DNA from: Chrysophaeum taylorii
Taxonomy: Eukaryota; Sar; Pelagophyceae; Pelagomonadales; Pelagomonadaceae
Length of the DNA stretch: 64,000 nucleotides
Reading direction: 5' to 3'
Assembly: GCA_029834535.1 (NCBI GenBank)
Contig: JAQMWT010000074.1
Coordinates: 124,001 to 188,000 of the forward strand
Shown here: piece by piece, positions 1 through 64,000 of the stretch
Layout of the letters: the number at the start of each line of letters is the position of its first letter
How positions within the stretch are numbered: position 1 is the stretch's first letter
Notes under the pieces: generated by a model
The model's database searches: none
What the model was told of the DNA's origin: nothing
Seen by the model: only the letters and a program-made list of their open reading frames with translations
Position numbers and translations under genes: made by a program

Positions 1-1240
1 TCGAGAATGTGCGGCATCTTTCGTCGAAGATGAGGAGACCAGGTTCGTGGATGATTTGTCCGCAAAAAGAACATATTAGAAATGATCGATACCTTTCGGT
101 TCGCATCGCCATCGCGCGAAAAACGCCTCTAACATTTCGCGAGCATGGCATGGAAACTACGTTGCGAGCCGCGCAACATATTGCCCAACCATTCGTCCTC
201 GTCGTTCTCCTCCTTATCATCGTCCGTCGACTCAAAGCGCCAGGAACATGACACCCTTTGAAGAATGTTGGGCGATTCGCTCGAAAGCCGTCACGGTACT
301 TAGCATCATCTTGAATCCGGTTTTTTTTGAAGGAGGCGCGCGGCTGGGCAACGCCCCGCGCACCAACCAACCAACCAATCAGTCGTCGGAAGTTTTTATC
401 GACGATTCGGTCGTTGGATCCGCATCTTCGACTCGCGCGGCGTTCCTCGAGGTCGAGGCGCTGCGCCCTCTCGATGCCTGGCCTCCGTCTCCTCCGCGTA
501 CTCCGCGCGGCCGAGAAGAGCGGCCGCGACGACGGCAGCCCGACGCCAATATCGTCGAGATATCCTGCTCTTCGCATCACCTTATGCCTCGGTGTCGGAG
601 ACACTCTTCTGACGCTTCAAGCCATAATTATACGCGAAAAGAAGACGCTGTCGAGCTGAAAGAGCGCCGGACACGCTCTTTCGACATCCTGGAGAACGAA
701 CGAACGAACGAACGAACGAACGAACGAACGAACGAACGAACGAACGAACGAACGAACGAACGAACGAACGAACGAACATCACATCCCGGTGCAGTAATCG
801 AGGGAGCCGAACGAACTCGCAACAATCTCCCGCACCACGCTTCGTCCTCTCGTCGTCGGCCGAGGTAGGTCGTCGACGGAGCGCATGGTCTGCCCGTTCT
901 CGAAGGTGCTGCGGACGCAGGCCCGGCCTCAGGCTTGGATTACCGGCCTTGGTTTCCGGATTCTCGCCCATGCCCGTTAAAAAACAATAGCGTCGTCGCC
1001 TCGCGCGCGGGCTCAACGCCTGGGGGTCGCAAGAAGAAAGTGACCGAGGCGTGGGGCCCCAGCGAAGAAGGCGCGCGCGGCCGCGGCGGGTTCACTTCCA
1101 TTGAAACTCGGTAGCCCCGCAGCAGCAGCAGCTCTATAGTAGTAGTAGTAAAGGCGCAGCAGGTCTCAAACCCGCGCTTGTGGTATCCCCCCCCCCACCC
1201 CCGAACCAAGCAACGGTCTTGATCATTCAATCAAAATCGC
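1..1240. other. Upstream intergenic stretch, no confident gene
   Basis: Several short frames overlap here on both strands, but none resembles a known family and none dominates. The minus strand at 100-250 reads as an acidic Asp/Glu-rich peptide similar in style to decayed transposon frames elsewhere in the window, so it may be the edge of an old element. A tetranucleotide repeat occupies 694-777 and a run of C lies just before 1203. The last 100-200 bases presumably hold the ftsZ promoter and 5' UTR, but no motif is recognisable. Confidence 0.5.
694..777. repeat. AACG tetranucleotide microsatellite
   Basis: About 20 perfect tandem copies of a 4-bp unit (aacg). The array is open in several frames, and on the minus strand it would encode a Val-Arg-Ser-Phe polypeptide, which explains the spurious open frames here. 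The same unit recurs as a shorter array near 45303-45340. Confidence 0.95.
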
Positions 1241-1244
1241 GGCG

Positions 1245-2414
1245 ATGCTATGGTGGCGCGCCTTCGCCTTCTTGTTCTTGTTCTTCTCGTTGTTGACCGC
1301 CGAGGGGATTAAAGTGGGCGGCGGCGGCGGAAGCGTGACGAACGAGCTTCGACCCTGCGAGATCCGCGTTATCGGGGTGGGGGGCGGCGGGGGGAACGCT
1401 ATCAACCGCATGCTGGACAGCGATGTCCGAGGGGTTTCGTTCTGGTGTGTCAACACCGACGCTCAGGCTCTGGCGAGCTCGAGGTGCTCGAACAGGCTGC
1501 ATATCGGGCGCGATTTGACGAGGGGATTGGGGGCGGGCGGGGATCCGTCGGTTGGAAGAGAAGCGGCTTTGGAATCGACGAAGGATGTCACGCGGATGGT
1601 CGCGGGGGCGGACATGGTCTTCGTGACCGCGGGGATGGGCGGGGGGACGGGGTCCGGGGCCGCGCCCGTGGTCGCCGCAGCCGCAAAAGCGTCCGGCGCT
1701 TTGACGGTTGGCGTGGTGACGAAGCCGTTCGCGTTCGAAGGCAGGAGAAGAATGAAGCAAGCAATTTCGGGGATAGAAGCGCTGCAGGACGAATGCGACA
1801 CCATCATCGTCATCTCGAACGACAAGTTGCTGTCGATCGTGCCGGCGAATACCCCCGTCACCGAGGCGTTTTTGGTCGCCGACGATATCCTCCGCCAAGG
1901 GATAATCGGGATATCGGAGATCATCGTCAAGCCGGGGTTGATCAACGTTGATTTCGCGGACGTCAAGGCGGTGATGCAGGATGCGGGCAGCGCGTTGATG
2001 GGGATCGGGACGGGACGCGGTCCGAACCGCGCCGTAGACGCGGCGGTGGCTGCGATTTCGAGCCCGCTGTTGGACTTTCCGGTTTTGAACGCCAAAGGTA
2101 TAGTGTTTAATATCGTGGGGGGGCCGGGCTTTTCGATCCAAGAGGTCCAAAAAGCCTCCACCGTCATCTACGAGAATGTCGACCCGGACGCGAATATCAT
2201 CTTCGGCGCGAGTATTCAGAAGGATATGGAAAACGAATTAAGCATCACGGTGCTGGCGACGGGAATCCAGCAGTCTGTCGAGGACGCGATCGCGCGAGCC
2301 GGCGGCGACATCGCCCCAATCCTGCCTCCGACCCCCACATCCGCCAAACCCCGAACCGCGAGTTCCTCGCTCCCCGGCTTCCTTCGACCCTCCTCCTCCT
2401 CCTCCTCCTCATGA
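1245..2414 (+). CDS. ftsZ: FtsZ, plastid-division tubulin homologue
   Basis: The 389-residue product is a full-length FtsZ, the GTPase that forms the contractile ring inside plastids. Residues 1-20 are a hydrophobic signal peptide (MLWWRAF, then Leu/Phe-rich, ending TAEG), and the FtsZ core begins near residue 35. The Gly-rich nucleotide-binding segment GVGGGGGNA, the tubulin signature GGGTGSG in the GMGGGTGSGAAPV segment and the T7 synergy region NVDFADVK are all present. The C-terminus is Pro/Ser-rich and ends in poly-Ser, without an obvious conserved C-terminal FtsZ peptide. A signal peptide ahead of FtsZ fits import across secondary plastid membranes; a mitochondrial FtsZ is the less likely alternative. 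The ATG at 1245 is the only start that supplies this leader. No intron is apparent. The gene converges with the carboxypeptidase gene. Confidence 0.95.
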   Translation: MLWWRAFAFLFLFFSLLTAEGIKVGGGGGSVTNELRPCEIRVIGVGGGGGNAINRMLDSDVRGVSFWCVNTDAQALASSRCSNRLHIGRDLTRGLGAGGDPSVGREAALESTKDVTRMVAGADMVFVTAGMGGGTGSGAAPVVAAAAKASGALTVGVVTKPFAFEGRRRMKQAISGIEALQDECDTIIVISNDKLLSIVPANTPVTEAFLVADDILRQGIIGISEIIVKPGLINVDFADVKAVMQDAGSALMGIGTGRGPNRAVDAAVAAISSPLLDFPVLNAKGIVFNIVGGPGFSIQEVQKASTVIYENVDPDANIIFGASIQKDMENELSITVLATGIQQSVEDAIARAGGDIAPILPPTPTSAKPRTASSSLPGFLRPSSSSSSS

Positions 2415-2440
2415 CACCACGCGACGCGCGTTTATTGTTG

Positions 2441-3598
2441 TTATAGCTCACCCCGTACGAACCGCGTGATGAGGTCGAGGAGGGCGAGGGGTTGGTCCAT
2501 GGGGGCGAGGTGTCCGGCGGAGCTGATGACCACGTCGGCAAAAGACGAGATATTCTTAATCCAGCCGTATGGCCTCTTGGATTTTCCCAAAATCCGCCTC
2601 GGAGCTCGGAGGTACGAAGTATCCCCTTGAAGAAGAATGTCGCGAATCCACGCTTCGTTCGAAGTCGCGCCGTCCTTCCAGTCGAACTGGCCTTGATACA
2701 GGAGAACCGGGATGCCGCGGTCGACAAGTTTTTTGACGTCTTGCTTATAGCTCCGCATGACGTCGCCTTCGAGCGCCTCCTTCACCCCGTCGTCAGTGCC
2801 GAAAGTCTTTTTAACTCTAAGAATCTCCATCGTCGACGGGTCCAACAGAAATGCCACAACATCCGTATCGTTGTAGTTTCCGAATTTCCGAACGTCGTAC
2901 GGATTGACGTCCGAAGCTTTTTCCACAATATCTTCCATCGCGTCGCGGTGGCGTTTGGCGCGGACGAAGTCCCCACCAAGCGCCGCGGCCGACGCCTTCA
3001 AAGCCTCGACATTTGCTGCGGCGAGCGTTTTCTCGTCGATGAGGCCGAAATGGTACGCTTGACTCGGTTTCGTGAGCACTTGCGTCGCCGGGTCCGTAAA
3101 GCCGTCGCCAATCGAAACGCCTTCCGGGTGGTACGCCACGGCGAGCGGCGGAATGTAGTGACCACCGTAGGATTCGCCGCAGATGTGGGTCACATTAAAA
3201 TTCCGGAGGAATTGCATCAACATATCCGTAACTTGGGATTGCGAAGACGCGTATCCTCCGTAGCTCACCGAAAATCCCGTACCCACGGGCTGATCGACGT
3301 AGAGCATGTTGAATTCGTTGTTCCACGATAAATCCCGCGCCACGAGACTCCCGTTCTCGACTTTGTAGGGCCCGTGGAGCCGGAGGAGACCGTCTTCTAT
3401 AGAAGAAGCGCCGGGACCGCCCTGAAGCCACAGAAGCGTCGGAGCCTTCGGATCCCCGTTGCGCGCGGGAAAGTACCAGTAAAACAACTCCCCCGAGACA
3501 TTCTTGGTCCCCACGGGAACGTATCCCCACGTCCCGTTCCACTTCAAGGCGCCCGCCGTGCCGCCTATCATCATCATCATCGACAACACCCACTTCAT
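2441..3598 (-). CDS. Serine carboxypeptidase (peptidase family S10)
   Basis: A 385-residue secreted or vacuolar exopeptidase that removes C-terminal residues from peptides. Residues 1-17 form a signal peptide (MKWVLSMMMMIGGTAGA). The S10 catalytic triad is complete: Ser143 in GESYGGHY, Asp306 in QGQFDWKDG and His363 in SAGHLAPMDQP. The oxyanion segment GGPGASS lies at 60-66. The protein is shorter than plant and yeast carboxypeptidases (420-530 residues) and most resembles the compact CPVL-like branch. Several Asn-X-Ser/Thr sites fit passage through the ER. The start is the ATG at 3596-3598, the only one providing a signal peptide. The stop is 26 bp from the ftsZ stop, so the 3' UTRs of the two convergent genes must overlap or be extremely short. 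Confidence 0.93.
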   Translation of the reverse strand: MKWVLSMMMMIGGTAGALKWNGTWGYVPVGTKNVSGELFYWYFPARNGDPKAPTLLWLQGGPGASSIEDGLLRLHGPYKVENGSLVARDLSWNNEFNMLYVDQPVGTGFSVSYGGYASSQSQVTDMLMQFLRNFNVTHICGESYGGHYIPPLAVAYHPEGVSIGDGFTDPATQVLTKPSQAYHFGLIDEKTLAAANVEALKASAAALGGDFVRAKRHRDAMEDIVEKASDVNPYDVRKFGNYNDTDVVAFLLDPSTMEILRVKKTFGTDDGVKEALEGDVMRSYKQDVKKLVDRGIPVLLYQGQFDWKDGATSNEAWIRDILLQGDTSYLRAPRRILGKSKRPYGWIKNISSFADVVISSAGHLAPMDQPLALLDLITRFVRGEL

Positions 3599-3856
3599 TT
3601 TTTATTTTAGGGAAAAGTCAATTTTATTTCCAACCACCACCACCACCGTATATGTTGTTTGGTCACCGTAAGTAAACCCTCGACGCTCTTAAGAAGTTTG
3701 GTCACTTAAGTTTGGTCAATCCGTATCTTTTGGTTGACTAAACTTGTTGTACTTTTAGTAAGCAAACAAACATAAGGGTTGTTCGTTCACGGACAAAACA
3801 AGGGCCGCCGTGATCAAGCTTTCAGCGGTTCTGCATGTCGTCGCGCTGTGGTGACT

Positions 3857-4970
3857 CCGGAGCGTCCTTCGACTTCGAAACGAAGACAGTATCGATGCGG
3901 GTTTCGTCGTCGTCGCTCGGGTCGCGTGGTGGGAGGGAACACGCCGACGTCGGTTGACCACGACGCCGAGAAAGAAAACAAGAAGTCGCGTGCCCAGACG
4001 AAGGTAAACGACTATGAGAGATCGCCGAGTACGCTGTCGTCGCAGCTCAGAGCGCGCAAAAAATACAAGGGTAGTCCACTTTACTCGATCTAACCCCAAG
4101 ATGCCAAGTTCAGCATGCGTGCTCTCGAGGCCGACTTGCTGCAGCATCTGATGTTCGACACGGGCGGCAAGTTTTTAGGCGGCGCGTACAACAACATGGT
4201 CTACAGCGCGACAGCGCTGTCTTTGAAGTGCTATATGCAAGATGCAGCTTTTGTGTGCGTGCTGCTCGTTGTGATGTGCAAGTAGACAATACCGTCGCGT
4301 GTGTTGTAAAAGGCACGCCTGCTCTCGGAACCTTCGTGCCGACGACAAAAAAGATCCTGCTATCGCGCGAAGCACTTCTGCGAGGCCGTGTCGGTCCTCA
4401 TCAAGGGTTTTATGATGGAGGGCAAGTCAGGCGGCTCTTCTCGGCATGTGCGTTTGATAGACATCTGCAACAATGTCATCCGCTAAAGGCACGAGATGAC
4501 GAACCGGGATCGTTCGCTGCAGTCTGTCATAAACATCGAACTAATAAGGCGCATCCGGAAAATCTTGGGCGACGACGAAACAACGCGGTATCAGCGCTGT
4601 CTTGCGCACGCCTTGTTTGTGGATGTTGTTCTGCGAGTATTCGCGTGTTGACGCGTGGTCAAATTTTTGGAGGCATTCGATTTGGTGTGATCAAATTTCG
4701 AACAATCACATCACAATTGTCAAGACTCGTACTGATGTACTGATGATGACTGGGTTAGAATTACAGGGGTGGTGTCAGCGATCTTCTGAAGCGAGGCTGT
4801 CGACGTCTTGACATCCCTTCGCGCCGCAGCTTGTATTTGCCGACTTAAATTCTCGTACAGTGCTCGACGGTGCAGCAGCAGCTCCCGGGGAGATCTTGCG
4901 GCGGGGCGGGGTTGTCGAGATGCGCGAGGAGGAGGAGGAGGATGAGGAGGTGTTCACTTACGGTCGTGCG
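3857..4970 (+). pseudogene. R1 repeat, copy 1: decayed element ORF
   Basis: A coding-like stretch with many frame breaks. Stitched pieces match the minus-strand frames at 24775-25815, for example NTPTSVDHDAEKE near 3943-3980, CVVKGTPALGTFVPT near 4300-4345 and RGGVVEM followed by a run of acidic residues near 4902-4950. These shared peptide segments show that both copies descend from one protein-coding element. The protein family is not recognised. The copy lies inside the unit bounded by the AAGTTTGGTCA clusters, so it may be that element's own gene. Confidence 0.55.
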
Positions 4971-5689
4971 AGTTGTTTATGCTGGCGTAGCGGCACGTGC
5001 TCGCGTTGCCGTTTTCCCATGATCAAGCTGGACAGCTAACTACGGATCGGGTACGCGACGGTGAGGAACTCCTGAACGTGGTCCTGTACGGCCCCGCACA
5101 AGTGTGGGACTACAATCTTTGGTTGCTTCAGGGGGGTTGCTCGCGCAGTTTCTCGAGGTCCTCGAGTTTCGCGTTTTAACTCGACCCCGAGTCGATTATT
5201 ATCAAAGACGCGCTCCCTCTCGGAGAGATTTTTTTTGGGATGCAGAATGGGGTGATCCGTCTCACGCAGACCATGTAATAAGTCTGGTGTCCGATGTCTC
5301 TGCATGTTGCTGAAGAACGACGTGCGACCACGGCAACACCACCACCGTGGTGAGTCGCGGTTTGGGTGGCTTCTACGAACGATGGAAGGTACGAGAATGG
5401 GCCCAGCTTAAATACGCCAAGCCGTGGGGAAAATCTGCTCTCGAGGCCGCGCGTCGCTGCCCGCTCTCCTTGCGCGTATCGTCGCCGCGCTGTCTTAGGA
5501 TGGACCTCCTTCTAAGGCGGGCGGTCATGGGGGGGTGCCCATGCCCATGCCGCGCGTGTAACGCCACGGTAGATTCTGCGTGGCTGCAGCTCCTACCTCT
5601 CGTTTTTAAAGCATTATTTTCGCAAAACCAAAAGCACCGCTCCCGCGCCCCCTTGAAAAGCCTTCTTAAGTTTGATTTTAACAAGCCAA

Positions 5690-5932
5690 AGTTTGGTCAA
5701 TACTGTGGAAGTGTGAGGAGTAGTGATCAAACTTGTTGACCAAAATTACAAGGTTATTAATCAAACTTGGCGAGTCGATTGATCAAACTTAATGCAACTT
5801 CGGAGGAGTGGCCAAACTTAACTGATCAAACTTATATTGAAAGTGACCAAACGTGTGAATTTTTCCTTAAACATACATCAAAATCGAGCAAACTTGAAAT
5901 AAATTGACCAAACTTATTGACCAAACTTGACC
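5690..5932. repeat. Cluster of TGA(C/T)CAAACTT motifs
   Basis: About ten near-identical 11-bp motifs at irregular 15-35 bp spacing in an AT-rich stretch, nearly all in one orientation. Inverted counterparts occur at 3694-3719. This is read as one subterminal end of a DNA transposon. Confidence 0.75.
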
Positions 5933-5989
5933 GATCCGTAGTTTTTTTTTTAAAGCCTTATTAATAGCAGCGCAGACAGGCGAGCGAGG

Positions 5990-7560
5990 GACGCCGCATC
6001 GAAAGAGTTGCGCCCCTGGCTGCAGCCGCGCACTGTGCCGCCCATGGCCGGAGAGCAGCATGCGGGGGAGCATCAGCGACATCGGCACGCGAGCGCAATC
6101 CCAGGCCACGCAACCGATGATATTGGGTGAACGCAGGCAGCCAGCCACACTGGGCCCAGCGCCGCGCAATAAGAGTTCGAGGTCCCGCGGCGTCGAAACG
6201 GGCGAGGGCTCCACCGGAATCGTCCGGGTAGGCATTCTGAGAGAAGTAGTACGGAGGTTTCGTTGAATAGACTTGCACAATTTTCGACGGGGTGCCAACC
6301 AACCGCGATATCGTGATGCCTCGCTCCCCTATTGCCGCGGAGAGTTCGAAACGAACAGCCGTCCTCTCTACGCCACTCAACTACATCCTGGACGGAGGGC
6401 TCGTCCAAGACGCGAAGGGCCGGACGAGCCTGTCAAAAGCGTTGCGCACCTTTTGATCTCCTGGTGGCATATACGCCAGAGCTGCCAGCACAGCGTCGCG
6501 TGGGGGGCCAGCCAGCCAGGACGCCGCCATCGAGGAAGAAGCGCCTACAAAGCGGGCCGGTCGTCTGAAGCCTTTTTGCTCGGGGTAGGCGGCCATACGT
6601 AGCCAGGAAGGATGGCATGGCCTGGCGCCCGCCATTCTCTGAATAAAAGTAGGCCTCAGCAAGGCGCCCGAGCGACGCAAGGTTGCCACCTGCTGCGTAG
6701 CACCGCAGCGTTGTTCGATGAAGCAGCTCTCCTCATCATCGACCTTGATGATGGCAAAGTCGGGGCGTAGCTCCAACAAAGAGTGGCCAAAGATGATAAG
6801 TTGAGAGATCCCGCGAGGAACGCCAACGCCGCACGAGAATAGGATAGCAGCGTGAGGCAACATCGTCACGGATATTTGTAACGCGAAAGTACAGCCAGTG
6901 GCCCTCGTAAAAGGGCGCGCGCGTTCGGCTCCGGGGGACTCGAGGGGCTTCTTCGAGAGCGGCACCACGAGGTTGATACCCACCCACGCGGCAGTAGTAC
7001 CAGGTCGGCAGCATACGCAGTCTCAATACGCGAGGCGTGACGCGCTGGGGACGCCAGGACGGAGAGGTGTTCATTCCGGAGCCCTGCGGGTCCAATCCCC
7101 GCATTCGGTGGCAAGCCGCAACAAACCGAGCACAATACGCAGCGCCGACATAGACGCATTGCGCCACGGGCTGCCATTTTGGCGACAACACGGACGTCGC
7201 TGGCGTTAGCAAACTAACAATGAGCGCGACGGCCTTTCCCAACTGACCGGCATGAATGAGGCTCATGACCCTGGTCAGATCACGAGGCGGCGGTGCATGC
7301 CGTTGTCCACGTCTCGGACGAAGCTGTCGAAGACATGCCCGACATTCCCACGCGTCAATGGGGGCCGAGACAGCCGCGCTCACCCCCGAACCGATCGGAA
7401 GAAGAGGAAATGTGTGACAGCCAGCCACTTGATGGCCCGCAAACGCTCCAAATCGTCGGCCGCGTCCTTCCATCACTACGTTACGTCGACCATCACCCGC
7501 GCCCAGCGTACTGCGACTAGCACGGCTTCACATTCGGCGGGAGGAGGAGGATATGGAGCT
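5990..7560 (-). pseudogene. Non-LTR retrotransposon fossil, copy 1
   Basis: Minus-strand frames, interrupted by several shifts and stops, carry a decayed reverse transcriptase. The pre-RT motif reads NAGIGPAGLRNEHLSVLA near 7065-7125. After LPTWYY comes a block resembling the finger/palm entry of LINE-type RTs: GVGVPRGISQLIIFGHSLL, then DFAIIKVDDEESCF, where the normal Asp-x-x-Asn-Ala-Phe-Asn catalytic block has eroded (about 6710-6850). The 6000-6400 part continues as a further degraded frame. The same pre-RT motif recurs in the fossil at 34380-35910. The call rests on motif order, not on an intact catalytic site. Confidence 0.55.
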
Positions 7561-8130
7561 GGTCCAGGTCGAGCTCGTCGTCGATAACCGACCAGGGATG
7601 CGCAAGATGATCCATACGGGCCTTGATGGGGGCGGCATATATGTCGCGCGAACCGCTGTCTGGGCTGGAGCAGCGGCGGTCCGCCGTGGCCGCAGCGCGC
7701 GCGACCGCGGAAATGTCTGCGGCGTCGGCCGCCGCCGCGGCGCGATCTCGCCGTGCCTCCGCCGCCTCCGCTGCGGCGGCCGCCGGCCGCAGCTCGAGCA
7801 TCTGCCAACAGGATCTGATCCGACTCCTCAAACAACAACCTCTTCTCAACTCGTGTTTCGCTTCCGTTCACGACGAGCAAACGAGCGCCCTACACCACAA
7901 GGTCATACCCGCCGAAATTGACGCCAGTTTATTAATGTCAGCTCGAACTTGAGACCACCATTTTGGTACAATCAAAGGCCAAAGCATCAAGCCTAAATTG
8001 AGGCCAGCACAATCGCACCAACAGCTCGCTGCTACAGTGGCCTGCGCATTCCAACGCTCTTGTGGCGGATGCACAACTCAACGCGCGGTCGACCGAAAAC
8101 GGAACCGTGACATCGCTCGCCGTCACGCAG
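7560..8130. other. Ala-rich low-complexity stretch
   Basis: Both strands remain open through 7620-7900, encoding an Ala/Ser/Arg-rich repeat on the plus strand and an Arg/Gly-rich one on the minus strand. This could be the upstream N-terminal part of the neighbouring minus-strand retrotransposon fossil. No domain is recognisable and no start codon is favoured. Confidence 0.3.
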
Positions 8131-8148
8131 CATCATCTGATGTAACAC

Positions 8149-8242
8149 TTGTTGTTTCTTCTACATCTGATGAGCTTGCTGACCACTTGTTGCTTCTTCT
8201 ACACTTGTTGTTTCTTCTACATCTGATGAGCTTGCTGAACAC
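8149..8242. repeat. Tandem duplication of a roughly 35-bp unit
   Basis: A segment beginning CTTGTTGTTTCTTC and ending GAGCTTGCTGA appears at about 8149-8183 and again at about 8206-8240. The intervening spacer is itself a partial copy (CTTGTTGCTTCTTCTAC). Confidence 0.8.
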
Positions 8243-8379
8243 CGACCGACCTGCTTCATTTTCCGGAACGATCACGACTAGGCCTCAACACTCATCTTCG
8301 AGCGACAACATTTCAGGCAGCGCCTTAACGCCTCATACCAACTCCGAAAAGTCTCGCGACGCTAACGTCTTCATTTGGC

Positions 8380-10240
8380 TTGCTCAGTACCACCTTCGAC
8401 TTTGATGACACAGGAGCAAATATCCGGGGTCTCTCGCCTGCTGTTCTGGGTGTGTTTTCCAAGACGCCTCGTCGCGTGGACACCATAATGATGTTGCTTT
8501 TTCAACGTGCACTTCGAACAGACGCGAATTCTTCTTAGCTGCTGCTGCATCCACCTCGAGGTATTTTATACGCGTAGACGACCTCTCCCACGCGACAAGC
8601 ATCTCGCATGATTCATGACTGCTGCAAAGTCGCGCTTCGCTTCTCGCGTTTGTTGACGAGAGGATGGTGGACGATGAAGCGCATATATCCTCCTGGGATT
8701 ATTAGACGTCGATTCCTCGCCGGCTTTACAATGCGGTCATCATCATAGTCATGCTGCGCAACAAAAGACACGGCTTCCCGAAAACGTTGCATTGAAATTC
8801 GACTGCTCGAAGTCACCGCGCGCTTAGGATCTCTCCGGCAGGCGCGATGATGAAAGTCGAGCTTGATTGTAGAGCAGCAATAATGTTCCTCGACGACGCG
8901 ATTTCGGTAGGGACATCATACGTCCCCACCAAACGGCATTGACCTTGCGCATCCAATCGATGTCTGTCGCTGCTCGGCCATAGATACAGTGTGCAACCGC
9001 AAGCGACCTTTACGGCCGCGAATATCAGGATGCAGCCAGGTGACATTTGGATGTCCAGCGTTGTTTAAGGATGACGAGCGGGTACGGATAGGCAGCCAAT
9101 TGAAAACGACTGCTGGTTTAGTATCTTTCGGAAGATATAATAATACTTTTCGTAGTAGGGCAAGTCGAGCGATGAGTAGTAAACGTCCTTCTTCTTCAAG
9201 GTCTGGTGCGAACAAGAGATCCTTTTCTCGCGAGTCGTTTGTGGAGAAAGTATCTGCGCAAAGAAGTAAGTCCGCGGTTGCAAACCAAACGGGAATGGCT
9301 GCGGACGTCCGCAAAGCCAGGTGTGAAGCGCCGGCGCAGCGGTCACAGGAGATGCGGATCTCCCACGATGGTGAGGTTGCGGGTAACGAACATATTATCC
9401 GTCATTGACATGGCTCGGTACGTTTGATGCCGCCGGCGAGGAGAAGCCGGGCTCGGGACAGCCGAGTCGAAGCTCGTCAAGCCGAAAACTCCATAATAAC
9501 TTGTGGCAGGCAGAATTCAACTGCTGCTTCATTCTATAGGGGTTTCCAAAAAACTGGGAATCGAAGGAGGAGAAGTCTAGATGTCAATGGACTTGTTCTG
9601 TTGGTTGATGAATTCCGGGAGATGATGACTCTGCGTCTGAAAGACGGTTTTGAAGATCAGTCGCTTCTTTTTTCACCGGAGGCATATTTTTTTCGGGATC
9701 GAGCGCCGACGAATGCGGAGCCATGCGCGTCTCTATTGCGAGCTCTCGAAGCAATCATCGAGGGCCTGGAGTCGGCGTCGGCAGTTCCAAGTTCACGTCT
9801 GCCTCCTCGAAGGTTGCCTCGTCGGTGTCGAACTCCAAGGGTATTACTTTCCGAATGTCTCGGCGTTGCATTCTGCGCGCAGAATATAAATGCAACGTCC
9901 AAGTCAGAAAAACGTCTCTCTGAATTGCACTTCTTCTTGACATCCTCTTCGTACGACAACCAACAGTATCTTCTCCAGCATCGACTCGAGATAACGTGGG
10001 AACACGTACTTGGTCCACTCCACGCCTTTCGACGGAGCAAGGGCTGCGTGTACATGACTGCGGTCCGACTTCAACAGCTACCATCCCGAGTCCACGTCGT
10101 CGGGCTCTCAGATCGTTGCTATCGTGCTGCAAAAACGTGCTCGCGGACACTCTACGCGCATCCGAGGCGTGCCCGCATCCATGTGTAACCCGCATCCGCG
10201 GCGTGTCCGCATCTGCACGTGTCCGCATCCGCGACATGTC
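8380..10240. other. Decayed open frames, family unknown
   Basis: Overlapping frames exist on both strands. On the plus strand a 254-codon frame (9424-10188) is open. On the minus strand, pieces such as the one containing LDLPYYEKYYYIFRKIL (about 9115-9165) look protein-like but are broken by stops and shifts. I could not decide which strand was coding. A mobile-element ORF is the likeliest origin given the neighbours, but no transposase motif can be pointed to. Confidence 0.3.
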
Positions 10241-10285
10241 CGCATCCGCGGCGTGTCCGCATCTGGGGCTGTCTGCATCTGCTAC
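10157..10285. repeat. Minisatellite of about 15-18 bp units
   Basis: Seven or eight imperfect tandem units of the form GTCCGCATCCGCGGC, with variants GCCCGCATCCATGT and GTCCGCATCTGCAC. The array keeps both strands open, so frames through it are not evidence for a gene. Confidence 0.85.
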
Positions 10286-10689
10286 GGAGCTGCGCCCGCA
10301 GCCGTATCCGCTGTTTTACCGCACTCGCGGGGCGTCCGTGCCTGCCGTCTAGCTGTATCTGCGTATGTCGGCGTCCAAGGCACACTTGCGCCTGCGGCTG
10401 CTCCGAGTCTGCAGGGTGTCAGCGGTTGCAGGGGAAAAGAGCCATGTTGGAGTTTATGCCGCCCTTGCCATGAAACACGTCCAATTACGTAACTGTGCCC
10501 CCGCCCGTTTGATCGGAAGTCTGTTTACATGCATAGTGCGCGATCGTGAAGCCCGCCGGGACCCGGGCGGGATGGGGAGCCAGGAAAGGCTCGACGGTAT
10601 TGGGCTTACGGCTCACGGCTGCTGTGAGGAGGACACGCAACATGCGGTGTGCGAACAGGAAGGAGGCGGCGGCAAGGGCAAGACATGGT

Positions 10690-11735
10690 AAGAGCTGCCG
10701 ACGAGAAGGTGGCGTAGAAGCCACGGGCCGGGAATTGGTATTCGTGCGAGGAGAAGAGGCGCGGGCCGCAGGAAGCCGATACACGAAAGAGGAGCGAAAA
10801 GAAAAAGAAGGGCGTCATCACGGGTAGAGCGAGAGGACGCCCAGAGGAGGTGCGAGGATTACAGGCGATCAAGTGTTTTCAAACGGCGCCGGACTCTTCA
10901 TCATCAACCTCGGTGTCGTCGTACTCGGGATCGTCGTGCTCACCAGTGGTGTTTGGCGTTTCTTTGAACAACGCGCAAAGCCGGTCGTAGTCGATGCCGC
11001 CGTCGAGTTTCTTCCAGAAAAATGGGGAAGTTATGTTTGATGATTACGAAGGCCTTGAGCAGCCTGGGCCTGAGGCGAGAGCGAAGCGGCATTTAGGTCA
11101 GCTTCGTGAACCTGAAGTGAGCATCAGTGAACTGTGCGCAGCCCCTACTCTCAAACAGCAAGGCCGCCGTCGGGTATTCGTCCCGGATCATCGAGTTCGC
11201 ATACATTTTTGTCATATCGAGACGCTTGCCGCGAACTCCATCTTCGACAACGAATTGCTGGTATGTATCATATAAGTCATCGCCCGGAACTTAGCCTGCT
11301 CGATGTGAGCGTCGTGTTTCTGTAGCGTAGCGAATGGCTCATCCCCTGATTCATCATCATCGCCGAGGTCGAGAACATCGTCGTCCGAGTCGGAATCGGA
11401 GTCGGCAGAACGACGTTTCTTCTTATAGGGCAAAGGCTGCGTCGGTTCTGGTTGAAACGAAGCGAGTCTCTCCGCTGCTTCCTCCCAAGCTGCCTCGAAC
11501 GTGACATCAGTCGCGAGCTTGGCTTGTGCCTGCGGCAGAATCTTCTGGTTGAGCTTGGGCGTTGGATTCAACAGCATCAAATCATCACCGATTTCGTCGG
11601 CGCGCGGCACAGGTGGCGCCGCTTCAGTTCTTCAAAAAGCACCTAACTGAAAGTTTGAATGGACTGGTCAACGTCATCCCGCGGAACATCGTCTAATTAA
11701 TTTGCGATTCGGGCCAGTGCCGGTGTGCCGTCTTG
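10690..11735 (-). pseudogene. R3 repeat, copy 1: decayed acidic ORF
   Basis: The minus-strand frame at 11212-11610 encodes an Asp/Ser-rich linker followed by LQKHDAHIEQAKF. A diverged copy with WQKHQAQIDEAKQD occurs on the same strand near 28000-28100. Flanking nucleotides also match between copies, such as the TAATTAATT segment at about 11694 and 28434 and GGCGCCGGACTCTTCA at about 10885 and 27820. The two blocks are therefore direct repeats of an unrecognised element about 0.9-1.0 kb long. Both copies have stops and shifts. No domain is identifiable. Confidence 0.5.
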
Positions 11736-11739
11736 GGAC

Positions 11740-12165
11740 ACGCAACTCCCGTTTTTCAAGCGACTTGATGCAACGATAAACGTACACTCGCTCCATGTCG
11801 GCGGCCACTGGAACGTCGCCTTCGGTCTGGAGTGAGTTTCATGGGTGGCTGCATGGCCGCCTCGAGCTGCGAGTTGAAGCTCCATTCGAAGTCAGCAAAT
11901 GGCCGAGGAACCTTGCCGAAAGACGCGGAGTAAGAAGCGGACTCGACGGCTCTAGACGGGGCGTCGGTCTCTGTAGTCGCATCTGTATCAGAACCTAGGC
12001 GCTCGTGCTGGTCGCACAACACGTCCTCGCGCTACACGTCCTCGATCTCTAGCGCTGGATATCATCCTTGTTGGCTTTTCTTTTGACGGACCTCACCGGT
12101 GACAATCTGCGAGGTGGAGAACGGCGACTTGCCTTGGATAAGTTCGTCGTCGTAGATGGCCGGAT
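11740..12165. other. Intergenic, possible upstream part of R3
   Basis: A minus-strand frame (11756-12022) reads as a polar peptide containing FADFEWSFNSQLEAAMQPP. It may be the N-terminal part of the R3 ORF, but the second R3 copy does not clearly confirm this. Nothing else is seen before the hairpin. Confidence 0.3.
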
Positions 12166-12167
12166 AG

Positions 12168-12254
12168 TGTCTTTAAATGTCGACTGCTATATAGTGTCCC
12201 TTAATAAACGCAGACATCCGCCCCCCCCCTCTTAGCAGTCGACATTTAAAGACA
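12168..12254. repeat. Perfect 21-bp inverted repeat (hairpin)
   Basis: The arm at 12168-12188 (TGTCTTTAAATGTCGACTGC plus one T) is exactly inverted at 12234-12254, with a 45-bp loop ending in a C run. The arm sequence occurs a third time at 35592-35611 without its partner. A repeated arm suggests the termini of a short MITE-like element rather than a gene-specific regulator, although the hairpin sits only 80 bp upstream of the dioxygenase start. Confidence 0.85.
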
Positions 12255-12333
12255 GACATCCGTCTGATGTCATCTTCTTGGTCGACGAGGTTAAAGGATT
12301 ATTATTACCCTTGGCAACAAGGTAAAACTTAGG

Positions 12334-13260
12334 ATGGTCTTCTTCTTCTTCGTTTTGATAATTCTCGGCGTGGGCGGAGAGGAGTGCGTCGACCGTGACG
12401 TGAGCGTCGAAGCCGCGCTGCGCGGGGGTCTCGGGTTTGCCCCGGCCGGCGATGGGTCGCCGCCAATTGTGGACCTCGCGTCGCCGGGGGCCGTCGACGC
12501 CCTGTGGGACGCGGCGACGACCGTTGGCTTTCTGACGGTAACGAACCACGGAATTCCGGAAACGGAGATCGCGAACGCCTTCGACGAAGCGAAGCGGTTC
12601 TTCGCGCAGCCTCTGGAGGTAAAGCGGGCGCAGGCCCCGCATGTGCCGTCGGAGAACAGAGGGTTCGAGTACATGAGTCAAGTCCGGCCGTCGACCGGAG
12701 TTCCCGACGTCAAAGAATCGCTGCAAGTAACCGCTGGAAACGAAACGTACGGCCTCGATCTTTCTTCCCTCGTGCGCGAAGCCCACGGACTGGCCCAGCG
12801 ACTCATGGGATTCCTAGAGTCGAAGCTCGGGGTTGAGATCGCTTCCGCGCATACGTTAGGCGAAGACTCGCAATCTACGTTGAGGCTGCTGCACTATCCA
12901 CCTGCGGCGGCCCCGGGCGCGGTCCGCGCGGGGGCGCACACCGACTGGGGCTGCATCACCTTGTTGTTTCAGTTGCCGGGGAACGAGGGTTTGGAGTGTG
13001 CCGCGCACCCCTCCAAAGGCGCCGCTTCTTCCGAATGGATGTCCGTCGACCCCGTCCCCGGCGGCATCGCCGTCAACGTCGGCGACATGCTCGCCCACTG
13101 GTCCGACGGCCGCTTAAAGTCAAACCTCCACCGCGTCCGCATGACCTCGCAGGAGCGCTACTCGATCGCCTTCTTCGCCCAAGCCGACAAGTCCCGCGTC
13201 ATCCGCGGCGACCTCACCGCCGAAGCCTACATCAAAGCCCGCATCAAATCCAACTACTAA
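12334..13260 (+). CDS. 2-oxoglutarate/Fe(II)-dependent dioxygenase, isopenicillin-N-synthase-like
   Basis: The 308-residue product belongs to the DIOX_N plus 2OG-FeII_Oxy family, which hydroxylates or desaturates small molecules using Fe(II) and 2-oxoglutarate. The N-terminal DIOX_N part spans about 43-150 (PPIVDLAS, then GFLTVTNHGIP). The jelly-roll metal site is complete: His202 and Asp204 in AHTDWG and His266 in NLHRV. The 2-oxoglutarate-binding Arg276-x-Ser278 lies in ERYSIAFF. A short hydrophobic start (MVFFFFVLIILGVGG) looks like a signal peptide, which is unusual because most family members are cytosolic, so an ER or endomembrane location is possible. The substrate cannot be deduced. 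No intron is seen, and the ATG at 12334 is the first in frame. A 21-bp hairpin repeat lies just upstream. Confidence 0.92.
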   Translation: MVFFFFVLIILGVGGEECVDRDVSVEAALRGGLGFAPAGDGSPPIVDLASPGAVDALWDAATTVGFLTVTNHGIPETEIANAFDEAKRFFAQPLEVKRAQAPHVPSENRGFEYMSQVRPSTGVPDVKESLQVTAGNETYGLDLSSLVREAHGLAQRLMGFLESKLGVEIASAHTLGEDSQSTLRLLHYPPAAAPGAVRAGAHTDWGCITLLFQLPGNEGLECAAHPSKGAASSEWMSVDPVPGGIAVNVGDMLAHWSDGRLKSNLHRVRMTSQERYSIAFFAQADKSRVIRGDLTAEAYIKARIKSNY

Positions 13261-13564
13261 TAACAGACCACCATGCGCCGCCGCCGCCGCCGCGCGCTGT
13301 AAATATCTCCTGGTAAGTCGTCGTCGTCTATCTTCGAAAGGAAGAAGGGCCGACAGATCAGGGTAGAGTCAGTCGGCTGCTGGGTTGTTTGAGCGCGCGT
13401 TGTTTGAGCTTTCTGTGTCTCGGGGTGGTGGTGGTGGTCAGACCCGAGCTCGTCGTCGTCGTCGTCGTCGAAGATGCGGTCAGCAGGCTGGATCCACGGC
13501 AGGGCGTCATCGCCTTTAGCGCTCGTAAAAAAAATTCCCCTGAATCGCAAGATCGGAAATACAC

Positions 13565-13712
13565 ATCTTACCTGATCGAGCGACAACCCGGCGAGGTTGT
13601 TGCGTGCCGTAGCAACCTCAACACTGTCGACGACCCCTAGCGAGGCCTCCTCCCAAATCTCGACGGCGCGGTCGCATCGTCCCGCGTTGTTGTTGTCTCG
13701 GTGGTGCTTCAA
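13565..13712 (-). pseudogene. Possible single TPR (kinesin-light-chain type) fragment
   Basis: The minus strand encodes a segment reading GRCDRAVEIWEEASLG, then VEVATARNNLAGLSLDQ. This has the spacing of one NPHP3/kinesin-light-chain-type TPR (A-x-x-x-x-x-A in helix A, N-N-L-A-x-L in helix B). No second repeat is visible in any frame nearby, so this is either a stranded gene fragment or chance similarity. Confidence 0.3.
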
Positions 13713-13715
13713 AAG

Positions 13716-14369
13716 CTACCTGAAGACACGGCAGCCTAGATTGCTCCGGCCGCGAGCTCGCCAGGCTGGCCACCAATTTCCGAGCGGTCTGCCAACTCCA
13801 GACTCGATGATGTGTCGTGGCGTAATTTTCATTTTTGGACTTGGTCTTTTGGCGTAAAGCTCGCCAACTTGGAGCTCTTCGAGTTGGAGAAACTCCAACC
13901 AAAGTCCTCCGCGCGTTTTATGTCCAAATCTCCAAGTTTCGAGCACTACCTCCGGCCGGCGATCCCGATCGCGTGCTGATCCAGGCAGATTTAGAAAATC
14001 CGACGACGACGACTTTGCATACCTTCGCGGCGATTTCCGGTTCAAAAATGCGGTGAGGCGTACGCCCTCGTGGCCCCAAAGTTTCTCGTAGTTTTGGGCA
14101 CCCTCGCGGAGGGTGTCGTGTCGTCGTCGAGACCAGAATGTTCGACGACGGTTTGAGATCGCCGCGCGAAAAAACTCCAAATGTGGGAATGTGCAGATGT
14201 CGAGGGCAAGCCGCCCGACAGTACTGTCGTCATCGAATCCCTTCAGCGTGTATCCAGTCCTTGAAGGTCGAAATGCCCGTGCGCAACTCCTCGTCTCAAT
14301 TCTGTTCGCGGTGACGTCTAGATAATAATAATAATGCGGGCGGACAACACTTGCTGATGACAACGGCAC
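13716..14369 (-). other. Open frame of 217 codons, unrecognised
   Basis: A minus-strand frame without stops, Arg-rich and without recognisable domain, signal peptide or membrane segment. It is immediately upstream of the TPR-like fragment on the same strand, so the two could belong to one broken gene. Coding status is doubtful. Confidence 0.2.
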
Positions 14370-15250
14370 ATATTTGGTAAATCAAAATGTGTGGGGTACG
14401 ATCGAACCTCGTCGCAGCGGCATCCCTCTGATTTTGCAACGCGAGCTCCTTGGAGCACCGAGTAGTGGCCTGCCGGCGGAACAGCGGGGCCTTTGGTTGA
14501 AACAACAACTACACAAAAACACGGGGTTCGAGAGAAGGGGTTCGTGACGATGGCATCGGGCGCTGGCTGCTGCACCTCCGAAATCAGGTGCTTCTTTTCT
14601 TTTGCGGCCGTAGCTCCTTTCGACCCCTCTTCACGACGTGTATCCGGGTGGTACAGTATTTGATCTGTTCCTTCCCCGTTTTTTTCGGAAGTCGGCGATG
14701 GGCGGCGGGTGCTCTCCCGCCAAGACAAAAAACCGCCGGACATTTTTTTGTCTCGGGTAGTGCGTCGGAATCGAGTAGAGCCAGGTTGTTGGGAAAGGGG
14801 AGCGTCTAGGGTAGGTCAGTTGGAAGAGTCTGAAGTCGGGGTTGTGGCTGACGACACGGCGGATAGCGCGGCGGAAGTGGTTGCGCATGCCATCTAAATT
14901 GATTGTTGTTGAACTTCTCAAGGGTACAACCACATTCATCGGTACGAAACGCGAGACGATAAAGCAAAGCCAGTAAGTCGTGAAGCACGATGCACGTAGG
15001 CAAATGCGAGGACGCACTCGAGGGTACGTCGGATCAGGTACAATGCCGAGCAACTTGAACTCCGGTGATAGGTACAATGCCGAGCAACTTGAACTCCGAT
15101 GATGAATCTGTTGAGGAAGTTCGCTACGCGATCCCCACGGCCCATGTAGACATCGGTAATGCGCTTGGAAAGTCGCGTGAAGTTCATGTCGCGGTTTTCA
15201 TGGATATCAACGTTGTTGCTTGACGCGAAAGTCTTCTTCAGAGCAGCGAG

Positions 15251-16640
15251 ATGCTTAGAAAATCTGCTTCAGAGAAAGCAGTGTTTCGCGTTCCTTCTAC
15301 TTTTTCTGGCACCATCTGCCCTTTGAAGTGGGTCCACCGCACGAAGTATGAACCTGGCCGCTTCAAATCGTACACGGCTCATCTCGTTGTCCGCGGTTAC
15401 ACCCAGGTTCACGGCATTGCTTACCACGACACGTACCGTCCTGTAGATGTCATCTCTGCTTTCATACAAGCCCCTGTCTGGCGTTGCTGTTCACGACTGG
15501 GATTTGCATAAGTTGGATGTCAGCTCCGCTTTTATCCAAGCTCCCATTGACGAAGACATCTATGTCTGGCCACCCGAAGGTTATGCTCCTCGCCAACCCA
15601 CCGATGGTTTCAAAATCATTTACACGCTCCGTCGCTCTTGGTATGGTTGCAAACAAGCTTGTCGTAATTGGTGGCTTTTATTCGGCACGCTTTCTCGTCA
15701 ATGACTGTGGCTTCGTCCGCGGATCTGGTGACACTTGCCGTTACAACCTCGTGCTTAATTCTACCGTTGTCCTACGTCTCGTTCTTGTCGTTGATGATCT
15801 TCTTGTGGCGCACCCTCGTCCTTGCCTTGCTCATTACCAAGCCTTCTTCCTCCGTTTCCGAACCTTCACTGATGCTAACGAGCTTGATCTGACCACTTAC
15901 GTTGGTCTCCGCATTGCGCGTGCTCGCGCACAACCAGACTTGACTCCCGCTCCCAAAGTTCTCCCTCTTTCTGCGGCTGCTTCTCCTGCACTTGGCTCCC
16001 CCGATCACGTCTTCATGGCTGCATCCCTTGATATCGCTTGGACCGTCACTCAGTGTGCGCGTTTTAAAGACAATCCTGGTAAACCCCACTGGCACGCCTT
16101 ATCTCATACCCTCCGTTATCTCAATGGTACTCAAGATCTTGCCCTTGTTCTTGGTCGCGATTCTACCCTTCGTCTCTGTGGTTATTCCGACTCCAGCTGG
16201 GCCGACGACCCTGATGCCCGCCACTCCACTCCTGGCTTTTGTTTTCTCCTTGCTGGCTCTATGATATCCTACTGCTCACGCTCGCAGTACCTCCTCGCCC
16301 GCTCCTCTTTTGAAGCTCAATTGCTCGCTCTTTACGCCGCTACTGCTGAGCTCTCTTGGCTTCTCAAGCTTTTTGATGCCTTTGATCTCCCTCGTCACAC
16401 GGTCCCAATGTATGTCGATAACAGCACCACCGTCACCCAAGTCCGTCCGTCTCCAATGTCTCATGCGGCGCACCCGCCGTATTGCCATTCGCTTTTACAG
16501 CACCGCTGAATATCATCGCGCGCACCCACATCATTGATCTCCAACACAATCCCCGCCTTGACAACCTTAGCGATATCTTCACCCGTAGTACGGAAGCTCC
16601 TCCCTTCCTCCGGCTTGGTGCTCGTTACCTCACCTCGTGA
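15251..16640 (+). pseudogene. Decayed Ty1/copia pol (RT-RNase H)
   Basis: Fragments of RVT_2 reverse transcriptase occur in order. KWVHRTKYEPGRFKSYTAHL and VVRGYTQVHG lie near 15325-15420. DVSSAFIQAPIDEDIYVW follows near 15510-15565, then the LVVDDLLVAH palm motif near 15785-15815 and YVGLRIAR near 15900. Copia-type RNase H then reads YSDSSWADD (about 16185), SSFEAQLLALYAATAE (about 16310) and YVDNSTTV (about 16415). The tail NLSDIFTRS lies near 16565 in yet another frame and ends at a stop at 16638-16640. At least two frameshifts separate these pieces, and protease, integrase and gag are missing. Its sequence differs clearly from the adjacent intact copia, so it is an older, distinct family. 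Confidence 0.85.
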
Positions 16641-16877
16641 CTTCACCCTAATATCTCCTGTCTCTTTCTGCCACGCTGCCTCTCCTGACGTCTTCCTTCA
16701 AGCTTCTCCTCTGTGAGCGTCTCACTTACCCCTCTTTCCTTCTTCCTTTTCTTTTTATTCCAGCACCTGTGAGAGGACCTCACTTTCCCCTTTTTCCTTT
16801 TCTCTCTTTTCCATCACCTGTGTGAGGAAGCTATGACACTTACCCCTGCACCATTATAGTGCTTTGGTCAACCAACA
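16641..16877. other. Pyrimidine-rich tail of the older copia, possible truncated LTR
   Basis: CT-rich DNA with two related segments (CCAGCACCTGTGAGAGGA at about 16762 and CCATCACCTGTGTGAGGA at about 16813). TGTGAGGAAG near 16821 could begin an LTR of the older element, cut at 16877 by the younger insertion. The matching 5' LTR was not found. Confidence 0.35.
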
Positions 16878-16998
16878 CACCAGCCTGTCCCAGTGACACG
16901 CCACTGACACACCACGCACGCGCCACGCACGCGCCACGTCGCCTGTCCTGACACTAGGTCACATGCCACGTTCACTTCATACACATATGACACTCATG
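16878..16998 (+). repeat. 5' LTR of the copia element
   Basis: 121 bp, identical to 22121-22230 except for an extra 11-bp CACGCACGCGC-type unit near 16915-16930. No TATA box is obvious. Confidence 0.9.
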
Positions 16999-17012
16999 TG
17001 GTTATGGGCCCT
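16999..17012 (+). promoter_or_regulatory. Candidate primer-binding site
   Basis: TGGTTATGGGCCCT begins directly after the 5' LTR. TGG pairs with the CCA end of a tRNA, as expected for minus-strand priming. The tRNA species was not identified. Confidence 0.55.
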
Positions 17013-17189
17013 TAAAGCGCTCGAGGTGGTTCGCGCGTTCGAATCCGCCCCACCGCTGCGCCGCAAGGAGTGTGTGAGTGCCTTCGAAGCAGTTGCCGTC
17101 GCCAAGTGCTGGAGCCCCATCGTCTAGCACACACACTAGACCCCCCTGTTCGTGTTCTAGCACGACGCTACCACTTGCGCGCGAGTGCC

Positions 17190-17655
17190 ATGTCGGCCAC
17201 CGAGCTCAAGGACGCACGGAAGCGCCTGCCGGAAATCGTCAACCAGCTCCGCACTTTCAACCCCGAGGGTGATGCGGTGGAGGACGCGACTTACCTGCGA
17301 CACCTCGAACAGGACGTCGTGGACTACGCCCAGTTCCTGGCTGACGCCACCGGCTCCATCAGGCTCCCGCCGTTGACGCGCGAAGCCGACCTGTTCCTGC
17401 TCTGCCTCCTGCGCCGCGGCACCGCGGCGCGGAGGCGCAGCGCATTGTCGACCGCTGCCAGACTGGTGCCGACGCTTTGGACCGCCTACGCCAGCGCTTC
17501 GCCTTCAACAGCAAGACCGAACTCCGCCAGCATCTGCACGATCTGTCCTTCGACGCTTCGTCTCGTTCGGCACGCCCGACCTTTACCTCGCGGCCTTCGA
17601 ACGTAACATCACGGCCCTTGAGGCACTGGGCGACACATTCACCGACACGGATCGT
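17190..17655 (+). pseudogene. gag: copia gag, broken by two frameshifts
   Basis: The ATG at 17190 opens a helical gag-like protein (MSATELKDARKRLPEIVNQL). Coding then shifts frame near 17430, continuing as AEAQRIVDRCQTGADALDRL, and again near 17566, continuing as GTPDLYLAAFERNITALEAL, before joining the long pol frame at 17656. Both shifts are in the same direction (-1) and no slippery heptamer is evident, so they look like mutations or assembly errors rather than programmed recoding. The nucleocapsid zinc knuckles lie downstream in the pol frame. Confidence 0.8.
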
Positions 17656-20600
17656 ATGCTCTACTTCCTCGAGGGCCTCAAGGGACCCAAAGGGGGGGGT
17701 GACCTAGCGGAGGCTCACCGTCTTCTCGCGATTGAGTCCGCCCGGACAGGCGCCTCGTACGACACCTTCATTAAGGTCTTCACCATGTACTGCCGCAACG
17801 CCGATATCAACCGCGGTAGCTCTCGCGCACGCGCCCGCCAGACCGCCGCGCAACCTGCTGACCCGCCCGGCCGCACCACGCTCAACTACGCCTTCCGTCC
17901 GGACTGGACCCCAATCCCGTTCTGCAGCAAGTGCCACGGGCTCTATCACACCGCCCGCATATGCCCTGCCAACATCACGGGCGATATGCCGTGCGGAATC
18001 TGCCGCGTCCCCACCCACACCACCGACAACTGCGCGCTCAAGACTCCCGGCTGGCAGCCCGGAGACGTCTTCTCGATCCGCGCCCTCCGCAAGTTGAGGA
18101 CTTTCCGCTCCCGGGACTTGCCACCCGCCCGCCCGGCCGCGCCGCCCCATCCGGCACCCCCGCCGGCCCCGCAGGCACCTGAGCCTGCGCCGACCGATGC
18201 CGCGGCCGCCCGCCGCACCACCGACGCCTGTCGAACCGGTTACACCATCGGCGCGCGCGCCTTTATGGCGCGCGGCATCGAGCCACCGTTGGTCTCTCTC
18301 AGCGCCCTTCACCTGACGTTGACGTTGCTCTTCGTGGCCGCCGGGGCTTTGCTCGGTCTCTGCCTCGACGGCCGTGTTGCGCTGCCCGCTCTCCTCCTCG
18401 TCCCCGGCCTTGCATGCGTCGTCCGCACTGTCTCATTCCCGACCCTGTGCAGCACCACGGCGCGGGCAGCCCGTGCCCGCGCGGCACCACCAGACGACTA
18501 CGAGGAGTGGCTCGTCGACTCCGCCTGCGACAACCACACGCGGCCCGAGTACAGCACGGTGGTCTCCTACACGAAGACGTGGCTGTCCTGGCTCCCGGGC
18601 GGCTTCTTCGACGGTGGACGCCACAGCCACGCTGTCAGTGGACACGTCATCGAGCACGTCACGCTCCAGACTACGGACGGCCACATCGACGTCACCATCG
18701 CTGCAGCCATTACGCCCTCGCTCCCGCGGCTCTTCTCGGTCGACCAGTTCGACAAGAGCGGGGGGCGCTTCATCAGCGGGTCGCGCCCTCGCCTCGAGAC
18801 GAGCGACGGCAAGATCATCCCCCTCATCAAGCGCGGAAAGGACTACGTGCTCATCACCCGGCGCACGGGGACCGAACCGGCGACGGCCGGCCCTGCGGCC
18901 GTCACCGCCACGGCCGTCACCGCCGCGGCCCCCGCCGCGGCCCCCGCCGCCGCCGCCGCCGCTGTCGGTCGCCGGCTCGCGCCGCGCGCTGTCTATGGCT
19001 CGGCTTTCGTCTCCTCCCTCGTCGCGACCGCGGTCTTGGCCGGCGCTATGGCTGCTGCGGCGTCGAGCCATGCCGTTGGGGCGGCCATGCTGCAGCACCC
19101 GAGCGCACGGCCGGTCGACCCGGTCCTCATGCCGGGCCTCCGCCTCGACGACGTCAGCGCCCATCAGATGTTCGGCCACGCCAGCGATGATCGCCGGGAC
19201 GCCGCCCTGAAGCAGCTCGGCCTTCCCGCTGTCGGGGCAAGCCGGCACCCCATCTGCTGCACCCTCGGCCGCTTACGCAAGGCGCCCACGCATTCCAAGA
19301 CGACGAGCGCGACCACGGCACCCGACGGGGCCGTCGTTGAGGTCGACTTGCAAGGCCCCTTCAACCCGCCGACACTCGGCGGGGCGCGATATGGCCTCGA
19401 CTTCGCCTTTCGGCGCCCGGCTCGCCTGGCGAGCTCGCTCATTGCCAAGAAAAGCGACGCGGCGGGGGAGCTCCCCGTGCTTCTCGCGTCCGCGCGCGCG
19501 GCTGGACTGCACCCCACTACCCTCCGCGCGGACTTGGGGGGCGAGCTCGACAACCCGCACTTCCGTTCTACGGCAGCCGCCTCCGGCCTCGCCGTCGAGT
19601 ACGTCGTCCCCGAACGCCACGTCAACGCCGCCGAGAACGCCCACATCTGGATTCTGGACGTGGCGCGCGCCAACGACGTCATGGTCCGGAACGTGCTCCA
19701 TCCCAAATTCTGGGGCTATTCCTACCTCTACGCCGTCCGTCAGGTGAACGTCGTCGGCGGCTACATCGGCGAGCACGAGGACATTAGCGGCATGGCGCCC
19801 TACGGCTCGCTCGTTGCCTACCGCGTCGACGCCGCGAAGAACACCGCACGCGCCTTGATCGGGATATACCTAGGATGTCGGCCCGAGGCCGGTCCCGGTG
19901 CCGTCTACGTTGTTCCAGCGCCGCGATCGGGCTGCGTCCAGGACGACCTTCGCCTCGTGCGCACGACCGCGACCGTCCGCTTCCTCGCCGCACCGGGCAC
20001 GCCTGTTACGACCGACTTGCTCCGCACCACTCTCGGCAGCTTGCGTGCAGCGGCCACAGCCCCGCTCGCAGACGCCGACGCCCCGACGCCGCCACCGCCC
20101 CCACCCCCTACCTTGACCCAAGCCTGCAAGATTGCGCAGGCGTACGCGACCGCGACGTCGCCGGGCGCACCCGCCCCCGACCACGCCCCGCTACCGGGCC
20201 CGGGCTTGTTCGACGACGATCAGGACCCTGCCCTTTGGCACGAGACGCCGCCCTCGACCTTCGTCTTCGACTACAGACCCCCCGACCCGACGGCCCCCCG
20301 ATCCCTTCGGGAGGCCCGTGGCCGCCCGGACGCGCCTGGCTGGACGGCGGCCGTCCTCAAGGAACACGGCGCCTTCTTCCAATTCGAGGCCATCCGCGTT
20401 GTAGCCGCCCGTGACGTCTCTGATGACGCCGTGGTCGTCGGCTGCATTACCGCCCTCGCCGTCAAGCGCGATGGCACGCAGAAGGTTCGCTTCTGCTACG
20501 ACGGGGCTCAAGCCAAACGGACCGAGACTGCGCATGCGCTCGCCGTCCCGGAGGACCACGACGATGCGCCTTGCACCGTCACTGCGGTTTCACCCTCGTA

Positions 20601-21990
20601 CGCGTCGCCATGCGCTGACAACAATGCCGTGCTCGTCTTCGTGGCCGTCTGCAACCGCTACGGCTATGTCGCCTGCGCTGGGGACGCACGGTGCGCCTAC
20701 CTCCAATCTCACCCACTCCTGCCTCATGAGCGCCGCTACATGCGCCCGCCTCGCCACATCAGCGACTACATGGCAGACCTTCCTCCGGACCAACGCTACG
20801 ACCCGGCTCGGTCGCTGTGGCTCACGCTCAAGCCTGTCTACGGCCAGCCCCATGCGGGCCGCAAGTGGTATGAGACGCTCGTCGAGTACCTCGGCCTTCT
20901 TGGCTTCCTCGAATCGCCGGACCACCCCTGCTTCTTCTACCGCCATGAAGATACTGGGCCGCCGACGGTACTCATCAGCGTTGTCGACAACATTCCGCTC
21001 GCGGGCCAACCGGACGCCGTGGCAGAAGTGCGCGCTGCGCTCAGCGACCGTTTTGTCATGACGTGGGAAGACGTCGCTCACGACATCTGCGGCATCACCC
21101 TCGACTACCGTGCCGATGGCTCTGTCTTCGCCCACCAGCGCCCGTACATCGACAAGGTCCTCGGTCACCTCGGCTACGGCTCGATCACGGTCGGGCCTGC
21201 CACACCGATGCACCTGGACTTCAACGTCGACCCCCACGTACCCGACAAGACGGCCGACAGCGGCGACGTCCGTACCGCGCTCGCCATCAACCCACGCGAG
21301 GCCCTTGGTCTGCTCATGTTCACGCGGGCGACGTTGCCCACCTTCGCGCCCACGGTTCACGTCCTGGCCACCGCCGTAAACGTGTGGTCCAAGCGCCACG
21401 CTCGGGCCCTCGACCGTGCCCTGCGCTGGCTCGCGGCTCACCGAGACCTTGGCATCCTGTTTTCTGCTGCCTACCGAGGCGCCTTCCACCTCTCTGCTTA
21501 TGCGGACGAGAGTCTTGGCTGTGAGCTCGCTCGCGGTGCGCACGGCTCTGCCCTCTCGCGCCTCGGTGGTGCCGTTCTCCTCCAGGCCCAGGGGGCCTGC
21601 GTCTCCGGGGCCAGTCGGCGCGTCTCTGCGACATGCCACAGCACGGCGGAGATTGCCATCTTAGCCCTGTCTCACACTGTCCGTCGCCTTCTTGGAGTGC
21701 GCCACCTCATCCAGACCCTCGAAGGGGTCCGGCCGCCTCGCACCACGGTCTGGTGTGATAACCAACCGGCACTGAAGATCGTCCGTCGCCGTCTTCTGTC
21801 GCCTAACTTGCGCCATCTGCGTATCGCCCTCAATTCCCTCATTTGCGCAGTTGATACGTACGACTGTGCCTACAAGTACGTCAAGACCAAGCTCAATTAC
21901 GCCAACGTCTTCGTTTCCAACGAGGACGCTGACCTCTTCGACCGCGATACTGCCTTCCTCACCGGTCATGTCATTCCTGACCTCTCCTAG
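17656..21990 (+). CDS. pol: copia Gag C-terminus-Pol polyprotein
   Basis: 1444 codons in one frame. Two CCHC zinc knuckles (C-x2-C-x4-H-x4-C) lie at residues 90-103 and 113-126. A hydrophobic stretch at about 210-262 precedes the aspartic protease, whose motif is WLVDSACDNH with Asp288 (DSA in place of the usual DSG). A second hydrophobic stretch lies at about 445-480. A GAG-pre-integrase-like segment (HQMFGHAS) leads into integrase with Asp564, Asp626 and Glu660, matching D-D-34-E spacing. The RVT_2 domain has palm Asp1010 (GDARCAYLQ), but the YVDD box reads SVVDN (Asp1111-Asn1112). Copia RNase H follows with YADES, STAEI and WCDNQ. The true start lies upstream in gag; the ATG at 17656 is only the first in this frame. 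The two hydrophobic stretches are not normal for copia. Confidence 0.92.
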   Translation: MLYFLEGLKGPKGGGDLAEAHRLLAIESARTGASYDTFIKVFTMYCRNADINRGSSRARARQTAAQPADPPGRTTLNYAFRPDWTPIPFCSKCHGLYHTARICPANITGDMPCGICRVPTHTTDNCALKTPGWQPGDVFSIRALRKLRTFRSRDLPPARPAAPPHPAPPPAPQAPEPAPTDAAAARRTTDACRTGYTIGARAFMARGIEPPLVSLSALHLTLTLLFVAAGALLGLCLDGRVALPALLLVPGLACVVRTVSFPTLCSTTARAARARAAPPDDYEEWLVDSACDNHTRPEYSTVVSYTKTWLSWLPGGFFDGGRHSHAVSGHVIEHVTLQTTDGHIDVTIAAAITPSLPRLFSVDQFDKSGGRFISGSRPRLETSDGKIIPLIKRGKDYVLITRRTGTEPATAGPAAVTATAVTAAAPAAAPAAAAAAVGRRLAPRAVYGSAFVSSLVATAVLAGAMAAAASSHAVGAAMLQHPSARPVDPVLMPGLRLDDVSAHQMFGHASDDRRDAALKQLGLPAVGASRHPICCTLGRLRKAPTHSKTTSATTAPDGAVVEVDLQGPFNPPTLGGARYGLDFAFRRPARLASSLIAKKSDAAGELPVLLASARAAGLHPTTLRADLGGELDNPHFRSTAAASGLAVEYVVPERHVNAAENAHIWILDVARANDVMVRNVLHPKFWGYSYLYAVRQVNVVGGYIGEHEDISGMAPYGSLVAYRVDAAKNTARALIGIYLGCRPEAGPGAVYVVPAPRSGCVQDDLRLVRTTATVRFLAAPGTPVTTDLLRTTLGSLRAAATAPLADADAPTPPPPPPPTLTQACKIAQAYATATSPGAPAPDHAPLPGPGLFDDDQDPALWHETPPSTFVFDYRPPDPTAPRSLREARGRPDAPGWTAAVLKEHGAFFQFEAIRVVAARDVSDDAVVVGCITALAVKRDGTQKVRFCYDGAQAKRTETAHALAVPEDHDDAPCTVTAVSPSYASPCADNNAVLVFVAVCNRYGYVACAGDARCAYLQSHPLLPHERRYMRPPRHISDYMADLPPDQRYDPARSLWLTLKPVYGQPHAGRKWYETLVEYLGLLGFLESPDHPCFFYRHEDTGPPTVLISVVDNIPLAGQPDAVAEVRAALSDRFVMTWEDVAHDICGITLDYRADGSVFAHQRPYIDKVLGHLGYGSITVGPATPMHLDFNVDPHVPDKTADSGDVRTALAINPREALGLLMFTRATLPTFAPTVHVLATAVNVWSKRHARALDRALRWLAAHRDLGILFSAAYRGAFHLSAYADESLGCELARGAHGSALSRLGGAVLLQAQGACVSGASRRVSATCHSTAEIAILALSHTVRRLLGVRHLIQTLEGVRPPRTTVWCDNQPALKIVRRRLLSPNLRHLRIALNSLICAVDTYDCAYKYVKTKLNYANVFVSNEDADLFDRDTAFLTGHVIPDLS

Positions 21991-22109
21991 ACTCCTGGGG
22001 AGGTCCTACCTCGCTCTGCTCTTGTTCTTTCTTTTCCGCGCCCTTCCGCGGCGCTTCGCTCCTTTCACGTGCCTCCTGCAGCCCTCTCTTCGCACCTGAT
22101 CGCTTCGCT

Positions 22110-22120
22110 GGATGGGGAGG
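22110..22120 (+). promoter_or_regulatory. Polypurine tract of the copia element
   Basis: GGATGGGGAGG directly abuts the 3' LTR, the expected position for the plus-strand primer. It also fixes the LTR start at CACC. Confidence 0.75.
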
Positions 22121-22230
22121 CACCAGCCTGTCCCAGTGACACGCCACTGACACACCACGCACGCGCCACGTCGCCTGTCCTGACACTAGGTCACATGCCA
22201 CGTTCACTTCATACACATATGACACTCATG
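22121..22230 (+). repeat. 3' LTR of the copia element
   Basis: 110 bp, identical to the 5' LTR apart from lacking one 11-bp unit. Confidence 0.9.
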
Positions 22231-22859
22231 CGCAACACTCTTCTTCTCCTTTCGAGAGGGTTAGTTTTTCAACCAACGAACCAACCAACCAACCAAAGGT
22301 CCGTTAGAAAATGAGGACACAAAAAATGTTCGATGATATGTTCAGATACAATCCATCCAGGACCACCCACCACCATATCTTTGTAGGCGCGGACCGATTA
22401 TTATTATTATTCGATTCGTCTCTGGAACTATAACTCGGTCCCATTTTGTTGCTGTCTGTCTCTGGAAGTCCGTCCGTCCGTCCGTCCGTCCGTCCGTCCC
22501 ATCAACAGGATTACAACAACAACAACTTATTACTAATAAAAGTTTTTTTTCACAAGTAAGGAATAACAACGACGCGCTGTCGTAATTTTTCGTCTCTAAT
22601 AATGCAGAGCCCCGCGAGGCGGTGGAGCTTGCAACGCAACAACAAAAGCGGCTGCTTCACCCCCTCGTAGGAACAAAAACACCTTGATAAGAAGGTCTGT
22701 GGTGGGGGGGGGGAACAAAAACAAAAACAAAAACAAACTTCTCCACCTCGAAAAGGACCAGAGACCCTCAAGAGATGCATGCATGCATGCGAAGGAGAGG
22801 TTCTTCGTCTCCTTCTTCTTGTTGAAAGTGCGTTATTCTATTACTACGAGGAGGGTTCT
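22231..22859. other. Intergenic, simple repeats only
   Basis: Contains AACC repeats (about 22270-22300), a perfect GTCC array (about 22470-22499) and AAAAAC repeats (about 22716-22737). No gene is visible. It includes the 3' UTR of the minus-strand transporter gene. Confidence 0.6.
22470..22499. repeat. GTCC tetranucleotide microsatellite
   Basis: Seven perfect tandem copies of GTCC, followed by a broken copy. Confidence 0.9.
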
Positions 22860-22898
22860 TCATTCAGCCACTCCTTCTTCCAGGTGGTGGTGGTGGTT

Positions 22899-22934
<36 letters not shown>

Positions 22935-24575
22935 AGGCCCCTCTTCTTCGAATTCGAGGAAGCGCGATGACGAACCCGGCGGTAGTTGTTCTCCTCTTCC
23001 TTCTTCGAGGGGAATCGCCTTGGAAGAAGAAGAAGAAGAAGCAGCAGAAGTCGCAGGCTTGTCGCCGCCGCCGCGGCCATGCTCCTCGTCGTCGTCGTCC
23101 CGACGATGATGATACTCGTGGTCGCCGAGGTCGATGAGCGGGTCGAGGATGAGGAGGGCGTCGAGGTCGAAGTGGTTTGGGAGGATTCTGGTTCTGACGT
23201 AGACGAGGGCTGCGATGAAGAGCGGGAAGGTCATCGCGATCGGGGTGAGGGTGACCGCGTAGATGAGGACGACCGCGCAAATCTGGAGTTTGGTGAATTT
23301 GGCAATTACCGAAAAATCTAGAAGCGAAAAGAAATTGTGGGTGGAAGCGCGACGCGCCGGCTCGGAGACCCAAAGGACGAACCGGTCCCAGAGTTCGTTT
23401 CCGGGCAAGGAGGAGAGGGCCATGAAGACGAAAAGACCGTCGAGGCAAGATTTCGGAATCTTGCCCAGCAAAGTCAAGAAAGGTTTGAAGCACACCGCTC
23501 CCGTCATCGAAGCTTGGAGGAAGTTCGTGTACCTTTGTTCAAAGCAGAAATTCGTATCGGAAACGACCAAAGACTTAGTGTGCAAAGGGGCCTGCGGAAT
23601 CAAGCCGTTGCACGGCGGAATCTTCAGAATTCCCGTAACAAGAATACAGAATCCAAGAACGAAAAAATCCAAATGATACGCGCTTCCTTTCCGCAGATTA
23701 AACTGCTGCGCGAGAATCGAGCTGACGTTGTGATCGAAGACGAAAAGGATCGTGATGATAGCCCCCGGGATTATCGAAGCAACAATCGCCCACGCCGGGA
23801 GATCCAGCGACAACGACACCCACGCGCGGTTCGTGTGTGTTCGAAAGGTCGACGGCACCGAGAGCTTTCGAACATCACTTTTGGCAATAATCGCGAAAAA
23901 TAAAATCGAAACCGTCGGCGCGTAATCAGAAATCAGAACTCTCGTCCGATGGCGCAAAATCGGCCATTCCGTTGCTTTCGAGAGAAACAAGGCGACGCCC
24001 GCCGTGCCGACGGCAATAATGAATTCGTTCGAGGTCGACGTCGCAATCCCCGAGACCCCAGTAACGAGATAAATCAAAGCGATCAGCAACCCGAAAGTAT
24101 GGCACGAAAAATTCGTGATAAATCGTATGTAATCGCACCCCCCAAACGCCGCGATCCCCATGTGCATCAAGGCCGCAAAGATCTGGGACCACGCGTAGAA
24201 AGGCAAAAACTTCACGCCGAGCTGCTTAGAAAGGCGCGAAATCGAAATCGTCAAAATCGATACGGGACCCGTCACGCCCAAAATGCACAACGGTTGCCCC
24301 GCAAAGACCGAGAATATCATCCCGCTCAGCGCGCTCGACACGCACACCTCCACGACGCCGATCGCATCCGTCGACTCTTCCAACAATTCGGCGAACGTCA
24401 ACGCCGGCCCAATCGACGTAAAAAACATAAAAAACACGCTCGCTGTAGTTTTCGAGTTCCAGCCCTCGACCCAGTCGCTCGCATACCACGCCCGCCGTCT
24501 CTCGAAGTCTCGTCGAATACCCTCAAACCACACGCCCACGACGTTATTGGTTGTGGTGCTGCTGCTGCTGCTCAT
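22860..24575 (-). CDS. SLC4/BOR1-type anion (bicarbonate or borate) transporter
   Basis: The 571-residue membrane protein carries the HCO3-cotransporter domain from near its start, with about 12 hydrophobic segments. Family-specific blocks are clear: FFTSIGPALTFAELLEESTD in the first segment, then FAGQPLCILGVTGPVSI, and the diagnostic GKIPKSCLDGLFVFMALSSL-PGNELWDR late in the domain. It lacks the long cytoplasmic N-terminal domain of animal band 3, as do plant and fungal BOR1-like proteins. In a marine alga the role could be bicarbonate supply or boron efflux, and sequence reading cannot separate these. The C-terminal 90 residues are low complexity: His, Asp/Glu, Ser, then twelve or so Pro encoded by a GGC/GCC repeat, then His4. 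The start is taken at 24573-24575 because the frame extends further only through a non-ATG codon. Confidence 0.93.
22895..22934. repeat. GGC trinucleotide repeat inside the transporter gene
   Basis: Eleven or twelve uninterrupted triplets encode the poly-Pro run of the minus-strand transporter. A length-variable site. Confidence 0.85.
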
Positions 24576-24774
24576 GACGTCCCGTCGTGTCGTCTGCGTC
24601 CGTCCGTCCGTCCCAACGGGTCGTTTTGGTCGTCCCAAAACGGACCGCCGAATTCAGTCGTAATAAAATTTTTTTTTAAAAAAAAGAACGAAAAAAGAAG
24701 AGGAATCTTTTCTTTCTTCTTCTTCAAGTCTTTAAGTCGCGCTCGTCCGTCTCTCTTCTTCACAAGGACGACCG

Positions 24775-25820
24775 TAACTGAATACCTCCTTATCCTCCTC
24801 CTCCTCGAGCATCTCGACAACCCCGCCCCGCCGCGAGATTTCTTTCCCCACCTGGAGCTGCTGCTGCTGCTGCTGCTGCTGCACCGTCGAACACTGCAGG
24901 AGAAAGAAAGTCGGCAAAAACATACAAGCTGCGGCAAGATGACCACCACCTTGCTCCGATGTTACAAGTTTGGTCACGACGCCTCCAAGTTTGACGACCA
25001 TACACATGCTTCAACAACACGCGACCACTCGCAGTCCGCAAACAAGGCCTGCGCAAAGACAGCGCGTAGACTGCGTTGTTTCGTTCGTCGAAGTCGCCCA
25101 AGATGATTGATTATTCGGATGATGCACCTTAATTAAGAGTACAGCGAACGATCCTAGTTCGTCATCTCGGATGATGTTCTTGCGGATGTCCAAAAAAAAG
25201 CATATGCCGAGTAGAGAGAGCCGCCTGACCTGCCCTCCCCTCCCCTCCCCTCCCCTCCCCTCCAGGGAGCCCTTTATGAGGACTAGCTGGATCTTCGTCG
25301 GCACGAAGGTTCCGAGAGCAGGCGTGCCTTTTACAACACACGTGACAATATTGTCTCTACTTGCGCATCACAACGACCACCAAGCACACAAAAGCGGCAG
25401 CCGTAGTATCTTTGTATCTTGCGCTTGAACGACGACAGCGCTGTCGCGAAGCTGTAGACCATGTTGTTGTACTCGAACGAACATCAGATGCTGCTGCTGC
25501 TGCTGCTGCTGCTTTAAGTCGGCCTCGCGAACACACATGCTGAACTTGGCATCTTTGGTTATTAGGTCGAGTAAACTGGACAAAAATCCTCGTATTTGTG
25601 CGCTCTGAGCTGCGACAGCGTTTTACGCGGCGATCTCTCATAGTCGTTTACCACCTTCGTCTGGGCGCGCGACTTCTTTTTTTCTTTCTCGGCGTCGTGG
25701 TCAACCGACGTCGGCGTGTTACCACCACCACCACCACCACCACGCGACCCGAGCGACGACGAAACCCACATCGATACCGTCCTCCTCGTCGTTCGTTTTT
25801 GAAAGTCAAGAAGGACGCTC
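24775..25820 (-). pseudogene. R1 repeat, copy 2: decayed element ORF
   Basis: Minus-strand frames share long peptide segments with 3857-4970: NTPTSVDHDAEKE near 25685-25725, CVVKGTPALGTFVPT near 25300-25345, and RGGVVEM with an acidic run near 24785-24840. It contains CAG/CTG expansions encoding Gln or Ala runs (about 24853-24884 and 25490-25515) and a GGGGA minisatellite (about 25228-25262) absent from copy 1. Stops and shifts make it non-functional. It is inverted relative to copy 1. Confidence 0.55.
25228..25262. repeat. CCCCT pentanucleotide array
   Basis: Six or seven tandem CTCCC units inside R1 copy 2. Confidence 0.85.
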
Positions 25821-25899
25821 CGGTTGCAAACTAGATTTTCCCATCATAAATAAATATCCTCAGCTCATCTCATCGGCGCCGCAACTACGACAACCGTAC

Positions 25900-27245
25900 T
25901 AGCCGGATCAATATCGTCGTTCTTCGCCGACTACTCGAAGCTACTGGACACGCGGTCGTCGACAATCGGAAGAAGCTCACCGCGTCCGTCAAGGATGTAA
26001 TACAACTTGATTCTCCTTGCCGCAGATCTCAAGGAGCTGGAAGGATTCGTGACGACGACTGAAGACAGCTGGACCGATGGAGAACCTATCGATCAGCTTA
26101 GTAGTGGTCCAACCCTCGAATTTCTCCGATATTAAACGTTGCCGCCGACACATCTATTAAGAAGGTCGGGCTAGCCGTTCGGGCCGTGCTGTTATAGGGC
26201 CGCCGGCGACGCATGACTATTGAGGACTGGAGCCCCATCGCGCATCTTCGCGCTCGTTGAAGCTCGGAACGCGAACGAAAGGAAGCACCGCGGGGTTCGA
26301 CGGACTTTCGAAGAGGCTCCTAGAACATTGTGTAGATTGGAAAAGAACTCGACGAGTGAATACCTTTCTCGAGGATCTCAAAATCGATACCTGCGTCGAG
26401 GAGGAGGCCAAGAGGAAAGCGCGGGCTGATAGATCAAGACGTGAACAAAACAAGTCGAGGAAACCACGAGGTCCGACTGCCAAGTGGGAGGCTTCATCTC
26501 CAAACTGAAGGCGACGGCCCGCCGACATGGTTCGCGTCTATACCGCAACAAGCTATAGCTGAAACGGGACACACTTCAGCAGTTACCGAAGCGCAACACC
26601 TCGAAAACAAGTTGTTCCACAGTTGTGGAATGGTAGAGGGGAGTGCGATGAATTGATCTCGACTGCTCGGGACATTTATTTATGCATAAAAAAAATATAT
26701 TTTATATCTGGAAAGCCGTTGCGCGTAGTTCGCCGCCCCACCGAATCCAGTCGGCAATGATGCCTTGGGATCAAAGTGGAAAAGTGCTCGCTGTTTGCGT
26801 AGGCTGAATTAGTCAAGGCTGCTCCTCCGAGAGGCAGCGCGTATTGGAGTTGATGCAACCAACCGGAGCCAACGCTGCTTTCACGAATGAGGCGACGCAA
26901 AAAAACAAGAGTCATTGCGGTCTCCTAGGTGACGACAGTCGTAGTGACAACTCTCGAAGGCCGCGGCTGCTCCGCAAGCGAGCGAACTTCCTCTCTATGC
27001 CTAAAACAGAATGGTTTCGTTTCGCCAAGGAAAATTTGCGTTCGAGGAGGCAAGCGAGTGGACGCGCTTCTCATTATTAAGATCCGGGCAGATTCCATGA
27101 TTATTACATGTTCGGAAGTAAAACGCAGCGCGACTCGAACTGAGGCGCGCGAGGAACGTGTGTTCCGACGACAAACTGACAAAAAAAAATCGCGGGCCGT
27201 TAAAGTCTATTATTATTTTGTCCTCGCATACTCGGCGATCATGAT
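25900..27245 (+). pseudogene. R2 repeat, copy 1: decayed element
   Basis: Matches 57180-59290 in the same orientation over scattered blocks: GTCCGTCAAG plus TATGTAATA-like sequence (about 25985 and 57295), TTGAGGACTGG (about 26220 and 57771), CTGAAGGCGAC plus GACATGGTTCGCGTCT (about 26507 and 58408), GTTGATGCAACC near 26850 and 58800, and GATCCGGGCAGATT (about 27081 and 59090). Open frames between the blocks are short and shifted. The element encodes no protein I recognise. Confidence 0.55.
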
Positions 27246-27554
27246 TTTTCAGCGATGATGATGACGATGAAGGAAGACGACAACTTCAGACTGAGAGTGT
27301 AATCAAAACAATATGATGTATTTGCTCACCACCTCACGGTGTGCGTAACTCGAAACGTCGAAGAAATAGGCGAGAGGACATGGCGTCACTTCTACCACCT
27401 TTCCTCCACACTCCAAACTCTGATCTGCCCCCGACTTTATCCGTCGAGTGAACTCCCTCCCTAGCGTCCACAATTAGCTGCTCGCGGCAACAACTTCAAG
27501 CGCGAAGTATCGAAAAGCTTCAGTAACTGCAGATGCAGACCGAACACAGATTGG
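27246..27554. other. Spacer between R2 and R3 copies
   Basis: AT-rich start, then unremarkable sequence. Nothing supportable was seen. Confidence 0.4.
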
Positions 27555-28470
27555 CCGCGAACTCGAACTCGAGCCCTGGGTTCGTAGCTTGCTTAAACAG
27601 GCAAGCTTGAACAAAGAGATGCGGCTCATCAAGAGTGCCGCAAAACGTAAACACACCGCTTTGAACACGACATCGGGAGCCTGGCGCGCGATCTTGCCGG
27701 AAGTTCGCAGAAGAGGCTCTCTACGAGCACGAAAGGCGGCGACGAGGACCTGAGACGCGGCGAAAGAAAAAGAGGAACAAGGACCGAGCGAGAGGACGTC
27801 TTGACGGGCATGTCTTCGGCGCCGGACTCTTCAACCTAGTTGCCATCATCATCGGGAGGGGAGTATCGTGGTCGCCAGCAGCGTTTGGTTGCGAAATTTG
27901 CGGCCAAAGACGGTCGATGCAAACATCGAGTTTCTTCTTTCAGATCGGACAACAACCTGGGGACCACCGAGCAAAGCGACATCTTGGTCAACGGCTTCGT
28001 GAATACCTCGAAGATTCGTGAGCGGGGTTTGCGCGCAGCCAAGTTCGATTGCGTTATATCCTGCTTCGCCTCGTCGATTTGAGCTTGGTGTTTCTGCCAC
28101 GTAGCTGATGATTCGTCACTTTTGGCAAGCGCTCTTGTTGAGCATCGGCGACGCGACCTCCGCGGGCGTCGTCTACCGGGTGTTTGCATCCGCCAAGTGC
28201 CTGGCTTCCAAGTCGTATCAAAAATCCACGGATGCTCGCGGTCGTGGTCCATACGATTCGATTCTGATGCGGACACAACATTCGCGTCCGCGAGCTTCCT
28301 TGCCATGGTCCTCCGACTGACGCCGCACGACTTGGCCGTTGTCGTGCATTACCCGCGTCAAACTGCCTTCCTTCGTTTGGAATGACCACTGGCGCCCAAG
28401 GCAATAGCTCTCGTCGACGACACCATCGGGTTAATTAATTGCGGATCGCGATCCCTCGCGGAGCCACGGT
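27555..28470 (-). pseudogene. R3 repeat, copy 2
   Basis: Diverged second copy of the element at 10690-11735, same orientation. The minus strand carries WQKHQAQIDEAKQD near 28060-28105 and downstream frames with no intact ORF. The block ends near a TTAATTAATT segment like copy 1. Confidence 0.5.
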
Positions 28471-29505
28471 ACGAGATCCCGTACGTCAACTTCAAGCACA
28501 AGATCCCGTCCCGTGGAGGAAGCAGCCTTGGTGTCGAAGTCTTGTGTGGTTTTTCTTCTTCCAGCCGTCACCTTCTACGCGCTTTCGTGTCACGACAACG
28601 TCATACGCAGCTCTCGAACGAGGTCCGACCGCAACAAACAATTTTTGTTTTGGAGCTTCAGTTATTAATTAATTAATTAATTATTATCATCATCGATGGT
28701 CGCCGACGAGCAGCAGGCCTCCCGCGAAACTCTCAAGGACCGGGAGTCGTCCAAAACCATATGGCGTCGACGCCGAACTTCTCCGAAAGGAGCCTGCGAG
28801 CAGGCAGTGCATTTCTCGAACCGCTGGGCAGCAGAGCTGTGCGACCACAATACTCTGGTATATTTACCCCGGGGTCAGTCAGTCAGTCAGTCAGTCAGTC
28901 AGTCAGTCATACCAGCCGCTGGAACCCCGGGGTCACGCAGCGCGTCGACGGCTTCGTCTTCGGCTTGCGAGACGTGCCGCACACGTCCAAAAAAAGCGCC
29001 GGGCGTGAATCGCCAGCGGTTGGCGCGTCACCGAGGTCAATCACGGCAGCCCAGCTCGGCCGCATCTCGTAGTAAGTAATGTCGGGCAGCCCCACCCAGA
29101 CCGTCCACGTTCAGCAGGTCCTCGCCCTCCATCCCGCGGGGCAGCAGAACGCATACGGTCTGGGCGGCGACCCCACTTCTGAACGTTGTGCGGACGACGA
29201 CGCCCACCAGGAAAACTTGGCCTCAAGATTTGGGCCTCGAGCTACGATTGCGAGCTCGCTCGGTGTCTGGCTCGAAGACGACCGATGGTTCCTCTCCGTC
29301 GTTGTCTGCTGCCCGCCCGGCCGCCCGATAAGGTCACTCGCTGCAGTGCCTTTGTGTGGCGAGCGAGCCATAGACGTCGCTGTCGTCTTGACACTTTTCG
29401 AGGTCGTTCGTGTTAAGAAGCTTCCCACATCGGTCGCTCGCTCGCTCGCTCGCTACATAAAAGGTTTAGGAATCTAAAAATTCTGGATTTCTGCAAGCGC
29501 AAGCT
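28471..29505. other. Intergenic with microsatellite, upstream of the GH26-like gene
   Basis: Short overlapping frames only. A minus-strand piece reading WVGLPDITYYEMRPSWAAVI (about 29040-29100) is protein-like but isolated. TTAATTAA repeats lie near 28663-28680. The last about 100 bases before 29506 include repeated CGCT (about 29436-29452), possibly in the 5' UTR. Confidence 0.4.
28873..28909. repeat. GTCA tetranucleotide microsatellite
   Basis: Nine tandem copies, bordered on each side within about 20 bp by the palindrome CCCCGGGG. Confidence 0.9.
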
Positions 29506-30372
29506 ATGATCGTCGGCATCGGACAGGATTACTGGAGCGTCAGCAATTACAGCGCTGTTTTTGGACTCCCGGATGTGGTCATGTCCTACACGAGTCTTCG
29601 CAATCTGAGCGGATTGTTCGAACCAATAAATTATGGAAGCGGCCGCGAATACGCCGGGGCGACATACGGTGACCTCGGAAAACCGCACACTATTCAACTC
29701 GGTCTGTGGCTGGTTGGAGACCTCGAGGCAGTCATAGCGGGTGCCCTCGACGCCCGCATCGAAGAGCTCGCGTCGTTTTGCCGCCAAACGCGAGTCTACC
29801 TCCGTATTGGGTACGAGTGCGACAATCCGGAAAATTCTTACGAGCCGGAGCTATTTAAAACTGCCTATCGCCGAATCGCCGAAAAAGTTGATGCGGAGAC
29901 CGTTTTCCATGCCTATGGCTTTGGTTTCGAGAGGTTTTGGCCGGGCGATGACGTTGTCGACTGGTGTGGCGTGTCGTTGTTCCGGCAACCATTCGATTCG
30001 TTCGGACCGGCACAGGCCGTGGCCGATTTTTGTAAGGGTAAGAATCTCATGATTGCCGAGAGCACGCCCTTTGGGATTGGGCTCACGGCCCCGCGCGCCT
30101 CCATCCTCAACACGTGGTTTTTGCCCGTCCTCGATTTCGTGGAAGCCTACGACGTCAAGCTCTGGTGCTACATCAACTGCGACTGGGACGCCCAGCCCAT
30201 GTGGCAGGGCCAGGGCTGGGGCGACACTCGAATCGAGACCGACCCCCGCCTTTCCGCCTTCTGGGCGAACCACGTCCTTCCCCACCCTTCTCTAAACCCG
30301 CGCTCCCACCTCTGGCTCTATTTTTTCGTTTTCATCCTCCTTTCCCTCGCCTGTTTTTCCTCTGCGCGCTAA
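29506..30372 (+). CDS. GH26-like glycoside hydrolase domain protein
   Basis: A 288-residue protein with the look of a beta/alpha-barrel hydrolase of the GH26 (endo-mannanase-like) group. Segment YLRIGYECDNPE contains Glu104, matching the acid/base strand, and LMIAESTPFG contains Glu185, matching the nucleophile strand. Between them, VDWCGVSLFRQ and, later, WCYINCDWD resemble conserved barrel strands. The last 20 residues (HLWLYFFVFILLSLACFSSA) are strongly hydrophobic, suggesting a GPI-anchor signal or a tail anchor. No N-terminal signal peptide is encoded from the ATG at 29506, and an in-frame stop lies about 40 bp upstream. A short upstream exon spliced at an AG near 29500 is therefore possible and would explain a C-terminal anchor without a leader. 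Substrate is unknown. Confidence 0.8.
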   Translation: MIVGIGQDYWSVSNYSAVFGLPDVVMSYTSLRNLSGLFEPINYGSGREYAGATYGDLGKPHTIQLGLWLVGDLEAVIAGALDARIEELASFCRQTRVYLRIGYECDNPENSYEPELFKTAYRRIAEKVDAETVFHAYGFGFERFWPGDDVVDWCGVSLFRQPFDSFGPAQAVADFCKGKNLMIAESTPFGIGLTAPRASILNTWFLPVLDFVEAYDVKLWCYINCDWDAQPMWQGQGWGDTRIETDPRLSAFWANHVLPHPSLNPRSHLWLYFFVFILLSLACFSSAR

Positions 30373-31175
30373 TAATTTCTTCTTCTATACGACAACAACA
30401 ACAACGTGGGCCTTCTCACTATACTAGAAGGTGTCGCGCTCGGGAGACCACTTACTCCTCCTCGAGGGCCTCCGTCGTGGACTGAATGAATATGCGGCGG
30501 ACCTCTTTTGGTGAGTGGGATCGACCAAGCCCGAGCGAGGGGGCCTGCCATCCTTCTTCTTCTTCTTCTAGACCGACCTCAGGAAGAAGACGGTTAAGCA
30601 AGCTGCCACGTACTGCGATGCCTCGTTCAGTCAGAGGAGTCAGGATCCCGTGGTTGAAGAAGACAGACAGACAGACAGACAGACGGACAGACGGACGGAC
30701 AGACGGACGGACGTCCTGGCGGTTCAAGCCCGCGGTCGTCTGCTGCTGCTGCTGGGCACATGAGCGTCGTGTGGCCCGGGATCATGTAGTAGCTGCGAGA
30801 CTAGCGGCGGGTTTTTGCTGTTAGGTCTCTCCTCGCTAACTCACCCCCGCCAATCATCTAAGCTGCTTTGATCAGCGCACATTTAAGTCCTTACTCCTAA
30901 ACCACTACCGTGCGTCAGCAAGAGCTGAAAAGAGGAGTTTGTTCATTGCCCGGGTCGAATTTCGACGCGGGCGCACGCTTTATTATACTCAGACCCGTTC
31001 CTAACCGGGGGCTTGTCCTTACTTTTGATTCGATTTTTTGGACGCAAAAATACGGAGTCATTCTTCAACCACAGACCCTTATTTTAGAGATATTCGGTAC
31101 GTGCGCCTCCGTGGTCGCCATTGGTACGGAGCGACTCCAATCTCGGGCCGACGCGGTCCCGGACTGATGACTGGG
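30373..31175. other. Intergenic with GACA/GACG microsatellite
   Basis: No gene is supported. Contains a GACA/GACG tetranucleotide array (30658-30712). The sequence around 30480-30570 is open on both strands but shows no domain. Confidence 0.5.
30658..30712. repeat. GACA/GACG microsatellite
   Basis: About thirteen tandem 4-bp units shifting from GACA to GACG. Confidence 0.9.
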
Positions 31176-32180
31176 GCGCGTGGATGTCCAGGACGTCGGA
31201 CTGATTAGGGTGACAATGAGGGCCGAAGACTTCGAGCTTGAGGGTCGACAAGAGCTCGAATACCTGGCCGCCGACAATGCGGATAACGGCCCCCCACTAG
31301 TCCGCGGTCGAGGCGTTGCGCGTCGCGCTCAGCCAGAGCCACGAGCGCAAGCCGCAGATCGCACGGAAGCTGCATCTACTGGCCGGCGTGACCGAAGCGC
31401 GCGACGTTGTCCTCGGTGAAGCCCGACGCGATCACCACGTCGAAGAGGACGATTCGCACCGCGAGACGCCGCGGGCGTCTCGAACGTCACTCTTAGGAGC
31501 GGATCGCGGTGACGCCAACAACAAACGCGCGCGACGCACACGAGCGACAACCACCTTTGTACGCGAACAACGACGCCCGGCGCGAGCGCAGCTGCGCCTG
31601 CGGCGCGAGGGGCGGCGAGCAACGCCCGCGCAGCGCGGGTATGGCACGAGCGGCGCCGGGCGCAACGGGACATCCGCAACGGATCGAGGACTGCTGGAGC
31701 GGCGCGAGCAGCGACGCGAAACGGCGGCTCGAGCGTGCAGCTGCGGTACGGGGCGCGACACGCGGCGCTCAACGCCCACGGCACGCGAAGAGCGGAAATG
31801 AAGTTCAATCGCAGTTCCGAAAGCGCTCTAGAACGGCGCTGCGGCGCCTTTCTGCTTACCGAGAGCGCCTTCTGAGTGCTTCTGTGCCGACCTCATCGAA
31901 GCCATCCTCTTCGGCGCCGTCGTCGTTGTCGTCGACCGGCTCGCACACCGTCGTACACCTTCGCCTCGTACCGATCAACGGGGGTGTACAGTAGTAGTAA
32001 CTAACTTTCGTACACAAAATCTTATATATCATATCCGTCTTTTTATTGGACGAGAGACGCTGTGCGGCGAAGCCGCTGGAGCTGCCCCAGCTCGGAGCTA
32101 GTCGCCAGTAGCCGGCGTCTCTGACGGCCAACAGCACCTCCTAGCACGGCCACCCCTTACTAGCGGTTCCGAGAGGCTTC
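31176..32180. other. GC-rich decayed frames
   Basis: Arg/Ala-rich frames are open on both strands between 31180 and 31990. None shows a domain, and the composition alone keeps frames open. Probably relics of mobile elements. Confidence 0.3.
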
Positions 32181-32182
32181 GA

Positions 32183-32815
32183 ATGGATATGAGCGACGTT
32201 ATCGACGGCGCCGAAGAGGCCGCTGCGGTTGAGGGTGCACTGGCTGGAACGGAGCCGGTCGGCATCGACTTGGACGTTAACGATCTCGTGTACCGCATCT
32301 GTCGTTTAGCCCCGAGGGGGCGCTGGTTGGCGCTCGACGATGACTTCTACGGCCCCCACTTCACGTAGGCCATCGGCGTCGACTTTGGCGTCGTACACCG
32401 CGTCTGCGAGAAGCACGACTGGCTTGAAGAGTTCTTCGTCCGATTCGCTGATGGCTCGAGGTTCTTCCACCGCCCGAGAAGCACGCTGGCGCGGGTTGTG
32501 AGCAGGGAGGAGGTCGACCAATACCTCTCCAGGGCTAGGATTTCGCTGACGCCGCAGCTGAGCAACGGGATCGCAAGCGCCTGCAATTTGCCATCGGGAA
32601 GGTCAGATGGCTGATCGTCGACCCAACTCGTTCGTCGGCGCAACTTATCTGTCCGGGTGACCAGATTCCACTTCGCAACTCCCAATACCGCACGGCTGCT
32701 CTGCGCAAAGGCTGGGCCGCCCTTGGGGGGCCGCCGAGGAGCGTCAGAACCATCGACGAGCTCATCAACGAGAATGCCAGCGGACTCTATGGCCGGCCGG
32801 CACCCGAATTTAGGA
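32183..32815 (+). pseudogene. Plus-strand ORF fossil, unknown family
   Basis: From ATG 32183 the frame reads an acidic peptide to a stop at 32366-32368. It then continues in the same frame as WLEEFFVRFADGSRFFHRP and REEVDQYLSRARISL (about 32425-32545), shifts near 32600, and resumes as RWLIVDPTRSSAQLICPGD and TIDELINENASGLYG (about 32605-32795). The text is strongly protein-like over about 600 bp but broken by one stop and one shift. Function unrecognised. Confidence 0.4.
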
Positions 32816-32884
32816 TGGCATGAGATCGAGGATGAGGTGCCCGAGCCCTTGGATCTTGACCAAACTAACAACCGGCTTCGACGA

Positions 32885-33055
32885 CGACGACGATGACGCC
32901 CCGTCTCCCGGGCCTATGCTCCACGAGCATAGCCGTGTCCTCCTCCTCGATCGAGGCGTTGATCTTTCGCCACTTCTCACGCCCCGTCTCCCAGGCCTAT
33001 GCTCCATGAGCGTAGCCATGTCCGCTTGTTCGATCGAGGCGTTGTTGATCTTTCG
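32885..33055. repeat. Tandem duplication of about 85 bp
   Basis: Two adjacent copies of CGCCCCGTCTCCCxGGCC, TATGCTCCA, GATCGAGGCGTTG and GATCTTTCGCC at about 32895-32975 and 32979-33056, with scattered differences. Confidence 0.8.
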
Positions 33056-33378
33056 CCAATTCTCCTTCCCGTAAGAAGGGAGCGCCTCCTGGAAGAGAGG
33101 AATGAAGAAGTGAAAGAGGTATGGGCGGTGCTGGATGATGCTCTCCGAAACATGCTTGCGATTGTGTAGCTTGGGCCAAACCAACGAGATGTTTTTTTTT
33201 TGAGCTTGCGAACTTCGTGCCAAAGCTGAACGCCGCCGTCGTGCTCGTTGTCTGCTGTGTCGTCGGATGCGACCAGTTCGCGGAGCCGCTCCGCCTCCTC
33301 CGCGTCGATTACGTCGTCCAGATCACCGTCGTCCATTACGGACGGCCCTGGAGATGCGAGCCGGCATGGCGCCGCCAT
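32960..33378 (-). pseudogene. Minus-strand ORF interrupted at a homopolymer
   Basis: The 5' part (33378 down to about 33200) starts with an acidic peptide (MDDGDLDDVIDAEEAERLRE), then VQLWHEVRKLKKK. At a run of ten T (33191-33200) the coding sense moves to another frame and continues as KLHNRKHVSESIIQHRPYLF and WRKINNASIEQADMATL down to about 33000. A one-base indel in the T run would join them. The 3' end falls in the 85-bp tandem duplication. No family recognised. Confidence 0.4.
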
Positions 33379-34379
33379 GTACCCCGTGACAGCACGTTGC
33401 GTCAGAAATATACCGCAGATACTGTAAGCAATATCAAGTTAGGGTTCTACTAGAGTATCAGGGTATCGTTCTCCCCGCTGATTGGTAAGTGTTGGCTCGC
33501 ATCGATCCAAAATAAGGGACCGTATCAAAAATAGTGGAGGGCTAACACAACCCCGGCCACTATTCTTTGATTCGGCCCCTTATTTTTTTTTTACATAAGC
33601 CAAAAATAATAAGCCTTAAGCCCCCGGGGTCTCAGTGTACGCCGCGGAGAAGACCGGGCATCGTGATCACTGGGCATGATGTTCGTTCGCGCTTTCGAAG
33701 AAAGAAAGAAAGAAAGAAAGATGCCAAATTCGGAGAACTTGGCCGGCCAGTCTCTTTGTTGCTGTACTCGCCGCCAAAGCTGCGTGCAGCCACATGCCCC
33801 AGTCGCTGGTTGATGCCTTCCATGATGAACTCGACCTCTCGGCGACTTTCGAAAATCGGCACTCTACATCTCAGTATTGTTGCGTTTGGAAGGGAGTACG
33901 CAACAACAGCGCGATGATATCATGCGGTGGTGCGGGCCAACGAAAGCAGGAGGATGCGCCGAGCCTCTAGCAGGATGGACCTCGGTTGTTTCGAGGAGGA
34001 GGAAAAGCCCGGCGCCGTTGCTCGGAAAGGCGCGGTCTCTTGGATTCAGGCGAGGGTGTGGCCACATAATTTTCCTGTGGGCGGCGAAGTGGATCTCGGC
34101 ACCAGCTCGTACCCGCTTCCCGCGGTCACTGCTGCTGACCGGGTTCGCCGCGGTTCTGGCTGTGGCTCGCAGTGGGACGGGGTATGGCCGGAGGGGGCAG
34201 ACGGAACGTCATCGATGATTTGGTTGACAGTCACGGTCTCCGCGTCGCGTGACGACAAGCCTGATGATCAATCACTCTCCGCCGACTCACCTTTCGGCGC
34301 CCCTCGTCTACAGACCCCCGTGATTCTGGACCGGCTCCTGTCGGCGGCCCGGCCTGGGAGAGAGGTTTACTTAGTTAGG
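33379..34379. other. Decayed frames, mostly minus strand
   Basis: Minus-strand pieces such as VEFIMEGINQRLGHVAARSF (about 33775-33835) and VTVNQIIDDVPSAPSGHTPS (about 34185-34245) are protein-like but in different frames. An AAGA tetranucleotide array lies at about 33699-33720. This may be the downstream part of the retrotransposon fossil that follows. Confidence 0.35.
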
Positions 34380-35910
34380 TAGTGGCTCGAAAGGTCTTTT
34401 GATCTTCACGTCCACGGCGTCGAGGGCATCGTACATTGACTCAACCTAGGGCCCTAGTGTCGGCGTCTAGGAGCACGGGGCCTTGCTACGTAGGCGACAG
34501 AATCGACCGCGACGGCGAGCGCGTTCTTCAAGGCGAGACCAAGTTATGCTCGTATGGGCCCACGCGGATGGCCTCGATGAGTTGGTTGACCCTGTCTCGC
34601 TCAGCGAAGAAATCAACGGCATCCGCAGCGACTCGGCGCCGTAATTCGCTGGCGGTAACCCGTTCCGACGGTGGCGGCGGCGCTGGTGGCGGCGCGGCCT
34701 GTACAGATGTCTGCGGAGGTCGCCGGAGGTGCTAAACCGGCGACACAGTCCGAGAAGCGCGACTGGGTTGTCGCCTTTTGCTGCGGAGAGAATCTATCTC
34801 GTCGATCGAAAGCGTTGACGATCGAGTAGCACACCGTCGACGCTGCGCTTCAGATGATGTATGAAGGCTCGTGTGGCCACGCCCTGCACGACAGACTCGG
34901 TGTTACCCAGCATAAGGGCTTGCTCATCATCGGAGTCACCGCGGCGTCGTAGATGGTGGGTACCCTCGTTGAAGCTTCGTTGTCTGGAAGCAAAGGCAAC
35001 GCGACCGCTCTGGCGGATCAACTCTTTTAGTTGACTCATACCGTAGGTGTTTAAACCTGAGCCGATAGGTCGAACGTCAGGTGCTTGGTTAGCGTCAGCG
35101 GCGCGTCGTTTTACCAACGGAATGAGGGTTACCGTGGTGGTGATGAAATAATACCAGTCAGGAAGAGCTCCACGAACGAACAAGGTCTCAAAGGTCGTCG
35201 ATTTTGTCCATCGCCGAGCGTGCCTTGACGTTGCTCGGGAAGGGCTGGGCGAAAACGGAGAGGAATTCATTGCGGCACTGGTCGGGGCCCACACCAGCCT
35301 TCGGCCGGAGCGTGCGGTAAGTTTCACGCAGGGCGACCGAGAGTGTGGCGAGCCCTTGCGGGTGGTTGGGGAAAGTGTGAAGGTCCTCCTTGCGAGCAGG
35401 ATGTTTGGACACGAGTTGGCGCATGACGTCTGGGTGGCATGGGTCGGCGATGCCCAGGCTGGTGAGAATACGGCACGCCCGAGAGAGGTCGCCAGATTCA
35501 GCGAGTCGCAATGCACGAAGTGCATCCGCGTCATCGTCGGGGGCCGCCCGTGAGCGTACATGGGAGCGCACGCGAGTCACGTCTGTTTGTCTGTCTTTAA
35601 ATGTCGACTGCCTGTCCCTCGATTTAGGGTAAGGATTAGGTAGGCCCGCGAGCCAGGCAGGCAGTGATCCTCCAAGCCGTCTACGGCGACCTCGCAGACT
35701 ATTTCCACGACCCGCGGCGGCTCTTTTAGCCAGCGCGCCATTCTCACGCCCCGTCGAAACGATGTTGTCGATGCTGACAACGCGCGCATGAATGACCGCG
35801 GCCTTTTTTTCCCGGAGACGAGGCGTCGGAGTTCTTTTCGGCCGACTAGGTTGGGTCGGAAGCCGACGCCTCGCTCTTTGCAGTCGAGTTTTCAACTCCC
35901 TGACAACCAA
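34380..35910 (-). pseudogene. Non-LTR retrotransposon fossil, copy 2
   Basis: The minus-strand frame at 35188-35910 carries ALRALRLAESGDLSRACRIL and the pre-RT motif KAGVGPDQCRNEFLSVFA (about 35245-35300), equivalent to the motif near 7065-7125. After a shift, LPDWYYFITTTVTLIPLVKR and DVRPIG (about 35060-35170) match the start of LINE-type RT domains. Downstream the frame is broken repeatedly, and only short pieces such as ERDRVNQLIEAIRVGPYEHN (about 34545-34605) survive. A single copy of the 21-bp hairpin arm (35592-35611) lies inside. Confidence 0.6.
35592..35611 (+). repeat. Single copy of the 12168/12234 hairpin arm
   Basis: TGTCTTTAAATGTCGACTGC, identical over 20 bases to the arm at 12168-12187. 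No inverted partner is visible nearby. Confidence 0.85.
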
Positions 35911-36255
35911 CGGGATGCTGACTTTGATCGCGAGCTTAAAGTCTTCGCAACCTCGACCCGTCGCACGGCCACTGCAACGGCACCGGATACATGATTGATC
36001 GCGTCGTTGTCACCGAGGCTCCTCCAACCTGTATCCCTTAAGGCCCGCCTACGCCAAACGATCAACAAGAGCCAGGGCCAGACGCCCCGCGAGGTCCGCG
36101 TCCTCTTGCCCACAAGCCCGTCTTCTGTCACGTCCAGCTCTACGTGGCTCTCTGTCGATCGGCAACCCCGAGAATATGCTCTTCTGAGTCGACGACTCCA
36201 CCCTACCCCACACGTGCTTCTCAATACCGATAAGCCCCCTCCCGGCGTCTACGCG
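35911..36255. other. Intergenic, no gene seen
   Basis: Short overlapping frames only. Confidence 0.4.
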
Positions 36256-36259
36256 CGCA

Positions 36260-36578
36260 CTGTAGGTGAACTTACTGGGACCAGGTGAACTTACTGGGGC
36301 TAGAGATTGGGACTAGGCGAACTTAGTGACCAGGTGAACTTACTGAGACCAAGTGCGAGCTTACTGAGGGTTTTAGAGTAAACTCAAAGGGTAGCGGCTT
36401 GTGCGGATCGAAGCAGCTTCGATTGGCGGAGGCGACAGCGACGAGCTCGAAGGAGTGGTGTGAGCACGAGTGGGTTTACGCCGAACTTACTGGGGTTAGA
36501 GATTTGGACTAGGTGAACTTACTGGGGCCAGGTGAACTTACTGGGGTTAGAGATTGGGACTAGGTGAACTTACTGGCC
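36260..36578. repeat. Cluster of AGGTGAACTTACTGG motifs
   Basis: Five exact or near-exact copies (36264, 36283, 36332, 36511, 36530 and a sixth near 36562) plus degenerate ones, embedded in longer units containing GGGGTTAGAGATT and GGGACTAGG. The inverse of 13 bases (AGTAAGTTCACCT) occurs at 63841-63853. Such one-sided clusters resemble subterminal repeats of a DNA transposon, but no partner cluster was found inside the window. Confidence 0.8.
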
Positions 36579-36633
36579 CGCAGTTGTTTTGATATAATGA
36601 AGATTGAGCAGGTAAGGAGGGAAATAAATGTCA

Positions 36634-36679
36634 TGTTCCGGTACATGGTACCGGACGCATAGTCCGAGGTACCGGAACA
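36634..36679. repeat. Inverted repeat with nested palindrome
   Basis: TGTTCCGGTAC (36634-36644) is inverted at 36669-36679. The left arm also starts a nested palindrome, CCGGTAC-ATG-GTACCGG. It lies about 160 bp beyond the 3' end of the minus-strand secreted-protein gene. Confidence 0.7.
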
Positions 36680-36841
36680 ATCTAGCAACACGGTGCTCCT
36701 ACCCCACAAATAAAACCACACACACTTTTCACGCGCCACACCTCTTAGCAGCCGCAGTCTCGACCTTTGAGACAAGACAAGACAAGAGAAGACAAGACAA
36801 GACAAGACAAGACAAGGAGAAGAGAAGAAGAGATTCTCTCT

Positions 36842-38512
36842 TTAGGGGTCGCAGTTTCCGTTGTTGACGCAGTCCGCCATGGCGTCCTCGAAGTCGCGGA
36901 GTCTTGTGACGGTCGCGACGGGGTCGGCGCCGGCGTCGTCGTATTGAACGTCGACGGTGATCCAGTAGTCATCGTAGGGACAGTAGTGCCTCTGGTGCTT
37001 GTCGCAGATGTTGAGGTGGTCGGTAACGTGGGTGCGGTCGAAATCGAGAAGGGAGGGGATAATGGTGGTGTCGAGATGGATGTTCTCAAAGCCGGGGAAG
37101 TTGTTGTAGATGCAGGGGACTGGGTTGTAGGGATCGGCGGGGTCGGGGCACAGACGGAAGTCGTAGAATTTGGGGTGGTAGAAGTGGATTCCGCCCAAGT
37201 TAAGAAAGTCTTCGGCCGCTTCTGTGCCCGTGTCGTAGGAATACAAGCCGCCCGTAAAGTTTGCGTTGATGTCGGAGACCCACCGCGCTTTAGACATCTG
37301 TTCGTCCGAACATACGCCGAAGAAGTCGGGTTGACCGTCGAGAAGAATAGGAAACGTAGTTTTTTGCTCCCCGTTTCCCGTGTGGATTCCAGCAGAATGA
37401 GCAAAATAACAAGCTTGGTCGAGGCCGAAGAAGGGGTAATGTCCGTTGTTTTCGTATTCGTAGCACGGATCGTACGAGAAAAACGTGACGTAGGCTACGC
37501 CCGTGACCTGATCGAAAGCGTAGGAGGTGGGAGGCGTCGCCGCCATCACCACCTCCCCGGCGAGTGTGGCGATGTTGCATGCGGCCTCGGGGACGGATGA
37601 CCTGTAGCACTCCCATTCGGGGTTCAAGCCGGGCCAAGCCGTTTTTCCCGACACTAAGTCCGAGTTCGTCTCTCGAACCTCAAAGTCCGCACCAAAGCCA
37701 CTCTTTGTGAACCGCGACGGCGCGTCGTGCGAGGTCATGTTTACAGGAGTAGACGACGTCACCGAAAGCAAGGACAGAGGCCCCAGAAGATCGACGTAGC
37801 CCGAAAATTTGAGGCCGTCTCCGCAGCCTTCGAGCGAATTGTTCGAAGCGACGCAAAGATTAGGGTAATAATCCTCGACGACAGCCGAATAAAACCCCTG
37901 ACTCAAGTCGCGCGTGTTTCGCGTCGAGGCCGCGCCGACGACCAACCCGAACGGGAACAGATTCGCATCGCTGTGCGTCACCCAATAATCACCGTTATCG
38001 CGCCAGCCCTTGCCGATTTCGGAGGTCGAGTACGTCGCCGCGTAATCGTAAACAATCTCCCACATTTCCTTCCAAGATTGGGTGAAGGTTTGGGAGTCGA
38101 GCGAGTAGCTCAGCACTTGGTCGTCGGATTCGAAATCGATGACGCACTGGCTCGCGAGCAGCGTTTCTCGCATCCCGACGCACGCGTCGGCCCAAAACGA
38201 TTCGCCCTTGCCGTCCGCGCCCCCCGGGCCGCAATGCTGGTAGTCGATTTCGCCCCCAACACACCCCACGACACAGGTGTAGTTCATCGTCTTTCCGGCC
38301 TCGAGGCAATACAAATAAAAGTACTCGCCTTCAAGAATAGTCCCGGTGTTGAGAAAATACTTTCGTGAAGTAGTCGTCAGCCATGTGCCGCCGGCCTCGA
38401 CCTGGACGAGGGCGTTCACGCCAGCGTCCATCCTGCACGACCTCTCTGTGTGGTACCCGAACCCGCTGACGCTCTGGAACAGGAGGAAGATAATTGCCAT
38501 CACGATTTTCAT
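36842..38512 (-). CDS. Cys-rich secreted protein, unknown family
   Basis: The 556-residue protein starts at the ATG at 38510-38512 with a clear signal peptide (MKIVMAIIFLLFQSVSGFGY); an upstream extension of the frame lacks this property. The mature part has about 20 cysteines, including CRMD, YLYCLEAGKTMNYTCVVGC and, near the C-terminus, LNICDKHQRHYCPYDDYW and CVNNGNC. Several Asn-X-Ser/Thr sites are present. No transmembrane segment follows the leader, so it is probably extracellular or lysosomal and disulphide-stabilised. Aromatic-rich motifs (YSYDTGTEAAEDFLNLGGIH, HFYHPKFYDF) suggest an extracellular beta-rich fold, but no catalytic signature can be named. The frame is intact over 1.67 kb, which strongly supports a real gene. 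Confidence 0.85.
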   Translation of the reverse strand: MKIVMAIIFLLFQSVSGFGYHTERSCRMDAGVNALVQVEAGGTWLTTTSRKYFLNTGTILEGEYFYLYCLEAGKTMNYTCVVGCVGGEIDYQHCGPGGADGKGESFWADACVGMRETLLASQCVIDFESDDQVLSYSLDSQTFTQSWKEMWEIVYDYAATYSTSEIGKGWRDNGDYWVTHSDANLFPFGLVVGAASTRNTRDLSQGFYSAVVEDYYPNLCVASNNSLEGCGDGLKFSGYVDLLGPLSLLSVTSSTPVNMTSHDAPSRFTKSGFGADFEVRETNSDLVSGKTAWPGLNPEWECYRSSVPEAACNIATLAGEVVMAATPPTSYAFDQVTGVAYVTFFSYDPCYEYENNGHYPFFGLDQACYFAHSAGIHTGNGEQKTTFPILLDGQPDFFGVCSDEQMSKARWVSDINANFTGGLYSYDTGTEAAEDFLNLGGIHFYHPKFYDFRLCPDPADPYNPVPCIYNNFPGFENIHLDTTIIPSLLDFDRTHVTDHLNICDKHQRHYCPYDDYWITVDVQYDDAGADPVATVTRLRDFEDAMADCVNNGNCDP

Positions 38513-38593
38513 GTCGACGACACCTTTTCGTGTCCTGCTGGGAGAAGATACGACCGTTTTTATTGTGGCGAAATATCCTTCGCTTTCTTTCAA

Positions 38594-39400
38594 CCCGCGC
38601 GTTATCCCGGAGAAATTTTTCTTTTCCCCGTCATCATCAAAATTTTTTGGCCTTCCTTTAATAAATAACCACCCGACGATTTTTTTTAAAAGAAGAAGGA
38701 TATTATTATTACTTTCGTTACGGTTTTGGCAAACAGACGGGGATGGGATTTGATTTTATGATCATCCAGAAAAACCTCTGAGATGAGTGAATAATGAATC
38801 CAGCTACACCGCTGTCTGCCTTTTAAGAAAGAAAGAAAGAAATAATAATGCCATCATCTCCCACTACGACGGAATTGGATTTCCCCTCGCTCGCGCAGCT
38901 TTTGCCGCATCGAATTATAATACAACTCTGGTTGTGGTATAATCACTCGCCGACGAGATTTTTTCCGACAATTTTGACCAAGAATTTTCCGGAAAAAAAC
39001 ATCAAAAAGAATTCCACCATTTTTTTCCGGGAACAGGAGACGTTCGACCACCTCTGGCGCGGAATGAGTCAAATATGTGGCTGGCTGCCTCACCAATAGA
39101 GACTTACTTCATCGCAACGCCAGCAGCGTTTCGGTCGCAACGCTTGAGGCTTCGACGACTCTCACTTGTCGGTCGTCGTAATGGCTGTCGTCTCGTCGTC
39201 TCGTCGACTCGTCGACTCGTCGACGTTGGCACCATAGGGAGGGAGGGACAAGCGGCGAAGGAGGAGTGTCTCTTCAGATATCGCACGAGCACCCGCACCC
39301 TTAGTCGTTGTCGTCCACTTAGTTTTCGAGCCCTTGCTATCAGACACTGTAGTAGTAGTTGTCCCGCCGAATATCGAAGCTTGAAGTTGACGCCGAATCA
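38594..39400. other. Intergenic, AT-rich, no gene seen
   Basis: Contains the promoter side of the secreted-protein gene and an AAGA array at about 38827-38842. Short frames on both strands near 38850-39100 lack features. A GTCGA/GACTC simple repeat lies near 39190-39220. Confidence 0.5.
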
Positions 39401-42400
39401 CCACCACATACGGCACTCGAAGGGAAGGTTGGAACTCATCGAGGCTCGTCTCTCTAGGACGATGGCTGCGGCCCCGGCGGCCGTTCAGATCTTGCCTGAT
39501 ACGGTCACCGAGAGGCAGTGGTGGGCTCGCAGAATCGGTAAAAGGAAACCGGCCGAGTGGCGGCGCGTACGCCGGTCCAAGGAGAGTGTTGCTGCTGCGT
39601 CGCTCTGCTACCGGAGGATGATCCGGGCAAATTGACCTGGAACGAGTGCGAGGGCAAGCTGCCCCTTGTATTTTTCGTCCGCAGTAAGCGCCGACGCAAC
39701 GACTTGAAGCACGTCGACCTCCGGACTCAAGTGCTCCGAGAGATCAAGCATTCGTCGCATCTCGGCGACGTTTCTTGAAGACGGACATCCAGCCCGGCGA
39801 TCGAGAGTCGAGGCGATATTCAAAACCTTTCGGCGGGCGTCAGAGTCTATGCTGATGCGGTTACCGTCCCGAGGCTCCACTACGTGCTCGGTCACTCTCG
39901 CGGTCAAGGGCACCATCAAGGCGGGCTCGAGCGGCGTCGGATACAACGAGAACTTCGTCGCCAGTCGCGCTCGATCGACCGCTTCGCACCGGCGCTGCAG
40001 CCAGCACAATCGCAGTAGTCGCGTGAGCTGCGGAGGCGATTGGTGGCGGAACGGCTCGAGGTCCAGGAGCTCGAGGGAGCAAGGGCGTTCCAGCAACGCC
40101 GCGCCGCCGAGGCCGTTATGGTGGCAAACGAAGAGGCCTTCGAGAAGGCCGAGGCCATGGAGGCTGCGGGAGCTGTCGCTGCGCGAGCTGATGCAGAAAA
40201 TCCGAGAAAAACTGTCCGTCGAGAGCAACAACTCAATGTCCAGCGTCAGCGAGGAGGCTGCGGCGTCGAAGCGGAAGCGCACTCTGGAGGCGGCGGCTAA
40301 AGAGAAGCAGGCGGCGGCCGACGCCTGCGCCGAAGTGAAGCAAGCAGCGACCGAGGCGGCGGCGACCGAGCGGACCAAGGCGCAGCTGACTAAAAACTGC
40401 GACCCGGCGAAGACGCGAAAGCTCCGGCGCAGCTACGCCGACGTCAACAGGGATGCGAAGTAGCTGGTGTCCTGGAGCTCGACGACAAGGCCGAGGCCGA
40501 GCTTAGAGCGCGGGACGAGGAGATCGATCGGCTACGGGCGCTCATCGCCGAGCTCTCGCGACGCCACTATTCCAAGTCCATGCCGGCGGGCAGGCGCCCG
40601 TGCTGGCAAGGGCCAGGCCTGGCCTCCGCGGGTGCGACACCACCGTATGCGTCTGTTGGCGTTGCGCGTCGCGCCGTCCGAGGCCTCTGAAGTCATCGCA
40701 TCGATCAAGACAAGAGCGCGCCCCCGAGATGGAGCTCCCGTCCTTTCATTTCGTCCGCAACCTGCGAAGCGAGATGGGACGTCTCCACGAGCTCCTCTTA
40801 GCCCTCGACCTCGGCGATTCCGAGGTGCGCGCGTTCCAGCAATCGGACGCGTCGCCGCTCGACGGCAAGGAGTTCGTCGGCACGCAACTCCGAATCGTCG
40901 GCGACCATGGAGTTCGAGACTGGACCATGGTGGGCGCCACCGAGCTCGCCGACCAGACCGCGCGCGGCGAATCCCAGGCTATTGCAAGCCGCTTCAGCGA
41001 CATCCAGAGCATCCTCGATCCGTGGCGTGTACGCGAAGCTTCTTTTGGCGATTGGTGACGTCGGCGTTCGCAGTCTTGCGGGGTGTTCTCGGGACGACCG
41101 TCAACGCAGCGGCGGCCTTGGCAAGCGTCGTCCGAGAGCGGGCCGATGCGCATCAAGCGTCAGCGCCGAGCCACCGCTGCTGCCGAAGGAACAGACAGAG
41201 GTGGTAGTTGTGGAAGGAAGTTCGCCCCCGGTCTGTGTCTCGACCAGCACGACGACAAGACTGTGACGGCCGTGATTGAAGCAGCGCGAATAATGTGGCG
41301 GCTGGACTACACAAGGCGAAAGCCGCCGCTCGTCCCCAAGCAGCGATCGATCGGCACCGCGCGCGAAACAAATGCCGAAACGATCGCGGCGGCGGCGCTC
41401 GATCGACGAGCCGTAAACGACATGACCTTGGATGCCATCGAGAAGGTGTCAGCAACCAGGTGCTGGATGGACAAACACCACGCTCGCGGAGTTGGAAAGA
41501 AAGAAAGAAAGAAAGAAAGGTCGACGACGCCGAACTCGCCAAGCTCCGTAGTAGTAGCAACAACAGTGGTCGACGCAAGACGCTCGTCAGCAACTTTGCT
41601 CTCGCGACACGCGCGGGCGACCTCAAGTTCTTCTTCACTTCGACAAAGGACGCATTGGTCACCCAGTCTGGTTCAGAATGTTACCTTTTTAGCCAAGCAT
41701 CTCAAGCAGCAGATCAGATCTACCGCAAGATCAAAATGGATAGGCGGGCGTTTTGATGGTCGAGCCTTTTTTGTTCCGCAGCGACGGCCGCCGCCGGTGC
41801 GTGGTACGGCAACAGAGGAGCGCGTGGACGCTCGGCGCCTCGTGAGCGACGCTGAGATCAAGGAGGAAAAAGGCGGGGCTGCTCTGGCCACAAAGTGAGC
41901 AAAGCGCAGGCGAAACGAGACCAGGCGTCTTCGATTGTCAATCGTTGGCCAGCGAGTCGTCGCTCACCTCGAGGGAGAACCTGGGCCGGCCTATTGGATG
42001 ATGATGCCAGGCGAGATCGAGGCCGTCGTCTCGGATGCGAATTCAAAGGATGGCCCCGCCGTGGTTGTCGACGGCAGCTCGAGCGATGAAGCCCCCACCG
42101 CCGTCGCAGGTGGTTGGCATTCGCGGACGCCGAGGCCGCTTTAGCCACGCTTAAGAAGAAGCTAGAATGCGAGGATCGAGCCCCGCGAGGTCTTCGTGGC
42201 GAACTTCGAGACGCTCGGCGCGTTTCTGGCCAAAATCCCCAACCGAAACAAGCGCGCGAGCCGGGGCTTTCGTGGAAGCACGTTTTTAGCTTGTGGCAAC
42301 AACGTTCCAATAAACCAAAAAACCACTCGATACCAAAAAACACCCTAGGAGGCCGGCATCTTGAATCCGCCGAAGAAGGACCTTTCTCGCATCCGCATCA

Positions 42401-42440
42401 CCGACGGCGGCCTCGGTTCGGTCGAGCGTCCTCGAGGCGC
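39400..42440 (+). pseudogene. Plus-strand fossil of a long coiled-coil ORF
   Basis: Protein-like pieces follow each other on the plus strand in changing frames. The first is LPLVFFVRSKRRRNDLKHVD (about 39658-39717). Next is an Ala/Glu-rich coiled coil with ASKRKRTLEAAAKEKQAAAD (about 40265-40325) and LDDKAEAELRARDEEIDRLR (about 40480-40540). MELPSFHFVRNLRSEMGRLH, LLALDLGD and IVGDHGVRDWTMVGATELAD follow (about 40731-40960). GRRKTLVSNFALATRAGDLK lies near 41570-41630 and GQRVVAHLEGEPGPAYWMMM near 41950-42010. The consistent strand and order suggest one ancestral gene of more than 2.5 kb, probably a mobile-element or structural protein. No catalytic domain is recognisable. Confidence 0.4.
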
Positions 42441-45400
42441 ACAGAGAACAAGAGACTAATGGGGCCAAAGTGGAACAAGGGAAACTACAGCGCGCGCGGA
42501 GCGCCGGAACCGGAGAAGGACGCGACGTACCCGGCGCACGCGGAGGCCTTTTGCTCGGCGGAGGCTGCGTCTGCGAAGACCTGTGTCACCGCTTGCGAGG
42601 CGAGCGGCCTCAAGACGTGCGAGTTTTGGGGCGACAGACATCAAGGCGCGGAAATGTAGTAAAGTAAGGTGCGCGATGCTCTTGCTGCCGCCGCGGCTGC
42701 TGCTGCTGCTGCTGCTGCTGGCGACGACGACGGTGCCGTGCCGACCAACCCCTCCACCCCGTCGTTGCGACCCCCCACAGCCCCAGTGGACCCACATCGA
42801 CCTAGTGACCGTGCCCCTTCGCTTTGGCTGTTGTTGTTGTGTCCGAGTAGATCGAGACTAGATAGTATTTCTGCCTCCTACGCCCCCGGGTGTTTTATGG
42901 TATCGCAGACCTGTTGAAGCCGAGCCTTGACCCGCCGAGCATCGTCCGCCCGGGCGTATTTCGTGGCCTGGGCCGCTCCGGAGTGTGTTTCGTCGTGTCT
43001 ATCGGGCGTACACCTCTTCCTGATGTACCTCGCATCCCTGGCACGAACCGAAGTAGGTGTCGTTTAGGTACGCCTCCTTTATTATTAGATTAAGTAATGT
43101 GTTCGCGGCACAAGAGCCGACGACTCTCGTTGTGCGGGGACATGGGTTTTAGAGGAGGGCATCATATATAGTTTTTCTCGAGGCACTCCGCGCAGCGTTC
43201 CCAATTTCAGTTGCTGCACCATTCGCATGGCTGGCGTCGCTACGTGATCTCGTCCTGCTGACGGCTTCGAATCTTTCGGCACCCACGAGCTGGCGTCCTC
43301 CATCCTGGACCAGTTGTTGCTGGGACGGATCCGCCTCACCGCCCACTGTCGCTGGGATTCTCCAATGCCTTCTTAGGCGACACTGCGTCACACTTCGCAA
43401 TGCGGGCCAGCGGCTAGACCAGCCTCGCGCCGCAAAGGTGCGTTGGCCGTACCGCCCAGTCCGGCGGGGGTGGCATGCTGCATCTGCGGATGTTGAGCAT
43501 GCAGATTTTGCGCTGGGTGCGCCACCCATCCCGGCGTTATTAACCAAAATGGCTGGAAGATGGGATGCACGACGGACCCTTGCGGCGTTCCACCTAGCGT
43601 CCACGCCAGGTGAACGCCTGGATACGTTGGTTCCCAGGGGTACGCCGTCGACGTCGAGCAGGTAGCAGTCGATGACGTTGTAGGCGAAGGCGTCGACGCG
43701 AGCGGGTGCGTCTGCAGCCACGGCCCAAGCGGCGGCGGCTGCGACGGCCACGCGGACTGCATCGGCAGCGGCTGCGGCTGGTGCTGCGACGCCGGGACCT
43801 GCGGCCACTGCCCCAGTGTAGGCGTCGGCTGCCACAGGTACGCCTGGTGCATCACCACCGTCTGCAGCTGCGGACCGGCTGCTGCGACGCCGGGGCCATG
43901 GCCGCAGGCCCTGGCAGCTGCGACAGCAGCGGCTGCATCGACACCGGCTGCGGCGGCTGGTGCGACGCCGGGGCCATATGGTCGCAGGCAGGCCTTGGAA
44001 GCTGCGTCCGTGGCGAAGCGTAGACCCCTCCTTACGTCATCAAGGTTTATTATGGACGCGGACGACGCGTCATCAAAGACGTCATCGAAAAGACAACAAC
44101 ACGTCTTCAAGAAAGTGACGTAAACAATCAAGTTTACTGCATGTTGTGTCCCACGTCAGTATGGGTCCGTTTGGCGACCTAAGTGAAGGTCGATGAAGCG
44201 AGAAAAATCCTCCTCCTTCTTTTGGTTTTATTACGCAATATTTTAACATGCAAGTTTATTGCCGTTATGACACCTCCCCATATCCATCGGTTGTAAAAAT
44301 GGGAACATGGCAAAAATGTTTCTTGGCAAAAAAGAAAGTTGGGAGTTGTACCAAAAATCAGCACAACCACGTAAGGAAGGAAGGAGCCTTGTGTTATTGA
44401 TTGAGCCGCAGGGGAAAAAAAAATTGTGAGGGGACTTTCGTTTGAAAACTACCCCCCAGAATCGCCAGTACGGGGGGCTCTGTGGTGAATAATAGGTAGC
44501 ACCAGGAGGCAATGTTTGTTTGTAATAGAAAGCGTGATTTTTTTTAGAGAGAGACAGGAAGACAGGCAGGCAGGTTTCCAAACGGTACGGCCGCTGTCGG
44601 TTTCTTCGGCGGTGCCGGGACAGGGGCGCGACCATAAAAAAAGACGACACGACGGTCATTCGTCGACAAGGCGGTCGCAGGACCTCCGCCGGGCGGACAA
44701 GCAAAAGCGGCTGTTGTGGCCAGAGTCGAGGCTGTTGTTGCAGGATGAATACATAGACTCGACCAGCAGCTTATTTATTTATTTATACTCGAGCGGGACC
44801 GGGGATGTCGCTTGATCTGGATCCAGCGGCGCTCGAGTGCACCAGTTTCGTAGGTACTTGCCAGGCGTGGATGTGTGGACGTCCAGCCGACGACGGCAGG
44901 CGTGTGTTGATGGGACGATGATGGGCTTTTGGACGCTGACGTTTTCGGATCATATTGGCCGAGTTGTGAGCGCGATTGTGGTGGTGGTGGTGGTGGTGGT
45001 TGGTGGTGGTAAAAGAGAACCATCGTGACACACGGTCGGTCGGTCGGTCGGTCGATCGATCGATCTGTGCGCGGCAAAAAATGAATCGAGAAGAAGAGCC
45101 AACAACGACTGTCGTTGGTCGGCCTCTTGCAACGAACGAACGAACGACAAGGAGACGGATGCGGCAAGAGGGGGCGAGTTTGTTCTGGTCGGGTGGCTCG
45201 GGACGTTCTGTCCGAGGCGTATATTTATTAGTTGTCCATCAGAGAGAGAGGCTGGCGGGCACTTGTGGTTCAACAGAAAGTAGAGCATTATTTATTCGGA
45301 CGCCCAAAACGAACGAACGAACGAACGAACGAACGAACCAAAGAAGGAACAGAAGCCTGAAGTGACGCCGGGAAGTTCCAGCAAGTTCTTCGGTTTTGAC

Positions 45401-45463
45401 CATTGTTGCCATCCGGAGAATGGTTCTTCAAGGTCGCGTCAACCAGCGGCGCCAGCACCAGAG
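42441..45463. other. Repeat-rich intergenic stretch
   Basis: Overlapping Ala/Pro-rich frames on the minus strand (43149-44131) stay open for up to 247 codons in two frames at once, which points to composition rather than coding. Simple repeats include CTG (about 42700-42720), GGT (about 44980-45010), GGTC/GATC (about 45031-45063) and AACG (about 45303-45340). AT-rich DNA at 44200-44520 has no gene. The final 100 bases hold the 5' UTR of the ankyrin gene. Confidence 0.4.
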
Positions 45464-47020
45464 ATGATGATGTGCGGCGTTCGCAAGCGGGGGAAGCAGA
45501 AATCCCGGGGTGAGGATGACGATGGTGCGCGGCGCAACTCGCGGCGCGTCCTCGCGCTCAAATTGTTGAACCGATCGATGGACGCGAACGCGCTGCGCGA
45601 TGCCCTCCACGCCGCCGTCCAGTTCGGGTTTCCCGCGTGTGCGCGCGTTTTGATCGACGAGGGCGCCGACGTCGATGCGCCGACCTTACGGAGCAGAGGG
45701 GCGACGCCACTACACGTGGGCGCGTGGCACGGTCGGGCCGAATGTTTGCGCGTTTTGATCGACGGAGGCGCCGATAGGAGCTCGAGAGACGATAACGGCG
45801 CGATGCCCCTGCATTTCGCGGCGTGGAAGGGCCGCGTCGAGTGCGCGAGACTGTTGTTGCTGGGTTCGCGCGTCGACGCGCAAACGAGAAGTGGTGGGAC
45901 GACGGCGCTTCACGCGGCATCGCGAAACGGGTACCCCGATTGCGTCCGAATTTTGGTCGAGGGGGGCGCCCAAGTCGACAAACCCCGGCGCGACGGCGCG
46001 ACGGCATTGTATCTGGCAGCTCGGAATGGCCACGCCGGGTGCGTTCGTCTTTTGATAGACGCGGGGGCGAAAAAAAAAAATCTTCCGCTGTACGCGGCGT
46101 GCGCGAACGGGAAACTAGAGTGCGTGCAACAACTGGTCTCGACCGAAAACATCCAAGAGGCGCTGCTCGTCGCGTCGAAGAACGGTCGTCTCGCGACGGC
46201 TCGATTCTTGATCGACAAGGGCGTCGACCTGCGCAATTCGCTGCACGTCGCGTGCGAGAACGGCAGACTCGCGTGCGCTCGTCTTCTGATCGACAGCGGC
46301 GCCGACGTCGAGAAACCAAGAAGTAGTTCTGGGGGGGTTACCCCCCTTCATCTTGCTTGCGAAAACGGCCACACCGCGTGCGCCCAGTTGCTTATTGATA
46401 GCAGCGCCGACGTCGAGAAACCGGATAAGTCCGGTCTCACGCCGCTTCACCTCGCTTCGAAGAAAGGTCGCTCGTCGTGTTTATTTTTGCTCATTGATTA
46501 CGGCGGCAGCTTGGTGGAGAAAGCGACGCACGACGGCTCGACGGCTCTGCATTTCGCCGTCGAAAACGGACACATCTCTTGCGCAAGGCTTTTGATCTCG
46601 AGGGGAGCCGAAGTCGACTGCGCGCGCTTTAGCGCGGGAGGACCGCTCTTCGAATCGTGCTGGGACGCAGCATCATCCGTGGAAGATGGTGTAGATCTTT
46701 CGATCGTGGGGGTGGAGGACGGCGCGACGCCCTTGCACCTCGCGTGCCTCAACGGACGCGTCGACTGCGCGACATTCTTGATCCAGCGAGGCGCCGACGT
46801 CGACAAACTCGCGGCGGGAATGACCCCGCTGCACATCGCCGCCGTGCGAGGCCACGTCGCCTGCGTGCGCTTGTTGATCGATTACGGCGCCGACGTTAAG
46901 CTCTTGCCGCGCGACATCGCAAAAACTCCACGAGTCCGACAGATGCTCCTCGAGGCCGAGGCGATGTCCGTCCTCCTATCTCGCGCGGACTGCTGGGGCT
47001 GCAAACTCCTCATCAAATAG
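45464..47020 (+). CDS. Ankyrin-repeat protein
   Basis: 518 residues made almost wholly of about 13 ankyrin repeats, each about 33 residues. The consensus resembles GATPLHLACENGHxxCAxLL, then IDxGADVDKP, with the Cys in the second helix typical of this repeat lineage. The repeats begin near residue 40 after a basic N-terminal tail (MMMCGVRKRGKQKSRGEDDD). Repeats around 200-250 (KKKNLPLYAACANGKLECVQ) are shortened. No signal peptide, membrane segment or second domain is present, so it is likely a soluble protein-interaction scaffold. The start is the first ATG in frame; the frame extends upstream only through non-ATG codons. The C-terminal tail (RDIAKTPRVRQMLLEAEAMS) is similar to the tail of the large ankyrin-STAND protein 3.6 kb downstream on the same strand (RDVAKTREITDLLLECEPLL), so the two are paralogous. 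Confidence 0.92.
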   Translation: MMMCGVRKRGKQKSRGEDDDGARRNSRRVLALKLLNRSMDANALRDALHAAVQFGFPACARVLIDEGADVDAPTLRSRGATPLHVGAWHGRAECLRVLIDGGADRSSRDDNGAMPLHFAAWKGRVECARLLLLGSRVDAQTRSGGTTALHAASRNGYPDCVRILVEGGAQVDKPRRDGATALYLAARNGHAGCVRLLIDAGAKKKNLPLYAACANGKLECVQQLVSTENIQEALLVASKNGRLATARFLIDKGVDLRNSLHVACENGRLACARLLIDSGADVEKPRSSSGGVTPLHLACENGHTACAQLLIDSSADVEKPDKSGLTPLHLASKKGRSSCLFLLIDYGGSLVEKATHDGSTALHFAVENGHISCARLLISRGAEVDCARFSAGGPLFESCWDAASSVEDGVDLSIVGVEDGATPLHLACLNGRVDCATFLIQRGADVDKLAAGMTPLHIAAVRGHVACVRLLIDYGADVKLLPRDIAKTPRVRQMLLEAEAMSVLLSRADCWGCKLLIK

Positions 47021-47395
47021 AACAAAAAAAAGAAGAAAAAGAAGGTTTCTTGTTGTTGTTGTTGGGTGCCCTACTTACTAATCGACGAGACTTGGGGACA
47101 CTATTATTCTAAGATAAAAAAAAAACACGAGCATCTCTCACGTCAAGTGGCGATCCCCGGGGAAATAAATAAATAAATGCGGCGAGTTTTTTTGGGTCGC
47201 TTTGGCGTTCACAGTTAGCGCTGCCGCTTTTCAGGTTCGCGCACCGATGCGCCTCTGCGCATGCCGCACCGGGGGCCTCACCAAAGGCACCACCACCACC
47301 ACCACCAAAGACGAGGCATTTGACTTGACCGCTGCTCGACACTTCGTTCCCGAGAAGCCAGGCGGGGGCGCCGTTGATGTTGATGATGGCGTCGA
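47021..47395. other. Intergenic, no gene seen
   Basis: Simple AAATAAAT repeats near 47163-47177 and a GCACCACCACC run near 47285. A frame at 47202-47618 opens only with TTG and runs into the tandem arrays, so it is not accepted as a gene. Confidence 0.5.
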
Positions 47396-47398
47396 GAG

Positions 47399-47496
47399 CG
47401 AGCTACTCGGAGTGGTCTCGCGCCAGCTACTCGGAGTGGTCTCGCGCCAGCTACTCGGAGTGGTCTCGCGCCAGCTACTCGGAGTGGTCTCGCGCC
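47399..47496. repeat. 24-bp tandem repeat, four copies
   Basis: Four perfect units of AGCTACTCGGAGTGGTCTCG plus CGCC. The unit length is a multiple of three, so frames remain open through it. Confidence 0.95.
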
Positions 47497-47500
47497 GATC

Positions 47501-47588
47501 GACGGGCGGGAGGGATGGAGGTTGTTACGGAGAAAACCGACTCGACGGGCGGGAGGGATGGAGGTTGTTACGGAGAAAACCGACTCGT
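47501..47588. repeat. 43-bp tandem repeat, two copies
   Basis: Two adjacent copies beginning CGACGGGCGGGAGGGATGGA and ending GAAAACCGACT, immediately after the 24-bp array. Confidence 0.9.
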
Positions 47589-47599
47589 GTTTTGAGTCT

Positions 47600-50500
47600 T
47601 GACAACGACGACGGATAAGCCGCGGGCTTCGCGTTTCGGCATTCCTTCTTGAGCATCGCGGTGCCAATCGCACGTCGGCATCCCCGCTATAACACGCTCG
47701 ACGCGCGGTCTCCACGCCGTGCGGCGGCTACGACGTCGCCGATGCCTTCGATGAGGTGCGGCGAATAGATTTCAAGGCTGTGCGACTAAGGCGCCAATCT
47801 TAACTTGTCGGCCTCCTTTCTTTTTGATTTCGTTGGCCGCCATCGCGGTCAACGCTGGAAATCAAAGCGGCCTCCATTCGACGCTCCTTTGAGAGGGCGC
47901 GAAAGAGAGAGCGTCGTCGAGGGTTAGTCGAGAGAGAGATTCCGTCGACCCTCAAAATAATTTTGCCACAACTTGTGTTGAGGGGTAAATCAAATAATCG
48001 ATGTTGAGCGGGGATAAATAAAATAAATAACGCGCCCGTTTGACCAAAATACACTACGCCGCTAGTTGGCGACCGACCGACCCTGTGGCGATTCCTCCAA
48101 TCTCAGCGCCCCACGTGCCGCGTAAGTAAAGAAAGCCCCGATATAGATGCGGCGAAAGCAGCAAACTTTTTTTCCTTGTAGTATCGTCGCGCTATTCGAG
48201 TGCCGAGGTCGCCACGAGAGTCATGCATATGCCTGGTCAGCGGCCTCCTCCTCGAGAGTTGACGACCACCGCGGATAGAATTTGCGGCGCGAGGGCTCGA
48301 GACGCCGCAAATGTTGTTCGATTTTGGCGTTATTAGAGTGGGATGAGAAAGCTTAGGCCCTAGCCTACATTTTCGAACACCCTCTTATTAGCAGCCGACC
48401 TTCAAATAAACCGAAAAAGCGTGCGTGTTTGAAACTCCGCTGCATGCTGAGCCCATTTTGGAGGCGGTCGAAACGTGCTCGGAGGCGGTTTCGCAAACAT
48501 CCGGAAACCACACGGACCCGGGCAGACTTAATCGGCACCGAAAGCCCTGTCGGTAGGCGCGAAGAGCGCGAGGATTTTTGGTTGGTTGATGAAGCGTGTC
48601 TTGCTGCGTGAATATGCTTTCGGACTGAAGGGGGGGGGATCCCCAAATCTCGAACGGATCTTGTGCATATCGGACGCCTTGCCGGTCCGGTTTAGTAATG
48701 TCTGCTCGAGGGAGTGTCGTATGGAATCAATCTGGCGCCCAAGAATCGAGAAACATTCGCCGTCCGTCGGCCCAATACTTATCGGCGGGGTCCAAGAAGG
48801 TGCTCGGCGCATGCACTAAAACGCCGGGACTGCTTTCGTGTCAGGACGATCACCCGGACCGTCACCCTCGAGGGCATCGCGTCCGGCGATCCGAGCGACG
48901 AGCCCCTTTCTTTTCGGCCGCTCAAAGAGAGTTCTCACAACTGCTGTCGTCATCATCCTAAACTTCGGCGATCACTGAGAGACAACCAGGTCAAAACAGC
49001 CAAGGCGGCGCACGAAGGGCATGCTGCCGCAGCCGAACGCGAACCAGGCCCACGTTTGCCGAGACTGAGGTGGCCCCGGCCGAGGCGGCCGCTACCACCC
49101 GCGTTCGAGTCACGAGACGGAGAACTGTTCGCTCGGCACGAGATCTCCGACCAGAGCGGGGCGAGGCCAAGGCGACAGATCCGGGGGCTAGGTCGGCGAA
49201 GCTGCCGTCGACGGCCAGGTCCTCAATGCGAACGTTGGGGGTTTCGTTACGTTCCGTTACGTTTTCGGCATAATGGCAAGACCAGCTCCCGCGAGTTGAG
49301 TTGTCGAGTGACTCGCCTCTGCTCGGGACCGCGACGACGACAGAGCGCGTCGAACTCGGAAGGTTGCTACGCCATCGAGGTGGTATCCGACAAAGACTCC
49401 GAGGACGGTCGGTCGCGACACGGGTTTGGATTTGGTCCTTTCCATACGACGAACGCGTTCGAGCATAATTTTAGGGTCGGATAAGCAAACGAGACTAGCC
49501 CGCGCCGCAACGACGGGTCCTACAACGCGTGGGCTTTTTCCTTTTTTTGCGTGAGGGGACGAAAGGATGCCGACTTCACTATGGGGACTAGTTCCATCGC
49601 GACGATCTCGCGGCGTGGCGGCACATACTGCTATAGTACAAATGAACATAGCTCAGCGATCCGTTGAGTATGTCTGAGTACAAACTGAAACATAGTTAAC
49701 GGCTCGTACGACCTTTCTTATCCGACCCTGGCGCCATAAACCGCGCCCCACCACTTTGCAAAGGGACGTGAAGAAGACGCGGGGTAGTACTCCAAGTCGC
49801 GCCACGAGGAAGTACTTGGTGTGCTTTGACTAGCACGAGCGAGAGCTGGAGCGAGGAAGGACCGGGATCGTCAAGGGGGGTTGGTGTTTACGACGCCGCA
49901 GCAGCTCTCGTAGTTGTTGTTGTTGCTCGACCGCGCCAGTCCAAGCAGAATCACGACGGATCGACTGCACCGACGTGAAGAAGGATGAAAAGAACCTCCT
50001 CCAAGCACAAGTACTACCGTCGGCGAAAACGACGGGCACAACCAACTCGCCCTCGTCATCATCATCATCGAGTCCGTCGATGCTGCTGCCAGGCTGCCTG
50101 TCGCTCGCGGAGAAAAGGCGCGGAGAGTACAAACGCCCAAGGTGGCTAGAGATGGAGAAAAAAACTCCGCCGGGAACACCACGTGCATCGTCGTCGCTCT
50201 GTCAAAAACCGCAAAGTGAGCTTTTACTTGGCGGAAAGATGAGCAGCATATCACCACTCACGACATAATAATACATGTCTGTTGCCACTTTTTTTTCGAG
50301 GGCACGTTGGCTCGATCGGTGTCCTGAGAGAGACACACTCGCAACACTGAATATTGTTTGTGGAATCAAGCCAATCTGCTGCTGCTCAGCGTCGCGACTG
50401 CCACACCCCACTAACTTCAAAGAAAGGACGATTCGACCCCCCTTTGACATCATCCATTTTTACATCCATCCAAAAAAATTCGCCACTTCCTATTCTTCTT

Positions 50501-50642
50501 CAACTTTGATGGTGGTGGTGCTGTTCGTGGGTTTAAGATTTGGGAAGAGTAGTACGTACTGGACTGGTGGTGTAACCAACCAACCTAGCGGCAAAAAAAA
50601 AATGACGTGCCAGGCAGCCTCACGTTCGTTTGTTAGTTTTGT
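47600..50642. other. Intergenic with decayed frames
   Basis: No intact gene. A plus-strand stretch at 48714-49484 is open for 256 codons with a basic Arg/Pro-rich composition and no domain. Nothing else stands out except an AAATAAATAA run near 48016. The 200 bases before 50643 presumably carry the promoter of the large gene. Confidence 0.4.
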
Positions 50643-53600
50643 ATGGAAAAGGTTATCTCGAGGGAGGCGCGGAGGCTGGAGGGCAGAGCCTTCGACGTGG
50701 CACAGGCCGCGAAGAGGGCCAAGGAGGTTGCGGGGTGCGTTCGACCCGAGTTGCTGGAAGAACTTTTGGACGTTGTGAAGACGTCGTTCGCGCCGGATTT
50801 CTACTTCGAACGGCTCTGGAAGCTCCGGCGGTTCGCGGGTAGCCTGACACGACTCGACGAAAGAATTCGCGAGGACGCGGAAGGACTGGCGGACGACGAG
50901 CTCGTGCTGCGGCCGGTGCCGTACAAGCTGGAAAACGCGTTGATAAAGTTCCGCGAGGCGAACGACGACGATTCGGAAGCGATTCTCGAAGTCGCGAAAC
51001 TCGGCGGGGTGCCGCCGGACGCGTTGGAGAATTGGGGAAAAAAAAATTGGGAGGAATCGTCGTACGATGCGACCGACCTGGAGCTCGCGATCGAACGAGA
51101 AGATTCGTTGGCTGTCCGTTATTTTCTCGACGAAGCGAAATTCGTAAACGAAAGTACTACGTCTCCCGAAGTGTACGAAAAAACGAGAAATTCGCAGATT
51201 TTGGGTTTTGCGTATTTCGACGACGCCCGGCGCGTCCGGGGGCTTTTGAGGACCAAGGACGACGATGCGGTTTTCGTGGCGGCGCGACGCGGGAGCCTCG
51301 AGGTGCTGAAGTTGCTGAACAAGCGCCGCAGAGACAAGCGCGGTCAAACGCCGCTACATATCGCAGCGGCGAAAGGCCACCTCCGTGCGGTCAAATACCT
51401 GCTGGACGATGATACGTTGGATGCGCGGGACCGGTCGAACCGAACGCCGCTGATGCGCGCTGCGTCGGAAGGGTATCTGGGCGTCGTCGCGGCGTTGGCC
51501 GACGCTGGAGCGGACGCGACGAACGGCGATGCCTTGTACCTTGCGAGGTGTCGCGGTCGCACGGACGTGGTCGAGTACCTAGAGTCGCGGGGGGCCGTGT
51601 CTTCTTTTGTTTTGAAAAAGAACCACCACAACCGCGTTTCTTCTTTTCGCAGTAACGACGACGAGTCGTCTTCGGTTTTCGACTTGGACGACCGCAAAAA
51701 TACGAGTCGAGACGAAAAATTCTTGTTAAAAAAGCCGCTTATTCACGAGTTTCGAGTCGATCGGCTGCTGGCGCGCGGCGTCTGCGCGACCAAACCGCGC
51801 GCGGCCGTGAAACGATGCAAGCGGCTTCGCGATGCGTTCGCGCTCGCGACCGAACGGCTCGAACATCCGCACGTCGAATCTTTGGTCTATTTTTTTGATT
51901 CGTACATCTTCACGACGCTCATACCTTTCGCCCGGACCCTCGATTTCGTTATTTCGACCAACGACCTCTACGACGGCACGACGAGGGTTGTGAGGGCGCG
52001 AATTTCTAAGCTTATGGTCCAAATCCGCGGAGCGGTCGAATATTGCGTTTCGAGGTCCGTTTTTCCAAACCTCGCGAAAATTCTTATCAACGCGAAGACG
52101 TTCGCCCCTTTCCTCTCTCGATTCGACGGCGAGAACAACGCGTGGCGGCGCCAGTTCGGGAATCTCGCCCGTCGTATTTTTCACGCGGACGACGAAACAT
52201 TCGTCGTCGGAGCCGAAGGGTTCGAGGAATCGCCCGAACCGCGATGGACGCGGAAAGAAGTCGCTGCCTACCTAAAACGGAACGGCATCACGAAATACCG
52301 GAACATCGACGGCTCCGGGTTGTTCCGGATCCACCCGAACTCCCTTCCCCCCTCAAAATTCCGCCGAATGCTCTTATCTCCGGCTCCCGACCTCCTGGCC
52401 TCGCTCGTTTTTTTCGAGTCGGAGGAGGACCGAAAAAACAATCCTCCTCCTCCTCACGAGTGCCTCGTGCACGTGGGGAGGTCGCTATTGGAGCAAGGAG
52501 ATATCGACTACGCGATCCGAGCTCTCGAGAGAATTCGCGAACGTACGGCCGAATCTCTCGCCCTCCTCGCGTCGGCTTACCTGCGGTTTGGCGACTACGA
52601 AGCGGCGGCGAGATCGGCGGAAGAGTCTCTGGATATCGACCCTTCGCACCTCGGGGCGCTATTCTTGAGGGCCGCAGCCTACGACGATTTTTATTCGGAC
52701 GTTTTTTTCGCGCATCGTCAACTCAACCCGCCGCCGGATATGTCATCTTCCAGCAGCAGCAGCAGCAGCAGAATCGTCGTGCGGCGGCGCGTCGAGGTCA
52801 GCAGGCACAAAGCTACTGCTGCTGCTCCCGAGGTCGTGGCGAAGATCTTGGGGGAAGATGCTGGCCGGAAAATCGTTCTCGAAGGCCTCGCCGGCGCGGG
52901 CAAGACGAGGCTCCTGCGTTCGATCGCGAACGCCATTTCCCAAGACTGCGACGTTTCGGATTACTTTGAGGAGGATGATGACGACGAAGAAGAAGAAGGA
53001 GGCTCGTCGTCGTCGTCAAAACTCAAACCCTTCCTCGCTTCGCTCGCCGCGACGACGCTTCTCGCGCTACCAGAAAACGTGGAAAGGACAGTGTTGTGTC
53101 TCGACGATTGGGACCGCGCGGACCACAACAACAACAAGATCCTCCTCGAAACAATAGCGACCGCACCGTCGGCCGCGACGATCGTGGCCTCGAGGCCCTG
53201 CTCGAACGCCGAAGTCTTCGCCGAGCACGGTTTCGTCTTTCTCCAAGTAGTGGCGCTCGAAGAAGAAGAAGAACCAGAAGAAGAAGAAGAAGAGGAGGAG
53301 GAGAATCGCAATAAAAAGGACGTCATCTTCGAGCCCGCGGTCGAGTCTCTGCCGGAGAATATCGACGAAATTCTAGAATCTTTGGCGGTTTCTGCTTTTT
53401 CGAAAGGCCGCGTTCTCGTGGAAAAAGAAGATTTGCTACAACTTCTCGACGACGACCAAGAAGAAGAAGGAGAATCTACCGCCGCCTCGATCTGGTGCCT
53501 CGGACGGTCCAACAATCTCCCCCCCCTCGAACCTCTCGGAGCCGATGCGATCGGATTTCGGGCTCTCGCGCAGGAAAAATACGTGGCGAAAAAATTAGCC

Positions 53601-56153
53601 GCCGTCGTCGACGAAGAAAAAGTAAACGATTCGTGGTGGCGCGCGCCTTTGCTGCTCGCCTTTTTCGCCAGCACTAAAGAGAAGAAATCAAAGATCCTCG
53701 ACACCATCGCGTCGCAGATTCCGCGGCTCCGGATTGGGGATCAAATTGAGGTGTTGTTTTCGAATTACGAACCGCGAACCGTAGTCTCGCTCCACGCGCT
53801 CAACGTTAGGGGCGAAGTCGGGGTCATGAACCGCAGGACCCTCGCCGCGAGAGAGACGGTGAACATCCAATCCGTGCGCCGCGACCTCGACGGCGCCGCA
53901 GCGTTCGTGAGATACGCGATCGCTCACGACTCATCATCGACAGAAATCGTGGACGGCTTGCTGTCGCGAAACGTCGACCTCAACACGCCCGTCGACCCTC
54001 GGACCAAAGACTCCGCGTTGCACGTCGCATCGCGTTTCGGAAGGTCCGAGATTGCGAAGGCATTGGTTCGAAAAGGGGCCTCGATTTCGGGGTTGAACAT
54101 GTTCGGGAAATCGCCCGCGGCGCTCGGCGGAAAAGATTTGTTGAGGGTCTTTCGACCTCCGAAATGCGATCTCGACCTCGAAGGTATCAAAATCATAAAT
54201 TTCGACGACCACAACGGTCGATTGTACGCGTTCGCGAGGGCCTGCGATAATCTCGAATTCGAAAAAGCCGCTGAGATCGCGGAGACGATAGACGTAAACG
54301 GTCATTTTCCCGGAAGCGACAGCACGCCAGTGCATTTCGCCGTCGTGAACTCGTGCGAAAAAGCTCTAGAAGTTCTAATACGACGCGGCAAGGCCAGGAT
54401 AGACAAGAGAACAGCGCTAGATCTGGCCGCGCGCTTCAACAGGACCCAAATTCTCGAAATTTTGATGGATAGATTCTTCGAATCTTTGACGAAAGATATG
54501 TTGGGCGCGGCGATGCACCCGGCGGCGAGGTTTGGCTTTTTAGAATCGTTGGAACTTCTGGCCGAACGCGGCGCCACCATGGACGTGGCGGTGGTGGCCG
54601 AAAAGAACTCGTCTACCTCCTCCACCCCCCTGCACGCGGCGTCGTGGCACGGCCATTACGATTGCGTGGATTTTTTGATTCGAAAAGGAGCGGACGCGAG
54701 CAAGACGATGAAGGGGTCGACCCCCCTCCACCTCGCAACCTGGAACGGCCACCTCGACTGCGCCGAACTCTTGATCCTCAACGGCGCCGACGTCTCCGCC
54801 TCTACGTCCAACACGCCTCTGCACGTGGCAGCCTGGCACGGTCACGTCGACTGCCTGGAGCTTCTGATAAGCCGAGGCGCGGCCGTCGACGCGCAGACGG
54901 CAGACAAAGGGTCGACGCCGTTGCACGCGGCAGCGGGCCGGGGTCACCTCGAATGCGCGAGATTCCTGGTTCTAAAAGGCGGCGCTAAAGTCAACAAATC
55001 CCGGCGCGACGGAGCGACGCCGCTCTTCGCGGCCGCGCGCCACGGTCACCTCGAATGCGTCCGCTTTTTGGTCCAAAGCGGTGCCAAAGTGGCAGTCAAA
55101 AGCAACAACACGACGTCGTCTTCGTCTTCTTCTTCTTCTTCTTCTTCTTCCCCGCTGGCTGCCGCGGCGCTCAACGGCCACTCCGCCTGCGTCGAGTTCC
55201 TGATCTCTCCCGGGACTACTACTTCTTCGTATGCTTCTTCTTCTGTTTCTGGAATGAAAGACGCGCTCCTGCACGCGGCCAAGAATGGTCACCAGGAGTG
55301 CGTGAAGCTTCTGGCCGCCATCACCGACGTCAACGCATCAACCTCGAACGGCACCGTCCCCTTACATCTCGCTGCCAAACACGGTCAGGCCGAGTGCGTC
55401 TCGCTGTTGCTCTCCAAGGGTGCCAAGGTCGACGCTCGGCGAAAAAATGGCACGACGGCCCTTCACCTCGCTTCGGAGAACGGCAGCCTCGACTGTGTCC
55501 GTCGACTCGTGGAAAGAGGCGCCGACGTCGACAAACCCACCGTCGACGTCGGAGCGACGCCGCTCCATCTCGCCAGCGAGCACGGTCATATCGACTGCGT
55601 CCAATTCCTCGTCGGCGCCGACAACAACCCCGCGGACGTCGTGGCAAAACAACTTTCTGCGCGTCGAAGTGTCCTCAAAACCGCTGCTCTAGACGACGAC
55701 GACGACCTGGTCCAGCTGTTTGTGGAGAACGGCGCCGACGTCAACAAATCGAGGACGGATAACGGATCTACGCCTCTGCATCTCGCCGCCGCGAACGGCC
55801 ACGTCGAATGCATGCGAATTCTAATCGACCGCGGCGCCGACGTCAGCAAACCAAAAACCGACGGCGCCACTCCGCTCCACCTCTCTGCCCAAAGAGGAAG
55901 CGTCGCTGGAGTTAAACTCCTAATCCGCCACGGCGCGAACGTCGTGGCACAAACTAACCAACACTACACGCCGCGGGACGTCGCGAAGACTCGCGAAATA
56001 ACGGACCTGCTCCTCGAGTGCGAACCTCTCCTCTCTTGCTGTCGCTTCTCCGCTCTGGTCGTCCTCCCCCGCGACCACTGGCGCCGCTTGAGTCGTTCAA
56101 CAATGTCCCGGTACTGGAGCATATCCCTGCAGCACGCTCGCCCGGTCAGATAG
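50643..56153 (+). CDS. NLR-like STAND NTPase with ankyrin, pseudokinase, SAM-like and TPR segments
   Basis: 1836 residues in one intact frame. In order:
- helical N-terminus (1-200)
- ankyrin repeats (about 209-320)
- kinase-fold segment (about 365-515): AAVKR at 387-391, LEHPHVESLVYFF at 406-418, and VFPNLAKILI in place of the HRD catalytic loop
- SAM-like segment (533-580, WTRKEVAAYLKRNGI...IDGSGL)
- TPR-like helices (605-685)
- P-loop NTPase: Walker A GLAGAGKT at 748-755, Walker B VLCLDDWD at 817-824, sensor-like IVASRP at 847-852
- winged-helix-like region (905-990)
- about 18 ankyrin repeats (1120-1810)
Acidic and Ser runs from simple repeats separate the domains. This order fits signal-transduction ATPases of the STAND class, which switch by nucleotide-dependent oligomerisation. 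A role in pathogen or stress sensing is inference. No membrane segment or signal peptide is present, so it should be cytosolic. Its C-terminal tail matches the 45.5-kb ankyrin gene. Confidence 0.9.
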   Translation: MEKVISREARRLEGRAFDVAQAAKRAKEVAGCVRPELLEELLDVVKTSFAPDFYFERLWKLRRFAGSLTRLDERIREDAEGLADDELVLRPVPYKLENALIKFREANDDDSEAILEVAKLGGVPPDALENWGKKNWEESSYDATDLELAIEREDSLAVRYFLDEAKFVNESTTSPEVYEKTRNSQILGFAYFDDARRVRGLLRTKDDDAVFVAARRGSLEVLKLLNKRRRDKRGQTPLHIAAAKGHLRAVKYLLDDDTLDARDRSNRTPLMRAASEGYLGVVAALADAGADATNGDALYLARCRGRTDVVEYLESRGAVSSFVLKKNHHNRVSSFRSNDDESSSVFDLDDRKNTSRDEKFLLKKPLIHEFRVDRLLARGVCATKPRAAVKRCKRLRDAFALATERLEHPHVESLVYFFDSYIFTTLIPFARTLDFVISTNDLYDGTTRVVRARISKLMVQIRGAVEYCVSRSVFPNLAKILINAKTFAPFLSRFDGENNAWRRQFGNLARRIFHADDETFVVGAEGFEESPEPRWTRKEVAAYLKRNGITKYRNIDGSGLFRIHPNSLPPSKFRRMLLSPAPDLLASLVFFESEEDRKNNPPPPHECLVHVGRSLLEQGDIDYAIRALERIRERTAESLALLASAYLRFGDYEAAARSAEESLDIDPSHLGALFLRAAAYDDFYSDVFFAHRQLNPPPDMSSSSSSSSSRIVVRRRVEVSRHKATAAAPEVVAKILGEDAGRKIVLEGLAGAGKTRLLRSIANAISQDCDVSDYFEEDDDDEEEEGGSSSSSKLKPFLASLAATTLLALPENVERTVLCLDDWDRADHNNNKILLETIATAPSAATIVASRPCSNAEVFAEHGFVFLQVVALEEEEEPEEEEEEEEENRNKKDVIFEPAVESLPENIDEILESLAVSAFSKGRVLVEKEDLLQLLDDDQEEEGESTAASIWCLGRSNNLPPLEPLGADAIGFRALAQEKYVAKKLAAVVDEEKVNDSWWRAPLLLAFFASTKEKKSKILDTIASQIPRLRIGDQIEVLFSNYEPRTVVSLHALNVRGEVGVMNRRTLAARETVNIQSVRRDLDGAAAFVRYAIAHDSSSTEIVDGLLSRNVDLNTPVDPRTKDSALHVASRFGRSEIAKALVRKGASISGLNMFGKSPAALGGKDLLRVFRPPKCDLDLEGIKIINFDDHNGRLYAFARACDNLEFEKAAEIAETIDVNGHFPGSDSTPVHFAVVNSCEKALEVLIRRGKARIDKRTALDLAARFNRTQILEILMDRFFESLTKDMLGAAMHPAARFGFLESLELLAERGATMDVAVVAEKNSSTSSTPLHAASWHGHYDCVDFLIRKGADASKTMKGSTPLHLATWNGHLDCAELLILNGADVSASTSNTPLHVAAWHGHVDCLELLISRGAAVDAQTADKGSTPLHAAAGRGHLECARFLVLKGGAKVNKSRRDGATPLFAAARHGHLECVRFLVQSGAKVAVKSNNTTSSSSSSSSSSSSPLAAAALNGHSACVEFLISPGTTTSSYASSSVSGMKDALLHAAKNGHQECVKLLAAITDVNASTSNGTVPLHLAAKHGQAECVSLLLSKGAKVDARRKNGTTALHLASENGSLDCVRRLVERGADVDKPTVDVGATPLHLASEHGHIDCVQFLVGADNNPADVVAKQLSARRSVLKTAALDDDDDLVQLFVENGADVNKSRTDNGSTPLHLAAANGHVECMRILIDRGADVSKPKTDGATPLHLSAQRGSVAGVKLLIRHGANVVAQTNQHYTPRDVAKTREITDLLLECEPLLSCCRFSALVVLPRDHWRRLSRSTMSRYWSISLQHARPVR

Positions 56154-57179
56154 AAAAAAAAATATATGCCGCATATTAGCACTCCAAGTTATACTGACTG
56201 CGTCGCGTCGGTCGTCGTCGTCGTCGTACAGATCATCATCATCATCATCATCAAGTTGGTGTCTACAACTATTTTTTGAGCACAAAAAAACAATCACCGC
56301 TTGGCGCTCGGCATGGTGCGTACAACAACACGTCTCGGCCCATCAGAAATATATCGTACATATCAAGTCGGAGGAGGTCTAGCATCAGGGTACCGGGTCT
56401 AGTAATAATGCCAAGACCGCAAACAAGAAAAAAAGAGCAGAACGACTGATGATGGTGTGCTGTCGCGCCGGCGGACGGACGGACGGACGGACGGACGGAC
56501 CCAAGTCGTCGTCCTCCTTTCCTTCCCTTCTTCACCGACTACGACTACGTCGGAGGAAGGGAAGTCGGCTTTGATGAGCTACTACTACTGGTTCCATCCA
56601 TCCAGGCCCTTGGTGGAATGGCCATGGAACCGCGACGGAGCGCCGCAAGGAAAATGAAAACGACGGTGGTGATGACTGTCAAAGAAAAAAAAAAAAAGCA
56701 CCACCACCACCAATTTCCTCAATATTGGAGAAGCGGCGGCAGAAGGACGCGGTGCTGCTATCCTGCGTGCCCGGAATACAACAATGTCGACAACGACGCG
56801 GAACGCGAGTAGTTCTGGTGTGAGAGGTCCGTGGCTCCTCACCAAAGTCGCTTACGCGTCGCTGAAGGCAGCTTCTTTCAAGATAAGGAAGGAGCGGAAA
56901 TAAATAAATAAATCCAGTAGTTTTGACTTGCGCGCTGGACCAAGGAACAAAGGCAATGCCGACAGTGTCTCGGGCGAACAAGACGACGACGCGTGATAGC
57001 AAGAAGGGCGCATACGAGTTCGTCGTCGCACCTTCTTTTTCGACAAGAAATGGACGAGACGGACATGTCTCGACCGTTTCGAGAGTCTGTTTCCGGGGGG
57101 GGGGGGAAAGCACTGTTCCGGGCAGATCAAGAATGGCTTTTTTTCCCGATGAACCAAGCTAAGCGATCAATGTATACGT
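56154..57179. other. Intergenic, simple repeats
   Basis: Contains ATC/GTC runs (about 56209-56252), a GGAC array (about 56471-56501), an A run followed by CACCACCACC near 56685-56711 and a G run near 57095-57106. No gene is supported. Confidence 0.6.
56471..56501. repeat. GGAC tetranucleotide microsatellite
   Basis: Seven tandem copies. Confidence 0.9.
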
Positions 57180-59290
57180 TGCGATCTACGAAAGAGTTTG
57201 TCCTCGGCGAATCCACGCACGCGTTCGCGCGGTCAACCGTCGTCGAAGGAGAAAAAAAAAAAAGCTCGCGTTGGCCAAGAGTTGGGCTTTGTCCGTCAAG
57301 TATGTAATAGCCTGCGCGAGCGAGTTCTGCCCGTTCAGTCTCGGCAAGAGGCCTCTGATGGGAAGGAGTTCCTTGAAGCTCTCGACCCGAAGGACGGTAG
57401 ACCCTGGCATCGCACTCGCTCTACTCGAGTTATAGATCGCGAGTACTTGATGGGAAAAACCACTACGCGAGCCTATCGATACGCGTTATCGCGAGCAAGA
57501 AAGAAACTGTGGACGTCGTCGACTTCCGCGAAATCTTTCTCCCGATGATGACATTATCAACGCCTTGGAAACAATCGATGGTGGGAGGATCGCAGCTCAA
57601 ACTTACAACCCCCCCCAGCTTGTGATTTCTTTCGAACTCCACCGATAAAGCCGACGAGTACGACACAGCTATTTCCAGGCTTGAGCTCCAACAGACCAAT
57701 GTGAACCATATTCGTGCCTCGACGGCGCTGCCGTCGGGCTCCTCGCAACCCGTCGGCAACTCGTGGACGTTGAGGACTGGGGACGCACCCCCATCAAATT
57801 TCGCGCGCATTTTTGAACCATGCTCTCGGGACAGAAACGAAAGCAGAAAGTCCGAATGCAAAAAACTCATCAAGAAGAAGAAGAAGAAGAAGAAGAATCG
57901 TGAGGTGGCGACTTTCTTCCACCCGTCGACAGACAGACAGACAGACAGCACGGACGAAGAGGCTCCTGGAGTGTCAGAACATCGTCGGTGTCTCGAAGGG
58001 AAAAGAACCTGCGGTCGGGTCGGTGTGGCGAGGCGCTGGTATAGCGACTGTTGCGCGAAATAATACCTTTTGCTTGCTCGAGGAGCCTCCGTCGAGAACT
58101 GCCTCGACGAGGCAAGCGCGAGGGCCGCGAGCCGTCGCGGCGCGACCGAGAGGTCAAGCGGCGGCGAAGCATGGAAGTCGATGAAGATGAAAATACAAAC
58201 AAAGTAGTACAGGAAGCCTCGAGTGATTCCGACTGCTCTGTCTACGAGGATGACGATGAGAAGCCATCATCATCATCATCATTCAGCTCGAATCCGCCAT
58301 CACAGCCCCGAGTGAGTCCCCGCGACGTCGTCGAGAGAGACTGGAGATGTAATGCTCAACTGGAAGGCTTCATGACGCCTCTGCTTGTTGTGCTCACACT
58401 CCAAACCTGAAGGCGACCGGTCGCCGACATGGTTCGCGTCTTCTTCTTCACCGTCCGCGCACTCAACGAGCCGAAACGAGACACCGCGCTTCCAGTTAGT
58501 TAGTTACCGACGCGCGAGACGGGAATCGTGGTGAACGAGCGCAACTTCCATGAGGTGGAATGGGGGGAATGCGATGGTTTTTTGGTCTCAACTGCGCGGG
58601 ACATTTGCATGCAAGAACTGGAGAGGTGCTGCACGCAATTACCCCCATCGAAGGCTGGCTGTCGGCGGCAATCTGATGATGCTGAACCCTTCGATCAACG
58701 TTGAAAAAGTGCACCTCCCTTGTTCGCAGGCTACTTTAGTAGTGTCAACAGCAAACTCGGTTCGACAGTACATGGTCTCTGAGGCAGCGCGCGCGTTGGA
58801 CTTGATGCAACCGGAGCCAACGCTGTTGTTGTCTTCCCCAACGAAGCGACGCAAAACGAGCCGTAGCGACGACGACGATCTTCGATCTGCTAGACTTTTT
58901 TTAGGTAGCGCGTCAACTCGAAGAAGGCCGCAACAACTGTTCCGCGAGCCCACAACGCACAAGTAGGAAAAAAGGCAAAGAAGTTCCTCTCTATGCCCAG
59001 GACTGAATGAATGGTCTCGTTTCGTCAAAAAAGGTGGCGTTCGAGGCACGAGCGAGCGGATCTAATTCAAAAACGTACGCGAATCCCAAGATCCGGGCAG
59101 ATTACTACGACCCGACTGCGACGCTCGTGTTCGAAAGTAAAGGCAGCGCGACTCAAACTGAGGAGGAGGCGCACGAGGAACGTGTGTGTTCCCCGATTTT
59201 TTGGGGGAAACTGACGAGAAGCGCGCTCCCCTCTCCCACAAAGCAGTTCTACTATCAATCAAAAAGCTTGAGTAAGACGACGACTTAGTG
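57180..59290 (+). pseudogene. R2 repeat, copy 2: decayed element
   Basis: Longer and better preserved relative of 25900-27245, same orientation. The plus strand from about 58430 reads MVRVFFFTVRALNEPKRDTA, then VNERNFHEVEWGECDGFLV and, after shifts, GLDATGANAVVVFPNEATQ (about 58796-58852). The text is clearly protein-derived, but stops and frame changes break it. It contains GAA repeats (about 57872-57895) and a GACA array (about 57931-57948) missing from copy 1. Family unknown. Confidence 0.5.
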
Positions 59291-62060
59291 CAGAGGGCAG
59301 ACAATCGCGGACAGAAACGCGAACTTACTTCCATATCTCCAACGAAAAGCTCATCAAAGTCGCAGATCCCTTTCTTGTCGGGTATTTCGCCTGTCTGCCA
59401 CCAAGGTGGTAAAATCGGGAGTCACCTCAACCGCCGGAGTACTACACTCTCTCCGACTTGAATCTGGCTGCTGACTGATGGCCTTCTCACAATGGTCTCA
59501 TCACCACCAATCCCGCTCACAACACAGCTACTTTTTCTCAAACAAATTGCTGTCACGCGTTTCCCCTACAACATGCATCAACTTTTGCGCAACATCAAGT
59601 ACCAAGCGCACGACCCTCGCTTCTTAAGGACGGGCGCACGATACTACTCGATTATGTCGAGATTCTGATTGGAGGATACTACTCGCCGGACATTATCGAC
59701 GATCCACGCCAAAGGCACCGCCCGCATATAGCAGCAACTCGCGTACCAGAGCGGGTCCGTTCAGCACCTCTATGACTCGCTCCTCGCACTGTCTCGTCGA
59801 ACCAACTTTCACCCCCCTTTGACTAATCGCAATACCTCTTGTCATACGCGATCCCGAGCCTCGAGCAGATGATGCCACTAGTGATGATCATCTTGCCGAC
59901 GAAGGCGCGTCCCGACGACCGGTCTCATCATGCAGGACACACTCTCGTTGTTGGCGAGTCTTCGGATCTCGCGAAATGAAATGCATTATTGCGGGGATGC
60001 CAAGCGTCACAACAACATACAAACAAACCACAACAGCCTCTTTCGATAACCGCGTCATTCCCGGCTTCACAACTCCTCGTCGACCCACGTCGCGACCATC
60101 AAATTCCCGCTTCTTCATCCTTGCCTTCGCAAAGATGAACCCCGGCGACCGTCGTGACAATCGAGACTCCCAAGCGAACCGCTGTAAGCACCGGCGTTTC
60201 CGTGGTGACGACCCGCCCGCCCGATCGAGAGTCGCACCCTCGGCCCAAACTTCTGCCCGACGACCTTGTTTTCCAAAATCATGCGGAAAGCCGCCGCAAA
60301 ACTCTCGTACGAAACCACCCCGTGTGTTGACGACCAATCATCAAACCTCTTGCGCACTAATAATGTGCGGGCAGCTCGTACGCGCAGTGCCCGCACTCCG
60401 TTAGCATCTTCTTCGTTGGTCGTCGCGTCGCCCGCTGCAAATAGCTCTCTCCTCCACAGCCTTGTTCATCCAGCACTACTCCACTCGGTAGTAGTAGTAG
60501 TAGTAGTTCCCTCCTTTACTCCTTCAACACCTCTCCTCGTCGTCGAACTGTCTCTCCTCAGCAGCGACATTCCCATCTCTTGCTTCGCGTCTTCCCTATG
60601 TCGCTCGAGCACGCGCGCGCTTTCAAGACCATCAAGCTCGTCGCCATTTCTGATACTGGCGGCGCTACCTTCAATTTTGGCCGCTCCTCCTCCTCGTCGT
60701 CGCCAACTCTCGAGACGAGGTCGCGTGTCGACGACTCCTGTCAAGATTTCACCGCCATCGGTCATGATTGTGGGTGCCGACGCTCGCTACCTCGACGCCG
60801 CCGGACTCGCGTATCTTGCGCCAGTTCTTTCTCCTGCTGGAGATGATTTCCGCGAAGATCTATTTCTCCTCTCGTCTCCCGCTGGCCGCGCGTTTCTCTC
60901 TTCCGTGTGCTGCTGATCTTCGATTTCTCCGTACGTCCTTAGGGTACCACCCACAAGTCACCCGCACTTGCTGCCATATCGCTGTGTCGAGAACTTACCA
61001 CGCCTCCGTCGCTGTCTTCACGCGCGAGCAAAATTACCCATCATCGGGCTGATCGATCCAACTGCCCCACGAGTTCTCAATGCGTAGTGTTCGCACGACA
61101 CCTTCTCGTTGTCTCGTGATAGACTCGGTCAAGCAGTCGACCCCAAACTTCGCACGCTGCTGCTCTTCCTACGCAACAGTCGGATGACTCGCCGCTCCGT
61201 GTCCGGCGATATCCATCCGCGGCACACCTCGGCGCACTCGTCTGCACCACCGGTGTATCCACCAAAGTTTCTCTTAACAACAACCAAATCTTCTCCGCTA
61301 ACTCGTGGTCGTCGTGGTTTGCGCAAGACAGCCGTCCCTCCTTCGACTGGCTTTTTCGTTTCGGTCCTGACAACACAAAATCACTGCCGACGACGTTTTT
61401 TATTTTATCATGCTGTCCACGGAGTGCACGTCCGAGTCCACGCTCAAGGAGCCCAGTGGTTCGGCCGCGACGCAGTCCAAACAACAAAGGGCCGCGCGCA
61501 TCATCGCCGCCGCCGTCATGGAGCCCCGAGTCGGAGACTCCTACACGTCACCGATCGATCTCAGATGCGTCATACCCCCACAACGCGTCATCGCCCATGC
61601 CTGGCTCCATCGATTGTTGCGTTCATACGAGTAGTTTAGTATGTGACGCGCCGAGAGGGCTCTCGGTCGTTCGTTCTCTCTTTTTGGGCGCAACTCAAGA
61701 CGGCACCGGAAGCGAAGAGAATTTTGTCCTGGTCTGGCGGCGCCAGCTCGCGACGAGCTCGGTGCTCGAGCCGGAAATGCGGACGCGCATATAGGTAGGG
61801 CCAACGGCAGCGGCGGTGGTAGTGCTGTTGACCTCACAGCACTACCACCACCACCGTACAACTACCGCTGCTGCCGACATTTTCGCTGCAGTCAGTCTCC
61901 TGCTATATCGTCGAGTGCGCGGTTGCCCGAAGCGTTGAATCACTTCGCGTGCGTTTTTGTACGTCTGCGTCGGGCAGCTAGAGCTGTCGCGAGCCAAAGG
62001 AGAAATCGCACCAGATCTTAAGTTGGGTGGAGGCAATGTCTTCGGTCGGAAACCCAACAA
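59291..62060. other. Decayed plus-strand frames, unknown
   Basis: Frames at 60266-60916 and 61109-61639 are open but Ser/Arg-rich. Pieces such as VMIVGADARYLDAAGLAYLA (about 60762-60822) and, in another frame, ALVCTTGVSTKVSLNNNQIF (about 61235-61295) followed by SWSSWFAQDSRPSFDWLFRF are protein-like. They are separated by shifts. A 13-bp inverted repeat around 61820-61855 (AGTACTACCACC-type) is also present. Probably mobile-element relics. Confidence 0.3.
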
Positions 62061-64000
62061 CCCGCCCTAGGGGCGGACTGATAGGTACGCCCCACTACCT
62101 ACGCGGGGGGGATTCGTGCTGGTTTCGGCTGAACCGCAGACATCGTCTTTACGGTCCAGGCCGTCGGATCCAGAAGAGCACATACGACGACGACGACGAC
62201 GCATTATGGGGTTCGCAGCACGTTGTGGTGGTGGCAATGAACCGCTGCATACACACTCGGCGACTAGCTCCGTCGTCGAACGAGCTCGGGAATTCCACGG
62301 GATCTGATCGAAGCTGCTGACGAGCAAACCCGCGCCCGGCCGAGGCCAGCACCTCAGAGGACCGTCGGAAGGCAAAAGTTTGGTCCAAAGAACCATTTCG
62401 AAGCGAGCTGGCTGCGCAGAAAGGGCGGAAAGTCGATGGGAAATAATATCGTGTGGCTGCGGCATCTCGAGCAAACAACAGGTCAAGGCTCTGAAACGGG
62501 ACGCAGCAGGCAAACCTCGAGTTGGAGAGGCGGCGGCGTCTTGTTGTTCTTACCAAGTAGGGAAATCAATCACAGACGCAATCCCACAACCTTCGAGGCT
62601 ACCTTTCAAACCGCGATCGCCTTCGTGCTTACGAAAGGTAACGCGACAGCTCTGACTTGGGTCCCGACAAACTCCACGGTCAACAACTACAGCGCCGACT
62701 TCAAGGCCGGCAAGAACTACAAAGTTGAGTTCGCCAAAGCCCCGCCCCGAAAGCGGCGCGGCCCTGTCTCTCGACTCCTCCGGGTCCAAGCCCGAGCGCA
62801 TCACGCGGGTAAATAACGAAGACACTTGCCGACACTTTGTTTGTCCCTGATGGTAGCCTGCTATTTGAGGTGTGCGGTCTTATCGCTCGACACGTTGCGG
62901 ACGTCGAGCTTGGGCGGCTTCGCTTCTTTCTCCTTGGGTTGGGGGTTCGACGAGAACCGGGCCCTCTCGGCGCGCCGCGCGTCAGCACTGATATCAAGTC
63001 GTATGTAAACTCGTCTATCGGCTGCGGTGAAGAAGAAGCCGGGCGTCGATGATGGTGCAGGCGATGACGCCCTGCTGGGGGATGATGCACCGGATAGAGT
63101 CGGCGACTTTGGGATGCAAGACCGCAGCGTTCGGTGATACGCGCAACCTTTTCTTTTGGACTGCCTTTTTTTTCCGTCGAGCCACACTATTAGGCTGGCT
63201 GCCTCGAGCTCTGTTTTGGGGTCGACTTGGAGGGGATGTGCCGCGCTCGAAACTTTTTCGTTATGGCTCGGCGGCTGTCTCACGGCCTGCTTTACCTCTC
63301 GAGCTCGTTGCCTTTTGCGCGGGAACGAGGGGTGGTGGTACGCGCGGTTCCGGCCGAAGGTCTTAAGTGCGTCGCGTTCTACCCCCCATGTATCACGCCA
63401 CGAGATCACCAGACCTGGACCTCCGGTGGTGGGAAGTCCTCGGCAACGACATCGACGGCTTGCTCCTCCAGCTTCAGGCTGAACGAACTTTAGTTGGATG
63501 TCCGGAATCTTGACTTTTCTCCCGTATGCGTGGAGCACGCCGGCATCTTTGAACAGGGAGACGACGACGACCTTGGAAGGAAGCAGGGCCGCTTGGAGCA
63601 AGGTGTCGCGGCTCACACAGCTATTTTATACAGTACCTCGATGCGCACTGCTTGCCGGTGCAAATCCTCGGGTAAATAAATAGGCCACAAACTCGAGCAA
63701 TGAAGCAAATTCCGTTCCAACGAAAGCTCGTTGCAGGCGTAATCAGAACCCCGATCCGCTGTGCCCCTCCCTAAACTACGGTCGCGAAATTGATAATAAT
63801 GAATGAAAAAAAAAAGGGGAGTTTTTCGGGTTCATGAGTAAGTAAGTTCACCTGGATGGAACCCCACATTCACTCGGTCCGAAATCTTTTAAACCCCTTT
63901 CTTTCGTGCTGCTTCGTCGGTCATCGCAAAAAGTCGTCCTTCTAAGGGTGGGTGGGTGCCCCACGCCTTCGTTCTCTGTTCGACACGGCTGCGGCCGTAG
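62061..64000. other. Decayed frames to window end
   Basis: On the minus strand, 62861-63616 is open for 251 codons, with a protein-like start (VSLFKDAGVLHAYGRKVKIP, DIQLKFVQPEA) but no ATG, then Arg/Ser-rich low complexity. A plus-strand frame (62436-62816) overlaps a minus-strand one. No domain is recognisable. The last 250 bases are AT-rich, contain the inverse AGTAAGTTCACCT motif at 63841 and show no gene. Confidence 0.3.

Follow-up and report, generated by a model that had tools for sequence, protein, structure and literature searches.

A divergent member of an algal family of giant proteins combining MLKL-like, ankyrin, kinase, TPR and NACHT segments

The window analyzed here, a stretch of 64,000 nucleotides from Chrysophaeum taylorii, is part of contig C74 in an assembly of 70.8 Mb and 697 contigs. 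Its forward strand carries a long gene with the features listed below, together with a related open reading frame upstream.

45362..47020, +, 552-aa ORF made up of ankyrin repeats alone, some 4 kb upstream, sharing the C-tail type of the family
50643..56153, +, the complete gene, a single open frame (1836 codons; family collinearity)
50643..50987, +, remnant of an MLKL-like bundle, aa 1-115 (alignment, paralog model, tblastn)
51090..51602, +, first ankyrin array, aa 150-320 (Ank_2)
51735..52442, +, degenerate pseudokinase, aa 365-600 (alignment with paralog kinases)
52242..52382, +, SAM-like helical insertion, about aa 534-580 (profile matches)
52458..52682, +, TPR helices, aa 606-680 (TPR_2)
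52884..52907, +, Walker A GLAGAGKT of the NACHT NTPase (alignment)
53091..53114, +, Walker B VLCLDDWD, mostly LCLDGLDE in paralogs
53181..53198, +, sensor-like IVASRP, mostly TSRP in paralogs
53259..53293, +, acidic run encoded by a GAA repeat (tandem repeat, alignment)
53361..53708, +, winged-helix and HD2 region, aa 907-1022 (alignment; structure from the paralog on contig C309)
53712..53894, +, small conserved beta domain, aa 1024-1084 (strands in the paralog model)
53949..56042, +, second, long ankyrin array (Pfam)
56034..56045, +, C-tail SCCR, at the position of the two-cysteine tail of several paralogs

The frame at 50643..56153 runs for 1836 codons with zero internal stops, as the initial annotation had described it, and starts with ATG. 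In 300 random sequences matched to it in length and first-order base make-up and read in six frames, the longest stop-free run averaged 264 codons and never exceeded 451, so that the observed length lies beyond chance. Collinearity with a 2699-aa frame on contig C27, which covers window residues 36-318, 367-869 and 906-1483, argues for one gene rather than several; since a single frame follows the protein from residue 36 to 1483, an artificial join of two genes is disfavored. From stop to stop the frame measures 1838 codons, and an upstream extension would therefore be impossible except via an unseen exon. A tblastn search of the window with the N-termini of three paralogs found nothing convincing upstream of the ATG that would supply the missing start of the N-terminal bundle. 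Scanning the window for Rfam families and tRNAs yielded no matches.

With the window protein as query, paralogs appear across many contigs of its own genome, and a genome search with the NACHT part of the C309 paralog returned at least 15 family loci, which is a lower bound (C309, C529, C324, C207, C538, C27, C534, C73, C358, C366, C437, C551, C74, C90 and C489, of which C74 is the window gene). Alignments and predicted structures establish family membership and anatomy at that level: the alga has a family of giant proteins with the plan MLKL_N - ANK - kinase - TPR - NACHT - ANK, to which the window gene belongs as a divergent member. The NACHT match falls within a single open frame at nine of the 15 loci (C309, 3406 aa; C538, 3144; C324, 3017; C27, 2699; C437, 2444; C73, 2339; C529, 2157; C74, 1838; C489, 1685), and six loci are frameshifted, stopped or fragmentary. 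At C366 a 1691-aa frame is present, yet the NACHT match is spread over several frames; in C529 a stop codon separates the first ankyrin array from the kinase. The C324 frame (L012, 1-2151) has leucine-rich repeats (LRR_6, 3.3e-6) upstream of its first ankyrin array, in the place occupied by the bundle in other copies.

The N-terminal helix bundle was overlooked in the first reading of the sequence. In Pfam scans, MLKL_N exceeds its curated cut-off in paralog C309 (28.9 bits versus 27; 29.5 bits in a whole-genome profile search), and the six other scanned family N-termini miss the cut-off, among them C529, with a sub-threshold match, and the window copy. RPW8 similarity accompanies MLKL_N in the paralog N-termini, and the best fold match of the modeled paralog N-terminus is MLKL, which makes an MLKL/HeLo/RPW8 four-helix bundle its putative fold. 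The bundle of the window copy starts at residue 49 of the paralog model, so that helix 11-36, an additional one, is absent along with the opening portion of helix 41-59, and it carries further deletions; the remnant nevertheless matches the C529 N-terminus with E 1.6e-16 (tblastn). As judged from these comparisons, the probable N-terminal effector or adaptor domain is MLKL_N in C309 and, below threshold, in C529, and it is truncated in the window copy. MLKL_N also occurs on kinases without NACHT, being fused to a kinase in L024 (C565, 670-1992, 7.7e-18) and in L025 (C25, 3-4501, 5.5e-17), the latter with its kinase and 14 armadillo stretches across two overlapping frames and a weak EF-hand N-terminal to MLKL_N. 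The first frames of L024 and L025 terminate at an identical kinase motif, which hints that genes here may have introns.

A kinase-fold segment had also been annotated; it corresponds to residues 365-600. The collinear alignment of this segment with clear Pfam kinases of the paralogs bears out the fold, although Pfam finds no kinase match in the window copy itself. Pkinase is detected in all six scanned paralog segments at 2.8e-28 to 2.4e-18 (C309, 2.8e-28; C324, 3.7e-28; C538, 6.1e-28; C529, 1.1e-27; C437, 1.5e-22; C73, 2.4e-18). The motifs HQD, DVKLEN and DFG are all kept in three of 10 aligned copies (C324, C534 and C529), and at least one of them is changed in the others. The window copy has FPN for HxD, no DFG and no glycine loop; on this alignment it is a degenerate pseudokinase, with active-kinase motifs unmatched. 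The kinase profile match ends at position 255-258 of 263 in all but C73, the SAM-like stretch lies within an insertion that this match spans, and a profile of the stretch has a PIM-2 kinase match beyond it (E 0.88). Because the kinase matches run past the insertion, the SAM-like piece is best placed as an insertion in the kinase C-lobe. The SAM matches of this helical piece are weak throughout (E 0.11 to 1): SAM_3 reaches E 0.11 and 0.21 in two of four paralog segments, an 8-row profile gives weak SARM1, Liprin-beta-1 and Shank2 rows at E 0.19 to 1 (SARM1 SAM, 0.19), and Pfam finds no SAM match in the window copy.

The proposed TPR helices are recovered by TPR_2 at 4.9e-8, above the cut-off, and the three P-loop motifs, GLAGAGKT, VLCLDDWD and IVASRP, are all present as annotated. 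The P-loop segment of the window copy matches NACHT at 3.6e-5 and AAA_16 at 1.7e-5, both below curated cut-offs. In the whole-genome search the NACHT cut-off is exceeded by C27, C324, C534 and C489 and, with neighbors in frame, by C309, C538 and C73; direct NACHT scans of C309 and C529 fall below it. The structural evidence for NACHT comes from paralog C309, not from the window copy. The best of five AlphaFold2 models of the NACHT segment has a pLDDT of 80.1 (the rest, 74.9 to 59.4), and the C309 model matches NLRP3, NLRC4 and NOD2 through the winged helix and HD2. The annotation had suggested a STAND ATPase of the NLR type, with structure prediction beyond the P-loop as the check, and in the modeled paralog a winged helix and HD2 are indeed found there. 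On this modeling, the NTPase is a NACHT module composed of NBD, HD1, winged helix and HD2.

The window copy shows several departures within this module. The GAA-repeat acidic run stands in place of the paralog stretch taken as HD1, presumably at that position, and FRALAQEKYVA corresponds to paralog FHLTFQEYYVA. The Walker A GK[ST] has become GKG in seven of 10 aligned copies, in which the NACHT module is otherwise conserved, and the window copy retains the canonical form. The beta domain sits between HD2 and the second ankyrin array in the window copy and the paralogs; Pfam gives no row for it, and its best PDB sequence match has E 0.11. An NB-ARC label was considered and rejected; since the genome has only one NB-ARC match, NACHT is the better label. 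NACHT matches in the genome number 16, nine of them outside the family. L026 (C391), a 3022-aa frame, is a NACHT/NB-ARC STAND protein (NACHT, 2.7e-9) with a CHAT-like stretch seen by eye before NACHT/NB-ARC and no CHAT row in Pfam. L027 (C396, 266-4000) has an NPHP3_N-type NACHT followed by WD40 repeats, a plan that resembles some fungal NLRs. Together, L024, L025, L026 and L027 indicate that the STAND and MLKL-like genes of this genome extend beyond the family.

Ankyrin repeats were claimed on both sides of the NTPase and are found there, as evidenced by Ank_2 matches of 3.3e-131 over the whole window protein and 3.7e-34 in residues 1-364 alone. The long second array is a C-terminal repeat region of the kind that serves as sensor in NLRs, and by analogy it may sense a ligand. 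In C529, 101 of 325 pairs of second-array units share at least 90% DNA identity, as do 32 of 190 in C309; the units of the window copy are old (0 of 28 pairs). At five contact positions, which we take to be the ligand-contacting positions of designed ankyrin libraries, pN is higher than elsewhere in C529 (0.28 versus 0.09), C309 (0.30 versus 0.09) and C534 (0.27 versus 0.08). By a per-site count, with units chosen by likeness to the C529 consensus and hence biased to young ones, P for the excess ranges from 0.0076 to 0.16 and is <0.05 in six of 10 arrays; three of the 10 have pN above pS at contacts. When pooled, pN/pS comes to 0.79 at contacts against 0.55 at the other positions, and the former value may reflect relaxed constraint rather than positive selection. 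A strong contact excess, as given by a count of changed codons (P <0.05 in nine of 10 arrays), was weakened by the per-site count, which omits two C366 frames (one overlapping another C366 frame, one its upstream neighbor) and adds the window protein and the neighboring ORF. A study of NLR alleles in Podospora refers to high internal conservation in its title (PMC12222747).

The SCCR tail of the window protein has counterparts: eight of 15 C-termini (those of the window protein, its neighbor and 13 paralog frames) end in a similar tail in which two cysteines lie close together (GCWC, for example), and lipid attachment is our guess at its role. The ORF at 45362..47020 is 44% identical to the second array of the window gene and is probably a partial duplicate of the family C-terminal part.

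We assign a probability of roughly 55% to the reading that the family comprises NACHT-type NLR receptors carrying their own cell-death executioner, with the window copy a non-executing member; an immune function is suggested by analogy. In intact relatives, the C-terminal ankyrin array would bind ligand and thereby free the NACHT module (NBD, winged helix and HD2) for switching and oligomerization, with the TPR and first ankyrin segments keeping the chain together. The kinase or pseudokinase would gate the response, and clustering, together with the kinase or pseudokinase, would expose the N-terminal MLKL-like bundle, which would attack the membrane. For ligand sensing, oligomerization, gating and membrane attack, the precedents are MLKL, HeLo and NLR proteins. 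The window copy retains the canonical P-loop, the winged-helix/HD2 region and both ankyrin arrays. Lacking a working kinase, the HD1 stretch and the bundle start, it probably cannot execute alone; its most likely role is that of a regulator, decoy or partner of the intact copies that does not itself execute. Tentatively, the family plan may amount to a single-chain necroptosome with ankyrin sensor, NACHT switch, kinase and MLKL-type executioner, the window copy and its paralogs forming a possible helper-sensor pair. In animals these four roles are distributed over NLRs, RIP kinases and MLKL. The pairing may be read from opposite states: most copies have bundle and kinase with a Walker A lacking Ser/Thr, and the window copy has the reverse, its P-loop being canonical but its kinase dead and its bundle truncated.

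We find it doubtful that the family instead encodes ankyrin-NACHT scaffold or signaling proteins unconnected with immunity or cell death, in which the bundle docks or dimerizes and the kinase regulates an ordinary process. NLR-fold proteins do work outside immunity, the NLRP2 and NLRP7 oocyte complexes being among the fold matches of the C309 model, and scaffolds often contain ankyrin, TPR and kinase modules. However, the MLKL_N/RPW8 similarity fits receptor families better, as do the expansion to at least 15 loci, six of them broken or fragmentary, and the almost identical ankyrin units, whose changes cluster at presumed contacts.

A decaying NLR-family pseudogene whose frame stays open by chance is an unlikely reading of the window copy. 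Such decay would fit the lost bundle start, kinase motifs and HD1 stretch, the six damaged loci of 15, and an identity to five reference paralogs that is lower than that of C27 and C73 in all eight stretches compared and lower than that of C437, itself without most of the bundle, in seven of eight. Against it, the comparison with C489 is mixed, the window copy being about as near to the reference paralogs, the Walker A is canonical, the frame far exceeds the longest simulated run (451 codons), and a long branch of 2.02 changes per column suggests a long stop-free time. In the tree the window copy joins C489 with weak support, as two long branches. For five paralog pairs, dN/dS over three domains is 0.22 to 0.59 (15 values). 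Three pairs with the window copy give ratios of 0.14 to 0.56 (eight values) at a dS of 1.58 to 5.13 in eight of nine values, one being beyond computing, and from such dS recent constraint on the window copy cannot be judged. Finally, an RNase L/IRE1-like protein, in which ankyrin repeats and a pseudokinase control a nuclease, would match the ankyrin - pseudokinase order of RNase L in the first half of the window protein but is highly improbable, as no KEN nuclease appears in window segments 2 and 3 (Pfam rows to E 10) or in four paralog segments (Pfam to E 1), and TPR and NACHT follow.

If they are NLR receptors with their own executioner, the family members resemble MLKL, their best fold match, in joining a putative four-helix executioner and a (pseudo)kinase in one chain; to our knowledge MLKL has no NACHT, TPR or ankyrin parts, and it is activated by another kinase. 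With NLRP3, NLRC4 and NOD2 the predicted paralog structure shares the order NBD - HD1 - winged helix - HD2, whereas the family has ankyrin instead of LRR, an MLKL-like bundle instead of PYD/CARD, and a Walker A without Ser/Thr in seven of 10 copies. In Sordariales fungi, T-NACHT NLRs frequently carry HeLo-like domains, T-NACHT is often combined with ankyrin repeats, and some NLRs have kinase domains (PMC12258605). Such fungal HeLo-like - T-NACHT - ankyrin NLRs (PMC12258605, PMC9815663) have bundle, NACHT and ankyrin in the same order; the family here differs in its extra ankyrin array, its kinase with helical insertion and its TPR between bundle and NACHT, in its algal host, and in open frames that are mostly 2157-3406 aa. 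Plant kinase-NLRs such as Tsn1 (PMC11218826) likewise place the kinase N-terminal to the nucleotide switch, but with NB-ARC and LRR rather than NACHT, ankyrin and bundle. Candidate NB-ARC/TPR receptors of chlorophyll a/c algae, from a 2023 report as cited in PMC11378527, come from comparable hosts; the present family is NACHT-ankyrin, in a genome with one NB-ARC match.

In titles and abstract openings of open-licence literature, none of the matches listed describes an MLKL/HeLo - ankyrin - kinase - NACHT - ankyrin protein or a NACHT NLR of a chlorophyll a/c alga. Relative to the fungal and plant systems, the order described here adds a second ankyrin array, a kinase and TPR between bundle and NACHT, and its host is an alga. 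Searches with the NACHT alignment, limited to two short patterns each so that relatives could escape, gave two weak loci among 124 pattern-matched stretches of bacterial contigs (29% and 26% identity, E 1e-5 and 3e-5) and none among 41 of viral contigs. If true, our reading places NLR-type, MLKL-like cell death in a chlorophyll a/c alga and bears on algal resistance to viruses or parasites and on the age of MLKL-type executioners. With an MLKL-like bundle, a kinase and NACHT in one chain, the path from sensor to executioner could be tested within one gene, and the arrays of almost identical ankyrin units, changed above all at presumed contacts, would offer a testable route of receptor diversification.

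Elsewhere in the genome, the chlorophyll-binding family has 84 matches. The best PDB match of one light-harvesting protein is an FCP6/FCP10 chain, followed by light-harvesting and fucoxanthin chlorophyll a/c chains; another matches LHCI chains best, then light-harvesting and FCPI chains. These light-harvesting genes point to a chlorophyll a/c alga. Contigs C25 and C521 have MLKL_N and light-harvesting gene matches at nearly equal coordinates, and the assembly may therefore hold both haplotypes. Within the window, the forward-strand ORF of 1444 aa at 17656-21990, with a sub-threshold RVT_2 match (6.5e-5), is likely a copia-type retroelement.
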